Source of the DNA: Promethearchaeota archaeon | Lineage (GTDB): Archaea; Asgardarchaeota; Lokiarchaeia; Sigyniarchaeales; SOKP01 | DNA length: 64,000 bases | Direction: 5' to 3' | NCBI GenBank assembly: GCA_016840085.1 | Contig: JAEOTA010000051.1 | Coordinates: forward strand, 62,001 to 126,000 | Shown here: one piece after another, positions 1-64,000 of the stretch | Position numbering within the stretch: position 1 is the first letter of the stretch | Layout of the letters: each line of letters opens with the position of its first letter | Notes under the pieces: generated by a model | Told to the model about the DNA's origin: nothing | Databases searched by the model: none | What the model saw: the letters and a program-made list of their open reading frames with translations, nothing else | Position numbers and translations under genes: made by a program

Positions 1-2
1 AT

Positions 3-572
3 CCAGCAGAAATTTTAAACCAAATATCACAAATTTGTATGACAAAAGTATATGAAAAAGAATCAGAAAATAATTATATTATTGATTTTATCTCTCATAA
101 TCTGTTATTTCGTAATTCTATGATACATGATCATTGTAACGATTATTATGAACCAGATTCTACTAGATTAAAAATCCCTAAAAAAATCGATACTGAATTA
201 TTAATTAAATATATCCAAAAATCTAATTTAGGGGTTCATTATGAGCCTATTAATTGGATCAAAATAAAAAATGAAACATTTGGTACTTTTTCATTATATC
301 TTAAAAATGGCAATGTATATTATTTTCCTAAGCTATGTGAGACTTGTAATGATAAAAAATGCATGAAATTTAGAAAAGCCCCTTATTTCATTTGTATTGA
401 GGCAAGAGAATCATTTGGTTGGACTAATGTCAATGGATTCAGCCAAAACGAACTTCTGGTTTTAGCTAAAATCTTTGCTTTAAAGGAGGGAAATGAAACT
501 ATTTTACCTAAATCAATTCTAAAGCAAATTAAAAAACTTAATAAATGTGAAAAAAATAAAAAATTCAAATGA
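3..572 (+). CDS. hypothetical protein, 5' end outside window
   Basis: The reading frame is open from the first bases of the window, so the ATG at 39 is probably internal and the gene begins upstream. I do not recognise the family. The visible part is a soluble, mixed alpha/beta protein of about 190 residues with a small cysteine group (CETCNDKKC, near residue 101 counted from the ATG at 39) that could bind a metal, and a lysine-rich C-terminus. Its stop overlaps the start of the next gene by four bases (ATGA), so the two are probably co-transcribed and translationally coupled. No function is assigned. Confidence 0.6.
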   Translation, partial: PAEILNQISQICMTKVYEKESENNYIIDFISHNLLFRNSMIHDHCNDYYEPDSTRLKIPKKIDTELLIKYIQKSNLGVHYEPINWIKIKNETFGTFSLYLKNGNVYYFPKLCETCNDKKCMKFRKAPYFICIEARESFGWTNVNGFSQNELLVLAKIFALKEGNETILPKSILKQIKKLNKCEKNKKFK

Positions 573-991
573 CAGTAGTTTTTAAAACATTTGAATTAAG
601 ATCTAAAGCTTATTGTGATTTAATTAATATAACTGATCACGTTCAAAACTCTCTATATGATAGTGGTCTTAATAATGGAATTGTAAATGTTCATGTTGCA
701 GGGTCAACAGGAGCAATATCCACTATAGAGTATGAACCTGGATTAGTTCAGCATGATATCAAAGAACTTTTAGAAAAATTAATTCCTTATGATAAGAATT
801 ATGCGCACCATAAGACTTGGCATGATTACAATGGAGCTGGTCATTTGAGAAGTTTTCTTATTAAGACTTCACAGACATTTCCATTTAAAGATCAGAAATT
901 AATACATGGAACCTGGCAGCAGATAGTTTTCATCGAATGTGACGAGAAAGGGAGACATAGGACCATTTATTGTACTATTATCGGAGACTAG
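569..991 (+). CDS. YjbQ family protein (UPF0047)
   Basis: The 140-residue length and the C-terminal motifs fit the YjbQ/UPF0047 family: NGAGHLR near residue 89, then GTWQQIVFIECDEKGRHR. The family forms compact trimers, and some members have weak thiamin phosphate synthase activity, but its physiological role is not settled. The ATG overlaps the stop of the upstream gene (ATGA), and the gene ends in TAG. The conserved Glu/Asp and His residues of the family's active-site pocket appear to be present. Family membership is firm; the reaction is not. Confidence 0.9.
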   Translation: MTVVFKTFELRSKAYCDLINITDHVQNSLYDSGLNNGIVNVHVAGSTGAISTIEYEPGLVQHDIKELLEKLIPYDKNYAHHKTWHDYNGAGHLRSFLIKTSQTFPFKDQKLIHGTWQQIVFIECDEKGRHRTIYCTIIGD

Positions 992-1043
992 GAATCGGAG
1001 ATTAGGTAAATAATAAATAAATTAAAAAAAATACAATTAATTA

Positions 1044-1280
1044 TTATTTTTTCTTAGATTCTTTAATTAGATCTTCCAATTCTGTAATTATAACGTGATA
1101 TTTATCTCGAAGCCGAATTTTATCAAACTTTTCTTTAAGATTTATAACTGATTCATCAAGATGTTTCAACTGTTCAGCGAACACAGGAATTCTCTTAAAG
1201 TTCTTATAAGATCTTTCTTTTAACCCAATCTGATACTCTAAATTTTCTAAAAACTTATTCTTAATTTCAATCAATAACAT
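1044..1280 (-). CDS. small coiled-coil protein
   Basis: About 78 residues, almost entirely charged amphipathic helix (repeating E/K/L), probably one long helix or a helical hairpin. The start is placed at the ATG at 1280 because AGGTTG lies immediately upstream. An upstream ATG at 1349 in the same frame would add a hydrophobic stretch unlike the rest and has no visible ribosome binding site. I do not recognise a family. It faces its neighbours convergently and sits alone. Confidence 0.5.
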   Translation of the reverse strand: MLLIEIKNKFLENLEYQIGLKERSYKNFKRIPVFAEQLKHLDESVINLKEKFDKIRLRDKYHVIITELEDLIKESKKK

Positions 1281-1592
1281 CAACCTTTTTTTAAAAATTA
1301 TATCATTGAGTAAAATCACAGTAATCGCTTTAAAAAATATAAATGTCATATAAATGTCATTAAAATAGCTTCAAAATTAGCGTTTTTAAAGTAGATTCTT
1401 GTAAAAATACGAAATTAAAGATATACGAATAATATTAAGAAAATATCTCAATATTATAACACACAATATATCAAATTACAATATTGTCCTTTCGAAACAA
1501 TCAAATAATGGATTCAAAGGGATTTAAAAGTATTTGAATCTATTATTTTATTAAATTGAAAAATTAGCTCTTAAGAATATGAGTTGATATTA

Positions 1593-2510
1593 ATGGAAAG
1601 TTTCTTAAAAGTAATCATTAGTGGCCTTGATAACGCTGGTAAAACTTCAATTTTAACTGCTTTAGATAAAAAATATGATTTTGAAAAAGATATTGTAAAA
1701 TTAAAGCCTACTATTAGAGTGGAGTATCATAAGATGAATTTCCTTACTTCATTTGTCAATTTCTGGGATATGGGTGGACAAGATCAATATCGAGAGATCT
1801 ATATGAAGTATCAAGATGTTTATTTCGACGCAACTGATTTGCTTATTTATGTTATTGATATTCAAGACCCAGACAGGTTTGAGAATTCTCTTGAGTATTT
1901 AGACGCGATTTTAACTTTCTTTTCAGATAGCAATATGGATGTTCCGATAATCGTGACCTTGCATAAATATGACCCCAATTTAAAGGGAAATGAAGAGATC
2001 CTCACAAATATTGAAGTATTAAGAGAAATAATATTAGAAAAATATCCCGATTTTAAGATTCTCTTTCAGCAAAGTTCTATTTATGATATTATTTCTATTG
2101 TTCAATTAGTCTCATATGGTCTTTCTGTCTTTGATGAAAAATTTTTTGAGCTTTCTGAACTATTGGAAAGTTATTTAAGTGAATTTAAAAGCAAAGCTTT
2201 AATAGTTTTTGATCGTAATGGTATTATTGTCTCTGAATATTATAGTGATATTGAACCGGAAATTTACGTTGAATTGTTAGAATCTATTAAAGAGCATCTA
2301 TTTTTACTTAAAAGAATGGAGGAAGAATCTTATGAATATAATCATGATATTTCTTCTACTGAAGAAAAACTATTTTCGTATTTGCATAAGTTAAAAATAA
2401 AAACAGAATCTTTTTTTATATCAGTGGTCACTAAAAATAAAGAGGATTTATTAGATAAGTTTCCAGATTTTCTCGAGGATTTGACAAAAATTTTAGATGA
2501 GATAATATAA
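1593..2510 (+). CDS. Rag/Gtr-like small GTPase with C-terminal roadblock-like domain
   Basis: The N-terminal 180 residues are a Ras-superfamily G domain: G1 GLDNAGKT (about residues 11-18), G3 WDMGGQDQYR (about 58-67), and G4 HKYD (about 124-127), where His replaces the usual Asn. The H-K-x-D form of G4 and the long post-G3 helix are typical of eukaryotic RagA/Gtr1. The remaining 120 residues contain a beta strand, long helix and beta strand pattern (KALIVFDRNGIIVSEYY ... FFISVVTKN) as in roadblock/longin domains, the same order as in Rag proteins. The ATG at 1593 is chosen because GAGTTGAT precedes it; a TTG at 1584 is the alternative. The gene stands alone, convergent with trpS. Family placement is inferred from motifs, not from an alignment. 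Confidence 0.8.
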   Translation: MESFLKVIISGLDNAGKTSILTALDKKYDFEKDIVKLKPTIRVEYHKMNFLTSFVNFWDMGGQDQYREIYMKYQDVYFDATDLLIYVIDIQDPDRFENSLEYLDAILTFFSDSNMDVPIIVTLHKYDPNLKGNEEILTNIEVLREIILEKYPDFKILFQQSSIYDIISIVQLVSYGLSVFDEKFFELSELLESYLSEFKSKALIVFDRNGIIVSEYYSDIEPEIYVELLESIKEHLFLLKRMEEESYEYNHDISSTEEKLFSYLHKLKIKTESFFISVVTKNKEDLLDKFPDFLEDLTKILDEII

Positions 2511-2518
2511 AATGATAA

Positions 2519-3631
2519 TTAATCAATAACTAACAGCTTTTTCGCTTTATCTATTAATTTTTCTTTTTTCCTTTGATGTTCCTTTATAAATTTTAACACT
2601 TTTTCAACGCATTCACGTTTATGATCTCCACACATTAATTCACCTTTAATACACATTTCAAAGTCTTCTGCTAATTTTTCATCATTTTCCTCAAAGTGAT
2701 ACATGAGCATTTTATACACCATGCATTTTTGAGGTTCTCCACCTAATTCTCTCTGTTCTTTCAAGTTTCTTCTACCCCCTGTAAGTGCTCCTTTAACCTT
2801 CTTTTCAATTGATTCAAGAGGTTCATTGAATGTAAAATAACTATTTGGATTTCTTTTAGCCATTTTTTCTGAACCATCAATTCCCGCTAATAAATAATGA
2901 TAAGTAGCACCTGGTAAGAAAAATGTCTTATAATTTCTACGTGTTAAATCTCTGGTAAGGCGAATATGGGGATCTTGGTCAATTCCTACCGGCACAAGAG
3001 TTGGTTGAGGGCCTTCTACCACCTGTGGGAGCAAGATATCTCCTACTTGAATTAAAGATGAAATATAAAGTCCAAATGGTCGTTCACCATAAATAGCGTT
3101 TAACATATTCTGGGTTACTAGCCTACTAACCTTAAAACAGATATCTTTTACTTTTGGCTCTTTTGATTGTCTCCAAATATACGCTTTTTCTGGTGAAGGA
3201 TCCAAACCAAGAGCTAATATATCAGCTAGATTATCTACGGCGGTCTCTTCTGCTTCCTCCCATGGTATTCCGTTATCTTCCCAGCTTTCAATGTCTGCAA
3301 TTCCATAATATGCCTTACCTCCCATTTTTTGAAATTCAACGATTTCTAAAGCTGTAGTTGCCGTTCCTAAATGAAATGGCCCAGAAGGTTTAATTCCACT
3401 CATTACTGCCCATGGTTGATCTTTTTCTATAGCTTTAAAAACAAGCCCTAAATCCCGATGTCCAAAAATAATTTTCCTTCGAATAAAACGATTATTATCC
3501 ATCTTGAGTCGCAAAGATTCTGATATTTCATCGATACCGAACTCCTTTATCAACCTTAAATAATCTTCTTCAATAATCGCTGAAGAGCCCCAAGGATCAA
3601 TCTTAAAATTGTTAGTCAAACCTTTCCTCAT
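2519..3631 (-). CDS. trpS: tryptophanyl-tRNA synthetase
   Basis: Class I aminoacyl-tRNA synthetase of the archaeal/eukaryotic TrpRS type, charging tRNA-Trp in the cytoplasm. The N-terminus has the TrpRS signature IDPWGSS (residues 11-17). The HIGH-like motif is PSGPFHLGT (82-90) and the KMSKS-like motif is DGSEKMAKR (252-260). The C-terminal half holds the conserved TGGR...EQRELGG segment and ends in a helical domain. At 370 residues the length is normal for archaeal TrpRS. The start is ATG; the gene is monocistronic and convergent with the Rag-like GTPase gene. Confidence 0.93.
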   Translation of the reverse strand: MRKGLTNNFKIDPWGSSAIIEEDYLRLIKEFGIDEISESLRLKMDNNRFIRRKIIFGHRDLGLVFKAIEKDQPWAVMSGIKPSGPFHLGTATTALEIVEFQKMGGKAYYGIADIESWEDNGIPWEEAEETAVDNLADILALGLDPSPEKAYIWRQSKEPKVKDICFKVSRLVTQNMLNAIYGERPFGLYISSLIQVGDILLPQVVEGPQPTLVPVGIDQDPHIRLTRDLTRRNYKTFFLPGATYHYLLAGIDGSEKMAKRNPNSYFTFNEPLESIEKKVKGALTGGRRNLKEQRELGGEPQKCMVYKMLMYHFEENDEKLAEDFEMCIKGELMCGDHKRECVEKVLKFIKEHQRKKEKLIDKAKKLLVID

Positions 3632-3686
3632 CTATAATTAATTGTTATTAAAAAAAATATAAACAAAATAATAAATATTCATAAAT

Positions 3687-4106
3687 ATGAAAAAAATTTC
3701 TAAAGTACAAATTGAAGAATTCATAGATCAATTAGACTTCTCGAAATTTGGAGATTTAGGAGAATTATTACCTATTGTTGCACAAGACTATCAATCAAAT
3801 GAAGTTTTAATGCTAGCTTATATTAATAAAACAGCACTAAAAAAAACATTAGAAACAGGTTTTGCCCATTACTATTCAAGATCAAGACAGAAAGTATGGC
3901 AGAAAGGGGAAGAAAGTGGGCATGTCCAGGAAGTTAAAGGAATATTTGTAGATTGCGATAATGACTCACTTCTGATGAAAGTAAAACAAATTGGAAGTGC
4001 TTGTCATAAAGGATATTATTCGTGTTTTTACACCACATTTATGAACGGTGAATTAAAAATTATTTGCGAAAAAATATTCAATCCAAAAGAAGTATACAAA
4101 AATTAA
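3687..4106 (+). CDS. hisI: phosphoribosyl-AMP cyclohydrolase
   Basis: Hydrolyses the purine ring of phosphoribosyl-AMP, the third step of histidine biosynthesis. All family blocks are present in 139 residues: VAQDYQSNEVLMLAYIN near residue 30, FAHYYSRSRQKVWQKGEESG near 54, VDCDNDSLLMKVKQIGSACH near 88. The DCDND aspartates bind Mg and the CH of SACH contributes to Zn binding. There is no fused HisE domain and no other his gene in the window, so it is a stand-alone HisI. Its 5' end is 55 bp from the divergent trpS. Confidence 0.95.
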   Translation: MKKISKVQIEEFIDQLDFSKFGDLGELLPIVAQDYQSNEVLMLAYINKTALKKTLETGFAHYYSRSRQKVWQKGEESGHVQEVKGIFVDCDNDSLLMKVKQIGSACHKGYYSCFYTTFMNGELKIICEKIFNPKEVYKN

Positions 4107-4224
4107 ATTTAAACAATTTTCATTTAAAATTTCAAATTTCTAAAATTTTATATATTTCTTTATATAAAATATATTGATTTTGATTTGAATTAATAATTAT
4201 GATTTATATAAGGGTTGAATTTTA

Positions 4225-4683
4225 GTGAAGAAGGAGAAGGCACTCGATGAAATTGATAAAGACATACTCAGAATCTTACAAGAGGATGCAAGAACTTCAT
4301 ATAGAAAAATTCAAGAAGAACTAGGAATCTCAATAGGGACTATACATAACAGAATTTCAAAATTGAGAAACACAGGGATAATAGAAGGATTTACATTAAG
4401 AATTAATAACGAAAAATTAGGATATAAGTTAACGTTCCTCATTCGAATTAATTGCGATGGTAAACACACTGAGGAAATATTAAATGATATTAAAAATATA
4501 CCTGAAGTTTGTTCAATTTTCCATACCACGGGAGAACAGTCAGCAGCTTTAATATGTCGATTCAAAGAATCTGAGGATGTACATAATTTCATCAGGGAAC
4601 TGAATAAGAAGGAATATATAACCCGAACTAATTCCAACATGATTCTTAAAGAATATAAAAATAGTTCTTTCGTTGAAATTTGA
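4225..4683 (+). CDS. Lrp/AsnC family transcriptional regulator
   Basis: 152 residues with an N-terminal winged HTH (about 5-65, starting LDEIDKDILRILQEDARTSY) and a C-terminal RAM/ACT-like ligand-binding domain. The start is GTG, supported by AGGGTTGA about 7 bases upstream and because it gives the standard Lrp N-terminus. Such proteins form dimers and octamers and control amino-acid or energy genes; the target here is unknown. It follows hisI by 118 bp, with a TATA-like stretch (TTTATATA, about 4153) between them, so it probably has its own promoter. Confidence 0.9.
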   Translation: MKKEKALDEIDKDILRILQEDARTSYRKIQEELGISIGTIHNRISKLRNTGIIEGFTLRINNEKLGYKLTFLIRINCDGKHTEEILNDIKNIPEVCSIFHTTGEQSAALICRFKESEDVHNFIRELNKKEYITRTNSNMILKEYKNSSFVEI

Positions 4684-5041
4684 GATTTACTACTTCTGGA
4701 TTAAAAATTTATCTTGAACTTACTCAAGAGATATCAGATCATCTTTCCTCTTTAATAGATTTACTAGACTTTTGGGTAAAAAGAAATAATAATCCTTTAT
4801 TTCATTAATATAGTTTCTTATCGAATCCTCAAGACTAAATTGTCCATTAAGATAACTTTGAAATTTTTTTTCTGAGAGAAATTATAAGAATTTTTTTGGA
4901 ACTTAAATTACTAGTTGCTATTTCAGAAAACTTTTTTTAATTTTATGATTTAGAGATCTATAAATATCGTTTCAAAAAATAATCTTTCAAAAAAATAAAT
5001 GAATGAATTGATATCAAAAGTAAATAAAAGAGTGAAGAAAA
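4684..5041 (+). promoter_or_regulatory. intergenic region with thermosome promoter
   Basis: No gene is seen in these 358 bases. A TATA-like box CTATAAATA lies at 4959-4967, about 75 bases before the thermosome ATG. Immediately after it are two direct copies of TTTCAAAAAA(A)T (4970-4980 and 4985-4996), a plausible regulator or chromatin-protein site over the transcription start. A GTGA ribosome-binding match lies 5-9 bases before the ATG. The rest is featureless AT-rich DNA. Confidence 0.45.
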
Positions 5042-6631
5042 ATGTCTGGAGTACCAATAATCATATTGAAAGAAGGTACAGAAGAAGTTCGTGAGAAAGA
5101 AGCCAGAAAACAGAATATTTCAGCTATGGTTGCCATTGCTGAGACCGTACGGTCGACTTTAGGGCCAAAAGGTATGTCAAAAATGCTGGTTGACTCCTTG
5201 GGGGATGTTACTATCACAAATGACGGAGCCGAGATACTTAAAAATTTAGACATTGAGAATATTGCTGCGAATATGATGGTCAATGTAGCAAAATCTATGG
5301 ATGATGATATAGGAGACGGAACAACATCTGTTGTATTATTTTCTGCTGCTCTCCTAGACAATGCTTTAGATTTAATCGAACAGGGTATTCATCCAAAACC
5401 CATTATACATGGATATAAATTAGCAGCTGATAAATCTCTTGAAATAATAAAGAATATAGCTGAAAAAATTTCAAAAGATAATGATGAAGTTTTAAAAAAT
5501 GCAGCGAAAACAGCAATGAATGCCAAAGAAATTGCGCCTCTAAAGGAATTTTTCGCAGATTTAGCATTAAAGGCAGTAAAACATATAGCTGATGATGAAG
5601 GAAATACATTTTCGAAAATTTCTAATGTTAAAATCGTGAAAGCTCCTGGTAAATCTCTAAAAGAGTCAGAACTAATTAATGGTGTATATATTCAAAAAGA
5701 AAAAGTTAATGCTATGATGCCTCAATTGATAAAGGATACTAAGATAGCTGTCATCCGTAGAAAACTAGATGTGAAAAAGACAGAATTTGATGCTCAAGTT
5801 CGAATTTCAAGCCCATCAGAAATTCAGAAATTTATAAATCAAGAGGAAAAAATACTATTGGATTACCTGAAAGTCTTTAAAGATTTAGGAGTTAATATGA
5901 TAGTGAATAGTAGTGATATTTCTGATAAATTTGGAGCCTTTTTAGCCCGAGAAGGAATCGCAGCTATTAAAAGTGTTGGTGAGTCCGATTATAAGTCAAT
6001 ACTTAAAGCTGTGGGGGCCAAACTCGTTGATGATTTAACAACCTTAAGTGAGGATGATTTAGGTTTTGCTAAGAAAGTAGTTTTCGAAAAAATTGGAGAT
6101 GATGACTATACGCTTTTTTCAGGCTGTAAAAATCCAAAATCAGTATCAATATTACTTAAGGGTGGCCTTGATAAAATTTTGAGTACTGCTGAGGTTGGTT
6201 TACACGATGTATTATCAGTAATAGCAAAAGTTATGGATACTAAAACAGTTGTAGCTGGTGGAGGTGCGATTTACCTCGAACTGGCAAAAAGAATCAGAGC
6301 CTATGCTAATGAAATTAGTGGAAAAGAGCAACTCGCAGTTTCAGCCTTTGCACTTGCTCTTGAAGAAATTCCTAAGAACTTAATAAAGAATGCGGGATTG
6401 GAGGAAATTGAAAAGCTTACTGAATTAAGAGCAGGTCATAAAACTGATAACGATAAATGGATTGGAATCGATACTATATCTAATACAATTGAAGATAATT
6501 TTCAAAAAGGAATTATTGAACCCGCAGAATTAATCAATCATCTTATTAAATCTGGAAGTGAGTTAGCTAATCTAATTCTAAGAATTGACAGAATTATTAG
6601 TTCAAAAGGTTCAAAACCAGGATTAGAATAA
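5042..6631 (+). CDS. thermosome subunit (group II chaperonin)
   Basis: ATP-driven group II chaperonin subunit (CCT/thermosome), forming double rings in the cytoplasm. It has the equatorial ATP site LGPKGMSKML near residue 41, TNDGAEIL near 60 and the catalytic GDGTTS near 91, and the second equatorial block with VVAGGGAIYLELA near 400. Residues about 200-360 form the apical/lid region. The 529-residue length is slightly short because the Gly/Met-rich tail usual in thermosomes is missing. It is monocistronic, with its own promoter and a T-rich downstream tract. Confidence 0.95.
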   Translation: MSGVPIIILKEGTEEVREKEARKQNISAMVAIAETVRSTLGPKGMSKMLVDSLGDVTITNDGAEILKNLDIENIAANMMVNVAKSMDDDIGDGTTSVVLFSAALLDNALDLIEQGIHPKPIIHGYKLAADKSLEIIKNIAEKISKDNDEVLKNAAKTAMNAKEIAPLKEFFADLALKAVKHIADDEGNTFSKISNVKIVKAPGKSLKESELINGVYIQKEKVNAMMPQLIKDTKIAVIRRKLDVKKTEFDAQVRISSPSEIQKFINQEEKILLDYLKVFKDLGVNMIVNSSDISDKFGAFLAREGIAAIKSVGESDYKSILKAVGAKLVDDLTTLSEDDLGFAKKVVFEKIGDDDYTLFSGCKNPKSVSILLKGGLDKILSTAEVGLHDVLSVIAKVMDTKTVVAGGGAIYLELAKRIRAYANEISGKEQLAVSAFALALEEIPKNLIKNAGLEEIEKLTELRAGHKTDNDKWIGIDTISNTIEDNFQKGIIEPAELINHLIKSGSELANLILRIDRIISSKGSKPGLE

Positions 6632-6660
6632 TATAATTTTTTTTATTTTTTATTTTTATA
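6632..6660 (+). terminator. oligo-T terminator after thermosome gene
   Basis: Several runs of 5-8 T follow the stop codon directly (ataattttttttattttt), matching the oligo-T termination of archaeal RNA polymerase. No hairpin is needed or seen. Confidence 0.5.
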
Positions 6661-6808
6661 ATCTATTAAAATGAAGAGATTCTCTACAATCTGTAAAAAA
6701 TGCTTTCTCTATAATTAGTTAACATTAAAAAATTTGAAAAATTTTCTTATTACACATTCATTTTTATTTTAAATTGATTTCACAGATAAAAATTCGAAAA
6801 TATATATT

Positions 6809-8683
6809 ATGGAAGTTATCGATCAAGAAAATCTAAAGAAATTATACGATCTAAGGAATGAAAATGTATTAAAGATCGTAAAGGAATTTGTTAGTATATG
6901 TAAACCCTCTAAAGTTACAGTTATAACAGATTTAAAAGAGGACATCGATTATTGCCGACTTAGAGCCATTGAAATCGGTGAGGAAATAGAATTAGCTACT
7001 GAAGGCCACACTACCCATTTTGATGGATTTTTCTCAATGTCTAACCATGATCAAGCAAGAGATAAGGAACATACGAAAGTCTTAGTACCAAGAGGACATT
7101 ATAGACCTCCCGCTATAAATACAATTGATAGAGAAAAAGGCCTTGAGGAGATTTTAGAAATTATGGAGGGATGTATGGAGGGTCATGAGTGCATAGTTCG
7201 GTTTTTTTGTTTAGGACCTAAAAACTCTAAATTTTCTATCCTAGCACTTCAACTCACAGATTCTTTTTATGTAGCTCATTCAGAAGACCTGCTTTACCGA
7301 TCTGGATACGAAGAGTTTAAAAAATTAGATGGATCTAATGACTTTTTCTATTTTATCCATTCTTCCGGGGAATTAATAGGAGACATACCAGTTACAAAAA
7401 ATCTTGACGATAGAAGAATTTACATTGATTTTGTAGAAAATCGTGTGTTATCTGTAAATAATCAATATGCTGGAAATAGTCTTGGATTAAAGAAATTGGC
7501 ATTAAGGCTAGCAATTTATAAATCTAATAATGAAGATTGGTTAACAGAACATTATTTTATCCTAGGAGTACACCCTAAAGAAAAGAATAGAGTCTCATAT
7601 TTCTGTGGAGCATTTCCAAGTGCATGTGGCAAAACAAGCACAGCCATGTTACCAGGTCAGACGATAGTTGGAGATGATATTGCTTATCTTAGGGTATGGG
7701 AAGATGGATATGCTCATGCAGTAAACATAGAAAGAGGAATTTTTGGTATCATCAAAGATGTGAACGCTAAGGATGATCCAGTAATATTTGAAGCATTAAC
7801 AACACCAAGAGAAACTATATTTAGTAACATTTTGATAGTGGAGGAATTACCTTATTGGATTGGTGATGGAAGACCAATCCCAGAAATAGGCATAAATTAT
7901 TCAGGAGAATGGTATAAAGGGAAGAAAGATAAGAATAATAAAGAAATTCCTCATGCACACCCTAATGCTCGTTATACTATTCGTATGGAAGAATTAGATA
8001 ATGTTGATCCAAATTTACACAATCCAAATGGAGTACCGATATTAGGGATATTTTATGGTGGGCGGGATAGTGATACAATGCCACCTATACTTGAAAGCTT
8101 AAGTTGGGAACATGGAGTTTTCTTGGGTGCTTCAATTGAATCTGAAACCACTTCTGCTACTCTTGGTGCTGAGGGGGTGAGAAATGCTAATCCAATGTCT
8201 AATTTAGATTTTCTCGTCATAAGTTTGGGAAAATACCTTAAAAATCATCTTAAATTTGGCACTAAATTAAAATTCTCTCCAAAAGTTTTTGCTACTAATT
8301 ATTTTCTTAAAAATAAAGATGGAAAATATTTGAATGGAATTTTAGATAAGTTATGTTGGGTAATTTGGTCAGAGGGTCGAACTCAAAATGATTTTGAGGC
8401 TATAAAAACACCTATTGGCTATATACCAAAATACTTAGACTTAAAGACTTTGTTTAAACAATATCTTGATAAAGATTATACAGAAAAAGATTATGTCGAA
8501 CAGTTTTCTATAAGAATAAATAATATTTTAGAAAAATTAGACCGAATTGAGGTTATTTATAAAAAAGAAAAAGATGTTCCGACATTTTTCTGGAATATTT
8601 TTAATAATCAGAGGATTAGTTTAAAAAATTTGAAGAAGGTGTATGGCATGGCAGAAATCTCACCAATACTATTAGAAAAATAG
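6809..8683 (+). CDS. pckG: phosphoenolpyruvate carboxykinase (GTP)
   Basis: Interconverts oxaloacetate plus GTP with PEP, CO2 and GDP, linking C4 acids to gluconeogenesis. The GTP-type family is shown by the P-loop motif FPSACGKTSTAMLPG (about residues 269-283), followed by GDDIAYLR, the metal-binding Asp region, and by RIYIDFVENRVLSV and NPNGVPILGIFYGGRDSD. The length of 624 residues is normal. The start ATG lies 177 bp after the thermosome stop, so the gene probably has its own promoter. The stop is TAG, giving a family-length product, which shows TAG works as a stop in this genome. Confidence 0.95.
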   Translation: MEVIDQENLKKLYDLRNENVLKIVKEFVSICKPSKVTVITDLKEDIDYCRLRAIEIGEEIELATEGHTTHFDGFFSMSNHDQARDKEHTKVLVPRGHYRPPAINTIDREKGLEEILEIMEGCMEGHECIVRFFCLGPKNSKFSILALQLTDSFYVAHSEDLLYRSGYEEFKKLDGSNDFFYFIHSSGELIGDIPVTKNLDDRRIYIDFVENRVLSVNNQYAGNSLGLKKLALRLAIYKSNNEDWLTEHYFILGVHPKEKNRVSYFCGAFPSACGKTSTAMLPGQTIVGDDIAYLRVWEDGYAHAVNIERGIFGIIKDVNAKDDPVIFEALTTPRETIFSNILIVEELPYWIGDGRPIPEIGINYSGEWYKGKKDKNNKEIPHAHPNARYTIRMEELDNVDPNLHNPNGVPILGIFYGGRDSDTMPPILESLSWEHGVFLGASIESETTSATLGAEGVRNANPMSNLDFLVISLGKYLKNHLKFGTKLKFSPKVFATNYFLKNKDGKYLNGILDKLCWVIWSEGRTQNDFEAIKTPIGYIPKYLDLKTLFKQYLDKDYTEKDYVEQFSIRINNILEKLDRIEVIYKKEKDVPTFFWNIFNNQRISLKNLKKVYGMAEISPILLEK

Positions 8684-8702
8684 AATATCTTAAAAAATTT
8701 AA

Positions 8703-9383
8703 CTAAACCAAATATTTTAGCCCAGATTTTACCTTATATGTTTTACTAACTCTATCAAGCTCAATAAACCGTTTTATCTCAAGGTTATTTAAGAAATTAC
8801 GAATTTCAACCTTATCTTTATTCAACTCTTCTCCTAATCCTTTAACATCATTTTCATAAGTACGAAGAATTTGAAGTAATGAGGAATATTCTTCATATAT
8901 TACATTTACTAAATGTGTGATTGATTCTTTAATATTTAAGCCTGTTTCTGTGCTTGTTGGAAACATTTTGGTGTCTTCTGGCAAATAATTCTGTGTCCGT
9001 ATTACTTCTGGAGGACGAGCACCCTCAATATCTTGTTTATTAGCTAAAAAAACTATTGGGATCCCTGAGGGCAATAACTTCCGGATTGAATTCAAAATCA
9101 TAATTGCGCTATCGTCTTTTTCAGGATGAATTGCATCAAAAATAAAAATTATCCCATCGCTCCCACTTGTTACAATATTTCGCATAACAGAAAATCTTAA
9201 AAGACCCGGAGTTCCAAATAAAAATACATCAAAACCATTTAGCTTAATACTACCTAAATCCATCGCAACTGTATAATACTTTTCATCTTTACCTTTTGCT
9301 TCTACATTTAACGCATTCGAATCCAAGTGTTTAATATAACTCGATTTACCACACTGTAATGGTCCGGAAACGACGATTTTTAT
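8703..9383 (-). CDS. MglA/CvnD-like small GTPase, probable ATA start
   Basis: From the first ordinary start (TTG at 9326) this protein lacks a P-loop. Reading 19 codons further upstream restores the Walker A GPLQCGKSS in frame, up to an in-frame TGA at 9390-9392. No ATG, GTG or TTG lies in that stretch, but ATA at 9381-9383 sits 6 bases after a perfect GGTGA, so ATA is the likely start. The G3 region is LFGTPGLLRF (as in the bacterial CvnD/MglA-type GTPases, TVAMDLG before it), G4 is NKQD and G5 is TSTETG. A C-terminal ~50-residue extension looks like a small winged-helix or effector domain. It is convergent with pckG. An alternative is a sequencing error of ATG. Confidence 0.75.
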   Translation of the reverse strand: MKIVVSGPLQCGKSSYIKHLDSNALNVEAKGKDEKYYTVAMDLGSIKLNGFDVFLFGTPGLLRFSVMRNIVTSGSDGIIFIFDAIHPEKDDSAIMILNSIRKLLPSGIPIVFLANKQDIEGARPPEVIRTQNYLPEDTKMFPTSTETGLNIKESITHLVNVIYEEYSSLLQILRTYENDVKGLGEELNKDKVEIRNFLNNLEIKRFIELDRVSKTYKVKSGLKYLV

Positions 9384-9394
9384 TGTGAGTCACC
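9381..9394 (-). promoter_or_regulatory. Shine-Dalgarno GGTGA before ATA start
   Basis: On the minus strand GGTGA (9390-9394) is followed by six bases and then ATA (9381-9383), after which the frame encodes a beta strand and a complete P-loop. This spacing matches good archaeal ribosome-binding sites and decides the start. The TGA inside GGTGA is the in-frame stop that blocks any longer start. Confidence 0.6.
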
Positions 9395-9645
9395 AAAATT
9401 TTAATAACTACTTAGATTTTACTTATTTTATTTATATACTAAAATAATACCTTGGTATTAATTATAATTTTTTTATTATCTTTTTAATAGTTATCATGTG
9501 GTTTAAGTATTAAAATCTTTAATTCATTTTCAATTTTTTGTAGGATTATAATTTAAAAATTTAAAAAAAAATTAGATTGGGTAGACTAATCCTTTAGAAT
9601 AAGATATTGAGTATTTTATTGTAAATTTAATTGTATTTAAAATAT

Positions 9646-10776
9646 TTACTTTAGCCCGAATCCTTCTGCTCTTTTTGATTTTCTTTTACTAAAGCTAATT
9701 ATCTGAGCTAACATTTTTGATTTCTCTACAGAACTATTTAACTCATGTGGTTCTACAATATATCCTTTATTTAAAGCAAGATTATAGATTTCTTGTCCCA
9801 TTTTTGTACGAATCATGACAGTTGTATGATCTTTCTGCGAACCCAGCCCCCCAAAAGAAATATCTGCAAAATAATTTGAGAAATTTTCACAAACTCTACA
9901 TGCATGTCTCATAATATCTTGAAGTTCAGAGAATTCTATGGTTATAGGCACATCCTTATCTCTAAGATTAATTATCAGATTATCCTTTATATTTAACTTT
10001 TCAATATCATTAAAAGCAAATTTGAACCTTTCTTCAATTCTCGCCCTTGCAACATCATCAAATTTAAAATTTTCATAGCAAAATAAACCTAAAGTATATT
10101 CAACAATATGAGCAGGGATAATATTGAGTTCTTGCATTTTTCTAATCGAGTGAATCTGACAAGGAACTCCAACTACGGCAATTTTCATATAATCAGAAAA
10201 TACGATTTTTTTCAATTCGGAAATAGTTGATACAAATGTATTATATTTTCCTAATTCGGGAATTGGTCCTTTTGATTGATAATAAGTACCAGCAGCTTCA
10301 AGAATTTCCTCCTTGTTTTTCGCAAAAAAAGGAATTCTCTGAAATGAATTAATTCTTTTTGAAATAAGAGCACCATTAATCAAATTATTATCTAAAAGAG
10401 CAATTAAGATAGCTGTAACCACTCCTCCGTCTGTAGCTACTTCCCTTATTTTTGAACTTTTTGCTTGGGCTGAAACTATTTTAGACCAGTGCCCGATTGG
10501 GGGTTTGAAATTATATTTTTTGTTTAATTCACTATTTAATTCGAAAGTTTCAGGGCATATCAGATAACAAATCCCACAATGTAAGCAATTTTCTTCATTT
10601 GAATAATGTGGGGGACCATCCTCAGTCATTTCAATTGCACCAATATCTGCTGCTGAACAAAAACTAACACATCCTCCACATTCTCCACATATATCCCTTT
10701 CATGAACTTCCTTGATGAGATCCTCGAAGGATTTAGGTAACTCTTCATTTACATTTAATAGATGATTATCAGTCAT
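9646..10776 (-). CDS. FrhB/FdhB-like F420 or NAD(P)-dependent flavin Fe-S subunit
   Basis: 376 residues of the coenzyme F420 hydrogenase/dehydrogenase beta-subunit family. An N-terminal ferredoxin domain has two [4Fe-4S] motifs (CGECGGCVSFC near 35, CLHCGICYLICP near 64), then the FrhB N and C domains with GVPCQIHSIRKM, the family hallmark, and a later CRVCENFSNYFADISFGG cysteine motif. Family members carry FAD and pass electrons between F420 (or NAD(P)H, ferredoxin) and a partner. It is divergent from the hdr-met operon, so it may supply or accept electrons for that complex; the partner is inferred. The start ATG is preceded by a weak GGAAA. Confidence 0.85.
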   Translation of the reverse strand: MTDNHLLNVNEELPKSFEDLIKEVHERDICGECGGCVSFCSAADIGAIEMTEDGPPHYSNEENCLHCGICYLICPETFELNSELNKKYNFKPPIGHWSKIVSAQAKSSKIREVATDGGVVTAILIALLDNNLINGALISKRINSFQRIPFFAKNKEEILEAAGTYYQSKGPIPELGKYNTFVSTISELKKIVFSDYMKIAVVGVPCQIHSIRKMQELNIIPAHIVEYTLGLFCYENFKFDDVARARIEERFKFAFNDIEKLNIKDNLIINLRDKDVPITIEFSELQDIMRHACRVCENFSNYFADISFGGLGSQKDHTTVMIRTKMGQEIYNLALNKGYIVEPHELNSSVEKSKMLAQIISFSKRKSKRAEGFGLK

Positions 10777-11295
10777 AATTTTCCTTTCTGTTTTCTTTCC
10801 TTTAGTTAACTAATAATTTTCAAACATTTTTTAATGTTATAATTTTTATGAAAAAAACTATATTGAAATGATATAAATCGTTTATTTTTTTTCAGTTTAG
10901 TATAGAATTTTGAACTTTTTTTCCCAATTTAATATTAGATTTTTATTATACCATTTTTACAATAATATCTCTTAATCTGCAGATTTCCTAATATTTCGAA
11001 TTTATATTCATTATTGATAATTTAAAAAGTCATAATATTTCTAAATCAATACTTTTTTCTTACTCATTTATCATTTTAATAAAAAAAAGTGTCGCAAATT
11101 TTTAAAAAAGTTACTAAAATCTGAAACAGTAAAAAATCTTTAAATATTAAGATCGATCTTAATTATAATATTGAAAAAGATTATTGTATTCCTTAAAAAT
11201 ATAATAAACACATTATTAAAATTGTTAATATTTATAAAATAAGAAAAGCAGAATCTTAAATATATTAAATTAATTAAAAAAAGGCTTAAGCAATT
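10777..11295 (+). promoter_or_regulatory. divergent promoter region, frhB-like / hdr operon
   Basis: 519 bases with no gene, very AT-rich. A TATA-like CTTTAAATATT lies at about 11138-11148, overlapped on its 3' side by an 18-bp perfect palindrome (11146-11163). Another long AT stretch (tttataaaataag, about 11230-11242) lies nearer the hdrC start and could be the actual box A. A long leader is therefore possible. Confidence 0.4.
11146..11163. promoter_or_regulatory. 18-bp perfect palindrome, operator candidate
   Basis: ATTAAGATCGATCTTAAT is self-complementary over all 18 bases and sits just beyond a TATA-like element upstream of hdrC. Its form suits a dimeric HTH regulator such as the Lrp protein encoded at the end of the cluster. 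No second copy was noticed in the window. Binding is inference. Confidence 0.4.
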
Positions 11296-11799
11296 ATGCA
11301 GATGGTCGATTTTGAATTTCGAAATGAAATATTTAAAGAAGACTTTTCATTGAATTATTGTTATCAGTGTGGAACTTGTTCTAGTTCATGCCCTGTAGCA
11401 TTTATTACTAGTGGTGATTATAATCCTCGTAAAATTATTGAAGAATCCCTTTTAGGTTTTAAGGATTTATTGATAAAAGATCAGAAACCGAATGTATGGT
11501 TGTGTTGTACGTGCCAGATGTGTGTAGAAGAATGTCCACAAAACGTCATTTTAACAGACATTTTTGAGAAGATTAAGAATAAAATCGTTCAATTAGGGGA
11601 ACCATATCCTGAAGCTTTTAAAGTGCAAGCAAAAGCAGTAATAGAAAATGCTTTAGCAATTTCCCTTACACCATCAATCACACGAAGAAGAGAACAATTG
11701 GGATTACCCAATATCGAGTCTGCAGATATTAATGAAATAAAGAAATTATTGGGAGCTACAGATTTTGAAAAGAAAATTAAACTTAATGGTGGTAAATAA
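11296..11799 (+). CDS. hdrC: heterodisulfide reductase-like subunit C
   Basis: 167-residue iron-sulfur protein with two CxxCxxC(x3)CP [4Fe-4S] motifs: CYQCGTCSSSCP near residue 22 and CCTCQMCVEECP near 72, as in HdrC. HdrC wires electrons between HdrA flavin/clusters and the HdrB active site. It is the first gene of a tightly packed operon; hdrB follows after 5 bases. No membrane segment is present, so the complex is cytoplasmic like soluble HdrABC rather than HdrDE. The start ATG opens the family-typical N-terminus. Confidence 0.92.
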   Translation: MQMVDFEFRNEIFKEDFSLNYCYQCGTCSSSCPVAFITSGDYNPRKIIEESLLGFKDLLIKDQKPNVWLCCTCQMCVEECPQNVILTDIFEKIKNKIVQLGEPYPEAFKVQAKAVIENALAISLTPSITRRREQLGLPNIESADINEIKKLLGATDFEKKIKLNGGK

Positions 11800-11804
11800 G
11801 TAAA

Positions 11805-12674
11805 ATGTCTTATAATTATTTTTTAGGTTGTGTAATTCCTGGAAGACTTCCATTTTTAGAAGCTTCAGCGCGAAAAGCTTTTGACAAAATTGGTGTTAAA
11901 GTTGGAGATCAAGCTAAATGTTCATGTTGTCCGGATCCTACAGGAGTAGCACAATTAGATCATGAAAGTTTTTTAGTTTTAGGTGCAAGAAATTTATGTC
12001 TTTTTGAAGAAAGTAATAATAATGTGTTGAGTTTATGTTCTGGATGTACAGAGACCCTTAAAACCGTTAAATTTATCTTAGATAAAGATAAAGAAAAGAA
12101 GAAAGATATTAATTCGAAATTAAAACTAGTAGGAAAGAATTATAAGGGAGATGTTGAGATAAAGCATTTTGCCCAAGTTTTATATGAAAATCTTAATAAA
12201 ATCAAAGAAAAGGTCAAAAAACCTTTAAAAGATTTAAAAGTCGCGGGTCATCCTGGTTGCCATTATCTTCGTCCATCTGAAATAATGAATTGGGATGATC
12301 CACTTAATCCTGAAACATTAGATATGTTAATTGAAGCGATTGGAGCAGATCCTATAGATTATAGCTTAAAGAACGATTGCTGTGGAAATCCATTAGATAA
12401 ATCTGATAAAGATATCTCTCTCAGTATGTTAGAAAGTAAACTCAAAAGTATGAAAGAAGCAGGAACAGACTGTATTGCAGTTGTTTGTCCCGCTTGTTAT
12501 CAACAATTTGATTTTAATCAGAGGGAAGTAAATAAAAAGAAAAATACGAACTATAATTTTCCAGTTTTCTATATAACTGAATTGATTGCTGTAGCATTAG
12601 GAATAGATACAGAAGAACTTGGATTAAACTTCCATAGGATTAAGGTTAACAATATTTTAGAAAAAATTGCTTGA
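11805..12674 (+). CDS. hdrB: heterodisulfide reductase-like subunit B
   Basis: 289 residues with two CCG domains (Cx31-39CCx35-36CxxC), the ligands of the noncubane [4Fe-4S] clusters that reduce disulfides in methanogen HdrB. The first domain has FLGCVIPGR, CSCCPDPTG and LCSGCTETL; the second has GHPGCHY, NDCCGNPLD and VCPACYQQFD. Both domains look complete, so disulfide-type chemistry is possible, though the natural substrate in a non-methanogen is unknown. It lies between hdrC and the first hdrA with gaps of 5 and 23 bases. Confidence 0.93.
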   Translation: MSYNYFLGCVIPGRLPFLEASARKAFDKIGVKVGDQAKCSCCPDPTGVAQLDHESFLVLGARNLCLFEESNNNVLSLCSGCTETLKTVKFILDKDKEKKKDINSKLKLVGKNYKGDVEIKHFAQVLYENLNKIKEKVKKPLKDLKVAGHPGCHYLRPSEIMNWDDPLNPETLDMLIEAIGADPIDYSLKNDCCGNPLDKSDKDISLSMLESKLKSMKEAGTDCIAVVCPACYQQFDFNQREVNKKKNTNYNFPVFYITELIAVALGIDTEELGLNFHRIKVNNILEKIA

Positions 12675-12697
12675 AATAGCAGAAAAGGTGTTTTTAT

Positions 12698-13993
12698 ATG
12701 GATGAAAATTCAAAAAGTGTAATGATTATAGGAGGAGGAATAGCAGGGATTCAGGCATCTTTAGATTTAGCTGAAAGAGGTTTAATAGTTGAATTAATTG
12801 AAAAAAATGCATGTATTGGAGGAAGAATGGCTCAACTTGATAAAACTTTTCCCACAAATGATTGTGCTATTTGTATTTTAGCACCAAAACTTGCAGAATG
12901 TTTTCGACATCCTAATATTAATTTACACACTTTATCAGAAGTAAAAAGTTTATCAGGTCAAGCAGGTAATTTCAAAGCGAAGCTATTAAAGAAAGCAAGG
13001 TATGTAAAAGAAGATGAATGTATCAATTGTGGTCAGTGTATAGAAAAATGTCCAATGAGAGTAGATGACGAATTTGACATGAACTTGAGAAAACGTAGAG
13101 CGATTTATATAGATTATGTTCAAGGAGTTCCCTCAATAGTGACGATTGATAGGGAAAATTGTCTATTCTTCACAAAACAGGCTTGCAGAATCTGTGAAAA
13201 AGTATGCGAAAGAGAAGCAATAGATTTTGAGCAACAAGATGAAGAAATTGAATTAAATATTGGATCAATCATCGTAGCAACTGGATATGATATCTTTAAT
13301 CCAAAATCCATTGAATCATTAGGGTATAGTAGATATCCAAATGTAATAACTGCTTTAGAATTTGAACGATTAATTTGTGCGTCAGGACCTTTGGGCGGTC
13401 ATTTGATGAGACCATCGGATAAAAAAGAACCTAAGAAACTTGCTTTTATTAATTGTGTAGGATCAAGAGATATAAAAAACAATCCATATTGTTCATCTTG
13501 CTGTTGCATGTATACCACAAAAGAAGCTATGATTGCTTATGAGCATGATAATGAAATAGAAACTTCAATATTTTATATTGATCTTAGAGCCGCCGGTAAA
13601 GGTTTCCGAGAATATATTCAAAGAGGAAATGATGCATATGCCATTAGTTATATTAAAGGAAAAGTAGCTAAAATATTAGAAGACGATCAAAGAAATCCTC
13701 TCATTATTTATGAAGATATTAATACCTCACAAGTTAAACAACTTAATTTTGATTTAGTTATTTTAGCTACTACTATGGTACCTAAAAAAGATGCCGTTGA
13801 ATTAGCAAAATTATTAGGAATTGAACTAAATGAATATAACTTTTATAAGGGAAACTATTTCCATCCACAAAAATCATCTAAAGAAGGAATATTTCTCTGT
13901 GGGGCTTGTAGAGACCCAATGGATATTCCTAATTCAGTAATCGATGCAAGTGGAGCAGCTGCTAAAGCTGCAGAAATAGTAATGAGGGATTAA
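12698..13993 (+). CDS. hdrA: HdrA-like FAD/Fe-S protein, short form
   Basis: 431 residues: FAD-binding GGGIAGIQASLDLAERG near residue 13, the HdrA cluster segment TFPTNDCAICILAPKL near 49, then two [4Fe-4S] ferredoxin motifs (CINCGQCIEKCP near 108; CRICEKVCE near 164) and the C-terminal HdrA flavoprotein half with CVGSRD and CSSCCCMY. It lacks the N-terminal GVFICHCG domain and the C-terminal ferredoxin found in long HdrA. Those parts are in the next gene, so the two together equal a double HdrA. Cys, not Sec, occupies the position that can be Sec in some HdrA proteins. It overlaps no neighbour; 3 bases separate it from the next gene. Confidence 0.9.
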   Translation: MDENSKSVMIIGGGIAGIQASLDLAERGLIVELIEKNACIGGRMAQLDKTFPTNDCAICILAPKLAECFRHPNINLHTLSEVKSLSGQAGNFKAKLLKKARYVKEDECINCGQCIEKCPMRVDDEFDMNLRKRRAIYIDYVQGVPSIVTIDRENCLFFTKQACRICEKVCEREAIDFEQQDEEIELNIGSIIVATGYDIFNPKSIESLGYSRYPNVITALEFERLICASGPLGGHLMRPSDKKEPKKLAFINCVGSRDIKNNPYCSSCCCMYTTKEAMIAYEHDNEIETSIFYIDLRAAGKGFREYIQRGNDAYAISYIKGKVAKILEDDQRNPLIIYEDINTSQVKQLNFDLVILATTMVPKKDAVELAKLLGIELNEYNFYKGNYFHPQKSSKEGIFLCGACRDPMDIPNSVIDASGAAAKAAEIVMRD

Positions 13994-13996
13994 AAA

Positions 13997-15664
13997 ATGT
14001 CAGATAATGAAATAAGAATTGGAGTTTTTATTTGCCATTGTGGTACAAATATAGGCGGCGTTTTAGATATATCTAGTTTAACTGATTACGCTAAAACATT
14101 ACCAAATGTAGTTTATGCTGCTGCTAATCTATATACCTGTTCAGAAGTTGGATTAAACGAAATCAGAGAGAATATAAAGGAACATAATTTAAATCGTGTT
14201 ATGGTAGCATCCTGTTCTCCACGAACACATGAACCTTTATTTAGAGCAACCTGCCAAGAAGCGGGTTTAAATCCTTATCTATTTGAAATGGTTAACATTC
14301 GAGATCAAGATTCTTGGGTTCATATGAAAGAACCAGAAAAAGGCACTGAAAAGGCTAAAGATCTTATTAGAATGGGTGTGTATAAAGCAGCTCTGTTAGA
14401 GCCATTAGAAAAAGTACAAGTTGGTGTAACCCCTTCTGCTTTAGTTATTGGCGGGGGTATTGCTGGAATGAATGCCGCATTGACTTTAGCAAACCAAAAT
14501 TTTGAAGTAAATTTAATAGAAAAAGATTCTGAATTAGGAGGATTAATCAGACATTTAAACAAAGTATTTCCTACTAATGAAGATGCTTCCAATTTATTAG
14601 AAATACGAAATTTAGTTCAAAGTCATAAGAAAATAAATGTATATACATCTGCTATTTTAGAGAAGATTGAAGGTTATGTAGGGAACTATAAAGTGAATAT
14701 TAAACAAAATAATAATATCATAGAATTTGATGCGGGTGTAATTATTGTTGCTACTGGAGCAATCCCTTTATCGCCAGATGGTTATTATGATTATAATGGA
14801 AAAAATATAATTAGTCAATTAGAATTAGAGGAATTACTAAAAGAAAATAAAGTTAATGCAAATAATGTTGTCATGATTCAGTGTGTGGGATGTAGAAATG
14901 AAGAGCGGAAATACTGTTCAAATATATGTTGTATGACCGCTCTTAAAAATGGAATGTTAATTAAGGAACAAAATCCCGATGCACATATTAATATAATTTT
15001 TCGAGATATACAAACTCAGGGGGTTACTTATGAGGAGTATTATAGAAAAGCAAGAGAGATGGGCATTTTATTTATAAAATATTTACCTGAAAAACCTCCA
15101 ATCATTAAGAAAGATCATATTGAAGTTTATAATGAATTTATGAATCAAGTAATTGGATTACCTTATGATCTTATTGTCTTATCAATGCCTCTTATTGCCA
15201 ATGAAGATTCAGAACAGTTAGCTAAAATGTTAAAAGTTCCATTAGGAGAGAATAAGTTCTTTTTAGAAGCTCATGTGAAATTACGACCTGTCGATTTTGC
15301 TACCGATGGTGTATTTTTATGTGGTTCTGCTCATTGGCCAGCAGATATATCAGAATCAATATCACAATCTAATGCAGCAGCTTCAAGAGCAAGTACAATA
15401 ATATCTAAGAACATGCTTGAAGTAGAAGGATCAACAGCAGAAATTAATACAGATTTATGTGTGGGTTGTGAAGCATGTATTAAAATTTGCCCCTATAGAG
15501 CAATATCTAAAGATGAGGAGACTGATATTGTAGTCGTTAATAAGGTGATGTGTAAGGGCTGTGGTGTATGCGGTGCTAGCTGTCCCCAAAATGCTATTAT
15601 TATTCACCATTTCACAAGCGATCAAATTATGGCAGAAATTATGACTTATGGAGGTGGAGTATAA
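13997..15664 (+). CDS. hdrA: HdrA-like FAD/Fe-S protein, long form
   Basis: 555 residues. The N-terminal domain IGVFICHCGTNIGG (residues 7-20) and ASCSPRTHEPLF are followed by FAD-binding VIGGGIAGMNAALTLA near 152, a second flavoprotein half with CVGCRNEE and CSNICCMT, and a C-terminal 2[4Fe-4S] ferredoxin (CVGCEACIKICP near 488; CKGCGVCGASCP near 520). Compared with the preceding HdrA, the NDCxxC segment is replaced by NEDASNLLEI, so one cluster is probably missing. Such division of clusters between paired HdrA units fits electron bifurcation by one unit and relay by the other (inference). The mvhD start follows directly after the stop. Confidence 0.9.
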   Translation: MSDNEIRIGVFICHCGTNIGGVLDISSLTDYAKTLPNVVYAAANLYTCSEVGLNEIRENIKEHNLNRVMVASCSPRTHEPLFRATCQEAGLNPYLFEMVNIRDQDSWVHMKEPEKGTEKAKDLIRMGVYKAALLEPLEKVQVGVTPSALVIGGGIAGMNAALTLANQNFEVNLIEKDSELGGLIRHLNKVFPTNEDASNLLEIRNLVQSHKKINVYTSAILEKIEGYVGNYKVNIKQNNNIIEFDAGVIIVATGAIPLSPDGYYDYNGKNIISQLELEELLKENKVNANNVVMIQCVGCRNEERKYCSNICCMTALKNGMLIKEQNPDAHINIIFRDIQTQGVTYEEYYRKAREMGILFIKYLPEKPPIIKKDHIEVYNEFMNQVIGLPYDLIVLSMPLIANEDSEQLAKMLKVPLGENKFFLEAHVKLRPVDFATDGVFLCGSAHWPADISESISQSNAAASRASTIISKNMLEVEGSTAEINTDLCVGCEACIKICPYRAISKDEETDIVVVNKVMCKGCGVCGASCPQNAIIIHHFTSDQIMAEIMTYGGGV

Positions 15665-16435
15665 ATGGCATTTGAGCCAAAAATATTAGGATTTTTATGT
15701 AATTGGTGTTCATATGCGGGAGCAGATTTAGCTGGTGTCAGTCGAATCCAATATCCAACTAATATCCGGGTTATTCGAGTCATGTGTTCAGGGAGAGTTG
15801 ATCCTGTGTTTATAGCTGAAGCATTTATACAGGGTATTGATGGAGTGCTTGTTTTGGGATGTCATTTAGGAGATTGTCATTATATAAGTGGAAATTATGA
15901 AGCAGAATTAAAAATGAAAATGTTAAGTAAATTACTATCTGTAATAGATTTCTCTGATCGATTAAATCTTGATTGGGTTTCGGCTTCAGAAGGAAATAGA
16001 TTTGCTCAAATTGTAGGCGATTTCACTGAACAGATACGTAAATTAGGTCCATCTCCTGTTAAAGATAAAAAACATAAAAAAAACATCATTGATAATCTCA
16101 ATGCCATAAAATACACTTTGTGTGATTCACGATTAAGAGCTCTAGTTGCTAGGCAAAGAGAATTAACAACAGAAGGAAATGTCTATGGTGACATAATACC
16201 GACGGAGGAATTTGAGATGATACTTAATGACGCTATTGAAAACGAATTTGTGCGTCATATAATTTTAGAGAAAATAAAGAATAAAGGTAAATCTGTCCCT
16301 GATATAGCAAAAGAAATTAAAATTGAACCTCATAAGGTTTTACAGCATATTGTAACTCTAAGGGCTCGTGGTTTAGTTGATGTTGACCAAATAAATGAAG
16401 AAATTCCTACATTTATTTCAATTAAGGTGGATTAA
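15665..16435 (+). CDS. mvhD: MvhD-like iron-sulfur subunit with winged-helix C-terminus
   Basis: Residues 1-125 are an MvhD/FrhD-type [2Fe-2S] module with FLCNWCSYAGADLAG, RVMCSGRVDP and GCHLGDCHY, the subunit that docks an electron donor (hydrogenase, formate dehydrogenase or other) to HdrA. Residues about 130-256 are unusual: a helical segment followed by a winged-HTH-like fold (GKSVPDIAKEIKIEPHKV ... LRARGLVDV). The tail may bind a partner, as DNA binding by a subunit of an enzyme complex would be surprising. No hydrogenase large subunit is present in the window, so the donor is unknown. It is packed without gap between long hdrA and the fusion gene. Confidence 0.88.
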   Translation: MAFEPKILGFLCNWCSYAGADLAGVSRIQYPTNIRVIRVMCSGRVDPVFIAEAFIQGIDGVLVLGCHLGDCHYISGNYEAELKMKMLSKLLSVIDFSDRLNLDWVSASEGNRFAQIVGDFTEQIRKLGPSPVKDKKHKKNIIDNLNAIKYTLCDSRLRALVARQRELTTEGNVYGDIIPTEEFEMILNDAIENEFVRHIILEKIKNKGKSVPDIAKEIKIEPHKVLQHIVTLRARGLVDVDQINEEIPTFISIKVD

Positions 16436-16437
16436 GA

Positions 16438-19400
16438 ATGGATAAGGTTGGTTCAGTTTTAGTTGTCGGTGGTGGAATAGCTGGCATTCAAGCCTCAATG
16501 GATCTAGCAGATTCGGGATACAAAGTATATTTAGTTGAATCTTCAATGAGTATTGGAGGTGTAATGTCTCAATTAGATAAGACATTTCCTACTAATGATT
16601 GTGCTATATGTATACTTGCCCCTAAGTTAGTAGCTGCAGGACGACATGAAAACATTACATTATTAATTAATACTTCTGTTGAAAAAGTCGAAGGAAAACC
16701 AGGTAACTTTTCTGTTGAATTAAAACAAAAAACTCTATTATTGGATCAAGAAAAATGTACAGGATGCGGTGTTTGTGCTAAAGAGTGTCCTGTAGAAGCA
16801 ATAGACTTTTTTAATGAAGGTTTATCAAATCGGGCTGCGATATCAGTAAAATTTCCGCAAGCAGTTCCCTTAGTTTTTTCAATTGATCAAGATTTATGTA
16901 TTGGTTGTGGTTTTTGTAAGGGTGTTTGTAAAGCTAAGGCAATAGATTACACTCTTGAGGATAAGATCACTAATTTAAATGTCGGAGCAATAATCTTGTC
17001 ACCCGGTTTTGATGAATATGATCCAAAACTTACACAGCAATTTGGCAATGGAAAATATTTGAATGTAGTAACAAGTATAGAATTTGAGCGAATATTAAGC
17101 GCAAGTGGCCCTCATTCCGGACTTATTCTTAGGCCCTCAGATGGGATAATTCCAAGAAAGATTGCTTTCCTACAATGTGTCGGCTCCAGAGATAAGAAGT
17201 ATGGTGCAGAATATTGTTCATCGGTTTGTTGTATGTATACAGCAAAAGAGGCTGTAATCGCTAAAGAACATATGGACATCATTGAACCAACAATTTTCTC
17301 AATGGATATAAGAGCCGTTGGAAAAGATTTCGATAAATATATAGAACGAGCTCAAAATGAGTACGGTGTGAGATACATTCGAAGTAGAATATCAAATATT
17401 AAGGAATATAATGACACAAAAGATTTAATACTTTATTTTGAAAATGAAGATGGAATAGTAGTTAATGAGGTTTTTAATTTAGTAGTTCTAGCAGTAGGAG
17501 CATTACCAAACCATAGTACAAAAACCTTAGCAAAAAAATTAAATATAGAATTGAATGAGTATGATTTTTGTAAGACAATGCCATTTTCTCCGATAGAAAC
17601 ATCGAGAGAAGGTATTTACGTATGTGGCATGTTCTCAGAGCCCAAAGATATCCCAGAGACAGTAGTAGAAGCGAGTGCCGCTGCAGGAGCTGTAAATGTG
17701 CTTTTATCAGATGTTAGAAACACTTTAATAACAGAAAAAAAGTTACCAAAAGAGATTGATGTTAGTGGGGAACCACCACGAATTGGAGTTTTTATTTGTC
17801 ATTGTGGCATTAATATTGGTGGAGTTGTAAACGTTCCTGAGGTTGTTGAATATGCAAATCAATTACCAGATGTTGTTTATGCTGAAAGAAATTTATACAC
17901 TTGCTCCGCTGATACACAAACGAATATAAAAGAAAAAATTAAAGAACATAATTTAAATAGAGTAATAGTTGCTTCATGTACACCAAGAACCCATGAACCC
18001 TTGTTTCAAGCAACCATAAGAGAGGCTGGATTGAATAAATATCTATTTGATCTAGCAAACATTCGAGACCAATGCTCATGGGTACATATGCATGAACCTG
18101 AAGAAGCTACAGAAAAGGCCAAAGATCTTGTACGAATGGCTGTAGCAAAATCTCGTCAACTAGTTCCTTTGCAAGAGCAACAAGTAGAAGTTATACATAA
18201 AGGATTAGTAATTGGAGGGGGAGTTGCAGGAATGAGTGCGGCCTTAAATTTAGCTGATCAAGGTTTTGAAGTATTCTTAGTTGAGAAGAACGATAAATTG
18301 GGGGGTTTTTCTAATAATATTTATCAAACAATAGAAAATTATGATGTTCAAGAACTTCTCAATAATTTAATTGAGAAAGTTAATAATCATAAGCTTATTA
18401 ATGTGTTTCTCAACGCTAAAATAAATTCTATTGGAGGATATGTTTGTAATTTTACGACCAAGATTGCTTATGGCGTGGAAAAACAAACTAAAGAAGTTAA
18501 ACACGGAATTATAATAGTCGCAACAGGTGCGTCTGAATATCATCCAAAAGACGGAGAATATCTTTTTAGTAAAGATGAAAGAGTTATTTTGCAATCTGAA
18601 CTAGAAAAAACTCTTTTTACCGATGAAGATAAAATAAAAAAATTAAAATCTATAGTTATGATACAATGTGTTGGTTCAAGGAATGAAGAACATCCTTATT
18701 GTAGTAGAATATGCTGTATTGAAGCCATTAAAAATGCATTAAAAGCAAAAGAAATCAATCCGAACCTTAATATCACTATTTTATATAGAGATATTAGAAC
18801 CTATGGATTTAAAGAAAAATACTATAATTTAGCTAGAGAGAAAGGAATCTTATTTATCAGATTCAATGAAGATAAGCCACCAGAAGTGAATATTGAAAAT
18901 GAAACATTAGTCGTAAGCTTAAATAAACCTGATATTGGAAATATTAATATAGAAACAAATTTAGTGGCTTTAAGTGCTGGTATAGTAGCTGATGGAGAAT
19001 CAAATGAAAGTTTAGCGAAGATGCTAAAAGTTCCTATAAATGAAGATAATTTCTTTTTAGAAGCTCATGTTAAACTAAGACCTTCAGATTTTGCAACTGA
19101 TGGAATCTTTTTATGTGGTACAGCTCGTGGAACTGCCACAATTAGTGAAATTATTGCTCAAGCAATGTCAGCTGCTTCTAGAGCGACAACGATTTTATCT
19201 AAAGATATTTTAGTGACTGAAGGTATTATTGCTAAAGTTGATCCCGCTTTATGCATTGGATGTAATAGATGTGCTGAAGTGTGTAATTATGGTGCAGTTG
19301 GTGTAAAATATGAGGAAGGTCTAATGGTTTCTGAAGTAAATCCTTTACTTTGTAAAGGTTGTGGAGATTGCGCAGCTGAATGTCCCGCAGAGGCTATAAC

Positions 19401-19899
19401 ATTGAGTCATTTTGGACGTATTCAAATTGAACCTATGATAACAGAAGCCGCTAAAATTGAAATTTCTGATGGGCAACCTAAAATTGTGGCGTTTCTCTGT
19501 AATTGGTGTAGTTACGCTGGCGCAGATTTAGCTGGTGTGAGTCGTTATCAATATCCTCCAAATATAAGAACTATACGAGTTATGTGTTCTGGTGGCATTC
19601 CTAAAAGTTTTATATATCAAGCCTTTTTAAATGGCGCTGATGGTGTCTTCATTGGTGGATGTCATCTTGGCGATTGCCACTATATTGCTGGAAATCAGGA
19701 TACTTTAAGAAGAACTAATGAAATTGAAAAAACACTAGGATCTCTCGGTATTCATCCAGAAAGATTTCTGCGAAAGTGGATTTCTGCGAGTGAAGGAAAG
19801 CTTTTCGCTCAAACTATTACTGAGTTTACCGAAAAAGTGAAAGAATTAGGTCCTATTGAAAATGATTATAAAAAAAAAGAGGTAATAATAACAAAATAA
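16438..19899 (+). CDS. HdrA-HdrA-MvhD triple fusion
   Basis: 1153 residues that repeat, in one polypeptide, the order of the three preceding genes. Residues 1-430 match the short HdrA (GGGIAGIQASMDLAD, NDCAICILAPKLV, CTGCGVCAKECP near 104, CIGCGFCKGVC near 158). Residues about 448-1000 match the long HdrA (IGVFICHCGINIGG, VIGGGVAGMSAAL, C-terminal ferredoxin CIGCNRCAEVC near 940 and CKGCGDCAAECP near 972). Residues 1013-1150 are MvhD (FLCNWCSYAGADLAG, GCHLGDCHY), without the winged-helix tail. The second HdrA half has lost the NDCxxC segment (NIYQTIENYDVQ instead), as in the separate long HdrA. This implies two flavins and at least five clusters in one chain. It probably arose by duplication plus fusion of the neighbouring trio. 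Confidence 0.9.
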   Translation: MDKVGSVLVVGGGIAGIQASMDLADSGYKVYLVESSMSIGGVMSQLDKTFPTNDCAICILAPKLVAAGRHENITLLINTSVEKVEGKPGNFSVELKQKTLLLDQEKCTGCGVCAKECPVEAIDFFNEGLSNRAAISVKFPQAVPLVFSIDQDLCIGCGFCKGVCKAKAIDYTLEDKITNLNVGAIILSPGFDEYDPKLTQQFGNGKYLNVVTSIEFERILSASGPHSGLILRPSDGIIPRKIAFLQCVGSRDKKYGAEYCSSVCCMYTAKEAVIAKEHMDIIEPTIFSMDIRAVGKDFDKYIERAQNEYGVRYIRSRISNIKEYNDTKDLILYFENEDGIVVNEVFNLVVLAVGALPNHSTKTLAKKLNIELNEYDFCKTMPFSPIETSREGIYVCGMFSEPKDIPETVVEASAAAGAVNVLLSDVRNTLITEKKLPKEIDVSGEPPRIGVFICHCGINIGGVVNVPEVVEYANQLPDVVYAERNLYTCSADTQTNIKEKIKEHNLNRVIVASCTPRTHEPLFQATIREAGLNKYLFDLANIRDQCSWVHMHEPEEATEKAKDLVRMAVAKSRQLVPLQEQQVEVIHKGLVIGGGVAGMSAALNLADQGFEVFLVEKNDKLGGFSNNIYQTIENYDVQELLNNLIEKVNNHKLINVFLNAKINSIGGYVCNFTTKIAYGVEKQTKEVKHGIIIVATGASEYHPKDGEYLFSKDERVILQSELEKTLFTDEDKIKKLKSIVMIQCVGSRNEEHPYCSRICCIEAIKNALKAKEINPNLNITILYRDIRTYGFKEKYYNLAREKGILFIRFNEDKPPEVNIENETLVVSLNKPDIGNINIETNLVALSAGIVADGESNESLAKMLKVPINEDNFFLEAHVKLRPSDFATDGIFLCGTARGTATISEIIAQAMSAASRATTILSKDILVTEGIIAKVDPALCIGCNRCAEVCNYGAVGVKYEEGLMVSEVNPLLCKGCGDCAAECPAEAITLSHFGRIQIEPMITEAAKIEISDGQPKIVAFLCNWCSYAGADLAGVSRYQYPPNIRTIRVMCSGGIPKSFIYQAFLNGADGVFIGGCHLGDCHYIAGNQDTLRRTNEIEKTLGSLGIHPERFLRKWISASEGKLFAQTITEFTEKVKELGPIENDYKKKEVIITK

Positions 19900-19935
19900 T
19901 TATTTTATCAAGTTCAAAAATTAGGAGTTTTTTAA

Positions 19936-20634
19936 ATGATAATTACTAAACAAAAAGATATTGAAGAAATTTATGATATGATCAAACCGTATTCGAAACT
20001 TTTAGTTGCAGGGTGTGATGGTTGTTGTCAACCTCCACGTTCTATTAATGAAGCCAAAGTTCTAGCACAGATGCTCGAATTGAAAGCAAGGAGTGAAGGC
20101 AAAGAATTAAAGTGGAGAGCTATCACTGTTTTAAGGCAGTGTGATGATAGGATTGCAGCTACAACAATAAGACCATTTGTTGAAGAATATGATGCAATTG
20201 TCTCATTGGCATGTGGTTTAGGAGTGGGTATGTTGAATAGAATATTCCCTAATATTCTAACTTTTCCAGCACAAGACAGTATGTTTGGAGGTGCAGAGAT
20301 TAACGGAGAAAATTATTTTGCCGAATATTGTGAGACTTGCGGTGAATGTTTATTAGGAGTTACAGGTGGCATTTGTCCTATGGCTGGTTGTGCTAAAAAC
20401 TTGAGTAATGGCCCTTGTGGTGGTCAAGTTGAAGGCAAGTGTGAAGTAGGAGGGTATATACATGATTGTGCGTGGGTAAAAATATGGGAACGACTAAAGA
20501 AATTTAATAGGCTTGATTTATTCACAAAATATAGACCTCCACGGAATTATCAATTATGGTCAAGTCCACGATTTATTCATATCTATGAATCTATTTCAAA
20601 TGAGGTAGAATCCAAAAAGGAGGAAGAAGCATAG
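19936..20634 (+). CDS. metV: methylenetetrahydrofolate reductase zinc/Fe-S subunit MetV (copy 1)
   Basis: 232 residues of the MTHFR C-terminal/MetV family. The N-terminal part has a cysteine cluster LVAGCDGCCQPP near residue 25, and the C-terminal part the conserved CETCGECLLG, GGICPMAGCAKNLSNGPCGG and GKCEVG blocks. In Moorella, MetV with MetF, HdrABC and MvhD forms the methylene-H4F reductase complex; this gene lies between the Hdr cluster and metF, with 36 and 1 base gaps. The stop is TAG. A paralogue without the Hdr genes lies at 46785-47450. Confidence 0.93.
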   Translation: MIITKQKDIEEIYDMIKPYSKLLVAGCDGCCQPPRSINEAKVLAQMLELKARSEGKELKWRAITVLRQCDDRIAATTIRPFVEEYDAIVSLACGLGVGMLNRIFPNILTFPAQDSMFGGAEINGENYFAEYCETCGECLLGVTGGICPMAGCAKNLSNGPCGGQVEGKCEVGGYIHDCAWVKIWERLKKFNRLDLFTKYRPPRNYQLWSSPRFIHIYESISNEVESKKEEEA

Positions 20635-20635
20635 A

Positions 20636-21568
20636 ATGGCTAATAGACCCGCATTTAGTAATTTAGTAAAAACAATTAGAGAAGGGAAGTTTGTATTCAC
20701 TGGTGAATTAGAACCTGAGAAGGATTTTGATTTAAGCCATGTGCTTCATTCTGCAGAAGAAATGAAAAAAACTGGAAAAATAGTTGCTGCTAATGTCACC
20801 GATGGACCACAAGGAGATGCTTACACATGTTCAATGGTTCCTTGCTATTTAGTTCAAGAAAAAGTTGGACTAGAAGCTATCTGGCAGATGACCGTTAGAG
20901 ATAGAAATCGAATTGCTTTATTTGGTGATATCTTGGGTGGAGCAATTCTCGGGCTTAAAAATTTACTTGCTTTAACCGGTGATCATTCTGCTCTTGGCGA
21001 TCATAAAAATGCTAGACCTGTATATGATTTAGATTCTACTCAATTGATAGACCTTGTTTCGAAGATGGTTGATGAAGGAACAGATCTAGAAGGAAATGAA
21101 ATAGGAGGTGGAAAACTTGAAATAAACGTGGGGTGTGCTGCAAATCCGAATTCAAACCCACGAGAACCTGAAATTTTAAAAGTTGGTAGAAAAGTAGAAG
21201 TAGGCGCAGATTTCATTCAAACTCAAACTTCATTTGATATTGACGATGCTAAAGAATTTTTAAAAGAATTAGAGAGATTCAATATTCCGGTCTTACTTGG
21301 TTTATTCCCTATTAAAAATTATGGAATTGCGTGGTACTTTAATGAATATATCCCAGGTGTTTCAGTTCCTAAGAATTTTCTAGATTCTTTAAAAGCAACC
21401 AAAAAGATTAAAGACAAAAAAGAGAAATACGCTAAAATTGACGAAATAAATTTAGGATTTTTTGAGCCATTTATCAAAGAAATTAAGAAAACTACCAAAG
21501 CTGCTGGTATTCACTGCATGGCAGTTCACTATGAAAGATTGTTTAATCCACTCCTCAAAGATTTCTAA
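20636..21568 (+). CDS. metF: methylenetetrahydrofolate reductase MetF (copy 1)
   Basis: 310-residue TIM-barrel flavoprotein interconverting methylene- and methyl-tetrahydrofolate (or the tetrahydromethanopterin analogue). Family marks are FVFTGELEPEKDFD near residue 18, AANVTDGPQGDA, LLALTGDHSALGDH, NVGCAANPNS and GADFIQTQTSFD, plus the C-terminal AAGIHCMAVHYE. One base separates it from metV. Its position at the end of the Hdr/MvhD/MetV operon suggests reduction powered through Hdr rather than by NAD(P)H. Pterin specificity cannot be read from the sequence. Confidence 0.93.
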   Translation: MANRPAFSNLVKTIREGKFVFTGELEPEKDFDLSHVLHSAEEMKKTGKIVAANVTDGPQGDAYTCSMVPCYLVQEKVGLEAIWQMTVRDRNRIALFGDILGGAILGLKNLLALTGDHSALGDHKNARPVYDLDSTQLIDLVSKMVDEGTDLEGNEIGGGKLEINVGCAANPNSNPREPEILKVGRKVEVGADFIQTQTSFDIDDAKEFLKELERFNIPVLLGLFPIKNYGIAWYFNEYIPGVSVPKNFLDSLKATKKIKDKKEKYAKIDEINLGFFEPFIKEIKKTTKAAGIHCMAVHYERLFNPLLKDF

Positions 21569-21658
21569 TATTAAATATAAAAAATTAATAAAATTTGATT
21601 TTTTGAAAATTAAATTAAATTTTTTTATAAATTAAGAAAAAAAACAAGAGGGTTGATA

Positions 21659-22126
21659 ATGAAAAACCTTGATGAAAAAGATAAAAGAATACTTGAAATG
21701 CTTCTTGAGGATTCAAGACGACCATATCATGAGATAGCAGCAGACCCAAAGGTAAAATTATCTGAATCTACTGTAAGAAAAAGAGTTATCAAGCTACAAG
21801 ACGAAGGCGTAATTGAGAAATTTACTGTAAAGATCTGTCGCGAAGATGAAAGATGTATTATTGCTTTCATTACCCTTATTCCAAAAACCCTAGCTGAGAC
21901 AAAAGAATTATTGAGAGAAGCACAAATCCTTCCTCAATGTGAAGAAGTGTATTTCCTCGCCGGAGAATGTGGAGTTTTAGTAAAGGTTAATATTCCAGAA
22001 ATAGTTGAATTAGATGCATTAATAGAGTCATTTCGTGCTCGAGCCGATGTAAAAAGTGTTGAGAGGGTATGTGTCGTTTTAAGACCTATAAAAACTGTTT
22101 CACAATCTGAAAGTCGAATTTTATAA
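21659..22126 (+). CDS. Lrp/AsnC family transcriptional regulator
   Basis: About 155 residues: winged HTH (LDEKDKRILEMLLEDSRRPY, then STVRKRVIKLQDEGVIEKF) and a RAM domain with two cysteine-containing turns (LPQCEEVYF, AGECGVLV). The ATG at 21659 is chosen over TTG at 21653 because GAGGG ends seven bases before it. A TATA-like TTTTTTATAAATT (about 21619-21631) suggests its own promoter, although it follows metF by 90 bp. It is the natural candidate for control of the hdr-met operon and could use the upstream palindrome; this is inference. Confidence 0.88.
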   Translation: MKNLDEKDKRILEMLLEDSRRPYHEIAADPKVKLSESTVRKRVIKLQDEGVIEKFTVKICREDERCIIAFITLIPKTLAETKELLREAQILPQCEEVYFLAGECGVLVKVNIPEIVELDALIESFRARADVKSVERVCVVLRPIKTVSQSESRIL

Positions 22127-22220
22127 TATTCTATTCTAACTATCTCTATGATAAATTAAAGTAGGTATATTTAAAAAGAAAATAATTAAGGTAATTGATC
22201 AGAAAATCATCTAAAACAAG

Positions 22221-22811
22221 TTATTTTTTCATAGCATTTGTAAAGACCATCTCATCACTGATTACATGCCAAGTTCTCCAACCATTTGCGATTTTTTCTT
22301 TAGCTTCTTTTATGAACGCATTATAGCCAATCTCACGACATCTTTTCAAATTTTCACAAGTATTTTTACTATATCTCGTGCAAATCATTTTAGTCATTTG
22401 TCCAGGATCAGCCATAGGTACTGGAGCAGATTTCTCATGAGAGCATGGCATTTCTGTCGTAGGATCGTAATCTTCACATTCAGCACAAGTCCAGTATCCT
22501 TTAGATTTGACACATTTCGCTATACCGCAAAATTGAGCAGCAAATCCTCCTGTAAAACATCCAGGACACTTTCCTCTATCAGCTTTTTCAATATATTGAT
22601 TCAATGTTTCCAAAGTCATTTTTATCTCATTAGGATTTAATCCAATAGCCATACTGTTATCTATTAAGTTTCCTCCTTCCCAAATACTCTTAAGTTTTCT
22701 TGCTGCTTCTAAACCTTCTCCAGTATATGTATCGCATCCTAAACAAATAATCCCACAAGGAGCGAGTATGCCTCTTTCTTCTTCTTTAACATCTTTTAAT
22801 TCTAATTTCAA
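22221..22811 (-). CDS. DUF3795-like cysteine-rich protein
   Basis: 196 residues with about 14 cysteines arranged as in DUF3795 proteins: APCGIICLGCDTY near residue 17, RGKCPGCFTGG near 79, CGIAKCVKSKGYWTCAECEDY near 94, and later CSHEK, CTRYSKNTCENLKRC. These are probably metal or Fe-S ligands; no activity is known for the family. The C-terminal 50 residues are helical. It is convergent with the preceding Lrp gene and has its own AT-rich upstream region. Confidence 0.75.
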   Translation of the reverse strand: MKLELKDVKEEERGILAPCGIICLGCDTYTGEGLEAARKLKSIWEGGNLIDNSMAIGLNPNEIKMTLETLNQYIEKADRGKCPGCFTGGFAAQFCGIAKCVKSKGYWTCAECEDYDPTTEMPCSHEKSAPVPMADPGQMTKMICTRYSKNTCENLKRCREIGYNAFIKEAKEKIANGWRTWHVISDEMVFTNAMKK

Positions 22812-23049
22812 ATTTCATCCACCAAATTTTTTATTCATACCTTGAATAATACATTAAACCATACTTTTTTTATAAACACATAGTCTCTAATAAATTCAAT
22901 TTGAAAGCATTTTTTAATAAAAATATATCTTTTATATCAGTTTTTTTATATTGCAAAATATCATTAAATCTGTTAATTCAGAAAATTTAATTATAAAATA
23001 ATTAGATCCAATATAATTACTAAATAAAATAGATTGAATTGGAACAAGT

Positions 23050-23958
23050 ATGAAATTAGTATGCGACAATGTTTATGTAGTTAAACCTTATGATCCTCAT
23101 GCTGATGATTGTTGTGTTTATATGATTGATACAAAAAGTGAGGATGGTTTAGTATTAATTGATGTTGGGCTTAATATAGAACCAATTCAAGTTATTGAGA
23201 AAGAAGGTTTTTATTTAAAGGATATAAAACATTGTCTTATAACTCATGGTCATTTGGACCATTTTGGTGCTTGTTTTAAATTAAAAAAATTCAATGCGAA
23301 TATCAATTTTTACGCACATGAACTTGATGCTGACCAAATTGAGCAAAAACCAACCGGCCAATATATTGAACAATATTATGGAGATTACAAATATCAACCT
23401 GTTAAATTAGCAAAAAGAATTAAGTCTGATAATGAAATTCTAAAATTCGGGAAATCTCAATTCCAATGTATTCACATTCCAGGACATACTCCAGGATCAG
23501 TAGCTTATCTTCTTGAAATAAGGAAAAAAAAGATTCTTTTTGGTGGAGATCTTCCTGGTGTAGTTTTAAATTTTCGTGGCGATAATTTAGAAGAGTATCT
23601 CAAATCAATGCAAAAACTACTCCATTTCAATATCGATATACTATGCGAAGGACATGAAGATATTATAGAACCAGCAAAAAAAGTGAAGAAATTTATTAAA
23701 AAATACATGAACCTTAATGAAATGCTTAATTTATTTTTGGAAGAACCTAATAATATGGAAATTTTGCTTGATTTAACGTTTATATCATGTGAACTCGAAT
23801 TTTTTGATAATGCCCTTGATTTTTGTAATTACTTATTAGAAATTGAACCTGATAATGTTAATGGTCAAGAGTTATTAAAAAAAATTTTAAAGCAAAATCC
23901 TCAAAAAATTGATTGGATTAAAAGTCTCATTAATGAGAGCATTAAAAAAGAAAAATAA
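23050..23958 (+). CDS. metallo-beta-lactamase fold hydrolase with helical C-terminus
   Basis: The MBL motif THGHLDHFG (HxHxDH) is near residue 64, followed by HIPGHTPGSVAYL near 145, GGDLPG near 167 and the distal histidine in CEGHED near 200, so a dinuclear metal site of the glyoxalase-II-like type is intact. Residues about 220-302 form helix pairs resembling a TPR-like extension (FDNALDFCNYLLEIEPDN). The substrate is unknown. It stands alone with a 238-bp AT-rich region upstream. Confidence 0.85.
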   Translation: MKLVCDNVYVVKPYDPHADDCCVYMIDTKSEDGLVLIDVGLNIEPIQVIEKEGFYLKDIKHCLITHGHLDHFGACFKLKKFNANINFYAHELDADQIEQKPTGQYIEQYYGDYKYQPVKLAKRIKSDNEILKFGKSQFQCIHIPGHTPGSVAYLLEIRKKKILFGGDLPGVVLNFRGDNLEEYLKSMQKLLHFNIDILCEGHEDIIEPAKKVKKFIKKYMNLNEMLNLFLEEPNNMEILLDLTFISCELEFFDNALDFCNYLLEIEPDNVNGQELLKKILKQNPQKIDWIKSLINESIKKEK

Positions 23959-24017
23959 TTGCTTCTATCTAAAGATAATTTTATACTATAAGTGAAATTT
24001 TTGAGGATTACGAAAAA

Positions 24018-24146
24018 TTGAAAACTCAGGAAGAACTTCATGATGATGCCTACATAAAGAATTTCCAAGCTATATTAAAAATGGGACTGGATAATTGGGT
24101 AAGAAAAGGAAAACGTTATTGGTTTGGAAGCGATCTAGACAACTAA
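24018..24146 (+). CDS. possible 42-residue protein or gene remnant
   Basis: A short frame with protein-like composition (KNFQAILKMGLDNWVRKG, then RYWFGSDLDN) starts at TTG 24018 and ends at TAA 24144-24146. The frame is open upstream to 23979 without a better start, and no ribosome binding site is clear. It could be a tiny gene or the 3' end of a lost gene. Not recognised. Confidence 0.25.
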   Translation: MKTQEELHDDAYIKNFQAILKMGLDNWVRKGKRYWFGSDLDN

Positions 24147-24154
24147 CTTTCTAA

Positions 24155-24748
24155 TTAATTAACAGCCGAAAGTAATTTGTATTTGTAATATTTACCTAAA
24201 ATTAATCTTAAGATGTCTTCAAAACATTCTAGGATTCCATTTCCGTTGATTGCTGCTGTATATCTTGAATCCACGTTTTTATATTTATGATACTCAATTT
24301 CTCTTAAAAATTCGGTAGGATTAAATTTATCCAATAAATCTTGTTTATTAAAAGCCAGTATAATCGGTATATCCTCAATAGATTCTTGGAAATATGTGAA
24401 AAGTTCTTTCCATGATGCTAAATTTCGACTATAAACTTCTTTATGAGAATCCAATACAAATATTATACCATCAACTGCCCGTAAAGTAATTGGTCTGGTT
24501 ATAATATAAAAATCTTGACCGGTTGTAGTATAAATATGAATTTTAAGGCGCCATTCTTCATTTTGAAATGTAACGGTTCCATAATCAAAAAATAACGTCC
24601 TATTTACAGTACTCTCGATGCTATATAGATCCTCCCCCTTACCTAAATGGGAAAATAACGCCTTGATTGATGTCGTCTTGCCTGAAAAAGCGGGTCCAAA
24701 ATATACAATTTTTATGCTAATAGTCTTATCAACAAAATCTACTATCAT
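24155..24748 (-). CDS. MglA-like small GTPase
   Basis: 197 residues. G1 is FGPAFSGKTTSIK near residue 18, typical of MglA/Gliding-type small GTPases. G3 reads YTTTGQDFYIITRPITLR near 73 and lacks the usual Asp of DxxG, as in MglA relatives that have TxPGQ. G4 is FNKQDL near 133. The domain ends near residue 185 with no lipidation cysteine. In bacteria such proteins pair with roadblock MglB-like partners; none is encoded next door, but the Rag-like protein in this window carries such a domain. ATG start. Confidence 0.88.
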   Translation of the reverse strand: MIVDFVDKTISIKIVYFGPAFSGKTTSIKALFSHLGKGEDLYSIESTVNRTLFFDYGTVTFQNEEWRLKIHIYTTTGQDFYIITRPITLRAVDGIIFVLDSHKEVYSRNLASWKELFTYFQESIEDIPIILAFNKQDLLDKFNPTEFLREIEYHKYKNVDSRYTAAINGNGILECFEDILRLILGKYYKYKLLSAVN

Positions 24749-24920
24749 ATTGATTAATTTAAACCTAGATTTTTAAAAGGCAATGTTTTAGAGAAATTAG
24801 TCATAAAAATGAGATCAAAATTTAAATATTTTTGTACTCTAAATATTATCCATTTCAGTAAGGTTAATATGTGGATAATGGAGAAAAATCTGTAATTCTA
24901 ACGTTTGAGGAGTTTTATAT

Positions 24921-25310
24921 TTAATTTTCCCTTTTAAAATTTGGAAATATATATACAACGAGCACATTAAATAAAAGTAATATTGGAATTGAAATTACAA
25001 TTGGCATAAGATTGTCCCTTTCTGAGTTAAGTATTAGCGCTTCTGGAATTGAGATAATTAAGGGGATTACCTTATTAATTATTCCCACAATAATAATCTT
25101 CTTTTTTGATACTTTTTCTTGAAGAAACCTGAAGACGTAGTAAACAACAACAATTTGAAATATATAAAATTGAACATAATATCTCAATGGAGATAGATAT
25201 CTGAAAGAGTAATAAGTTGAATATTCCTAAATCATTGCTGTTATAGAATTAGGATCAGGACCTAAATCTATATGATATCCATAAGGTGCTAAAAAAACTA
25301 TTATGATTAA
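24921..25310 (-). pseudogene. broken integral membrane protein gene
   Basis: The 3' part (24921-25187, 88 codons) encodes two strongly hydrophobic segments. Directly upstream in the same frame, past a TAG at 25227-25229, protein-like sequence continues (IIIVFLAPYGYHIDLGPDPN) to a TAA at 25311. A single membrane protein cut by an amber codon, and already truncated at its 5' end, explains this better than a stand-alone 88-residue gene starting at TTG. Family not recognised. Confidence 0.55.
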
Positions 25311-25453
25311 TTAAATTCCTAAAATGATTATTACAAATTTTTTTTATCAAATACCATGTTTATGATTCCTACTTTCTAAGTAAGGGCAATTTATTCAACT
25401 AACTTTCAATTTAAGGAAATTTGAATTATATTAGATAAGAATTTTTGAAAAAT

Positions 25454-25831
25454 TCATTTCAAAACGGCGCGAGCCTTGTCTAAGTTGTCAACTCCGATCA
25501 CTATTCTGTTATTCTCAGCAAAATATATTAAATCAATATTAACGCCAGCACTACCAATTTTACGAGCCATGTTTCCTCCTGTACCTGGTTTTCCCACAAT
25601 ATTGCCAATATCTATAACTAAAACGTCCCGTACAGCCCGTACTTCATAACCAGCTTCTTCGAGTATGTAGCGAGTGGTAGTTTCCTCTTCCACGAGAATA
25701 TGTATTATAGCTTCACCTTTCGAGGGAAATCCACATATTCCTTCCATATTAATGCCATTTTTGCCTAATAGTTCGCCCATATCAGCTAACTTACCTGGAC
25801 GATTTTCCAAAACAACAGTTAAATCTTTCAT
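25454..25831 (-). CDS. ACT-domain protein
   Basis: 125 residues forming two ACT-like repeats: KDLTVVLENRPGKLADMGEL at the start, with NRPG and the Gly turn of ACT domains, and a second from about residue 72. ACT domains bind amino acids and regulate metabolic enzymes; stand-alone tandem forms are usually sensors. The codon use is noticeably more GC-rich than in its neighbours (GGCGCGAGCC-type stretches near the 3' end), suggesting acquisition from outside. The ATG is preceded by GGAGGAAT, a strong ribosome binding site. Confidence 0.85.
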   Translation of the reverse strand: MKDLTVVLENRPGKLADMGELLGKNGINMEGICGFPSKGEAIIHILVEEETTTRYILEEAGYEVRAVRDVLVIDIGNIVGKPGTGGNMARKIGSAGVNIDLIYFAENNRIVIGVDNLDKARAVLK

Positions 25832-26065
25832 TATTTTATTCCTCCTATTTTATTTTTTTTTAATGTTCAATACTAATTACTAACATTAAAGTAAAATTTA
25901 TTTAATAATTATATTCTTATGGATTATTATGCTAAAATGTCTATTTTACTAGGTAAATATTAAGCACATAATGCTGAATTAAGAAAATTTGAGACTCTTA
26001 ATGATTTAAATCTATATCCCAATGAATTCAAGTAATCGTAGAATAGTTATTAGTTGGAATTAATT

Positions 26066-26767
26066 ATGAATAAAGATAATATTAGAGATCATTGGAATTT
26101 AACTGCTTTAGAATATCAGAAAAAGCGTCAAATTTCATATAATGATATTGAATATGCAGACGGATACGCAAAAGAATCTGAGCTTAACTTATTAGGTGAT
26201 GTTAAGGGAAAGAAAGTGATTGAACTTGGATGTGGTGGTGCTGAAAATTCTATAATACTTGCGAAACAAGGAGCTAAATGTACTGGAGTGGATTTATCCA
26301 TTGAACAATTAAAATATGCCCGAAATTCAGCAGAAAAGCATGGCATTGATATTGAATTAATTGAAGGTGATTTTGAGAACCTATTTATGCTTGGTAATAA
26401 ACGTTTTGACATTGCGTTATCTATATTCGCTTTAGATTGGGCGCAAGACTTAAAGGTTGCTTTTAAAGAGGTTTACAGAATTTTAAGAGATAAAGGCATA
26501 TTTGTTTTTAGTATGCAACATCCAACTTGGAATCTTTTAGGTGAGAATCCATCGGAGCTTAAAATAACTGAAAATTATTTTAAAGAAATATGGGAATGGG
26601 AGGAATCAACAGGAATTCCTGTTAAAGTTCATGCTTCTAAAATTAGCGATATCATAAATCAGTTAATTCATACAGGCTTTAGTATAGAAAGAATGCTTGA
26701 ACCTTCTTCAGATATAATAAAATTTGTACCCTCGACTATTATTTTTAAAGTAATAAGAAGATCATAA
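26066..26767 (+). CDS. class I SAM-dependent methyltransferase
   Basis: About 233 residues. Motif I is VIELGCGGAENSI near residue 49, the acidic loop D in CTGVDLS ends the next strand, and FDIALSIFALDWAQD is the post-I/motif IV region, as in ubiquinone/menaquinone-type small-molecule methyltransferases (Methyltransf_11). The substrate is unknown. ATG 26066 is preferred over TTG 26054, which lies upstream in the same frame. The next gene, another methyltransferase, starts 7 bases after the stop, so the two probably form an operon. Confidence 0.87.
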   Translation: MNKDNIRDHWNLTALEYQKKRQISYNDIEYADGYAKESELNLLGDVKGKKVIELGCGGAENSIILAKQGAKCTGVDLSIEQLKYARNSAEKHGIDIELIEGDFENLFMLGNKRFDIALSIFALDWAQDLKVAFKEVYRILRDKGIFVFSMQHPTWNLLGENPSELKITENYFKEIWEWEESTGIPVKVHASKISDIINQLIHTGFSIERMLEPSSDIIKFVPSTIIFKVIRRS

Positions 26768-26774
26768 TCTAAAA

Positions 26775-27425
26775 ATGAAAAAGAAAGAAGATCAGATTAA
26801 AGAGATTAAAAAATATCGAAGGAAATATTATGATGACTATGCTGTGAATTATGATAAAGAATGGTGGAATGATGAGGATGCATTTGATGAATTCAAGGGT
26901 TTTAAAAAATTGGTACATGTCCAACTTAATGAGATAGTTTTGGATATTGCCACGGGGACAGGGACATTTTTGATAGAAATGGTGAAATCAGGTGGTATCG
27001 GTTACGGTATCGATCAATCCCCAAAGATGCTTGATCACTTAAAACAGAAAGTTATCCAATATAAATTAGAACATAGGATTAAGGATGTTCGAGTTGGGGT
27101 AGCAGATCAATTGCCTTATCGTGATCAGTTTTTTAACTGGGTAACATGTATAGGAATGTTTGAATACTACCCTTTAGAATATATAAAACGGGTATTCGAC
27201 GAAATTATAAGAGTGCTTAAACCTAGCGGAAAATGCTTTGTAGATATTATTAATCCTTATAATATTAAAGTTGAAAAAATGACATGGGTCTTTAAATATA
27301 ATTTAGATGATTTTGAGAGATTAATACAATCTTATGGTTTGAAAATTTTAATAAAAAATAAAGCAGGATATATGCTTCAATATCTCCTATCAAGAATAAA
27401 CAGTAAAAAGACTGTATTAAATTAA
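26775..27425 (+). CDS. class I SAM-dependent methyltransferase
   Basis: 216 residues; motif I VLDIATGTGTFLIEM near residue 55, then GIDQSPKML for the SAM ribose-binding strand, and VTCIGMFEYYP as motif IV. It resembles UbiE/Methyltransf_11 proteins. The C-terminus (from about 185) is basic and probably not part of the catalytic core. It lies in a three-gene run with another methyltransferase upstream (7 bp) and a GNAT protein downstream (35 bp); a shared modification pathway is possible but nothing names the substrate. Confidence 0.87.
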   Translation: MKKKEDQIKEIKKYRRKYYDDYAVNYDKEWWNDEDAFDEFKGFKKLVHVQLNEIVLDIATGTGTFLIEMVKSGGIGYGIDQSPKMLDHLKQKVIQYKLEHRIKDVRVGVADQLPYRDQFFNWVTCIGMFEYYPLEYIKRVFDEIIRVLKPSGKCFVDIINPYNIKVEKMTWVFKYNLDDFERLIQSYGLKILIKNKAGYMLQYLLSRINSKKTVLN

Positions 27426-27460
27426 AACTACACAATTAATAAAAATCTAAAATAATTTCC

Positions 27461-28405
27461 ATGCAAGTCCATATTAAGTTTCTTGAACCTAGCGATTTAC
27501 GTGAAATTGTTAGGGGTTGGAATGTAGTGTTAATAAACGATAAATTAGATGAGAAAAAATTTAGTAGGATAGTTTTTGAAGATCCCAATTATGAAAAAGA
27601 GGGAAATCTAGTAGGAATTCAAGAAAATAGATTTGTTTCTTACGTAGGTGCTGTAGTTCGAGAAGGAATTAAAGGCAAAGATGGAAAGGGCCTTCCAAAA
27701 CATAAAGACATAGGATATATCAAGTGTTCCTTCTCACTTGAGAATTATCAAGATACAGAACAACAACTCTTCCACCAAGTGCTTAAGTATATAAAAAATA
27801 AAAAGAAAAAGAGGGTAATGGTTGGAGAGTATACTGGAGAATATTTTTTCCCCGGTATAGATGAAAGATATGTTAATGAACTTAATTTTTATCGAGATCA
27901 AGGATTTCAAGAAATTGATACTAATGAAGATTTAGTGCTTGATCTAAAGGATTATGAACCAACTGAATATCAAATTGGCAAATTAAAACATATAGGTTCA
28001 CTAGGTATAAAAATTATACCATATGATCCAAAATATTTGGATTCACTGAGATTTCTTGTAAAAGATCTAAATTATCCACATTGGTTTCCAAAAGGTTGGG
28101 ATATAAACTATGGGAAGAAAGGAAATCCGATAATTGCCATATTAAATGATCAAGTTCTTGGGTGGGCAGAATTCTATCCGACTTATTATGTCCCAGATTC
28201 TAATATGGGTTCGTTTGGTCCTATTGCTGTGCTTAAAAAGTTTAGAAAAAAGGGTATTGGATCTTGCTTATTAATGGAAGCACTTCTGCAAATGAAAAAA
28301 AGAAAAGTTCCAAAAGTATATGCAGGTTGGGCGGAAACTCCTTTCTATTTAAAAAACAGATGGAAAATTGTCCGAAAGTATATTGTTTTTGAAAAACAAC
28401 TTTAA
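27461..28405 (+). CDS. GNAT family N-acetyltransferase
   Basis: 314 residues with a clear C-terminal GNAT domain: the acetyl-CoA pyrophosphate loop lies in KKFRKKGIGSCLLMEALLQ near residue 261 (R/Q-x-x-G-x-G/A), and the final strand is VPKVYAGWAETPFYL. The first 170 residues look like a degenerate second GNAT fold. The substrate is unknown. The last 121 bases are duplicated at 31371-31491 at about 96 percent identity. Confidence 0.82.
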   Translation: MQVHIKFLEPSDLREIVRGWNVVLINDKLDEKKFSRIVFEDPNYEKEGNLVGIQENRFVSYVGAVVREGIKGKDGKGLPKHKDIGYIKCSFSLENYQDTEQQLFHQVLKYIKNKKKKRVMVGEYTGEYFFPGIDERYVNELNFYRDQGFQEIDTNEDLVLDLKDYEPTEYQIGKLKHIGSLGIKIIPYDPKYLDSLRFLVKDLNYPHWFPKGWDINYGKKGNPIIAILNDQVLGWAEFYPTYYVPDSNMGSFGPIAVLKKFRKKGIGSCLLMEALLQMKKRKVPKVYAGWAETPFYLKNRWKIVRKYIVFEKQL

Positions 28406-28591
28406 AAACTAGAATTGAATCTAATGAGCTTAAAAACAACAGCAATAGCTTTATCATTGTTGAATAATGTAAATGCTTCCGTTTTTTCAAGACTTTTTGA
28501 AAAATCAAGTTTTAAATCAATTTAACAATTAATAATTTTTAGCAATTAATCAATAAGTAAATTTCTAAAGCTACATTGTTTCCAGTATAAA

Positions 28592-29092
28592 ATGATAGAT
28601 CATCCTAAAGATGCATGGGAACGGTTTTTAGATGAATTCTATGAAACTTTTTCTGTTATTGGAACGACACATTATAAAATCTTCATATGTGGTTCTTATG
28701 TTGGTAAGCATTTTGATAATTTAAAGGAGATAAAAAGTTTAATATCTGAAGAATCTGATAACTATCTTGCTTTTTTTGAATCAGATTTTCAGAAAACATA
28801 TGAAGAAAATTATATTTTTAAATTTGATTTATTAGCAGACTTTTCTAATGAGATAATAATGATAATCGAACATGATCGTGGAGGACATATTTTAGAAATG
28901 GGAATAATACTTGCAATAAGAGAATATTTAGATAAAACTTATACTTTTGTCTTAAGGGATGCACCAATTACATTAATGTTAACAAGAGGAGGTCTTCTTT
29001 CACCATTTTTCAGAGAGGGAGAGAATTTATTTTATTTTAACAATATTGATGATTTAAGATCTAAAATTTTAGAACATTTAGGTTTTACGTAA
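28592..29092 (+). CDS. nucleoside 2-deoxyribosyltransferase/TIR-like fold protein (tentative)
   Basis: 166 residues. The segment KIFICGSYVGKHFDNLKEI near residue 29 opens a Rossmann-like fold; IIMIIEHDRGGHILEMGIIL near 94 resembles the substrate loop of nucleoside 2-deoxyribosyltransferase-like proteins, where the Glu of the GxxxE helix is catalytic. Such folds cleave N-glycosidic bonds and include TIR and other nucleotide-sensing proteins. The match is by pattern only, so the call is tentative. It stands alone between the GNAT gene and a convergent regulator gene. Confidence 0.5.
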   Translation: MIDHPKDAWERFLDEFYETFSVIGTTHYKIFICGSYVGKHFDNLKEIKSLISEESDNYLAFFESDFQKTYEENYIFKFDLLADFSNEIIMIIEHDRGGHILEMGIILAIREYLDKTYTFVLRDAPITLMLTRGGLLSPFFREGENLFYFNNIDDLRSKILEHLGFT

Positions 29093-29143
29093 TTATATAG
29101 ATAAATTAGAAAATGAAAATATTAATTTAATTTTCAAGAACTA

Positions 29144-29485
29144 TTAAGTTAATTTCTTAAAAAGATCCTGAAATTTAGATTTTATTTTAGTTAATCCTAA
29201 TTTCTGAAGTAAATTCAATGATCTTTCATTTAGAGAATAAAATGAACGAAATTCATTGCGTTTATATTCCTTCTTTTTTTCATTCTTGACTAAATTATGA
29301 TCTTTAAGATATTTTAAATGATGATCTAATTGATTTGGTTTTGTTAACGGTAGTAATTCTTTCAATTGAGTAAAAGATAAGGGCTTTTCGCTAGCAAATA
29401 GAGTAAGCATAATTTTATATCTTGTTTTTTCAGTAATTATTTCTAAATCTTTTCTAAGACTTTCAGATTCTTCAAATATTTGCAT
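29144..29485 (-). CDS. ArsR-like winged-helix regulator
   Basis: 113 residues: a winged HTH covering residues 15-85 with TEKTRYKIMLTLFASEKPLS (helix 1-2), LLPLTKPNQLDHHLKYLKDH (recognition helix) and a wing (NEKKKEYKRNEFRSFYSLN). The last 20 residues are a basic helix that may dimerise. No metal-binding cysteines are present, so it is not a metal sensor of the ArsR kind. Target unknown; it lies at the edge of the accessory region. Confidence 0.8.
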   Translation of the reverse strand: MQIFEESESLRKDLEIITEKTRYKIMLTLFASEKPLSFTQLKELLPLTKPNQLDHHLKYLKDHNLVKNEKKKEYKRNEFRSFYSLNERSLNLLQKLGLTKIKSKFQDLFKKLT

Positions 29486-29705
29486 TTTTTACTACAACCT
29501 CAATATATATTTTTTCAAATTTGCTTTATCTCATTCTATAAATGGAAAAACAGATATTTAAATATTACTCAATTAGGATTGAGTCAATGATCATTATATT
29601 ATTATAATATATAATGTTTATTTAAAGTATTAATTAATTTAAGAAAATTACTTCTTCTGAAAAATAGCCATTAAAAATTAAAAATAGAATTTTAAAAACA
29701 CTATT

Positions 29706-29800
29706 TTACATTATACTTTTGATTTTTTTGGCTAATTCCTTCGCTTCCTCATCGACGCTCTCGAGAATCTCAAAAATTTTCTCAATTATTTCAATAAGAA
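29706..29800 (-). pseudogene. 3' remnant of 113-residue family, copy A
   Basis: Minus-strand frame ending ATG TAA at 29706-29711 gives IFEILESVDEEAKELAKKI, matching the C-terminus of the intact family member at 45347-45688 (LFKILESSDADAQELARKI). Sequence upstream of about 29800 no longer matches. The 49-base core is almost identical to copy B at 33209-33265. No function remains. Confidence 0.7.
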
Positions 29801-29822
29801 ACTATTTCTATTATAAGATAAT

Positions 29823-30216
29823 TTATTTGATTTTGTGGGAGAGTTTATGGACGATCCACCATTTATCATTGATTTTCATCAGGTTAAAAGTAATCAATAT
29901 ATCCAACTTCTTCACATTCAATTCTTAGTTTTGCCGCGGCATTATTCCCCGTTACATCAATATAATAAAATTCAGTAGTCCAAGCTAAGTTTTTGTTCAC
30001 TTTTTCTGGATCATACCAAGATAAATACTCTGCTTTATCAACTATTCTCAGTTGTTTATTTTCATCAAATAGAAAAAACTTCCATTCATCATGCAAAATA
30101 CTTTTATAAAGTTCTGGATCGCTTCTAACGTGACCCTCATGGTAATAATCCATAATAGCCTTCTTTATAGAATTTTTTTCAGTTTCTTCAATATTTTCGG
30201 GTTGATTGCCTGACAT
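29823..30216 (-). pseudogene. NTF2-like/lumazine-binding-like gene with one-base frameshift
   Basis: The first frame (ATG 30216 to TAA 29884) gives 110 residues of a cystatin-like NTF2 fold related to Lumazine_bd_2/DUF4440 proteins (AIMDYYHEGHVRSDPELYK, DVTGNNAAAKLRIEC), but stops just before the last strand. Removing one T from the TTTT run (29886-29889, AAAA on the plus strand) restores the family ending NLMKINDKWWIVHKLSHKIK with a stop at 29823. The lesion is either real or a homopolymer error. If real, the product loses its last beta strand. No catalytic role is assigned. Confidence 0.75.
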
Positions 30217-30373
30217 TATTTTTCATTTAATTTTATGATTTATCATTTTAAACAGGATTAATGATAAAAAAATAAAATAGTTTTTTTAACTTTTCTTACT
30301 AATTTTTTCATTTTTTTTTTTTAAAATGGAATATTATATATAACTAAATATTAAACTGAAATAAATTATTATA

Positions 30374-31219
30374 ATGACAATTAAAAATAGGAAAAACACA
30401 CACACATCTTCAAAAGATTTACGACCCATCGAAATAAGCACTAAACGAGCAAATAGATATAAGAAGGGCATGAAATTATCTAAAATTCCTGGAATAAAAT
30501 ATATTTTTAAACATATTTTTAGTCCAAAAAACTCTACTGGATCGCCAATTCCAATAAATAAGTCTTTAGGAACTTATGAGAATCAAGTATTACCATTAGT
30601 GGTAACGGAATATTTCATTAAAAAAGCAAGCCATATTGTATTAATGGATTGTCCCTGTCGAAAAGCTAATAAATGTGAAGATCACGACTATAAATTAGGA
30701 TGCACTTGGTTGGGTAAGGCTGCTGCAAGGATTGAAGTCAAAAATTTTTCTGGTGCTCATCACGCTACTGTAGAGGAAGCACTAGAGCGGGAACGCTTGG
30801 CTTATGAAAATGGATTAGTACCTCATTTAGGTAGGCTCAGAGCAGATTCTTGGAAATATGGTGTTCTACCTGATACTGGACATTTCATGAGTTTATGTCA
30901 TTGCTGTTCCTGTTGTTGTATCCTAAGTACTATTAAATATGGTACATCTGCAATAAGAAAAATCCTAAAGAGAATGGAGGGTGTAACCGTTAATATAAAT
31001 AGGGATATATGTGTCGGCTGTGGAGAATGCTTTAAAGTCTGTATATATGATGCAATGAAAATGATTGATGAAAAAGCAAAGATCGATCAAGATGCTTGCT
31101 TAGGTTGTGGACGCTGTGCTAGCACATGTCCAAATCAAGCTATCACTATAATGATTGATGATTATAGCCGAATTGATGAATTGATTGCTCATATTGAAAC
31201 TTATGTTGATGTTACCTAA
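30374..31219 (+). CDS. multi-cluster 4Fe-4S ferredoxin protein
   Basis: 281 residues. The C-terminal 80 residues are a 2[4Fe-4S] ferredoxin (CVGCGECFKVC near 214, CLGCGRCASTCP near 243). The upstream region has extra cysteines (CPCRKANKCEDHDYKLGC near 94 and CHCCSCCC near 174), probably ligands of one or more further clusters, with conserved His between. It resembles stand-alone electron carriers of anaerobes with an N-terminal Cys-rich domain; the partner is unknown. It is flanked by decaying DNA on both sides but is itself intact. Confidence 0.82.
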   Translation: MTIKNRKNTHTSSKDLRPIEISTKRANRYKKGMKLSKIPGIKYIFKHIFSPKNSTGSPIPINKSLGTYENQVLPLVVTEYFIKKASHIVLMDCPCRKANKCEDHDYKLGCTWLGKAAARIEVKNFSGAHHATVEEALERERLAYENGLVPHLGRLRADSWKYGVLPDTGHFMSLCHCCSCCCILSTIKYGTSAIRKILKRMEGVTVNINRDICVGCGECFKVCIYDAMKMIDEKAKIDQDACLGCGRCASTCPNQAITIMIDDYSRIDELIAHIETYVDVT

Positions 31220-31225
31220 TGTTAA

Positions 31226-31491
31226 TATTGTTTTATTTTATTATTTAATAATCTGTTAAAACTTAGAGATTTCCCAAAAACTAGACTTTTACTCTCACTA
31301 CTAAAAATAAGTCTAAAATCCACTCGAGTTAATTACGAATTTGAAAATCTTCTCAAAAATTTTAAAGAAAGAAAAGATCCAAAAGTATATGCAGGTTGGG
31401 CGGAAACTCCTTTCTATTTAAAAAACGGATGGAAAATTGCCCGAAAGTATATTGTTTTTGAAAAACAACTGTAAAAACTAGAATTGAACCT
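31226..31491 (+). pseudogene. chimeric remnant: unknown gene fragment joined to GNAT 3' end
   Basis: Bases 31262-31370 encode LRDFPKTRLLLSLLK..VNYEFENLLKNFKE, similar to the remnant at 37594-37760. At about 31371 the sequence switches to a copy of the final 121 bases of the GNAT gene (28302-28422), with only five mismatches. The joined frame is open from 31226 to TAA at 31472-31474 but contains no ATG, GTG or TTG upstream of the junction. The junction lies in a purine-rich A/G tract present in both parents. Confidence 0.7.
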
Positions 31492-31593
31492 GGATCAAAG
31501 TTAATGGATTCAAATTCTCCTACGAACCTCTTTCACGAGAGCTTTTATTAGATCTGCTTTAATAGAAAAATAAAAGAGATAATAAAAAAACAT

Positions 31594-32937
31594 TTATTTT
31601 AATTTTTTCTTTAAATATATTGCTGTTATCACACAAATAACACTAATTAACAGTAATAAGGGATAACCAGGAATTACTGGTTCTCTTTTTTTAATGGTGT
31701 TTTCAACCCCATATTTCACCAAAACCATATCACCATTCTCCATCCCAAAACTATATGTGGTTCCCGAAAGATAAATGTTTTCTGACGAATCCACTGCCAC
31801 TCCATTGCCCAATTCCTTAGAAGTCCCCCCCCATATGCGACTCCATTGCTGCACACCCGAGCTGCTATATTTCACCAAAACCATATCTGGTTCTCCTACA
31901 TCGGAGTTTGTTGTATATCCTGTAATATAAATATCATCAGATGAACTCACAGTAACCCCATGACTTTCATCAGAATAAATTCCACCCCATATACGACTCC
32001 ATTGCAGCCCACCAGAACTGTTATATTTCACCAGCACCATATCATTTTCTCCCACCACAACACTGTATGTATCTCCCGCAAGATAAACATTGTCAAACGA
32101 ATCTATTGCCACTCCGAAACCAACATCCCAATCACGCCCTCCCCATATACGACTCCATTGCAGGTCACCAGAGCTGTTATATTTCACCAGAACCATATCT
32201 TCAACCCACGGCTCGTAAAAAACTGTTTCTCCCGCAAGATAAACATTGTCTGACGAATCTACTGCCACCCCATGGCCCTCATCATATCCGCCGAAGCCCC
32301 ATGTCTTATTCCATTGCAGCCCACCAGAACTGTTATATTTCAAAAGAATTACATCCTTACCTCCTACACCGTAACTCGATGTGTATCCTGTAACATAGAC
32401 ATTGTCTGATGAATCTACTGCCACTCCAAACGCAATATCATTTTCAGTTCCACCCCATGTACGATTCCATTGTTGTACACCAGAACTGTCATATTTTATC
32501 AAAACCAGATCAGTTCCTCCTGCCCCGAAACTATATGTGGTTCCCGAAAGATAAATGTTTTCTGACGAATCCACTGCCACTCCATGCCCATTATCATGAT
32601 AACTTCCACCCCATGTACGATTCCATTGCTGTACACCAGAACTGTTATATTTTACCAGAACCAGATCAGTTCCTCCTGCTCCGAAACCATATGCTTCTCC
32701 CGCAAGATATACATTATCTAATGAATCCACAGCAATTCCATTGCCACGATCCTCAAAACGCCCACCCCATGTGCGATACCAATCAACTTCAAAAGAATTA
32801 CTGGCAGATGAAGAGCTTCTAATATTCCTGCTAGCCTTAGCATCTTGTTCATTAAAAAGTGTGTTTGTCTCTTGGAATATGAGACTAAAATACAAGATAG
32901 AAATAAATACTATTATAGAATATTTTTTTTTTTTCAT
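31594..32937 (-). CDS. secreted seven-bladed SBBP-repeat propeller protein with C-terminal membrane anchor
   Basis: 447 residues: an N-terminal signal segment (YSIIVFISILYFSLIF, residues 6-21), then seven SBBP-type repeats of about 52 residues, each with W(N/S)R.WGG, GVAVDSS(D/E)N(V/I)Y(L/V)(A/S)G and DMVLVKY, predicting a closed seven-bladed beta-propeller outside the cell. The C-terminus has IPGYPLLLLISVICVITAIY followed by a Lys-rich stop-transfer, a membrane anchor. Blades two and seven share 58 identical bases (32528-32585 and 31748-31805), showing recent internal exchange. Presumably a surface adhesion or recognition protein; ligand unknown. Confidence 0.85.
   Translation of the reverse strand: MKKKKYSIIVFISILYFSLIFQETNTLFNEQDAKASRNIRSSSSASNSFEVDWYRTWGGRFEDRGNGIAVDSLDNVYLAGEAYGFGAGGTDLVLVKYNSSGVQQWNRTWGGSYHDNGHGVAVDSSENIYLSGTTYSFGAGGTDLVLIKYDSSGVQQWNRTWGGTENDIAFGVAVDSSDNVYVTGYTSSYGVGGKDVILLKYNSSGGLQWNKTWGFGGYDEGHGVAVDSSDNVYLAGETVFYEPWVEDMVLVKYNSSGDLQWSRIWGGRDWDVGFGVAIDSFDNVYLAGDTYSVVVGENDMVLVKYNSSGGLQWSRIWGGIYSDESHGVTVSSSDDIYITGYTTNSDVGEPDMVLVKYSSSGVQQWSRIWGGTSKELGNGVAVDSSENIYLSGTTYSFGMENGDMVLVKYGVENTIKKREPVIPGYPLLLLISVICVITAIYLKKKLK
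31748..31805 (-). repeat. 58-bp direct repeat within propeller gene (copy 1)
   Basis: Identical to 32528-32585, exactly 780 bases away, which is five repeat units of 156 bases (52 codons). It covers the GVAVDSSENIYLSGTTYSF part of a blade. Confidence 0.85.
32528..32585 (-). repeat. 58-bp direct repeat within propeller gene (copy 2)
   Basis: Partner of 31748-31805; both lie in phase with the blade repeat, so recombination between them would keep the reading frame and change blade number by five. Confidence 0.85.
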
Positions 32938-33194
32938 TTTTTTTCTTTAATGTATATTTTTGGATTTAAAAATTTGTAATTAAATTTCAGATATAAACTT
33001 TATACTAAAATACAATATACGTAAAAGAACAACCATTTCCTTTATATCCATACTAATAATCTACAACTCTATTCTGCAATAAATTATTTTAAATACATTT
33101 GCAGAACTTGATAAAAAAATATAATAAAATAATTGAGCAAGCCGGAAAAAATTTAATTCAACACACCTTATAATGAGATTAGTCATGTCCCAAA

Positions 33195-33360
33195 TTATAG
33201 TAATTGTTCCTTAATTTTTTTGGCTAATTCCTTCGCTTCCTCATCGACGCTTTCGAGAATCTTAAATAATTCCTCAGGAGTAACAAGTAACGCCGCATCA
33301 AGCAGCTTTTGAAGTTCAATGACCATGTTAATCCATTTCTTCTTCTGAAGATTGAAAATT
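33195..33360 (-). pseudogene. 3' half of 113-residue family, copy B
   Basis: Minus-strand translation gives VIFNLQKKKWINMVIELQKL, then LDAALLVTPEELFKILESVD and EEAKELAKKIKEQLL with a TAA at 33195-33197. It aligns with the second half of the intact copy at 45347-45688. The 5' half is absent, replaced by the end of the beta-helix/TIR gene 18 bases away. An internal ATG at 33326 could start a 43-residue peptide, but there is no ribosome binding site. Confidence 0.72.
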
Positions 33361-33378
33361 ACTTAATAAAATTCTTTA

Positions 33379-36300
33379 TTATTCTCTTAAAATCTCAGTG
33401 TATAATTTATTGATAAAAATGTTGAATTCTCCACTAGAAAATTTGACATTTAGTAAAGGAGTTAATAAAGCAGGTACAAAGCTCTCATTTTCATAAACAG
33501 GAACAATTTTTAATAAGCCTTTTTTTCGGAGTTGGAATGCCGCTTGCCATTCATCATTCACTGCTTTAGAGTTTAAAGCATTTTCAGAACAGAAAAGCAC
33601 AAATACATTACATTCCTTAAGAGTTCTCTCCATATATTCAACGATATTCTCTCCACTATCTACTTCCCAATACAATACTTTATTGATTTCAGGATATTTT
33701 TCTAAACTCTTTACAACCTTAGGTAATTGAAAATACTCTGAATCCAAAGTAGAATAACTTAAAAAAACATTAAACTCCTTAAATATTTCAGGTATAAATT
33801 CTAGACTAGGTACTACTTCGAATACAACTGATTTAGTGCTCGAGAAATACTCTGCAATTATCTCTTTATTATGAATCATCTTCTGAATTACACCCTCAAT
33901 TAACTTTTCATCTTTAATGCCACTGCTCTCAATTATTTCAGCAAGTTGTAATCGCGAAAATTTCTTCCCTAAATTTATAATTGTCTTTTTGAGTGAATTA
34001 ATAAAATTCAATTCTGATTTTTTACATTCTTTTATTTTTTCTTCAAGATCGAGTACTAAGTCCTCTATTTCATGAACCTGAGCCTTCTCTTTAAGCTCAA
34101 TTAAATTCATTAATGCAGTCTCGAACTTGTTTTCAAGAATTATATCACCAATTTCTAACATTTTTTTCTGTATTTTATTCTGGAGTTTAAGCTTCTTTTT
34201 ATTTATTTTCTCTTTCTTTTCTTCTTCAGTTATAGATGCTTTTTTCCTCCATGCTATTACTCCTGTTACAATAACAACAGTAATTATGCTAACAACAATA
34301 ATGATAATAATAATATCAATTGGCAAACCTTTTCTTGGTAAGGTAACGCCTATGTTTTCATTAAATTGATTACCTGCACAATCAATTTCTTCGTATGCTT
34401 TATCATTGTATCGTAAATCATTCTTAGATATAATGTTATAGTTAGATTCATTAAGAAATATTCCAATTTGATTATAACTGACTGTATTATTTGTTATATT
34501 ATTATAATGACTATTATCTAAATGAATCCCGTAAAGATTATTATGATTAATTGTCTCTTCATTATTTTCTATGTCAATATTATCGCTATTAATAAGTACA
34601 ATCCCACTCCTCCCATTTTGATTAATTAAATTCTCTGTTATATCGATGTCTTGACAATTAACTAAAGTAATTCCATTAGCATTATTATAGGAACAATTAT
34701 TATTGTTAATTACACCATTCGAAACACTATTCAATTTAATACTTGCGTCATAAATACCATTACTGGCTTCATAAAACATAGAATTTCTAATGATAAAATA
34801 TGCATCAGAATTTTGAATCTCAATACAATTGCTAGAATCTTGTCCACCTATTTTAATATGTTCAATAATATATGGATCACCTGAAATTCCAGAACCAGAA
34901 CACCAGCCCTTTAAGACTGCTTCTGCCCATGTATAATCTCCATTCCCTAAATCATCAATAATTATCGGATCTAAAGTCCAATAGTCATACTCCTTTTCAA
35001 TAGACACAGATTGGAAACCAATCTTTCCGAATGTATCATTCGCACAGAATGTGAGAATTATTGGACCAATTCCTTTTTTATCCCATTCTCTTTGATCAAT
35101 TACACCTGTAAACTCGTTAAAAGTAATATTAGTTAAACCATTGTCTATCGTATACCACATAGAATCTAAATTAGATTCATTAATGGAAATGTTAAAACTT
35201 GGTGCTATAATTCCAAAGATTTCATTAAAACTTGGAGAATTAATCATAATATAGGGATTCAAGTCGTCTCCGTCATCCCAAATTGGTAAATAATCCTTAC
35301 TCTTTGCGGTTCCACTTATAGGATATGGAAAATCCCCAATCCCATCATCATTAGAATCTCTTGCTTCAGAGCCTAATTCTGTGTAGTTGTCCCAATAATT
35401 TCCGATTAAACTATTATTCCAATTATTATTACTTCCGTCGTCTTGAACATGTAATCCATTTCCAATAAAATAATTATTATAAAATAAATTATACCTATTA
35501 GCAACATTCGTTATATATACGCCTTTCTGAGAATTTCCGGTTACATTATTATTATAAAATGTGTTATTTCCATTTCCATAATCTTCTGTTTTATCTATTT
35601 CAATTCCATTAGCTTTATTATTATAAATTTCATTTTTTAAGAATATCGAATCATTTACATTATCTTCAAAATAGATTCCATTTAAATCATTATTTTTTGC
35701 CTTATTCCTCGAAACAGAGAGATTTTTATTTCTAAAAAATTCAAAACCATTATCCTTGTTGAACATAACTTTATTCTCTGTAATATTACTTTGTTCAATC
35801 CCGCATAAATAAATTCCAACATGAGTATTATTAAAAGCTGTGTTGTTAATGATATTACTGAAATCAAGGTTGTAGATAAATATTCCATAAGAATTATTAT
35901 TCAATATATTATTTTTAATAGTGATATTATCGTAAAGTCCTGTTCCCCAATTATCTAAATAAATACCATGCCCTTTGTTCATTGAACAATTATTATTAAG
36001 TATTAATCCATTAGTCACATTAAATAGTGTGAATCCTGCACCATACATCCCAATTCCCGAATTATAGTTAGTACAATTCTCAACTTCAAAATATTCTCTT
36101 GTATTTTCAATATAAATGCAACTTCCTGAATCACCAGCATCTATTTTCAAATTTTTAATAAGATATGGATCTGAGAGTTTTCCTAAACCAGTACACCACC
36201 ACTTTACTAAAGCTGTCTGAGACCAATTTAAACCATTTATTCCATTACCATCAATGTGTATTTTTTCCCCATTATGGATAGGATTTTCGAAAATAGGTTT

Positions 36301-37464
36301 AGTGTCATTAGCTTTTGCGGTTCCTGGAATAGTATAATTAATATCACCAATACCATCAAAAGGTGTTGTATCTACTCCTCCTCCATTAGTATAATCATCC
36401 CAAAAATTTCCAATAATGCCATTATCCCATTTATTATCATTTCCATTGTCATTAGCGTGTGCAATAATATTTCCAAAAAATGAATTATTATAGAGTATAT
36501 TATCTTTACATTCAACACTCGATAGAGACACACCTGTTTGGGTATTATTATGCACGATATTACCTGTAAATGTAGTGTTAAAAGTATCTTCAAAGCTAGC
36601 ACCAATTGTATTGTTAAATAAGAAATTTCCTACCATTGTATTGTTATTATTTGAGTATGACGGGGTAAAATCATCGGAATTAATACCTATATTACTATTT
36701 GTTGCATCATTTAGTAATATCCTATTATAACTAGCACTAGAAACGTAAATTCCATCATCTTCATTGTTAGTTAGGGTATTTCCGAAAACAGTGTTGTTAT
36801 TACATTTATAACCTATTATAATCCCATATCCCTTATGATGAAGATTATTTACATAATTTCCAATAATAGAATTATTTTCTGAAGAATCTTCTAGCCAAAT
36901 TCCCGCATGAGGACCTGAAAACTTGTCATTTTTAACGTAATTTTCTACAATAGTGTTATTATAACTTGATTGAAGATGAATCCCTAAATGATTATTCGAA
37001 CAATTGTTATTAATTATTTGAGAATTATTAACGTTCTCTAAATCAATTCCTCCTAACTGATAATTATAATCAGTTTGATTAAAAAATATACAATTTTTAA
37101 TGGTAAAGGGAACATTAGAGTCTCGAACTGTAAGGCAACTATATAACCCATTTCCGTCTATCGTGACATTTTCGATAATATAAGGATCTCCCCAAGTTCC
37201 AGCTCCCTTACACCAATCTTCTTGAACTGCTGTTGCCCATGTATAATCCCCGGTACCATCATTATCATCAATCACAAATGGGTTAAGAATCCAAGATGCT
37301 GATTCACTTAGATTCTCTTTAGTTTGATTAATTGAATTGGGATATCTAATATATTCATCATCAAATTTAAAATTTTGAAAGAACAAAAATATGATAAAAA
37401 CTAATAGGATTAATGATATCACTTTTTTTCTTTTAATTCTAATAGCTTGGGATAAAATACTCAT
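33379..37464 (-). CDS. beta-helix (NosD-like) receptor protein with transmembrane segment, winged helix and TIR domain
   Basis: 1361 residues. Residues 14-30 are a signal/anchor helix. Three beta-helix modules follow (about 45-400, 405-735, 825-1035), each opening with a W.tG.G..(G/S)DPY(I/L)I(E/K)N..I signature and then runs of NNS.GI.L..S.N..I..N NosD/PbH1 coils; an Ig-like insert lies at about 740-825. A transmembrane helix (IDIIIIIIVVSIITVVIVTG, about 1047-1070) leads to a basic coiled-coil/helical-hairpin region, a winged-helix-like segment (about 1150-1215) and a C-terminal TIR domain from about 1230 (FNVFLSYSTLDSEYF, then VLFCSENALNSKAVNDEWQA). The Glu in NDEW is where TIR NADases have their catalytic Glu. 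The architecture is outside solenoid, membrane, inside TIR, as in Toll receptors. Ligand and enzymatic activity are inferences. Confidence 0.85.
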   Translation of the reverse strand: MSILSQAIRIKRKKVISLILLVFIIFLFFQNFKFDDEYIRYPNSINQTKENLSESASWILNPFVIDDNDGTGDYTWATAVQEDWCKGAGTWGDPYIIENVTIDGNGLYSCLTVRDSNVPFTIKNCIFFNQTDYNYQLGGIDLENVNNSQIINNNCSNNHLGIHLQSSYNNTIVENYVKNDKFSGPHAGIWLEDSSENNSIIGNYVNNLHHKGYGIIIGYKCNNNTVFGNTLTNNEDDGIYVSSASYNRILLNDATNSNIGINSDDFTPSYSNNNNTMVGNFLFNNTIGASFEDTFNTTFTGNIVHNNTQTGVSLSSVECKDNILYNNSFFGNIIAHANDNGNDNKWDNGIIGNFWDDYTNGGGVDTTPFDGIGDINYTIPGTAKANDTKPIFENPIHNGEKIHIDGNGINGLNWSQTALVKWWCTGLGKLSDPYLIKNLKIDAGDSGSCIYIENTREYFEVENCTNYNSGIGMYGAGFTLFNVTNGLILNNNCSMNKGHGIYLDNWGTGLYDNITIKNNILNNNSYGIFIYNLDFSNIINNTAFNNTHVGIYLCGIEQSNITENKVMFNKDNGFEFFRNKNLSVSRNKAKNNDLNGIYFEDNVNDSIFLKNEIYNNKANGIEIDKTEDYGNGNNTFYNNNVTGNSQKGVYITNVANRYNLFYNNYFIGNGLHVQDDGSNNNWNNSLIGNYWDNYTELGSEARDSNDDGIGDFPYPISGTAKSKDYLPIWDDGDDLNPYIMINSPSFNEIFGIIAPSFNISINESNLDSMWYTIDNGLTNITFNEFTGVIDQREWDKKGIGPIILTFCANDTFGKIGFQSVSIEKEYDYWTLDPIIIDDLGNGDYTWAEAVLKGWCSGSGISGDPYIIEHIKIGGQDSSNCIEIQNSDAYFIIRNSMFYEASNGIYDASIKLNSVSNGVINNNNCSYNNANGITLVNCQDIDITENLINQNGRSGIVLINSDNIDIENNEETINHNNLYGIHLDNSHYNNITNNTVSYNQIGIFLNESNYNIISKNDLRYNDKAYEEIDCAGNQFNENIGVTLPRKGLPIDIIIIIIVVSIITVVIVTGVIAWRKKASITEEEKKEKINKKKLKLQNKIQKKMLEIGDIILENKFETALMNLIELKEKAQVHEIEDLVLDLEEKIKECKKSELNFINSLKKTIINLGKKFSRLQLAEIIESSGIKDEKLIEGVIQKMIHNKEIIAEYFSSTKSVVFEVVPSLEFIPEIFKEFNVFLSYSTLDSEYFQLPKVVKSLEKYPEINKVLYWEVDSGENIVEYMERTLKECNVFVLFCSENALNSKAVNDEWQAAFQLRKKGLLKIVPVYENESFVPALLTPLLNVKFSSGEFNIFINKLYTEILRE

Positions 37465-37593
37465 TTTACACTTTTCAATTGTTTAAATTAGTAAGGTGTA
37501 TCTACCTCTATTAAATCATATATATGTCAATTGAATATATAAATATAAATTTCACAAATTTGTCAATCTAATTGGGAATCAATTTAATTCAAT

Positions 37594-37760
37594 ATGCTTA
37601 CGCTAATATTAGAGAAATATTATTAGCAGAAACAACTTGGAGATTTCCTAAAAAATGAACTTCTAATCCCACTATTAAGAAAAAACTTAAAACCCGAACC
37701 AGATAATTACGAATTCAAAAATCCTATAATAAAATTTAAAGAAAAATGTAAAAAAAACCC
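37594..37760 (+). pseudogene. remnant of unknown gene (pair of 31262 remnant)
   Basis: From ATG 37594 the frame encodes MLTLILEKYY, a TAG at 37624-37626, then QKQLGDFLKNELLIPLL. A one-base shift in the A7 run at 37680-37686 is needed to continue into KPEPDNYEFKNPIIKFKEK. The same protein segment survives at 31262-31370. With two lesions in 50 codons this is clearly dead. It runs tail-to-tail into copy C of the 113-residue family. Confidence 0.6.
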
Positions 37761-37763
37761 AGA

Positions 37764-38117
37764 TTATAATAAACCTTTTATCTTTTTCGCTAACTCCTGA
37801 GCATCCGCATCGGAACTCTCAAGAATCTTAAATAACTCCTTAGGTGCGACAATTAATGCCGCATCAATGAGTTTCTGAAGTCCAATTACCGTGTTAATCC
37901 GCTCATTCTTCTGAAGGTGGAAAATCACACTCCCCAATTGATTTTTGAGCAAACCACGCTCAGATTCTAACGCCACACGTAACAGCGCGGGACATACCTC
38001 CTTTATTGTCTCTCTACTTACATGCTGGGCATGTTCATACATCTCCGCCCTTTGAGCCTCTGTTAGCCCTAAATCGCCGAAGTTTATAGATTTGGATTTG
38101 TTAAGAATAATGATTTT
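37764..38117 (-). pseudogene. 113-residue family, copy C, start codon missing
   Basis: Close match to the intact copy at 45347-45688 from GLTEAQRAEMYEHAQHVSRE through to DADAQELAKKIKGLL. The frame is open to a TGA at 38118-38120, but between this and the ATG at 38042 there is no ATG, GTG or TTG, while the intact copy starts 26 residues earlier. The N-terminal codons (NKSKSINFGD) do not match the intact copy either, so the 5' end has been replaced. A shortened 92-residue product from ATG 38042 remains possible. DNA here is visibly more GC-rich than the surroundings. Confidence 0.65.
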
Positions 38118-38166
38118 TCAATTTGTTATAGGAACGGAAATGTAAAAAAAAAATTTTAAAAAGATC

Positions 38167-38685
38167 TTATATTGCCCATTTAACCCATTTTCTATAAGTA
38201 TTTTCTGCCTTATTCATAGCTTTTGTTAATTTTTTTGTCTTTTTCTGATTTTCCTTATCTTCTCTATCACTAATTGAATCAATTTCTTTTTTTAAGGCAT
38301 TTGTGACAAGTTGAGCCATAAACGATACAAAAGCTCTCTTTCTTGAAAGCTTTTTAATTGGATCCTTAAATTCACGATGACTTGTCACTTCTAACATACA
38401 CCCACCAGCACGTATTATTCCGGTCATCCCAGGTACTGAAACATCCTTCATAGATATATAAACTATTTTTATTGTCTTATCTTTTTGGGGCACATTAAAC
38501 GCTATTCCATTAGGAGTCACAAGAAAATGTGTAAACCAGTACTTAACTTTTACTTTACCAAATGTTAAAGTGGGTGTTCTTATTTCGCATCTACCATATC
38601 CACTATAGATTACTTGTTCATCTTCAGGAATAATAGAAGTAAGATTACTAAAATCTATGGGAACATACATGTTTGGATTACTCAT
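38167..38685 (-). CDS. hypothetical protein, possible PH-like domain
   Basis: 172 residues. The first 110 residues are beta-rich (VIYSGYGRCEIRTPTLTFGK, KYWFTHFLVTPNGIAFNVP, IKIVYISMKDVSVPG), a pattern resembling bacterial PH-like domains with a 'TP.G' turn. The rest is a highly charged helix. No known family is recognised. GGTGAT ends three bases before the ATG, a strong ribosome binding site. It lies 5' of copy C of the 113-residue family, on the same strand, separated by about 50 bases. Confidence 0.55.
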   Translation of the reverse strand: MSNPNMYVPIDFSNLTSIIPEDEQVIYSGYGRCEIRTPTLTFGKVKVKYWFTHFLVTPNGIAFNVPQKDKTIKIVYISMKDVSVPGMTGIIRAGGCMLEVTSHREFKDPIKKLSRKRAFVSFMAQLVTNALKKEIDSISDREDKENQKKTKKLTKAMNKAENTYRKWVKWAI

Positions 38686-39049
38686 AACATCACCTTATTT
38701 TTTATTTATTTTATATTTTAAAATTATTAGTAGAATTCTATTTTCTTCTCGAAGGAGTGAAATTTTGTCTAGTAATAGAGTTATAATACATCTTATATAA
38801 ATATAAAAGATCCTGTGTTTCACAACGGAAAAAAGATTAAGTAGTAATTTATTAGATTACGTAGTTATTTATTTTTTTTATTTTTATAGGGTAATTTGTT
38901 AGAAAAGTTTAAGATATGAAAGAAGAAAGGATCTTTTTTCTGCAGTATATCTGGTTGAAATTGAGATATAATTAACCTTTATTTGTAATCTTTATATATA
39001 ATCTAAATTAATATTTATTTGAAAAAAAGACAAAAATATATGATTTATT
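38686..39049. promoter_or_regulatory. divergent promoter region
   Basis: 364 bases without a gene between two divergent genes. A TATA-like TTTATATATAAT (about 38991-39002) stands about 50 bases before the ATG at 39050. On the other strand a TTTATATAAG-like box near 38796 serves the leftward gene. A T-rich tract (ttatttttttta, about 38869-38881) is otherwise the only feature seen. Confidence 0.4.
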
Positions 39050-40639
39050 ATGAAAGAAATTTTTTCAAGAAAGATTATTATTTTCATTTTGTTGGCAGGC
39101 TTCTTTTTGATTTTGATATCTATTACTTTAATAACAGTAAATAGCAATTTAAAAATTAATGCACAGAACTTTAATGAAAATAACTCTATTAATTTGGAGA
39201 ATTTCGATAAATTGCAATGTTCAGACTCTGCGGGTCTTTATCATGATGATCATGCAGAACTGCATGGTTATGCTGATCAATATGTTACTTGGAGTTTTTC
39301 AACCGTCCCTTCTCAAATTATTAATGTATGGGCGATGGATGCATTTCAATATTCTTTATGGATTGCAGGACAAAGTGCATCGGGATATCTCCTTTCAACT
39401 GACTCTAGTGATACTGGAACCTTTAATGTCCCCGGAGGTAATACTTGGTATATTATTTTTTGGAATGATGAAATTGGTAGTGAATATACAGTTGTGACTT
39501 ATAATGCAAATTTTGTAGGTGATAGTCGCCCTCCAGCAATAGAGATAATAATACCTTCGTCATCATCTAATTATCAAACTGGTTCTGACCACATTATAGA
39601 GTGGTCAACTCAAGGATCAGTTGGGAATCTTAAAATTGAACTATTTAAAGGTAGTTCATTATATACAACAATCCATTCTAGTACTGCCAATGATGGTCAA
39701 GAGACATGGATAGTCCCTGGAACTTGCCCTGAAGCGTCTGATTATAGAATAAAAATTACAGATACTTCAGATCCAAATGTATATGATTATAGTTCTTATT
39801 TTACTATAATTGAAGTAAAATCAATAACTATTTTAGAACCCATAAATACTTCTATAGTTGTTCCAAAGACAAATCAAACAATTCTTTGGGAAAGTACAGG
39901 CTCAATTGATGAGGTAAAAATTGAACTTTATAAAGGAACTGAACTATTAAAAGAACTTTCATCTAAAACTGAAAATGATGGTTCATTTTCATGGGTTCCA
40001 TTATATTATGAAACGGATGGATACAGTTGGAATGTAATTCCTAGGGGAACGGATTATAGGATTAAAATAAAGGATGTTTACTCTAGTGTAAACTGTTTTA
40101 GTGAATATTTTGAAATTACAAATGTAAAATCTCTAACTGTATTTGAACCTAATAGTTCTTCATCCTATAAACATGGTGAAATAATGACGATCAAATGGGA
40201 GACAGATACACCATGTGAAACTCTTGATATAAAAGTATATCATAAACCTCAAGGTAGTTCTGATGCTGATAAGGTGTCAACTATTCCTTCAGTTCCAAAT
40301 ATTGGATATTATAATTGGACTATCCCCATTGATTTACCTCATGGTAATTATTATCTTGTGATAGAAGCAACGGATAACAGTGTCCTTGAATTTAGTGAAC
40401 ATTTTACAATACAGTCTTCTTCCAGTGATATTAGTATTGGATATGACCTTGTGTTTGTTATCATAGTTATATCGTTGATTTCTATAATCATAATTATTAA
40501 AAAGTCGAATATAAAAATTAAACTAAAATTCTCGAATAAATTCAAAGATTTAGTTATTCATACAAAATTCGATAACATGATGAGATATAATCATATTGTA
40601 AATTATATTCTTTTGGGTGCTAATACTGAAGATTCCTGA
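39050..40639 (+). CDS. secreted protein with three Kre9/KNH-type domains and a transmembrane segment
   Basis: 529 residues: N-terminal signal segment (IIIFILLAGFFLILISITLI, 9-28), a first beta domain of about 125 residues, then three repeats of about 100 residues resembling the Ser-Thr-rich GPI-anchored (Kre9/KNH, PF10342-like) domain: IEWSTQGSVGNLKIELFKG, ILWESTGSIDEVKIELYKG and IKWETDTPCETLDIKVYHK each open one, and (D)YRIKI(T/K)D closes two. A helix (YDLVFVIIVISLISIIIIIK, about 464-483) precedes a 45-residue basic tail, presumably cytoplasmic. The gene overlaps the TPR frame at 40617 by 23 bases. No ribosome binding site is clear at the ATG, as expected for a leaderless or weakly led transcript. 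Confidence 0.7.
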   Translation: MKEIFSRKIIIFILLAGFFLILISITLITVNSNLKINAQNFNENNSINLENFDKLQCSDSAGLYHDDHAELHGYADQYVTWSFSTVPSQIINVWAMDAFQYSLWIAGQSASGYLLSTDSSDTGTFNVPGGNTWYIIFWNDEIGSEYTVVTYNANFVGDSRPPAIEIIIPSSSSNYQTGSDHIIEWSTQGSVGNLKIELFKGSSLYTTIHSSTANDGQETWIVPGTCPEASDYRIKITDTSDPNVYDYSSYFTIIEVKSITILEPINTSIVVPKTNQTILWESTGSIDEVKIELYKGTELLKELSSKTENDGSFSWVPLYYETDGYSWNVIPRGTDYRIKIKDVYSSVNCFSEYFEITNVKSLTVFEPNSSSSYKHGEIMTIKWETDTPCETLDIKVYHKPQGSSDADKVSTIPSVPNIGYYNWTIPIDLPHGNYYLVIEATDNSVLEFSEHFTIQSSSSDISIGYDLVFVIIVISLISIIIIIKKSNIKIKLKFSNKFKDLVIHTKFDNMMRYNHIVNYILLGANTEDS

Positions 40640-41444
40640 TTCAAAAGATGAAAAGTTTTATTTCAAATTAGGTAAGGAATTGTTTGATAAACGTAAATTC
40701 AAGGAATCAATTAAAAAATTTGACAAAGCACTAAGATTAAATCAAAATCCTGGGCTTTGCTACTATTATAAAGGTCTAGCTTTGATTATGATTTCTAAAT
40801 ATGAGAATTCAATTCCTCTTTTTGATAACGCATTAGAATTAATTCCATTGGATCCAGAAATTCTTATTGGAAAAAGCATTGCATTAATGAATTTAAATAA
40901 GTATGAAGAATCGATAGAATTATGTTATCAAGCATTAAAAATACAACCAAATAAATATTAGCTTGAAGCTGCACAAATAAATGAATATTTTAAAAAATTT
41001 GAAAAGGCATTAGATTGTATTAAAAAGTATTTGATTTATAATCCGAATAATGATTGGACAGACCATATTAAACATGCTATAAGAGATGGAATAAAGTTTG
41101 GAAATAATTATTATATACCTATAACAAGATCACTTTTGTTATCTAGTGTTCCCTTTGAAGATACTATTATTTATACTACTCGAATTGAAATCAAAACATT
41201 AAATCGAAATATACTCACTGACGCTATAATTACAAATAATGGACTAATTACAATTGTTCCGTATTCAGTAAATAATTATATAGGTTGGGATAATGTTTCT
41301 TTTAGAATTAATAATTCATTTAAATTTTCAGGATTCAATTGTAAATTGCATAGGGTTCCACATTATGAATCAAAGAAGCAATTTAAGACACGTTCTAAAA
41401 ACTTTAAAGCAACAATTTATCAATTGCGAAATAAATTTTTTTAA
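40617..41444 (+). pseudogene. TPR protein gene interrupted by TAG
   Basis: Starting at GTG 40617 the frame encodes three TPR repeats (FYFKLGKELFDKRKFKESIK, YYYKGLALIMISKYENSIPL, ILIGKSIALMNLNKYEESIE). It meets TAG at 40959-40961, then continues in the same frame with a further TPR-like helix pair (LEAAQINEYFKKFEKALDCI) and a beta-rich C-terminal domain ending at TAA 41444. The protein-like character on both sides shows one gene cut by a single amber codon. Since the upstream protein ends in a cytoplasmic tail 23 bases into this gene, the pair may once have been a single receptor with TPR interior (inference). Confidence 0.68.
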
Positions 41445-41504
41445 TTAAAATATATACCAAAAATTGTTAGATATGAATTAAAGAATTATTTGGTGAAATA
41501 GGAT

Positions 41505-42225
41505 TTGTCAAATAAGAATATTTATAGACGAAAAATTTTAAGTATGTTAAAATGTATTAGGTGTGGTTCTGTTAAAAAATTATATGCATATACACACAAA
41601 GAAACAATGATAACTTCTTCCAAAAGTACTCGACGCTATTATTCTCAAGAAAGTATGACTTGGACTCAAGAATTTCCAGTATGCTCTAAATGTCTTGAAG
41701 AATTTAAGATTTGGAAAAAAAAAACAAGTTTATAATGTGATTTTTGGGCTTCTTTTTATTCCTCTTTGGATATTTATAATATTGAATATAATTAATTTTA
41801 TGGCTGAATCTCTCTCAGACACTCCTAATTATTTCCTAAGAATCGGTGTAGCTTTAATTGAAATTTTACCTTTTGTAATATTATTAATTATAACTAATAA
41901 TTTCTTTAAAAAATATAAAAAGAAAAAAGAAAATTTATCTAATTATATAGATATTAAATTTGGATATCCTAAAATTAGACCTGAGAACTCAGAAACATGG
42001 TATCCTTTTAAAGAATGGGCAGAATCAGTAATAAAATTAAGAGTAGCAGAAGGTACTATTGATCCGAGTAACATATTAAAAGTTTTAAATAAAACACAAC
42101 CAAGTAAACCTAAATTAGATACCTATGAAGATAAGAATAGAAATTATAAAAAATGCCCGAAGTGCGGTAATATTGTGAATTTAACTACAAGTAAAATCTG
42201 TGAAGTTTGTGGATATGAATTTTAG
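41505..42225 (+). pseudogene. zinc-ribbon/transmembrane protein split at an A10 run
   Basis: Two overlapping frames form one protein. The first (TTG 41505) has a CIRCG...CSKC zinc ribbon and reaches EEFKIWKKK at ten A residues (41715-41724), then stops at 41735. Dropping one A leads into QVYNVIFGLLFIPLWIFIIL, two transmembrane helices, a soluble part (GYPKIRPENSETWYPFKEWA) and a second zinc ribbon CPKCG...CEVCG ending at TAG 42225. The lesion is one extra A; sequencing error and true slippage are both possible. Function unknown. Confidence 0.68.
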
Positions 42226-42244
42226 AGGTTGTCAATCTCCTTAG

Positions 42245-42577
42245 TATTCTGATCCCAGTGGTTCTGACCGCCAATTTTGGGCTGATATTGAAGGTTATTG
42301 GACTAATATGGATCAACAGCATACATAGACTCATTCCATGCGACCTAGTGTACCATCCAGCTCTGCCAAGAAATACTTTGATACTGTTGAACACAACCTA
42401 AATCAAGCAGTATATTATTGCGCTACTGTTTTAAATTATATCTTGAACATGGCAGGATATACTGATTGCGATTGTGGTTTAAGTTCAGGACAGAATCCTA
42501 ATCCACCATTACCAGATGGCGTAAAAGATAAAACGGCTGTAGCTGAAGGACTTAAATCATCATTGAAAGAATTTTAA
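42245..42577 (+). pseudogene. fragment of unknown gene with in-frame TAGs
   Basis: A protein-like frame reads YSDPSGSDRQFWADIEGYW, then TAG at 42326-42328, then MRPSVPSSSAKKYFDTVEH, NLNQAVYYCATVLNYILNMA and GYTDCDCGLSSGQNP up to TAA at 42575-42577. A second TAG in the same frame stands at 42242. Codon use is less AT-biased than in neighbouring genes. The family is not recognised. A 25-codon hydrophobic frame at 42599-42676 (ATAITFALLNKVEVIEEF) follows and is also probably a remnant. Confidence 0.45.
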
Positions 42578-42729
42578 GGGCTGTTTTTCTTTAATTTTAT
42601 GGGTCTCATGGCCACCGCAATTACGTTTGCTCTGCTTAACAAGGTTGAGGTCATAGAAGAGTTTATCCCGTTATAAAAAAGTTCTAAAGGTTTTTCATTT
42701 TTTTTATCCCACTTTTTGGTTTAAATTTT

Positions 42730-43116
42730 CTAATCCATAGATTCTTTAATGCGATTACCCGTGAGATATAAGTCCATTAAATTTGGTAAAGTTTCGAGCC
42801 CTTTAATCTCTGAAATGGGATTACCTCCATGATTTCCATCTCCAAACCATAGAAACTCTAAATTCCCAAGATTATCTAAAACTTCGATTTCAGAAATATG
42901 ATTTCCACTGAGATTTAAGAACTTCAAACTTGTAAGATTTTCAAATTTATGAATACAATTACCCTTAAGATGAAAAATATCAACATTCTTTAATTTTCCT
43001 AACCCTTTAATTTCCGAAAGCTTATTGGAAGTAAGGTCAGTGAGGTCTACTCTCTTATCATGAACAAAAAATTTTTTTCCATGAATAACAACATATTCCG
43101 CTAAATTTTCCTCCAT
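42730..43116 (-). CDS. small leucine-rich repeat protein
   Basis: 128 residues carrying about four LRRs of the 22-residue SDS22 type: LTSNKLSEIKGLGKLKNVD, LKGNCIHKFENLTSLKFL, LSGNHISEIEVLDNLGNLE, and a last one ending LYLTGNRIKESMD. No signal peptide is seen, so it is probably cytoplasmic. Divergent from the large LRR gene, with which it shares a 150-bp promoter region. It is short compared with most LRR proteins and may be a fragment, but its frame is clean and it starts with ATG. Confidence 0.72.
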   Translation of the reverse strand: MEENLAEYVVIHGKKFFVHDKRVDLTDLTSNKLSEIKGLGKLKNVDIFHLKGNCIHKFENLTSLKFLNLSGNHISEIEVLDNLGNLEFLWFGDGNHGGNPISEIKGLETLPNLMDLYLTGNRIKESMD

Positions 43117-43270
43117 TATCCCAAAGAAATCTATATCATTTTTTACTTTATAAATTTAATGACCGTGATTACTTAGAAAAAGGCTTTAGGAACTTTAACT
43201 GTCTTTAGATTTAAATACAATTATAATATTAATTATATTAAAAAAGACAAAAAATATTATAATCAACCTA

Positions 43271-45289
43271 ATGGAAGAATTTTTTAGAATTAAGCAGCAA
43301 AAGAAAGTAAGAAATTGTTGGAATTGCGGCGAACCAGTTAAAATCGAAGATTTGACAAGAAATTTGAGAGTTAGGGATATTAAAATCTTTGGGGAACAGA
43401 TGTGGTTAGATGAAGAATCAGCAATCTATTGCAAAGAATGTTATAAAAAATTGAAGAATTATAAGGGTATTAATGGTAAGGAAATAAAAATATTAGATAT
43501 TCTTCAAAAATCAATAGGAAGAGAAATAGAAATTCGCTCAAAATTAAGAGGATATGAAGATAATGGTTTTGTAGCTGAAAAAAACCATGTCACAAAATTA
43601 GAAATTAATAATGTCCATTTAACCGTTATCCCTAAGGAGATTTTCTCACTTCCTTTCCTTGACACTCTTATTATATCCATTGATTGTGTAGAAAAGCTGC
43701 AAGAATCTATTGAAATGCTACAATTACTTAAAAATTTAAAATTATTTGCTAAACAATTCAATATTTTACCTGAAATGATTTGTACTTTGAAATATCTTGA
43801 ATCACTTGAAATCTTGTCAAATAAATTAACTCATCTTCCAAATTCTTTTGGTAATTTGAGATTATTAAAGAATTTAATTTTAAGATGTAAATTAGATACT
43901 CTTCCTGACTCATTTGGAAATCTTAAATCATTAAAAGTATTGAATTTACTTAATAATAATTTAGAGGAGCTTCCAGAAACTTTTGGAGATCTTAAATTAC
44001 TAATCGATTTAAATCTACAAAATAATTATTTGAAAAAGCTTCCAGACTCTTTTGGGGATCTTAAATCATTAATAAAATTAAATTTACAAAGTAATCTTAT
44101 AAAGGAGCTTCCAGAATCATTTGGAGATCTTCAATCATTAGTAGATTTGAATTTACGAAGTAATAGTCTGAAAGAGCTGCCTGACTCTTTTGGAAATCTA
44201 AAAAATTTAGAAAGATTAAATTTAGAGAGGAATCATTTAAGAACTTTACCAAAATTATTTGGGAATTTAAAATCTCTTGTTGAATTAAATCTTTCCGAGA
44301 CTCCATTAGAAAAGCTTCCAGAATCTTTTGGTTTATTAAATGCACTGAAAGAATTAGGATTAGGAAATTGTGAAAAAATTTCGTTTCCTAAATCTTTTGG
44401 AAAACTCAAATCCATTGAAACTATAGGCTTATCTCGTATAGGTGAGAGTGGACTTAAAGCATTAATAAAAGTTAAGCCCTTAAAGAAACTTTATTTATCT
44501 AATATAACAGTTGATACGCTTCCAGAAAATTTTTCGAAATTAGAATACCTTGAAGAATTAGAAATAGGAGGACTACTAAAAATCCTTCCTGAGTCATTTG
44601 GTTATCTTCGGTCGCTCAAAAAACTTAGGCTTTATAAGTTACCATTAAATTGCTTACCAGAATCTTTTTCCAAATTACATAACCTTGATACTCTATATAT
44701 TCTCGCCTGCAAGTTAAAGAAACTTCCGAATACAATTGGTAATCTTAAAAAACTTAAAATTTTAGACTTAAACCAAAATGAACTGACTCTTCTTCCAGAA
44801 TCAGTTGGAGATCTAGAATCACTGGTAGATTTAAATTTATCAAATAATAATATAAATCAACTCCCATTTTCACTAAAAAATCTTCAATCCCTCATGAGTC
44901 TAAATTTATCAGGTAATAGGCTATCTAGCATCCCAGAAAGTGTAAAAAATCTTAAAAAATTAGCGTATTTATACTTCTATAATAAAAAAGCATCGAATAT
45001 AGAGATCTTAAAAAATTTGAAAAACTTAAAGGGATTATACATTAGCGGGATTGAACTTCATGAAATAACTATAAAAGATATTCCTAATACCATAGAGAAT
45101 TTAGTAATTGGAGCAACTGACGCAAATAACCATGAAGAATTTAGAAAGCAGTTAGGTTTTTTATTTGGTAAGAATTCTTTTAAAGAAATAACCTTAAAAG
45201 ATATTCCTGAAAAGCTGAAATTTATACAAATCGGATCATATGAAATTGAGACAGAAACATTAAAAGCTTTAATTTTATATGAGCTTTAA
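43271..45289 (+). CDS. large leucine-rich repeat protein with N-terminal zinc ribbon
   Basis: 672 residues. The first 65 residues hold a zinc ribbon (CWNCGEPV near 16 and CKECYKKL near 56). From about residue 105 about twenty 23-residue plant/LRR_8-type repeats follow, consensus LP(D/E)SFG(N/D)L(K)SL..LNL..N.L. Adjacent repeats at 43900-44200 are nearly identical in DNA (cttcctgactcttttgga-type units), a sign of recent repeat expansion. There is no signal peptide or membrane helix, so the horseshoe is intracellular. No TIR, kinase or NTPase domain is attached. Ligand unknown; it sits beside the TIR receptor and another LRR gene. Confidence 0.85.
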   Translation: MEEFFRIKQQKKVRNCWNCGEPVKIEDLTRNLRVRDIKIFGEQMWLDEESAIYCKECYKKLKNYKGINGKEIKILDILQKSIGREIEIRSKLRGYEDNGFVAEKNHVTKLEINNVHLTVIPKEIFSLPFLDTLIISIDCVEKLQESIEMLQLLKNLKLFAKQFNILPEMICTLKYLESLEILSNKLTHLPNSFGNLRLLKNLILRCKLDTLPDSFGNLKSLKVLNLLNNNLEELPETFGDLKLLIDLNLQNNYLKKLPDSFGDLKSLIKLNLQSNLIKELPESFGDLQSLVDLNLRSNSLKELPDSFGNLKNLERLNLERNHLRTLPKLFGNLKSLVELNLSETPLEKLPESFGLLNALKELGLGNCEKISFPKSFGKLKSIETIGLSRIGESGLKALIKVKPLKKLYLSNITVDTLPENFSKLEYLEELEIGGLLKILPESFGYLRSLKKLRLYKLPLNCLPESFSKLHNLDTLYILACKLKKLPNTIGNLKKLKILDLNQNELTLLPESVGDLESLVDLNLSNNNINQLPFSLKNLQSLMSLNLSGNRLSSIPESVKNLKKLAYLYFYNKKASNIEILKNLKNLKGLYISGIELHEITIKDIPNTIENLVIGATDANNHEEFRKQLGFLFGKNSFKEITLKDIPEKLKFIQIGSYEIETETLKALILYEL

Positions 45290-45346
45290 ATGAACTATGA
45301 TGAAATCAAATAACTTTCAAGATATAAGAGAAAACTATGTAAACAA

Positions 45347-45688
45347 CTATAATATACTTTTTATTTTTCTCGCTAACTCCTGAGCATCCGCATCCGAACT
45401 CTCAAGAATCTTGAACAGTTCCTCAGGGGCGACTATCAACGCCGCATCAATGAGCTTCTGAAGTCCAATTACCGTATTGATTCTTTCATTCTTCTGGAGG
45501 TGGAAAATCACATTCCCTAACTGATTCTTTAGCAACCCACGCTCAGAATCCAACGCCACACGCAAAAGCGCAGGACACACCTCATCTAAGGTCTCCCTCC
45601 CTACATGCCGCGCGAATTCATACATCTCCGCCCTCTGAGTCTCTGTTAGCCCTACAACCTTTTCCTCTATTTTGGTTAATGGTTCCAT
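45347..45688 (-). CDS. 113-residue helical protein, intact member of dispersed family (copy D)
   Basis: All-helical protein (LTETQRAEMYEFARHVGRET, LDEVCPALLRVALDSERGLL, NQLGNVIFHLQKNERINT, VIGLQKLIDAALIVAPEEL, FKILESSDADAQELARKI). Family not recognised. Three more copies, broken or start-less, lie at 29706, 33195 and 37764, all on the minus strand. Its DNA is more GC-rich than neighbouring genes (for example CGCAAAAGCGCAGG), so it may be imported. The ATG has GGAAA before it. This copy marks the right end of the accessory region. The conserved Cys and Lys/Asp residues suggest nothing specific. Confidence 0.7.
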   Translation of the reverse strand: MEPLTKIEEKVVGLTETQRAEMYEFARHVGRETLDEVCPALLRVALDSERGLLKNQLGNVIFHLQKNERINTVIGLQKLIDAALIVAPEELFKILESSDADAQELARKIKSIL

Positions 45689-46388
45689 TTTCCTTTCTCA
45701 CATCCCACTTTTTTGATTTTTTTCATTACTTTTTTGATTTTTTTTTACCAATTCTAATAATTATTACCTTCATATTTAAATGAATCGGGCAAAAAATCGT
45801 ACTTAAAAGTGCGAAATCCGTCAAAAAATCCATAATATAACTTTTCGATTCTAGGTAATGACTGAAAAAGTGAAAAAGGGATTCTATTACTAATTTTTGA
45901 AATTTAGATCTTGATTTGTAAGTTAAGATTACAGGACGAAAAGACAATATTGACAGAAAATTATGGGAATTCAGTGGGGTGAGTCATTTTTCCGGAACTT
46001 TTTTGTATTAAACGATCGAAATCAGTAATATTTCCCTCATTTATTTTTGGGTCTCATACAAAAGATAATGAATATCTATTCAAACCAGTAAAAAACACCA
46101 GATAGAATCGCCAAAGCCCTTATTGGTGACCGCTTTCCTCAAAAAACTCAAGGTCAATACACAAAATGAAAAATTATTATCAATTTTCATTACTAGAAAC
46201 CACCATTTTTTCTCATTTTATATTTAAAGACTTGATCTAATTTATTATTATAATCACGCATTTTTATCGGAATGATGCTAATTGATGATCGTGTCACTAC
46301 AACATAATGATCGAAAAACATCATAATTTATATACAATTATTAATTATAGTTATTTGAAAAACTAAAAGTAAATGTGAGGGTTTAAGA
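45689..46388 (+). other. 700-bp intergenic region
   Basis: No intact gene is seen. A TATA-like TTTATATAC (about 46328-46336) precedes the next gene. Around 46100-46170 a 25-codon frame with balanced codon use (RIAKALIGDRFPQKTQGQY, stop TGA) may be the tail of a lost gene. At 46270-46320 there are several TGATGAT/AATGATC elements, reminiscent of C/D-box motifs but without a convincing full C, D pair. T-rich tracts after copy D (45690-45750) may act as terminators. Confidence 0.35.
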
Positions 46389-46658
46389 ATGGTCATGAAA
46401 AATGCTGAAGAAAAAGTAGAAAACGTGATGGGGTATTATAAAGACATTCGAGAATGCTTAACGGGGTTATATGATATTATCAATATTAATTTTAATGAAA
46501 AAGATATCTATCATCAAGCAGGTATGGATAATTTAATAACACTTCATAATAGTATTTTGGAAATATTAAGAACTTCATTTACTCCTCGTGAGATTAGAAT
46601 TCGATTACGAGAGTTAGAATTTGACGAAAAGGAAGCAGAAGAAGTCTTTCCCCTATAA
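46389..46658 (+). CDS. small helical protein upstream of metVF copy 2
   Basis: 89 residues, mostly helical and charged, with a C-terminal segment FTPREIRIRLRELEFDEKEA that looks like a protein-interaction helix pair. Not recognised. It is preceded by GTGAGGG, a good ribosome binding site, and lies 126 bp before metV copy 2 on the same strand, so it might belong to that transcript. Confidence 0.6.
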   Translation: MVMKNAEEKVENVMGYYKDIRECLTGLYDIININFNEKDIYHQAGMDNLITLHNSILEILRTSFTPREIRIRLRELEFDEKEAEEVFPL

Positions 46659-46784
46659 TTATGTTTACAATTTACAATATTTATTGTTTATTGTATACTT
46701 TTATAATTTTAATAGTTAAATAGTTTCATTAATTTCAAAACTTAAGGAATAGAATTAAAATTAAAAAATGAAATAATTAAAAAA

Positions 46785-47450
46785 ATGACTGTAATAACTA
46801 CAAAAAAGCCTTTTGAAGAAGTCCTAGAGGCTTTAAAAAAGGTCAAAAAGATTGGAATAGTCTCATGTGGTAGTTGCGCGGCTTTGTGTCAAACTGGTGG
46901 AACTGAAGGGGCAAAGGAGATGGCAGAAAAGTTGGAGAAAGAGGGTTTTGAGATAGTGTTCTCCATTGTTCCAGAAGAAGTTTGTGATCAAAGAGTAATG
47001 AAACAGGATTTTAGGAAAATTGAGGAGGATTTACATAAAATTGATGCGATTTTAAGCTTAAGCTGTGGAGTGGGTATAGCTAGCCTGAATGAAGTGTTAG
47101 CAAAAAAATTTCCTCATCTTCCTGTGTTTATTTCTAATAATACAGAATTTATAGGGATGACCGAAAGAATTGGTCGTTTCTATATGAGATGTCGTGGATG
47201 CGGTCAATGTTTATTAAATGAGACAGGAGGAATTTGTCCAGTCACAACGTGTGCTAAATCACTTATGAATGGTCCATGTGGCGGAATGGTTGATGGTAAA
47301 TGTGAAGTTGGGAACTATGAAAAAGATTGTGGTTGGGTTCTTATATATAACCGCTTAAAAGAATTAGGTAGGTTAGATTTATTTAGTATATTGAGGGATC
47401 CAATTGATTGGAGTGAATCGGGTCATCAACGAGAAGTAGTGTGGAGGTAG
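46785..47450 (+). CDS. metV: methylenetetrahydrofolate reductase subunit MetV (copy 2)
   Basis: 221 residues with the same blocks as copy 1: IVSCGSCAALCQTGG near residue 26, ILSLSCGVGIASLNEV, CRGCGQCLLNETGGICPVT and LMNGPCGGMVDGKCEVG. The N-terminal Cys set differs from copy 1 (CGSCxxxC versus CDGCC), as does the C-terminal tail, so the two have diverged. It is followed by metF 7 bp on. No Hdr genes are adjacent, so this pair may work with a different electron donor. Stop TAG. Confidence 0.92.
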   Translation: MTVITTKKPFEEVLEALKKVKKIGIVSCGSCAALCQTGGTEGAKEMAEKLEKEGFEIVFSIVPEEVCDQRVMKQDFRKIEEDLHKIDAILSLSCGVGIASLNEVLAKKFPHLPVFISNNTEFIGMTERIGRFYMRCRGCGQCLLNETGGICPVTTCAKSLMNGPCGGMVDGKCEVGNYEKDCGWVLIYNRLKELGRLDLFSILRDPIDWSESGHQREVVWR

Positions 47451-47457
47451 AGCTAGA

Positions 47458-48390
47458 TTGGCAGAAAAAAAGGTTTATTCAAAATTAGGTGAAATGCTTG
47501 CGAAGGGAGAATTCATTTTAACAGGAGAACTTGAACCAGAGAAAACATGTGATTTATCACATACAGTTCAAGAAGCTAAAGAAATGGCTCCTTATGTGGT
47601 CGCTGCGAATGTTACTGACAGTCCTCTTGGTATAGTTACGATTAATAGTATGGCTGCGTCTCACATCATCCAAAAAGAAGCAGGATTAGAAGTGATTTGG
47701 CAACTTACAGTACGAGACGTGAATAAATTAGGTATTGCAGGAATGATAATGGGGGGTCATGCATTAGGATTGCGAAATATTTTATCACTTACTGGTGATC
47801 ATACTGCCCTTGGAGATATGCCTGAGACGAAACCTGTGTTTGATCTTGATTCAGCAACCTTAGTTAAATTAATAAGAGAAATGGTTGATAGAGGCTCAAT
47901 TAATGGGCATGAAATTGAACATCCTCCAACCCTTCATGTTGGTGCTGCTGCAAATCCAAATTCAGATCCTATGGAGGCAGAAACCTTAAAGATAGGAAGG
48001 AAAGCAGAGGCTGGCTGTGAATTTATACAGACTCAGGTCGTTTATGATTTAGACAAAACTATTGAATTTCTAAGTGAAATTAAAAAGTATAATGTTCCTG
48101 TGCTATTAGGAATTTTCCCCATGAAGAGTTATGGCATCGCAAAAGGTTTTGATACATTTGTTCCTGGCGTAGATGTTCCAAAAGACATCTTAGCAAAATG
48201 GAAAAATATCAAAACTGAATTTAAGGACAATAAGGCAGAGCAAAAAAGAATGTACGACCAAGCTAATTATGAGTTCTTTAAACCGTTTATTTCTGAGCTT
48301 AAAAAAAAGGGGCTTTTAGCAGGTGTACATTGTATGGCAGTTCATTATCCACGAATCTTTCCCAAATTAATGGAAGTTATCAAGGCTTAA
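47458..48390 (+). CDS. metF: methylenetetrahydrofolate reductase MetF (copy 2)
   Basis: 310 residues, same length as copy 1 and with the same motifs: FILTGELEPEKTCDLS, AANVTDSPLG, ILSLTGDHTALGD, HVGAAANPNSDP and GCEFIQTQVVYD. The start is TTG at 47458, chosen because GGAGGTAG lies eight bases upstream within the metV end and because this gives the family N-terminus. Forms an operon with metV copy 2. Confidence 0.92.
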   Translation: MAEKKVYSKLGEMLAKGEFILTGELEPEKTCDLSHTVQEAKEMAPYVVAANVTDSPLGIVTINSMAASHIIQKEAGLEVIWQLTVRDVNKLGIAGMIMGGHALGLRNILSLTGDHTALGDMPETKPVFDLDSATLVKLIREMVDRGSINGHEIEHPPTLHVGAAANPNSDPMEAETLKIGRKAEAGCEFIQTQVVYDLDKTIEFLSEIKKYNVPVLLGIFPMKSYGIAKGFDTFVPGVDVPKDILAKWKNIKTEFKDNKAEQKRMYDQANYEFFKPFISELKKKGLLAGVHCMAVHYPRIFPKLMEVIKA

Positions 48391-48417
48391 ACTGATTAGG
48401 TAGAACTAATTCATAAA

Positions 48418-48440
48418 AAAATTTATTCTTTTATTTTCTT
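48418..48440 (+). terminator. oligo-T terminator after metF copy 2
   Basis: Repeated T runs (tttattcttttattttcttt) shortly after the stop codon; archaeal-type oligo-T terminator by position. Confidence 0.4.
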
Positions 48441-48501
48441 TTTAATTAAAAAAGTTCAAATTACTAAGATTAACATTTCATAAATTATTGTATTTATATT
48501 T

Positions 48502-49568
48502 TTAACCGAAGGATATTCCTCCAGATTTTGTTATTAAACTCCAATCTTCCCAAACATAACTAGTATCGATCATAGTAGGAGAATTGCAGCTGTCGCATTT
48601 TTCTGTATCTTTTAAATATTGTTGAAATCGTGGTAGATTTATGGCTTTTTTAACAGAAACTTCTCGCAAATTTGCTATTGGGTTATCTAATCTTAGGCAA
48701 TCTTCTATATCGCCATTAGAATTGACAAACATGAAGACTTTCCTGGCGTGGCATCGATAAGGTTTTTTCCCTCCAATAAAATGTTTCAAATACATTTCTG
48801 AATTTAATATATGAGAGCCATTATTTTTTGATTCCAAAATTCTTGAAAAAGCATCGCTTATTTCTTGCTCAGTTGCGGAAAGTTGTCCTTTTTCATCTAC
48901 ATCCCCCGTTGAATAATGACGTATTGTATTTATCACATTAAAAGCTATGGGAACTTCTAATTTATCCCCGAGTGCAATCATCTCATCAACGCGATGAATG
49001 TTATATTTACTAATAGAAAAACTAAATTGTAAAGAGATAAGAGGATAGTTATTTTTAATTAAATCAACGGATTCCATTATTTTGTCATATAATCCGGGTA
49101 AAACTCTAATATTATCATGTTCTTCTTGTATAGGGGAATCAAGAGACATAAGAATAAGGTCAAGGTCATCCCCAAATTCGGAGATTCGTTTAGGAATAAG
49201 AAAACCGTTGGTTACCATTCCTATAAAAGCATAGTCAGCTTCATGCTTAGCGAATTTGATAATGTCTGTAATGTCACGACGAAGTGTAGGTTCACCCCCC
49301 AAAGAAGAGTTATAAAAAAACCTGCCTTTCTAGCTTCCAAATAAATACGTTTAATTTCTTCTAGTGTTAATTAATTTTTAACTGAATTATCTTTCCAAAG
49401 ACAAGACTCACAGTCACAATTACATCGTAATGTAGTAAGGAAATGAAAAATGAATGGTTTACCTCCACTGTCTTTCGCTTTTTTTGCGGCTATCGCTAAT
49501 CTGGCAAATAATTTATTTTTTTGCCGTATTAATTCTTTATCTGTTTTTTTTTGTTCCATAGATGTCAT
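48502..49568 (-). pseudogene. radical SAM protein gene with stop codon and frameshift
   Basis: From ATG 49568 a radical SAM start is clear: FHFLTTLRCNCDCESCLW has the CxxxCxxC cluster motif. The frame hits TAA at 49371-49373, yet continues protein-like (LTLEEIKRIYLEARKAG). Near LLWG, six G (49295-49300, C on the plus strand) must become seven to enter GGEPTLRRDI and the rest, which ends with a SPASM-like cysteine set (CHARK near 180, CLRLDN, CDSCNS). Two lesions are needed, so it is probably dead. Without them it would be a ~350-residue radical SAM/SPASM oxidoreductase or peptide-modifying enzyme. Confidence 0.75.
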
Positions 49569-49579
49569 TTATTTAAAAA

Positions 49580-50668
49580 TTATATTTTGATAATTTTACC
49601 GACTTTCAAATCAGTATAGGCTTCTTTGAAAGTCTCCTTAAAAGCACGTATACTCTCCATGCTGCTATCATGGGGAGAAAGCGATACAATCTTAGGATTT
49701 CTAGCCTTAAGGTAATTTAATGCATACTCTCTGTCATCTTTATGCCATGGTTCCCAGGGTGGTCTTCTTGTCATAATAAACTTATATATAGGCAATCCAG
49801 ACCAAGTGTTATCCTCACCAGGGAATTTTGGGATAGGTAAGTGTAATCCCCCAATAATACCATAAATGGGAGTATCAAATAAAGCCTCAACGCGGTCTAT
49901 TATATTTTGGATTCCTTGATGGCCACAGCCGACAACTACCACTATGCCTTTCCCCTCTATATTAAATGCTAAAGCTTGTTCGAATGTTGGTCCTGCGAAA
50001 AACATAGGGCTCTGAATTGATCCTATAGAAGCAACACCATTTGCGATGACCCCGGGATCTTTCATTTGGCTTACTATAGCAGTTGGATGGTTCATTGGAA
50101 CAGGCGTAAATGCTTTCACATGGCTTAAATCTTGCTGTGTTCCTGAAAGTGAGAAGGTTTTATTTCTAACCCATTTAGCACCTCCTACATGGTCACCATG
50201 CAAATGAGAAATGAAAATATAGTTAAAATCGTCTAGAGCGATTCCTAAAGCTTCCATGTTTCTTAGAAGTGGGGATGGATGTTCATTTTTAGAATTTAAG
50301 CCTGTATCAAATAAGATACCAATATCGTCAGCTTTAATGTAATAAGAAACACCATTTTCAGTTAAAAAATTACCTTCAGCATGATAATCAATAAGGGGAA
50401 TTATCTCCAAATGTTTAATAGCACCCATATCATCTAATTTTGTTAGCTTAGTATTGGACCACTCTTTCTTGGCAAGTTGTCTATTCCTTTCATATTTTTT
50501 ATTCAATACTACAAGGGTGAAGAGAGGTAAAGAAAAGTCAAATATATGTTCCAAATCATCAGGAGATAGTTTTTTACCCTCAAGGAGTTTTAATATGCTT
50601 CCCCTATCTCGTTTAAACGGAAATTCTTTAAGCAATTTCTTAATCTCATCTAAATTCATCACATTCAA
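49580..50668 (-). CDS. MBL-fold hydrolase, COG1237-like
   Basis: 362 residues. The MBL motif FISHLHGDHVGGAKW is near residue 151; GCGHQGIQNIIDR near 250 and IIGGLHLPIP near 270 are the marks of the COG1237 group, which includes the archaeal dihydropterin/RFA-P synthase-like metallo-hydrolases. The first 90 residues are a helical extension. The substrate here is unknown. It follows (in transcription) no close partner; the radical SAM pseudogene starts 12 bases downstream of its stop, suggesting a former operon. Confidence 0.82.
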   Translation of the reverse strand: MNVMNLDEIKKLLKEFPFKRDRGSILKLLEGKKLSPDDLEHIFDFSLPLFTLVVLNKKYERNRQLAKKEWSNTKLTKLDDMGAIKHLEIIPLIDYHAEGNFLTENGVSYYIKADDIGILFDTGLNSKNEHPSPLLRNMEALGIALDDFNYIFISHLHGDHVGGAKWVRNKTFSLSGTQQDLSHVKAFTPVPMNHPTAIVSQMKDPGVIANGVASIGSIQSPMFFAGPTFEQALAFNIEGKGIVVVVGCGHQGIQNIIDRVEALFDTPIYGIIGGLHLPIPKFPGEDNTWSGLPIYKFIMTRRPPWEPWHKDDREYALNYLKARNPKIVSLSPHDSSMESIRAFKETFKEAYTDLKVGKIIKI

Positions 50669-50832
50669 TTTAAAAACCAGAAATTATTTTTTTAAAATTA
50701 ATTAGAATAATTAATGTATCTATAAATTAAGTAATTTTTTTCAATTTTAGTTTTATTTTATATCTTATTATAATTTCCATTTCTGAAAATAGAAATGATA
50801 ATAGATATAGAATTATTATTTGGAGGTATTAA

Positions 50833-51543
50833 ATGAGTTCTAGAGAAGAAGAACATATAATGGGAGGAGGAAAAATAAGGAGTATTATTTTAGGCTTAAA
50901 TGATGGCTTGATTTCAACATTCACATTATTAGTAGGAGTTGCAGCAGCAACTATAGCTACTCTAGGAAGTAATGCAATTGTAATATTAACAGGATTAGCG
51001 GCAATGGTTTCAGGAGCGATAAGTATGGGGCTAGGTGAATATATTTCTAGTAAATCTGAATATAATTACATTAAAAATGAATTAAAAAAGGAAAGAGCAG
51101 AGATTGAGCTTTTTCCTGAAGAAGAAAAAGAGGAAGTTAGGGAAATTTTCGAAAAAATGGGACTTAAAGGTGAATTACTTAATTCATGTGTAGATACTAT
51201 TACTTCAAATAAACAGGTATGGTTTGATTTTTTATCAAAAAGTGAATTAGGTTTAGAAGAACCAGAAAATCCTATTTTGGGAGCAATCTTGACATTTCTC
51301 TCCTTTATCTTTGGTTCATTTTTATCACTATTTCCCTACTTTTTTAATATAGGTTTAATTTCTTTAGTTTTATCCTCGGTAGTCTCATTTTTAATGTTAT
51401 TCGTTGGTGGAGTTTTAAAGACCAAAATTACTGGAGAAAATAAAATTAGGAGTGGCCTTGAGATGGTTATAATAGGAATAGTAGCATTTCTAGCCTCTTA
51501 TGGAATAGGAACTATTCTTGAACAATTAATAATTACTATATAA
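50833..51543 (+). CDS. VIT1/CCC1 family iron/manganese transporter
   Basis: 236 residues with five hydrophobic segments: two before and three after a charged central domain. GLNDGLISTFTLLVGVA near residue 21 and MVSGAISMGLGEYISSKSE near 63 are the VIT/CCC1 signature. The Glu-rich cytoplasmic loop (KKERAEIELFPEEEKEEVRE) is the metal-binding domain type seen in iron transporters. The Rubrerythrin gene lies just downstream, convergent, so iron/redox handling may be the theme. GGAGGTATT precedes the ATG by five bases, a strong ribosome binding site. Confidence 0.9.
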   Translation: MSSREEEHIMGGGKIRSIILGLNDGLISTFTLLVGVAAATIATLGSNAIVILTGLAAMVSGAISMGLGEYISSKSEYNYIKNELKKERAEIELFPEEEKEEVREIFEKMGLKGELLNSCVDTITSNKQVWFDFLSKSELGLEEPENPILGAILTFLSFIFGSFLSLFPYFFNIGLISLVLSSVVSFLMLFVGGVLKTKITGENKIRSGLEMVIIGIVAFLASYGIGTILEQLIITI

Positions 51544-51566
51544 ATAGAAGTCTGAAATTATTTTTT

Positions 51567-52133
51567 TTATATTTCTTTAAAAAATTTCTGAGTATGATCG
51601 CACACGGGACAAACTAGAGGAGCCTCCTCAAATTCAACATTTCCACAAATTTGACAAACATAAATTTTCTGTTTATCGATTTTTTGATTTTTCTCAAGTT
51701 GTTTTAAATATTTTTTAAACAAATTAGCATGTACTTTTTCTGCTTTTCTTGCTAACATAAAAGATAACTCAGCGACTTCATTTTCTTCTTTTTTTGCATT
51801 CTTTACGAAATCTTTATACATTTGTTTAGTTTCATATGTTTCACCTTTGATAGCATCTATTAGATTTGATTTTGTGTCTTTAACAGTTTTCTTTAAGGCT
51901 TCCTCATTCACATCGACGAAATTTTCAATCTTAATTTCAACACCAGTTAGAAGTGTAAGTGCTTTCATATGATTTTTAATATGAACTGCTTCTGCAGTTG
52001 AAATAGCCTCGAATAAATGCGCAATCTCAGGGTAATTTTCATCATATGCTTTTTCAGCAAAGAATTTATACTTTGCTTTGGCAGTACTCTCTCCCATAAT
52101 CGCTTCCTTCAAGTTTTCGATAACAATTGACAT
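51567..52133 (-). CDS. rubrerythrin
   Basis: 188 residues: ferritin-like diiron domain (residues 5-145) with the ligand motifs KAKYKFFAEKA, AEAVHIKNH and GETYETKQMYKDF, followed by the second ExxH-type motif EKVHANLFKKYL, then a C-terminal rubredoxin-like domain CQICGNVEFEEAPLVCPVCDH. Reduces hydrogen peroxide in the cytoplasm of anaerobes. The gene has its own ATG with no close upstream partner. Confidence 0.93.
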   Translation of the reverse strand: MSIVIENLKEAIMGESTAKAKYKFFAEKAYDENYPEIAHLFEAISTAEAVHIKNHMKALTLLTGVEIKIENFVDVNEEALKKTVKDTKSNLIDAIKGETYETKQMYKDFVKNAKKEENEVAELSFMLARKAEKVHANLFKKYLKQLEKNQKIDKQKIYVCQICGNVEFEEAPLVCPVCDHTQKFFKEI

Positions 52134-52267
52134 TTTTTTGAGATAATCTTTTTTACTCTATTTATTTCCTAAAAAGATATATAAAATTTATATCATTTTG
52201 ATTTAAAATAGAAATTAAGAATTAATTAGTATAAATCTACTCCTTATCTTTACTTTTTTATCTACTT

Positions 52268-53293
52268 TTAACTATAGTATAAAATTTTTCCATTTTTTTC
52301 AACAGACTTTACTAAGTCTTGATTTTCAAGGAAAAAAAGATGACCAAGTACTTCGGAAAGTGCTAGAAATGAATTCATATCATCCAAATCTCCAAAATGT
52401 ATTTGGGAGATTTTTAAGGGCGTTAACGGATTATTTTTAATTACTCTTGATATCTCTGCCAACCTATTTTTATGGTGTTCTTTGATTTCCGAAATGCGTT
52501 TATGAGGATTGTATATAATTTCTTGATGTGCAGGAAAGATAATTTTAGGATTGAGTTTATCAATTCGATCCAATGAATTTAGATAATGTTTTAAAATATT
52601 ATTAAAGTCATAACCTTCATATTGTTCTGTCAAAAATTTAGGAATAATATAGTTTCCAATATGAGGAGTTATTCTCGAAAGTATATGATCTCCTGAGAAA
52701 AGAAACTTTTTTTTTGTATTAAAAACACAAATATGACCAAAACTATGTCCTGGTGTCCATATAACTTCTAAATCTTCTAAAATTCTATCACCATCATGTA
52801 AGATTATATCTGGCTTTTGATACTTACGAAATTTGGGCCAATAGCTAAAAAATTGTACTACTCTTTCAGCTTGCTTTTCGTTAAATCCATATTTTATCAT
52901 TTGGAATGCTACTTTTTTAGCTTCTTGTTCTAACTCATTCAAATTTTGGCTTTCATTTTCCCATTTGAGTGTTTTGGAAGTAATATCATGCATCAATATT
53001 TTAAGATTTGGATTCTTTTGTTTTAAAGTTCCTGCTAATCCAACATGGTCAGAATGATTATGAGAAATAAAGCAGTAATCAATATCTTGAATAGTTAGAC
53101 TAATATCATTAAGAGCTGAGAAAAATATTTTACCCCAATTACCCATATCCAACCCTGAATCAAAAAGTACATTTTTTTCTTTAATGGTGAAAAGGTAAAG
53201 AGAAACATTTTTAACTGCCCAAGGAACATCTATTTTAATTTGATGAACATCTTCAATTTGATTTACTTCGGAGTTAAACTTAACAGAATACAA
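52268..53293 (-). CDS. MBL-fold hydrolase
   Basis: 341 residues: FISHNHSDHVGLAG near residue 74 (HxHxDH), IWTPGHSFGHICVF near 185, FSGDHILSRITPH near 202, FPAHQEII near 255, so all metal ligands of a glyoxalase-II-like MBL enzyme are present. The C-terminal 70 residues are helical and resemble the winged-helix end of lactamase-like LACTB2/beta-lactamase-domain proteins. It is divergent from nothing and isolated on both sides; substrate unknown. Confidence 0.87.
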   Translation of the reverse strand: MYSVKFNSEVNQIEDVHQIKIDVPWAVKNVSLYLFTIKEKNVLFDSGLDMGNWGKIFFSALNDISLTIQDIDYCFISHNHSDHVGLAGTLKQKNPNLKILMHDITSKTLKWENESQNLNELEQEAKKVAFQMIKYGFNEKQAERVVQFFSYWPKFRKYQKPDIILHDGDRILEDLEVIWTPGHSFGHICVFNTKKKFLFSGDHILSRITPHIGNYIIPKFLTEQYEGYDFNNILKHYLNSLDRIDKLNPKIIFPAHQEIIYNPHKRISEIKEHHKNRLAEISRVIKNNPLTPLKISQIHFGDLDDMNSFLALSEVLGHLFFLENQDLVKSVEKNGKILYYS

Positions 53294-53418
53294 GGTAAAT
53301 AGGCTCTTTATTATGTTAAGATTAAAAATTAATCTGAGAATTTTTAGTTTTACATTTTTTAATTTAACTAATTTAAAATTAACTATTTGAAGAATAAATT
53401 AAACTTTATACTTTAAAT

Positions 53419-54219
53419 TTAAAAACTGGTCTTTTTCTGAAAAACTAAAATACCTATTAATATGAAAATAGTTGTATATACAACAACTATTAATAATCCA
53501 CCCAATAGAGTAATTGGAATGGTCTCTGCACCGGCCCCAATCAATGAACTATTATATAAGTTATCATTCAATCCATCCCCCAATACAGTAAGTTGAAGAA
53601 ATATTTGTTTAGCCCAGTAAGGTGGTGTGAAGTATACAATAGGACTCTCAAATGGAAATAAACTTCCTGAGATAAAGATAAGTACCATAAAAATTAACAA
53701 TGAAAAAGCATTCGCGATTTCTACTGTTTTTGATATGCTGGCGATTATTATGCCTAAACCAACTGAAGAAATACCAAATAAAACTGCAACTAAAAATCCA
53801 AAAAATAAGGCTAAAGGATTTTCAAAATATAAACCTAAAATTGCATACCCTATAATGAACATAATAGCGATTTGTAGTATTAAAAAAAGTGATTCTGACA
53901 TTAACGATCCTAAGAACATGTTTTTTCTGCCAGTAGGCATAGTATCTAAGCGATCAAGCATTCCTGAATTTTTTTCTTGAGCAAACATGATTGCGGCATT
54001 CATCACCCCAATTCCAACGGCATATGTAATCATCCCAGGAAAGCCATAATCAAATCCAGTTCGACCAGTAGGATCTTCTTCAGAGCCAAACATAAAGTAA
54101 AACATAACAGTAAACATAATCGGAAGTAGAAGTGAAAAAAAAGGATATTGCCAATGTCGCAACTTATCTTTAAGATTTTTAATGGATATTTGAATAGCCT
54201 TATTTTCTAAAATGGTCAA
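53419..54219 (-). CDS. ABC-2 type transporter permease
   Basis: 266 residues with six hydrophobic helices and the ABC-2 features: an N-terminal amphipathic helix, FFSLLLPIMFTVMFYFMFG near residue 25, a conserved turn GMITYAVGIGVMNAAIMFA near 63, and GIGLIIA-like helices later. The TTG start at 54219 lies 1 base from the stop of the ATPase gene, with GGAGGTTGAG ten bases upstream; so the two form an operon. It exports an unknown substrate (drug, lipid or peptide). The final residues are a short cytoplasmic tail. Confidence 0.9.
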   Translation of the reverse strand: MTILENKAIQISIKNLKDKLRHWQYPFFSLLLPIMFTVMFYFMFGSEEDPTGRTGFDYGFPGMITYAVGIGVMNAAIMFAQEKNSGMLDRLDTMPTGRKNMFLGSLMSESLFLILQIAIMFIIGYAILGLYFENPLALFFGFLVAVLFGISSVGLGIIIASISKTVEIANAFSLLIFMVLIFISGSLFPFESPIVYFTPPYWAKQIFLQLTVLGDGLNDNLYNSSLIGAGAETIPITLLGGLLIVVVYTTIFILIGILVFQKKTSF

Positions 54220-54220
54220 T

Positions 54221-55192
54221 TTAATCTCTCAACCTCCTTCCTGTTAAATTTAAAAATACATCTTCAAGAGAGTTTTGTCTAAATTTCATATTTTCAACCT
54301 CATCAATATTTTCAATAAGTCCTTGTTGAAGAAGTTTTACAAGATTTTTTAATCCACCTTGAAAAGAAATTAAGAGTGTCTTTCTTTCCTTTCTACTAAC
54401 TTCTTTCCAGTTTGCAACGAAAGGAATTTTTTCTATATTAACTTTCACTAAATCAAGGTCTTCCTGCTCAATAAAGGATACCTCTAACACATTATCACTC
54501 CCATATTTCTCCTTTAGTTCTGTAGGCGTTCCTTGAGCAATTATTTTACCATTATCTATTATTGCAATACGTTCACTTAGAGAATCAGCCTCAACCATAT
54601 CATGGGTCATAAGAATGATTGTGATTTCCCTGTTTTTTAGATCTCGAATAAAATCCCAAACTAGTCTTCTTGCTTGAGGATCAAGCCCAGCCGTAGGCTC
54701 ATCAAGAAACAAAATCTGAGGATCAAACACTAGAGCCATTGCGAGATTTAAACGACGTTGCATACCCCCTGAGAAATGTTTAGACCAATCTTTTCTTCCA
54801 GCTATTCCAAAATCCTCCAATAATTTTTTAGCTTTGTCTTTTGCTTCTTTACGAGGTATACCATGCATACCAGCTACAAATTCAACATTTTCTTCAGCTC
54901 TTAAAACCTCATATATTGTAATATTTTGAGGACATACCCCAATTGCTTTTACAATCTCTTTTTTTCCTTTTAAAATACTATGTCCATTGACTCTAGCATC
55001 ACCAGAAGTGGGGGTTAACACAGTAGTTAACATGCGAACTAATGTTGTTTTTCCAGCACCATTAGGACCAAGAATGCTAAATAATTCTCCTTTTTTAATT
55101 TTCAAAGATACCCCATCTACAGCCTTAACTTCCTTAAAATGTTTTTTAAGATCTTTAATTTCAATAATAACAGAATTATTAGTCATACTCAT
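54221..55192 (-). CDS. ABC transporter ATP-binding protein, DrrA/CcmA type
   Basis: 323 residues. Walker A GPNGAGKTTLVRM near residue 39; signature SGGMQRRLNLAMAL near 136; Walker B ILFLDEPTAGLDP near 158; H-loop MTHD near 193. The C-terminal 90 residues are the DUF4162/DrrA-type extension (from about residue 230) and end LEDVFLNLTGRRL, characteristic of DrrA-like exporters. Paired with the permease downstream. A TATA-like run and an 18-base inverted repeat lie 180-200 bases upstream. Confidence 0.93.
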   Translation of the reverse strand: MSMTNNSVIIEIKDLKKHFKEVKAVDGVSLKIKKGELFSILGPNGAGKTTLVRMLTTVLTPTSGDARVNGHSILKGKKEIVKAIGVCPQNITIYEVLRAEENVEFVAGMHGIPRKEAKDKAKKLLEDFGIAGRKDWSKHFSGGMQRRLNLAMALVFDPQILFLDEPTAGLDPQARRLVWDFIRDLKNREITIILMTHDMVEADSLSERIAIIDNGKIIAQGTPTELKEKYGSDNVLEVSFIEQEDLDLVKVNIEKIPFVANWKEVSRKERKTLLISFQGGLKNLVKLLQQGLIENIDEVENMKFRQNSLEDVFLNLTGRRLRD

Positions 55193-55520
55193 AATTTTAA
55201 AACCACATTAATTTTTATTATTAATTAATTAATTTATATAATTAATAAAATGGGAGTCCAAATTTTAAAAAATTTTTGAAATACCCCTCAATTAAGGTTT
55301 TTCTATTTATACTATATATTCTAGTTGCCATTTCATTATCATATCATTCTTTTTATACAGATATATAAAATTATTCTAGTTAGAATAAATATTTATATGA
55401 AAATAATGAAGATGATGATTAATAAACGTCTTTTCACTCTAAATATATACAATAACATTTTAAATAACTAATTCTATTATTCTAATTACATTATTTCAAA
55501 AAATAAAACCAATAAAAAAG
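55193..55520. promoter_or_regulatory. divergent promoter region with inverted repeat
   Basis: 328 bases with no gene. ATATATAAAA (55361-55370) is directly followed by the inverted repeat at 55371-55388. Two poly-A/T patches (55225-55255 and 55420-55500) fill the rest. Long AT-rich 5' regions occur on both sides. Confidence 0.35.
55371..55388. promoter_or_regulatory. inverted repeat, operator candidate
   Basis: TTATTCTA-GT-TAGAATAA, eight-base arms with a two-base centre, directly after a TATA-like ATATATAAAA. Fits a dimeric regulator of the ABC exporter genes or of the rightward gene at 55521. No matching regulator gene is adjacent. Confidence 0.4.
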
Positions 55521-57005
55521 ATGATCAATAAAATGGAAAGAGATTTACAAAAAGATTTATCGAGAATACTTAAAAAAGAAAAGTTCCAAGCTAAGATAAT
55601 AAGTTATATGTCCAAGGTTGGAAAACTGTTGCTTTTCATACTTCCTATCGCGCTTGTAATTATAACTATACTTACATTATTTTACCCTCGTAGTTTCACG
55701 CTACCGATAATTTTTTATGCGATATTAGCTATCTATTTGTTCAATTCAGTAATGTTATTTTTAGGAGCAAATTCAACTGAATCCTCTCTTAAATTACGTT
55801 TAAATTTTGAAAGAAAAAGGGGGCGCCCTATAGACAGCCTTGATGGTTTTGATTTATTGGCAAACAATGTAAAGAGAGTTACCAATTTATTAAAAATAAT
55901 TTCTCTGATTTGTTTAGTTGCGTTAGTATTATTTCTTATCATGTTATTTCTTGAAGATCTTAATCTCGGATTTGCAGCGGCAGGTTTTTCTTTAGTAGGG
56001 TTCGGTTTAGCACTATTAATACGAAGTTTAAACCTAAATATTCATGATGTCAATGGTCTTCAAGATTTCTACAAACCAACTACTCATCAAATATTTTTAG
56101 ACAATTTTTTCGCAGAGATTTTATCAAACCATTTAGACCCGGTGACTTTTCTCAAATGGGATGAGTATTTAGCAGAATTAAATAACATCTTAACTCCTGA
56201 ATTCATCCAAAAAGTAAAAGAGCAAGAAGCAGAAGAGTTGCCTATTACTTTTGCTATTGAAAACTTACTATTTCTCTATTATTTAAAATTCCAAGAAGTA
56301 TTATCAGAAGATCAACTAATCCGGGAGCTAAAAGAAATTATCAATGTAGATTCAGATAATTTCGATGTGGAGAAAGGTATATTTATGGAAGGAGCCTGGT
56401 ATTTTTCTATAAATGATATCTATAAATTGTTTAATTACATAAAAAAATTCAATCCTGGCTTTTTCAATATAATAGACAGATTACAATTAGAATTAGCTGA
56501 TAATATTGAACGAGTGTCGAACGATCCGATATATATGGACTCTACAGCTCAAGAAGTTGTATATCTAAAATCAGAATTGAATATTTTTTGCTTCTTATAT
56601 AACAATTCTCCAGAATCTAAAAAATATATTATAAAAGTAAATGCTCCTGGATTTGAACCTAATAAATTAAAACTTGATATTGAAGTTGAAGGACGAGGCT
56701 CTTTTATTATCCCTGATAAGAAAATACCCTTAATATCTTCTGAAGAGAGAGACCTAGCAGGAGTTTTATCAACAATGTTAGAAAATGGAGATACTACATG
56801 GTTAACTTTAGAACCAAGGGAAACTGGGGAACAAACGGTTCAGATATTCTTATTAGATAAGGATGGAACAATTATCGAAGGAAAGACTCGTGTCGTGAAG
56901 GTTTCCAAAAATATTAAAGATTACATTAAAAAATTAAGTTCTATTGGCTCATTATTGGGTGGATTAGCTGTACCCTTAGCAAAGATTTTACCATCAATGC
57001 TTTAA
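55521..57005 (+). CDS. four-helix membrane protein with large C-terminal domain
   Basis: 494 residues. Four transmembrane helices occupy residues about 30-52, 58-78, 117-138 and 146-170. Residues 180-350 form a helical domain (HLDPVTFLKWDEYLAELNN; EDQLIRELKEIINVDS) and 370-460 a beta-rich, Ig-like domain (KYIIKVNAPGFEPNKLKLD...). The last 20 residues form a hydrophobic, Gly-containing helix. No known family. The ATG at 55521 is used; a second ATG at 55533 is possible. Confidence 0.6.
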   Translation: MINKMERDLQKDLSRILKKEKFQAKIISYMSKVGKLLLFILPIALVIITILTLFYPRSFTLPIIFYAILAIYLFNSVMLFLGANSTESSLKLRLNFERKRGRPIDSLDGFDLLANNVKRVTNLLKIISLICLVALVLFLIMLFLEDLNLGFAAAGFSLVGFGLALLIRSLNLNIHDVNGLQDFYKPTTHQIFLDNFFAEILSNHLDPVTFLKWDEYLAELNNILTPEFIQKVKEQEAEELPITFAIENLLFLYYLKFQEVLSEDQLIRELKEIINVDSDNFDVEKGIFMEGAWYFSINDIYKLFNYIKKFNPGFFNIIDRLQLELADNIERVSNDPIYMDSTAQEVVYLKSELNIFCFLYNNSPESKKYIIKVNAPGFEPNKLKLDIEVEGRGSFIIPDKKIPLISSEERDLAGVLSTMLENGDTTWLTLEPRETGEQTVQIFLLDKDGTIIEGKTRVVKVSKNIKDYIKKLSSIGSLLGGLAVPLAKILPSML

Positions 57006-57045
57006 TCTTTTTTATTTTTTTTTATACTTTACTCTTTTTTATTGA
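57006..57045 (+). terminator. oligo-T terminator
   Basis: Dense T runs immediately after the stop codon (tcttttttatttttttttat), with a second run (ctcttttttatt) following. Confidence 0.5.
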
Positions 57046-57294
57046 TAATACGATACAACATACCAGATTTTTTATTTTTCTATTTAGGACTTAGATGAAA
57101 ACATCATTTTACAAGATTCTATATAACACCAAAATATGAATATTGATGTAAATAAGTTTAAATATAATTAGTCGACTATTTATGTGATTTAACAATTTTG
57201 TTGAATTTGATCAAAAATTGAAATATTTTTACTTTTATAACAAAATTATAAAATGATTTTTTATCAAAAATTCATGCTTAAATTGTGAGTAGAA

Positions 57295-58947
57295 TTGAAA
57301 AAATCAGAGCTTATTGAAGCAGAAGAAAATATAAATTGTAGGGAATTAGAAGATGAATTAAATAAATATAAAATTGAAAAATCTGCAATCTTAGAAAGCC
57401 TATTAGAGCATCTTGTTTATCAATCTAAAGATAACACAATTATATGGGTTAATAAAGCTGCAGCGGATTCTGTAAATTCTACGCCAGAACAATTAATTGG
57501 ACTTAAATGTTATCAAGTTTGGAATAATCGAGAAGAACCTTGTGATGGTTGTCCCATAGTAAAATCGTTAAAATCTAATAAACCAGAAATTAATCAGATG
57601 ACTACCCCTGATGGACGAGTATGGCATGTGGCAGGATATCCTATTAGGGATAAAAATAATAATATCATTGGAGTAGTTGAGGCTACCCTAGATATTACAG
57701 AGAAAACAACTGCGGAACAAAATGTAAAAGAACGTAGCGAACAATTAACAGTTTTGAATAGAATAATCACACTTGGTAATGAATCCACGAATCTTCAAGA
57801 ATTTTTAGAGAAATCTTATAATCAAGTTTTGGACTATGTAGTCTTCGATAAAGGAGGAATTTATCTTTATGATAATGAGACCAAACATAACATTCTGGTG
57901 TATCATAAAAATGTCCATCCTGACTTTATAGCCGCAGTAGAAGATGTAGATATATCAAAAGGTCTCTTTAAAGAAGTATTTGATAAGAATAACCTCTTAT
58001 ATATAGATGATTTTTCAAAATTTATGGAGGGTTCAAAAGAATTGGGGGTATATTCCACCGTAATCGTTCCACTTCGTTCAAAAGATGAATATGCAGGAAG
58101 CCTTAATATAGGGGCTCCATATCATCAGACTCTCTCTCAAAATGAATTAGAGTTATTGGTGGCAATCGGCAAGCAAATAGGAATCACTATTCGGAAATTT
58201 GAATCCGAAAAATTACTAAAGGAATCTGAAGAAAAATATCGAAAAGCTTATTATCAAGCGAACCTCTATAGGGATATTTTTGCTCATGACATAAACAATA
58301 TACTCCAAAATATCCAATCTTCAGCTGAACTCAGTTCTCTTTATTTAAATAACCCCGAAAAATTACATACTTTAAAAGAATTATATGAAATTATTAGTGA
58401 ACAAGTTCAAAGAGGAAGAAAATTAATTACAAACGTCAGAAAAATAAATAAAATTGATGAATCTGAAGTTAAGATTGAAAAAATAGAAGTTTTTCGGACG
58501 TTAAATAAAGCAATTGAATTTCTCAAGAGTAGTTATCAAGCGAGAACTATAGATATTAGCATAAATGCGTCAGAAAAAAAATTTTATGTTCTTGCAAACA
58601 ATTTTTTAAGAGATGTATTTGAAAACATCTTGATAAATGCTGTAAGACACAATAATAAATCCAAAATTGAAATAAGTATAGATATTAAAAATGATCTTCT
58701 TAAAAATAAGAATTATATCAAAATGGAATTCAAAGATAATGGGCTTGGTATTTCTGATTATCGAAAAAAAAGTATTTTTGAGAAAGGAACGAGGAAGGGT
58801 CAAAGTAGTGAGGGAATGGGTTTAGGATTATCACTAGTAAAGAAAATAATCGATAGCTACCAAGGAAAGATTTGGGTTGATGATAAAGTCAAAGGAGATT
58901 ATAAACAAGGTTGTAATTTTGTATTATTACTCCCAGAACCTATGTAA
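57295..58947 (+). CDS. PAS-GAF histidine kinase
   Basis: 550 residues: PAS domain at about 28-145 (IIWVNKAAADSVNSTPEQLI; CYQVWNNREEPCDGCP), GAF-like domain at about 150-300 (EFLEKSYNQVLDYVVFDKGG), then a kinase core. The H-box is FAHDINNILQNIQSSAELSS near residue 330; ATPase motifs are NILINAVRHN (N-box), KDNGLGISD (G1) and GMGLGLSLVKKII (G2). No membrane helix, so it is a cytoplasmic sensor. No response regulator is next to it. TTG start at 57295, weakly supported. Confidence 0.88.
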   Translation: MKKSELIEAEENINCRELEDELNKYKIEKSAILESLLEHLVYQSKDNTIIWVNKAAADSVNSTPEQLIGLKCYQVWNNREEPCDGCPIVKSLKSNKPEINQMTTPDGRVWHVAGYPIRDKNNNIIGVVEATLDITEKTTAEQNVKERSEQLTVLNRIITLGNESTNLQEFLEKSYNQVLDYVVFDKGGIYLYDNETKHNILVYHKNVHPDFIAAVEDVDISKGLFKEVFDKNNLLYIDDFSKFMEGSKELGVYSTVIVPLRSKDEYAGSLNIGAPYHQTLSQNELELLVAIGKQIGITIRKFESEKLLKESEEKYRKAYYQANLYRDIFAHDINNILQNIQSSAELSSLYLNNPEKLHTLKELYEIISEQVQRGRKLITNVRKINKIDESEVKIEKIEVFRTLNKAIEFLKSSYQARTIDISINASEKKFYVLANNFLRDVFENILINAVRHNNKSKIEISIDIKNDLLKNKNYIKMEFKDNGLGISDYRKKSIFEKGTRKGQSSEGMGLGLSLVKKIIDSYQGKIWVDDKVKGDYKQGCNFVLLLPEPM

Positions 58948-59086
58948 GGATTATTTTTCTCTTGCTAAATTACGCTTTTTAATCGATTTATTCTAAGTTC
59001 ATATTGAACGCCTTCTATTTAATGAACTTAGTTTCATTTAAAATATTAATATAAACTTTAAAAGGGATATAGACAAAAATGAAATT

Positions 59087-60610
59087 ATGGAATCTTATGA
59101 CTTAGTTGTAATAGGAAGTGGAGCGGGGTTAAATGTTCTAAATGTAGGCCTTCAAATGGGTATCAAGTGTGCTTTAATTGAAGATACAAAACTTGGTGCA
59201 ACATGTTTAACTCGAGGCTGTATTCCTTCAAAAGTTTTAGTACATCCTGCTGATTTAATTCGAGAAGCGCAGCATTCAAGCAAGGTAGGAGTCCAATTTA
59301 ACATTGAGAAAATTGATTGGGATTTAATATCAAAAAGGATGTGGTCACAGATTGATGAGAGTAAACAAATTGAGGAAGGATTATCTCAGATACCTAATCT
59401 TACAATATATCGAGGTATTGGAGAATTTATCGGAGAATATGAAATGGAAGTAAAATCCATTGATGGAACTAAGGTCATTGGAAGATTTAAAGGAGAAAGA
59501 TTTGTTATAGCGTCAGGGGCGCGTTCCTTAATTCCTCCTATTGAAGGTTTAGAAGAAACTGGATATATTACTAATAAAAGCTTTTTTGGAGAGAAATTTC
59601 CTAAAAAACCCTGGAAAAGTCTAATAATTATTGGAGGAGGTGTAATCGCAGCAGAATTTGCTCATATCTTTTCAGCATTGGGAACAGAAGTAACAATCAT
59701 AGAGATGCTTCCTCGCTTAGTAGCAACAGAAGAACCTGAGATTAGTGAGCTTTTAGAAAAGAATTTTAAGAAATACATGAATGTTTATGTTAATTATAGA
59801 GCAATTAAAGTGAAACAGAAAAAGAACATGAAAGTCGTTATTGCCCAAAATATGAAAAATGGAAAAAAAATCGAGATTACTTCTGAAGAAATACTTTTGG
59901 CGGCTGGTCGACGTTCAAACGCTGATTTATTAAAAGTTGAAAAAACGGGTGTTGAAATGAATGAAAAAGGTTGGATAAAAACAAATGAATATTTAGAAAC
60001 AACTAAAACAAATATCTGGTGTATTGGTGATGCCAATGGACTTTATCAATTTCGCCATAAAGCAAATTATGAGTCAGAAATTTGTGCCAATAATATATTT
60101 GGTCCTGAAGAAAATCGTAGATCGGTAGAGTATTCTTCTGTTCCATGGGCAATTTTTACATATCCTCAAATTGGACATGTGGGCTTAACTGAAGCAGAAG
60201 CTATTGATAAGGGTCATGAAATTTATGTTGCAAAGAAATATTACTCCTCCGTTGCAAAGGGATTTGCGATGGGTTACGAAGAGGGTGATGAAGATAATGG
60301 ATTTTTCAAGATGATTGTTGACAAATCATATAGAATATTGGGTGCTCATGTTATTGGTCCTAATGCTGCAATATTAGCCCAACCATTTGTATACTTAATG
60401 AATTCCGGTTTTACATGTACCTTACCTGAAGTTTCTGGTGAAAGTGATATTACAAAACTAACAAGAGCTTGTCCTGAGGCAGGATCATTCATGCCAATAT
60501 ACCACTCTATGGTTATCCATCCATCTCTTAATGAAGTAACAGGATGGGCACTTGGCAACTTAAGACCGATAAATATTAAAATGGACCATCATGAACATCA
60601 TCATGATTAG
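59087..60610 (+). CDS. dihydrolipoamide dehydrogenase-like FAD/NAD(P) oxidoreductase
   Basis: 507 residues of the pyridine-nucleotide-disulfide oxidoreductase family: GSGAGLNVLN near residue 10 (FAD), redox cysteines GATCLTRGCIPSK near 37 (CX4C), NAD site VIGGGVIAAEFAHIF near 188, and the C-terminal dimer domain with HSMVIHPSLNEV near 475, whose His is the acid/base residue. The N-terminal GxGxxG has a less usual ALA/ASN end. The tail (KMDHHEHHHD) is His-rich and may bind metal. No lipoyl-enzyme genes are nearby, so a soluble thiol or mercuric-reductase-like role is equally possible. Confidence 0.87.
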   Translation: MESYDLVVIGSGAGLNVLNVGLQMGIKCALIEDTKLGATCLTRGCIPSKVLVHPADLIREAQHSSKVGVQFNIEKIDWDLISKRMWSQIDESKQIEEGLSQIPNLTIYRGIGEFIGEYEMEVKSIDGTKVIGRFKGERFVIASGARSLIPPIEGLEETGYITNKSFFGEKFPKKPWKSLIIIGGGVIAAEFAHIFSALGTEVTIIEMLPRLVATEEPEISELLEKNFKKYMNVYVNYRAIKVKQKKNMKVVIAQNMKNGKKIEITSEEILLAAGRRSNADLLKVEKTGVEMNEKGWIKTNEYLETTKTNIWCIGDANGLYQFRHKANYESEICANNIFGPEENRRSVEYSSVPWAIFTYPQIGHVGLTEAEAIDKGHEIYVAKKYYSSVAKGFAMGYEEGDEDNGFFKMIVDKSYRILGAHVIGPNAAILAQPFVYLMNSGFTCTLPEVSGESDITKLTRACPEAGSFMPIYHSMVIHPSLNEVTGWALGNLRPINIKMDHHEHHHD

Positions 60611-60634
60611 AAAAAGTAAATCGAGAAATCTACT

Positions 60635-60762
60635 AATAGCAACATGGGATTAGGATTATCTTTTGTAAAAAAAAAGATCTCCATAATGGAAAGCTCTCGG
60701 CGGAAGATAAAGTAAAATTTGATCAAAATATTGGGAAATTATTTCGTATAATTAATTCCTGA
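60635..60762 (+). pseudogene. 3' remnant of a histidine kinase gene
   Basis: After lpd, NMGLGLSFVKK (G2 box) is followed, past a frame change at the A9 run (60667-60675), by DLHNGKLSAEDKVKFDQN and IGKLFRIINS with stop TGA at 60760-60762. This is the terminal 43 residues of a HATPase_c domain, related but not identical to the kinase at 57295-58947 (GMGLGLSLVKKII). No upstream part is detectable. Confidence 0.68.
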
Positions 60763-60863
60763 AGCTTTCTGATTCATATAATTCATTTTTTAAAATAATT
60801 AATGGTTCATCAAAATTTTAAAACCATCAATTTTATAGATTTCTAAATCAATATTAATATCAG

Positions 60864-62822
60864 ATGGTTTTAAAAAAGAAAAACAATAGTAAAATTGGCA
60901 ATATCGGACAGATTTTTACTCCAGATTATGTCGCAGAATTCATGGTTAAGAATATTTTAAAAATTATAGAAAACAATAGTTTAGACATTCAAAACTTAAA
61001 AGTATTGGAACCATCTGTAGGAAAAGGTATTTTTTTAAAGTTTCTATTACAAAATAATTTTTCAGATATTATTGCTTACGAGATGGATACTAGTTTAAAT
61101 GAGATTCTTGTGAATTCTTTTCCATCTGTTGAATTTAGATTTGATAATTTTTTAGGTTCTGATATAAATGAAAAATTTGATATAATTATTGGAAATCCCC
61201 CATATTTAGGTCAGAATTATAATGCTGAAATTTTTCAGGATTATATTAAGCAATATCCTATATGCGCTAAATATTTTGTAGGAAATATGGACTTATTTTA
61301 TTTTTTTATTCATTTAGGGATAGAAAAACTAAATCCTGGTGGAATTCTTTCATTCATCACTACTAATTATTGGATTACAAAATCTAAAAAGACAGGAATA
61401 AAATTATTGAAACCGCACATTTTAGATGAATGCTATTTACTTCAATATAGCGATCTATCACATTTGAGACTATTTGAAGGAGCAAAAGGACAACATAATT
61501 GTATTTTTGTGTTACAGAAAAAAACGGAACAAGAAAAAATTCAAATGAGAAACAAAGAAATCGAAGTTATCCAATTATTAAGAGATAAGTTTTCTAATCA
61601 AACTAATGAATCATTTAATAAGAAAATCTTTAAGGAACTACTTTATAAAAATGATTCTAGTTTTATTAGAACATACAGATCAGCATTAACCAATAATGAA
61701 CTTAAACAAGATCACAGCTGGAATTTAATGTATTCCAACGAAATTAAACTTATTGTAGATAAAATTGAGGATTTTTGTAAAATCGATGGCAAACTTTCTC
61801 TATTAAAAGACTACTTTATTATACGTAATGGTATTATTCTGATAAATGACGATATATTTGTTTTAAAAAAGGAAAAACAGGTAAAGGTTGAGAATAACGA
61901 TTTTTATATACAAGTTAATGGAAAATTCATGAAATTGACTGAAATCGAAAAAAAGAGGCTTAAAAAGTTATATAAAAGCAAATCAATTAGGCCATATGGA
62001 TATTCAAACGAAGATTATATAGGATATATAATTTATTTTAATAAAAATGAATTTAAGACCAAATCTTCAAATATAAGAATTCAATTATATGAAAAGAAAT
62101 ACCCTACTCTTTTTAAATATTTAAAACAGTTTGAAACAGAACTGCGGAAGATATTAATCAATGCAAAAGAAAATCCTGAAGATTTTTATTTTCCTAGAAG
62201 AGGATCAGTTATTCGGAGCTTTGAGAAATCTACTAAAGAAAATTTAGTTGATCTCGAGCCCCTCTATGATAATGCCCAAAAAATATTCTTTAAATTTATT
62301 TCAAATCAGAATATTTTTGGTTATACTAATGCCCAGTATTATGCTACATCAGATACTTACTTTCTTTGGCCAAAATTTCCAGATAGTAAGATTGATTATT
62401 TAATTATTTTAGCTTATCTAAATTCTAAACTCTTGCGTTTTATATATAATGCTAAAAATATTTCGATAAAAAGAAGTAAAACCAAATTAGAACAAGGTTT
62501 ACCCATACCAAATATAAAAAATTTCAGCTCTGAAGAGAAAAAGAATATTATAGAATTAATAAAAATACTTACCTCTTATCTAGTAAATAGTCAAATTTCT
62601 AATCAAAATAATTATGTAGAAAGAACTGTTCAAAAATTACGCCATTTGAGATATATATCTTCACAAGAAAATAGTCAATTCCAATCAAGATTTAGTAAAG
62701 CAGCAGAAAACCATAATAAAGGCATAATACAAATGATATTAGATACTTTGTTTTTTCAATTATTTGCTTTAGATGAAAACAAAATAGATTATTTATTAAA
62801 AAAATATTATAGGTCTTTGTAA
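60864..62822 (+). CDS. N6-adenine DNA methyltransferase, type II/IIG-like (Eco57I/TaqI)
   Basis: 652 residues. Motif X-like GQIFTPDYVAEFMVKN near 18, motif I LKVLEPSVGKGIFLKFL near 49, motif IV IIIGNPPYLGQNY near 112 identify a gamma N6-adenine methyltransferase. The C-terminal half has the TaqI-like specificity pattern (FYFPRRGSVIRS near 452; YYATSDTYFLWP; AYLNSKLLRFIYN...). No nuclease motif PD-ExK is obvious at the N-terminus, and no restriction gene is adjacent, so it may be an orphan or an incompletely visible R-M system. Start ATG 60864. Confidence 0.85.
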   Translation: MVLKKKNNSKIGNIGQIFTPDYVAEFMVKNILKIIENNSLDIQNLKVLEPSVGKGIFLKFLLQNNFSDIIAYEMDTSLNEILVNSFPSVEFRFDNFLGSDINEKFDIIIGNPPYLGQNYNAEIFQDYIKQYPICAKYFVGNMDLFYFFIHLGIEKLNPGGILSFITTNYWITKSKKTGIKLLKPHILDECYLLQYSDLSHLRLFEGAKGQHNCIFVLQKKTEQEKIQMRNKEIEVIQLLRDKFSNQTNESFNKKIFKELLYKNDSSFIRTYRSALTNNELKQDHSWNLMYSNEIKLIVDKIEDFCKIDGKLSLLKDYFIIRNGIILINDDIFVLKKEKQVKVENNDFYIQVNGKFMKLTEIEKKRLKKLYKSKSIRPYGYSNEDYIGYIIYFNKNEFKTKSSNIRIQLYEKKYPTLFKYLKQFETELRKILINAKENPEDFYFPRRGSVIRSFEKSTKENLVDLEPLYDNAQKIFFKFISNQNIFGYTNAQYYATSDTYFLWPKFPDSKIDYLIILAYLNSKLLRFIYNAKNISIKRSKTKLEQGLPIPNIKNFSSEEKKNIIELIKILTSYLVNSQISNQNNYVERTVQKLRHLRYISSQENSQFQSRFSKAAENHNKGIIQMILDTLFFQLFALDENKIDYLLKKYYRSL

Positions 62823-62837
62823 TCTCATTTTTCTTAT

Positions 62838-62875
62838 ACTTATCAGCTTAATTTTTAAAATCGATAAGTTTTTAT
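62838..62875 (+). terminator. hairpin plus T-tract after methylase
   Basis: ACTTATC (62838-62844) and GATAAGT (62863-62869) can form a 7-bp stem followed by TTTTTA. It may end the methylase transcript. The T-tract overlaps the hsp20 TATA-like box. Confidence 0.35.
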
Positions 62876-62944
62876 AGATCCTTTAGTATATTTTAATTGA
62901 CGATTGACAATCGAAGATTGACAAAAAACTTAAAATTAAGGTGG
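62868..62944 (+). promoter_or_regulatory. hsp20 promoter with inverted repeat and strong RBS
   Basis: TATA-like GTTTTTATAG at 62868-62877; 25 bases downstream the perfect inverted repeat CGATTG-A-CAATCG (62901-62913), set in three TTGAC repeats (62897, 62904, 62918). Its position over the expected transcription start suits repression by a dimeric heat-shock regulator. AAGGTGG at 62938-62944 is six bases before the TTG start and decides it. Confidence 0.5.
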
Positions 62945-62950
62945 TAAATT

Positions 62951-63559
62951 TTGAGGGATGATTTTGATGAATTTATTGATGATATTAAGAAATTTTTTAA
63001 AATAGATTCAGATATATTTGATGTGGATTTTTTATTTTTACCTGAATCTGAAATGTATAAAGGAAAAATATTTAATGATAAAAAAGTTAAAGGATTTAAG
63101 ATCTCATTTCATTACGAAACAGGAATGGATAAGCCTGAGATAAAAATTGAAGGAAATATCGATGATAAAAAACTTCAAGATTATTTAAAAAATATAGATA
63201 TTAGTAAATATCCAAAATTAAAGGATTTACTTGATATTTCCCATAAGAAAGAAATTGATGCTGGTGAGCTTTCATTAGAGTTTCATGAACAAAATAAAGA
63301 TATTGATTTCTTAGAACCATACACAGAAATAATTGATTCTAATGATTCTTTAGAGATTGTATTTGAAATTCCTGGAATGGATAAAGATAATGTTAATATA
63401 AGTTTTAATAATGAAAAAAACGAGCTTATTTTTAATGCTGAAAATAAAAATCGTAAATATATGAAAAACATACCTTTACCTTTTAAATCTTCAAAAAAAG
63501 ATGTTCAAATTGAAGTAAATAATGGTATAGCAAATATAAAGCTCAGTAAACATATATAA
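62951..63559 (+). CDS. small heat shock protein, Hsp20/alpha-crystallin
   Basis: 202 residues. The C-terminal 90 residues are an alpha-crystallin domain: TEIIDSNDSLEIVFEIPGMD, KDNVNISFNNEKNELIFNAE, YMKNIPLPFKS and the last strand GIANIKLSKHI. The usual C-terminal IxI anchor motif is absent, and the N-terminal region (about 110 residues) is long and acidic rather than short and hydrophobic. An ATP-independent holdase that keeps unfolded proteins soluble. TTG start with AAGGTGG upstream. The gene is 33 bp before the CDC48 gene, probably in one transcript. Confidence 0.82.
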   Translation: MRDDFDEFIDDIKKFFKIDSDIFDVDFLFLPESEMYKGKIFNDKKVKGFKISFHYETGMDKPEIKIEGNIDDKKLQDYLKNIDISKYPKLKDLLDISHKKEIDAGELSLEFHEQNKDIDFLEPYTEIIDSNDSLEIVFEIPGMDKDNVNISFNNEKNELIFNAENKNRKYMKNIPLPFKSSKKDVQIEVNNGIANIKLSKHI

Positions 63560-63592
63560 TTATTATAATTAATAGAAGGTTGATAACTAGAT

Positions 63593-64000
63593 TTGAGTGG
63601 TATAACTAGAGAGTATAGAGGAAATGGAAGAAAAGTAAAAATTAAAGATGCCTATAAAGGCGATGCTGGAAGAGGTAGAATTAGGATGGATCCTAATGTG
63701 ATCGAGGAGATGAATCTTAGAACAGGTGATGTTATTGAAATTATTCATCCAATAATTGGAAAGAAAACCGCTGCGTTATTATATCCTGGAAAAATAGAAG
63801 ATACAGGAACTAATACAGTCAGGATAGATTCATCATTAAGGAGGAATTTAAGTGCTTCTTTAGATGATATTGTAGAAATAAGAAAGATTGAGGCAAGTTT
63901 AGCTGATAGAATTACTTTTGCTGGAGTAGAAGAATCAGTTATATTAAGAAGGTCGGACCAGTTAGTTAGAATGTTAGAGAATCGTGTTATTACTAAAGAA
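63593..64000 (+). CDS. CDC48/VAT AAA ATPase, N-terminal part (runs off window)
   Basis: 136 codons of the CDC48 N-domain, open to the window end. Motifs: VKIKDAYKGDAGRGRIRMDP near residue 11, LRTGDVIEI, IGKKTAALLYPG, NTVRIDSSLRRNLSASLDD and EIRKIEASLADRITFAG. In VAT/p97 this domain recruits substrates and adaptors to an AAA unfoldase ring that feeds the proteasome. TTG start at 63593, with AGGTTGAT nine bases before it (63577-63584). The D1 and D2 ATPase domains lie outside the window. Its pairing with Hsp20 suggests a proteostasis operon. Confidence 0.88.
   Translation, partial: MSGITREYRGNGRKVKIKDAYKGDAGRGRIRMDPNVIEEMNLRTGDVIEIIHPIIGKKTAALLYPGKIEDTGTNTVRIDSSLRRNLSASLDDIVEIRKIEASLADRITFAGVEESVILRRSDQLVRMLENRVITKE

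Follow-up and report, generated by a model that had tools for sequence, protein, structure and literature searches.

The gene described here lies in a 64,000-nucleotide stretch of an archaeal contig (hereafter the window) and encodes a protein that we read as an enzyme-type transmembrane TIR receptor, in which an ectodomain outside the cell would trigger NAD+ consumption by a TIR domain inside it. We give this reading a probability of roughly 0.6, with a ligand, an NADase activity, a messenger and a downstream effector that we infer. According to this model, the window protein would act at the surface of Lokiarchaeia as a single-pass receptor of type I, whose beta-helix/Ig ectodomain binds a ligand or a surface outside the cell, and this binding would alter the clustering or the conformation of the chain across its one membrane helix. 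The PCI-like module would hold the TIR domain and may mediate oligomerisation or docking, and the clustered TIRs would be active NAD+-consuming enzymes that either make a (c)ADPR-type messenger or drain NAD+.

Layout and predicted topology of the window protein

Table 1. Features of the transmembrane TIR gene, in window coordinates.
Feature	Position	Strand	Evidence
Complete gene, transmembrane TIR protein, 1361 aa	33379..37464	(-)	ORF, Pfam
N-terminal hydrophobic segment, signal peptide or anchor, residues ~12-32	37369..37431	(-)	hydropathy
NosD/beta-helix module 1, residues ~57-385	36310..37296	(-)	Pfam, AlphaFold
NosD/beta-helix module 2, residues ~400-735	35260..36267	(-)	Pfam, AlphaFold
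Ig-like beta-sandwich insert, residues ~736-826	34987..35259	(-)	AlphaFold; Foldseek match to 95-aa B1 domain 9kvu
NosD/beta-helix module 3, residues ~828-1045	34330..34983	(-)	Pfam, AlphaFold
Single transmembrane helix, residues ~1051-1073, inner side basic	34246..34314	(-)	hydropathy, AlphaFold
PCI-like module (helical repeat + winged helix), residues ~1080-1215	33820..34227	(-)	AlphaFold, Foldseek
TIR domain, residues ~1231-1359	33388..33774	(-)	Pfam, AlphaFold, Foldseek
E1305, aligned with TIR NADase catalytic Glu	33550..33552	(-)	profile alignment; Glu in 63/64 relatives

An earlier note made from the letters of the sequence had proposed three NosD-type beta-helix modules, an Ig-like insert, one hydrophobic helix and a C-terminal TIR domain, and the profile searches and structure predictions agree with this order. 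In Pfam, NosD (6.9e-50, 169.9 bits) and Beta_helix (4.5e-43, 147 bits) each pass the gathering score over six stretches, and the AlphaFold model contains three beta-helix runs. A leader motif in the sequence, IDD..G.GDYTW..A...WC.G.G...DPYIIE, opens modules 1 and 3, and a variant of it opens module 2. No LRR was matched by Pfam in the ectodomain. The TIR_2 model matches residues 1233-1344 (4.3e-14, 53.5 bits against a cut-off of 28), and the hydropathy profile places one strong helix at 1051-1069 (mean 3.3), between the beta-helix and the C-terminal part, besides the N-terminal segment.

The chain from residue 27 onwards was modelled in two overlapping parts, which gave a confident TIR fold, a transmembrane helix and the beta-helix runs. 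For residues 1032-1361, aligned with 38 relatives, AlphaFold returned a mean pLDDT of 89 and a succession of transmembrane helix, three long helices, winged helix and TIR. Foldseek against the PDB places TIR domains first for this part (MyD88, SPARTA, Hydra TRR-2 with a TMt of 0.78, AbTir with a TMt of 0.79), and matches the helices and winged helix to chain C of the COP9 signalosome (E 2.5e-4), the superposition of the whole stretch being poor. The Pfam PCI model finds no match in the window protein; in the relative L084 it matches the same place, directly before the TIR. The coiled coil and the winged-helix-like segment that had been read from the sequence thus look, in the model, like one PCI-like module. 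For residues 27-1080 (pLDDT 73, a moderate confidence), the three beta-helix runs are joined by low-confidence linkers and accompanied by the beta-sandwich insert and the transmembrane helix. The Foldseek matches of this part are alginate lyase/epimerase, phage tailspikes and the NosD subunit of NosDFY, with poor superpositions over the whole length. Judging from the fold, the ligand or surface that the beta-helix/Ig ectodomain would bind is probably a glycan-like one.

The composition of 28 receptor-type relatives is consistent with the orientation assumed above. Their outer parts carry 883 N-glycosylation sequons where 527 are expected from shuffled sequence, and their inner parts 17 where shuffles predict 36; on average, the 15 residues after the transmembrane helix contain 6.4 K/R, versus 1.0 in the 15 before it. 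In the window protein itself there are 39 sequons outside (22 expected) and 1 inside (1.7 expected). An N-terminal hydrophobic segment is present in 23 of the 28 relatives; in two of the five that lack it, the ORF extends beyond the 5' end of the available contig stretch. The arrangement read in the earlier note, with the solenoid outside the cell, a single membrane pass and the TIR inside, is supported by these predictions.

The TIR family, its sensors and its glutamate

The source genome (4.68 Mb, 98.8% complete, contamination estimate 7.6%) encodes four TIR_2 proteins, and all four are NosD-TM-TIR proteins: P0001, L005 and L007 (the latter two with an extra Peripla_BP_6 domain) and the short form L006 (301 aa). 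The other TIRs are 61-62% identical to that of the window protein, and the TIR_2 search found no TIR protein in this genome beyond the four receptors. The genome also contains about 20 NosD ORFs; the non-TIR NosD proteins found with a C-terminal transmembrane helix end 2-15 aa past it, so that in this genome no cytoplasmic domain other than TIR was seen on a NosD protein. These numbers bear on the idea that the window protein is a surface adhesin or a NosD-type polysaccharide-active enzyme to which the TIR is an incidental fusion. Such an idea would agree with the frequency of NosD surface proteins here and with beta-helix matches that are sugar enzymes and tailspikes, but the restriction of a cytoplasmic part to the TIR-bearing proteins, together with the recurrence of the TIR-TM architecture across genera and families with unrelated ectodomains, makes it very improbable in our eyes.

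Beyond the source genome, a TIR profile built from its four domains found matches in 60 of the 228 genomes of the phylum, nearly all of them in the same class. The named close relatives are Lokiarchaeia MAGs, in keeping with the Asgard origin that had been attributed to the DNA, and NosD-TM-TIR proteins are found among them. A pattern scan of GTDB genomes, which reaches close relatives only, returned Lokiarchaeia and one remote bacterial match; phage and viral collections yielded no relatives of the window TIR. In the full-length relatives, one transmembrane helix joins the TIR to NosD alone (up to 2206 aa), to Peripla_BP_6 and NosD (with fn3 as well in L066), to SBP_bac_5 and NosD (one ORF open at 3475 aa), and also to LVIVD repeats, to PKD and NosD, to an SBBP propeller or to WD40-like repeats. 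The same TIR family occurs in other architectures, either multi-pass or cytoplasmic with LRR, WD40 or TPR, and the LRR-TIR relatives that we examined have no transmembrane helix. In a tree of 64 TIRs, the window TIR is sister to the cytoplasmic LRR protein L082 (support 95/88), and the well-supported branches force at least five switches between receptors and other architectures, which argues that the TIR cassette moved, and by this phylogeny has been swapped, between outward-facing and inward-facing sensors. The same TIR is combined with six or more types of ectodomain, some of them folds known to bind ligands, and this strengthens the receptor half of the earlier proposal (a surface receptor signalling through TIR NADase or scaffold activity); for its other half, the output, the sequence points to catalysis.

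The column of E1305, the Glu of the NDEW motif in the helix that follows strand D, has Glu in 63 of 64 TIRs, the lone exception being a Gln in L080:9227-11626, which lies beside a Glu-bearing receptor gene. In a profile alignment to PDB sequences, E1305 falls on a Glu of 9m0n and of the SPARTA TIR, the SPARTA residue being one that we take to be the catalytic Glu; Hydra TRR-2 has no Glu in this column. Because the Glu is kept and aligns with that of SPARTA, the window TIR is of the enzyme type by sequence; NADase activity is predicted, which a conserved Glu does not by itself prove. These observations also weigh on a non-enzymatic role, in which the TIR, as in animal TLRs, would be a scaffold recruiting other TIR or PCI-like proteins by contacts. 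The Toll-like layout, the fold search, in which MyD88 and Hydra TRR-2 rank near the top, and the single Gln-bearing relative, which suggests that some members may act without catalysis, are all compatible with scaffolding. We nevertheless regard it as improbable for the window protein, on account of the near-invariant Glu, its absence from the aligned animal protein and the lack, among the TIR_2 matches of the source genome, of an obvious soluble TIR adaptor.

Genomic setting and a candidate reader in relatives

The earlier note had proposed a search for conserved neighbours; an all-against-all comparison of neighbouring ORFs found none for the window gene. The receptor sits in a variable interval, as the syntenic genome G117 keeps the flanking genes (homologues of 28592-29092, 29144-29485, 38167-38685 and 39050-40639) together without it. 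The first of these, a 166-aa protein, was considered as a nucleotide-signalling partner and rejected: its gene is widespread in single copy whether the receptor is there or not, and the PDB contains no relative of the protein. The neighbourhood of one Peripla_BP_6 receptor is the same in L007, L065 and L066, three genomes in all, which gives this receptor the look of a resident sensor. Between these genomes, identity is 56-69% for the ectodomain parts and 54-88% for the TIR, so that the ectodomain does not clearly evolve faster.

The variable interval raises the prospect of a membrane-anchored abortive infection protein, whose ectodomain would sense virus adsorption or envelope damage and whose TIR would kill or arrest the cell by NAD+ depletion, with no messenger reader involved. 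The conserved enzyme-type Glu would fit such a role, and no SLOG/RelA reader was found in the source genome. We consider it unlikely, however, since several relatives carry solute-binding protein folds, which fit small ligands better than virions, one receptor keeps its neighbours in three genomes, unlike most defence genes, and the PADLOC models do not match the window protein. We thus continue to favour a receptor whose TIR is switched on by its ectodomain, for which some relatives offer a further component.

In these relatives, a gene of up to 863 aa combines RelA_SpoT, TPR/TPR-S and LSDAT_prok (SLOG in TRPM) domains. It adjoins TIR receptor genes in L067, L079 and L068, and a multi-pass TIR gene in L073. 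Two residues invariant in the three aligned proteins, D83 and E162, are presumably those of synthetase catalysis. A search of the phylum found the gene in 19 of 228 genomes, of which 15 loci are informative, with fragments in G111, G117 and G162 and a locus cut by a contig end in G125 left out. A TIR gene lies at most 3 kb away in 11 of these 15 loci, where chance would give a few percent per locus (an estimate from a handful to ~20 TIR genes per ~4-Mb genome). The neighbour is a membrane TIR in G112, G118, G098 and G148 and a TPR-TIR in G140, G143, G129, G115 and G145 (called by Pfam in G140, G115 and G145, and by the same C-terminal sequence in G143 and G129); in G094 and G095 the two genes lie within 3 kb and both are truncated. 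At a twelfth locus (G116) the TIR gene is about 5 kb away. G112 has two receptors and one RelA-SLOG gene at a single locus, its contigs C158 and C384 sharing an exact 144-base overlap, and at the equivalent locus of G118 there is a multi-pass TIR. G111 and G117 keep the flanking genes but not the receptor, and of the RelA-SLOG gene they have fragments only; by this comparison, the two species have lost receptor and putative reader together.

Based on these loci, it is plausible that the RelA/SpoT-TPR-SLOG protein reads a TIR-made nucleotide signal in the relatives. ThsA senses the TIR product through its SLOG domain, and by analogy the gene linkage supports a Thoeris-like TIR-to-SLOG nucleotide circuit, here with an extracellular sensor. 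STALD (the ThsA-type SLOG) gave no match in the 19 genomes, in a search whose control was silent too. In such sister systems, the neighbouring SLOG-TPR-RelA/SpoT protein would read the messenger and in response switch on an alarmone-type nucleotide. The source genome has no match to RelA_SpoT, to LSDAT_prok or to the whole gene, and therefore this circuit cannot be that of the window protein; RelA-SLOG was rejected as its partner. As a general outside-in system of Lokiarchaeia, made of exchangeable sensors, one transmembrane helix and an enzymatic TIR whose nucleotide is read by SLOG-TPR-RelA/SpoT, we propose the scheme tentatively, at a little under even odds.

Comparison with known systems

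To our knowledge, all TIR systems so far studied in prokaryotes detect infection from within the cell, and Toll receptors in the membrane have been regarded as an invention of animals. A family in Asgard archaea that joins ligand-binding ectodomains to a TIR through one membrane pass shows that archaea, too, arrived at the Toll layout, apparently on their own. It permits a direct test of whether a ligand outside the cell can activate a TIR enzyme on the other side of the membrane, and the linked SLOG-RelA protein represents a ready reader for its signal. If the outside-in system proposed above is true, archaea related to eukaryotes would have a counterpart of Toll signalling, a prokaryotic one that works through second messengers.

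In the part of the literature that we covered, we found no paper on Lokiarchaeota and TIR domains together and nothing comparable among prokaryotes to a TIR receptor in the membrane. One survey of TIR proteins, which reports only 118 from archaea, describes the Toll layout for metazoans. The Rst 2TM-1TM-TIR and TIR-NLR defence systems of Asgard archaea resemble the present family in having a TIR with membrane or repeat partners; the survey that reports them mentions TIR twice, in system names only, and does not speak of a large ectodomain, a receptor or a transmembrane segment (PMC11291487). The Lokiarchaeial family of TM-TIR surface receptors with exchangeable ectodomains is thus apparently undescribed, as the earlier note had supposed, a judgement that is provisional because this coverage was partial.

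Archaeal NosD/right-handed beta-helix surface proteins belong to the same ectodomain family, and the ordinary ones of the source genome stop just past the membrane helix. Bacterial one-component and chemoreceptor-like sensors are similar to the paralogues that place Peripla_BP_6, SBP_bac_5 or ANF_receptor-like domains outside one transmembrane helix, but their output is a kinase, a cyclase or HAMP/MCP instead of a TIR. Thoeris ThsB/ThsA, SPARTA and Cat1 share the TIR fold and the position of the Glu, and the SLOG domain of ThsA has a parallel in the SLOG-bearing protein encoded beside the TIR in relatives. Thoeris, SPARTA and Cat1 sense infection inside the cell, whereas the TIR of the present family is part of a membrane receptor. 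Furthermore, the linked SLOG is TRPM-like (LSDAT_prok) and sits on a RelA/SpoT-TPR protein, not on ThsA, and Pfam identifies no ThsA-like neighbour (SIR2/Macro/TM + SLOG) of the window gene. Finally, the likeness to Toll receptors drawn in the earlier note holds for the layout and not for the parts. Like the protein predicted here, metazoan Toll/TLR proteins start with a signal or an anchor, carry a solenoid outside the cell, cross the membrane with one helix and have a cytoplasmic TIR. Their ectodomain is of LRR, in contrast to the beta-helix or solute-binding ectodomains of the Lokiarchaeial family, and the window protein further differs in its PCI-like module between membrane and TIR and in keeping the enzyme-type Glu that TRR-2 lacks. 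With no extracellular LRR and the enzyme Glu kept, the window protein is Toll-like in layout and not a member of the metazoan TLR family.

RelA/SpoT-TPR-SLOG genes and neighbouring receptor genes

Among the retrieved loci, TIR genes of the membrane or the TPR type repeatedly adjoin a gene that combines RelA/SpoT, TPR and SLOG domains (L067, L073, L068, L079 and L147-L156), and in two species this gene and the TIR gene have decayed jointly. We regard this as a separate candidate nucleotide-signalling system. At locus L080, two membrane TIR receptors are encoded side by side, one with Glu and the other with Gln at the catalytic position; judged from these residues, they may form a pair of active enzyme and pseudo-enzyme.

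Features and their positions (L numbers denote retrieved loci, with coordinates therein after the colon; bare coordinates refer to the window)
Feature	Position	Remarks
RelA/SpoT-TPR-SLOG gene	L067:7011-9602; L073:7613-10183; L068:9967-12483; L079:5376-7091; L147-L156	
Two neighbouring membrane TIR receptor genes	L080:7656-9194 and L080:9227-11626	
Swt1-like HEPN domain	L068:4474-9543, residues ~1429-1533	Weak Pfam match; PADLOC PDC-M34B
SBBP beta-propeller surface protein	31594-32937	Same strand as receptor, directly downstream
Short LRR ORF	42730-43116	~5 kb from receptor
166-aa protein	28592-29092	No Pfam family; motif KIFICGSY...EHDRGGHILEMG

Variation around the TIR domain and neighbouring genes

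In the L068 protein, the Swt1-like HEPN domain replaces the PCI-like module between membrane helix and TIR, and the L076 and L091 linkers resemble this linker by eye. The L086, L093, L095 and L100 receptors continue C-terminally past TIR for 200-300 aa of uncharacterised sequence, with no Pfam match in the three scanned (L086, L093, L095); these extensions are possibly an extra effector domain.

At L060 an SBBP propeller is fused to TM-TIR, compared with the separate SBBP protein beside the window's receptor. LRR ORFs also lie near the TIR genes of L151, L153 and L154. The 166-aa protein is single-copy and widespread in the family (26 close matches).

C-terminal ends of NosD surface proteins

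Many ordinary NosD surface proteins of the window's genome (e.g. L108, L109, L115) end in PGYN-(F/L)(L/I)LLG...KK, an ending absent from all four TIR proteins of that genome. By its sequence, this ending resembles a sorting or processing signal.
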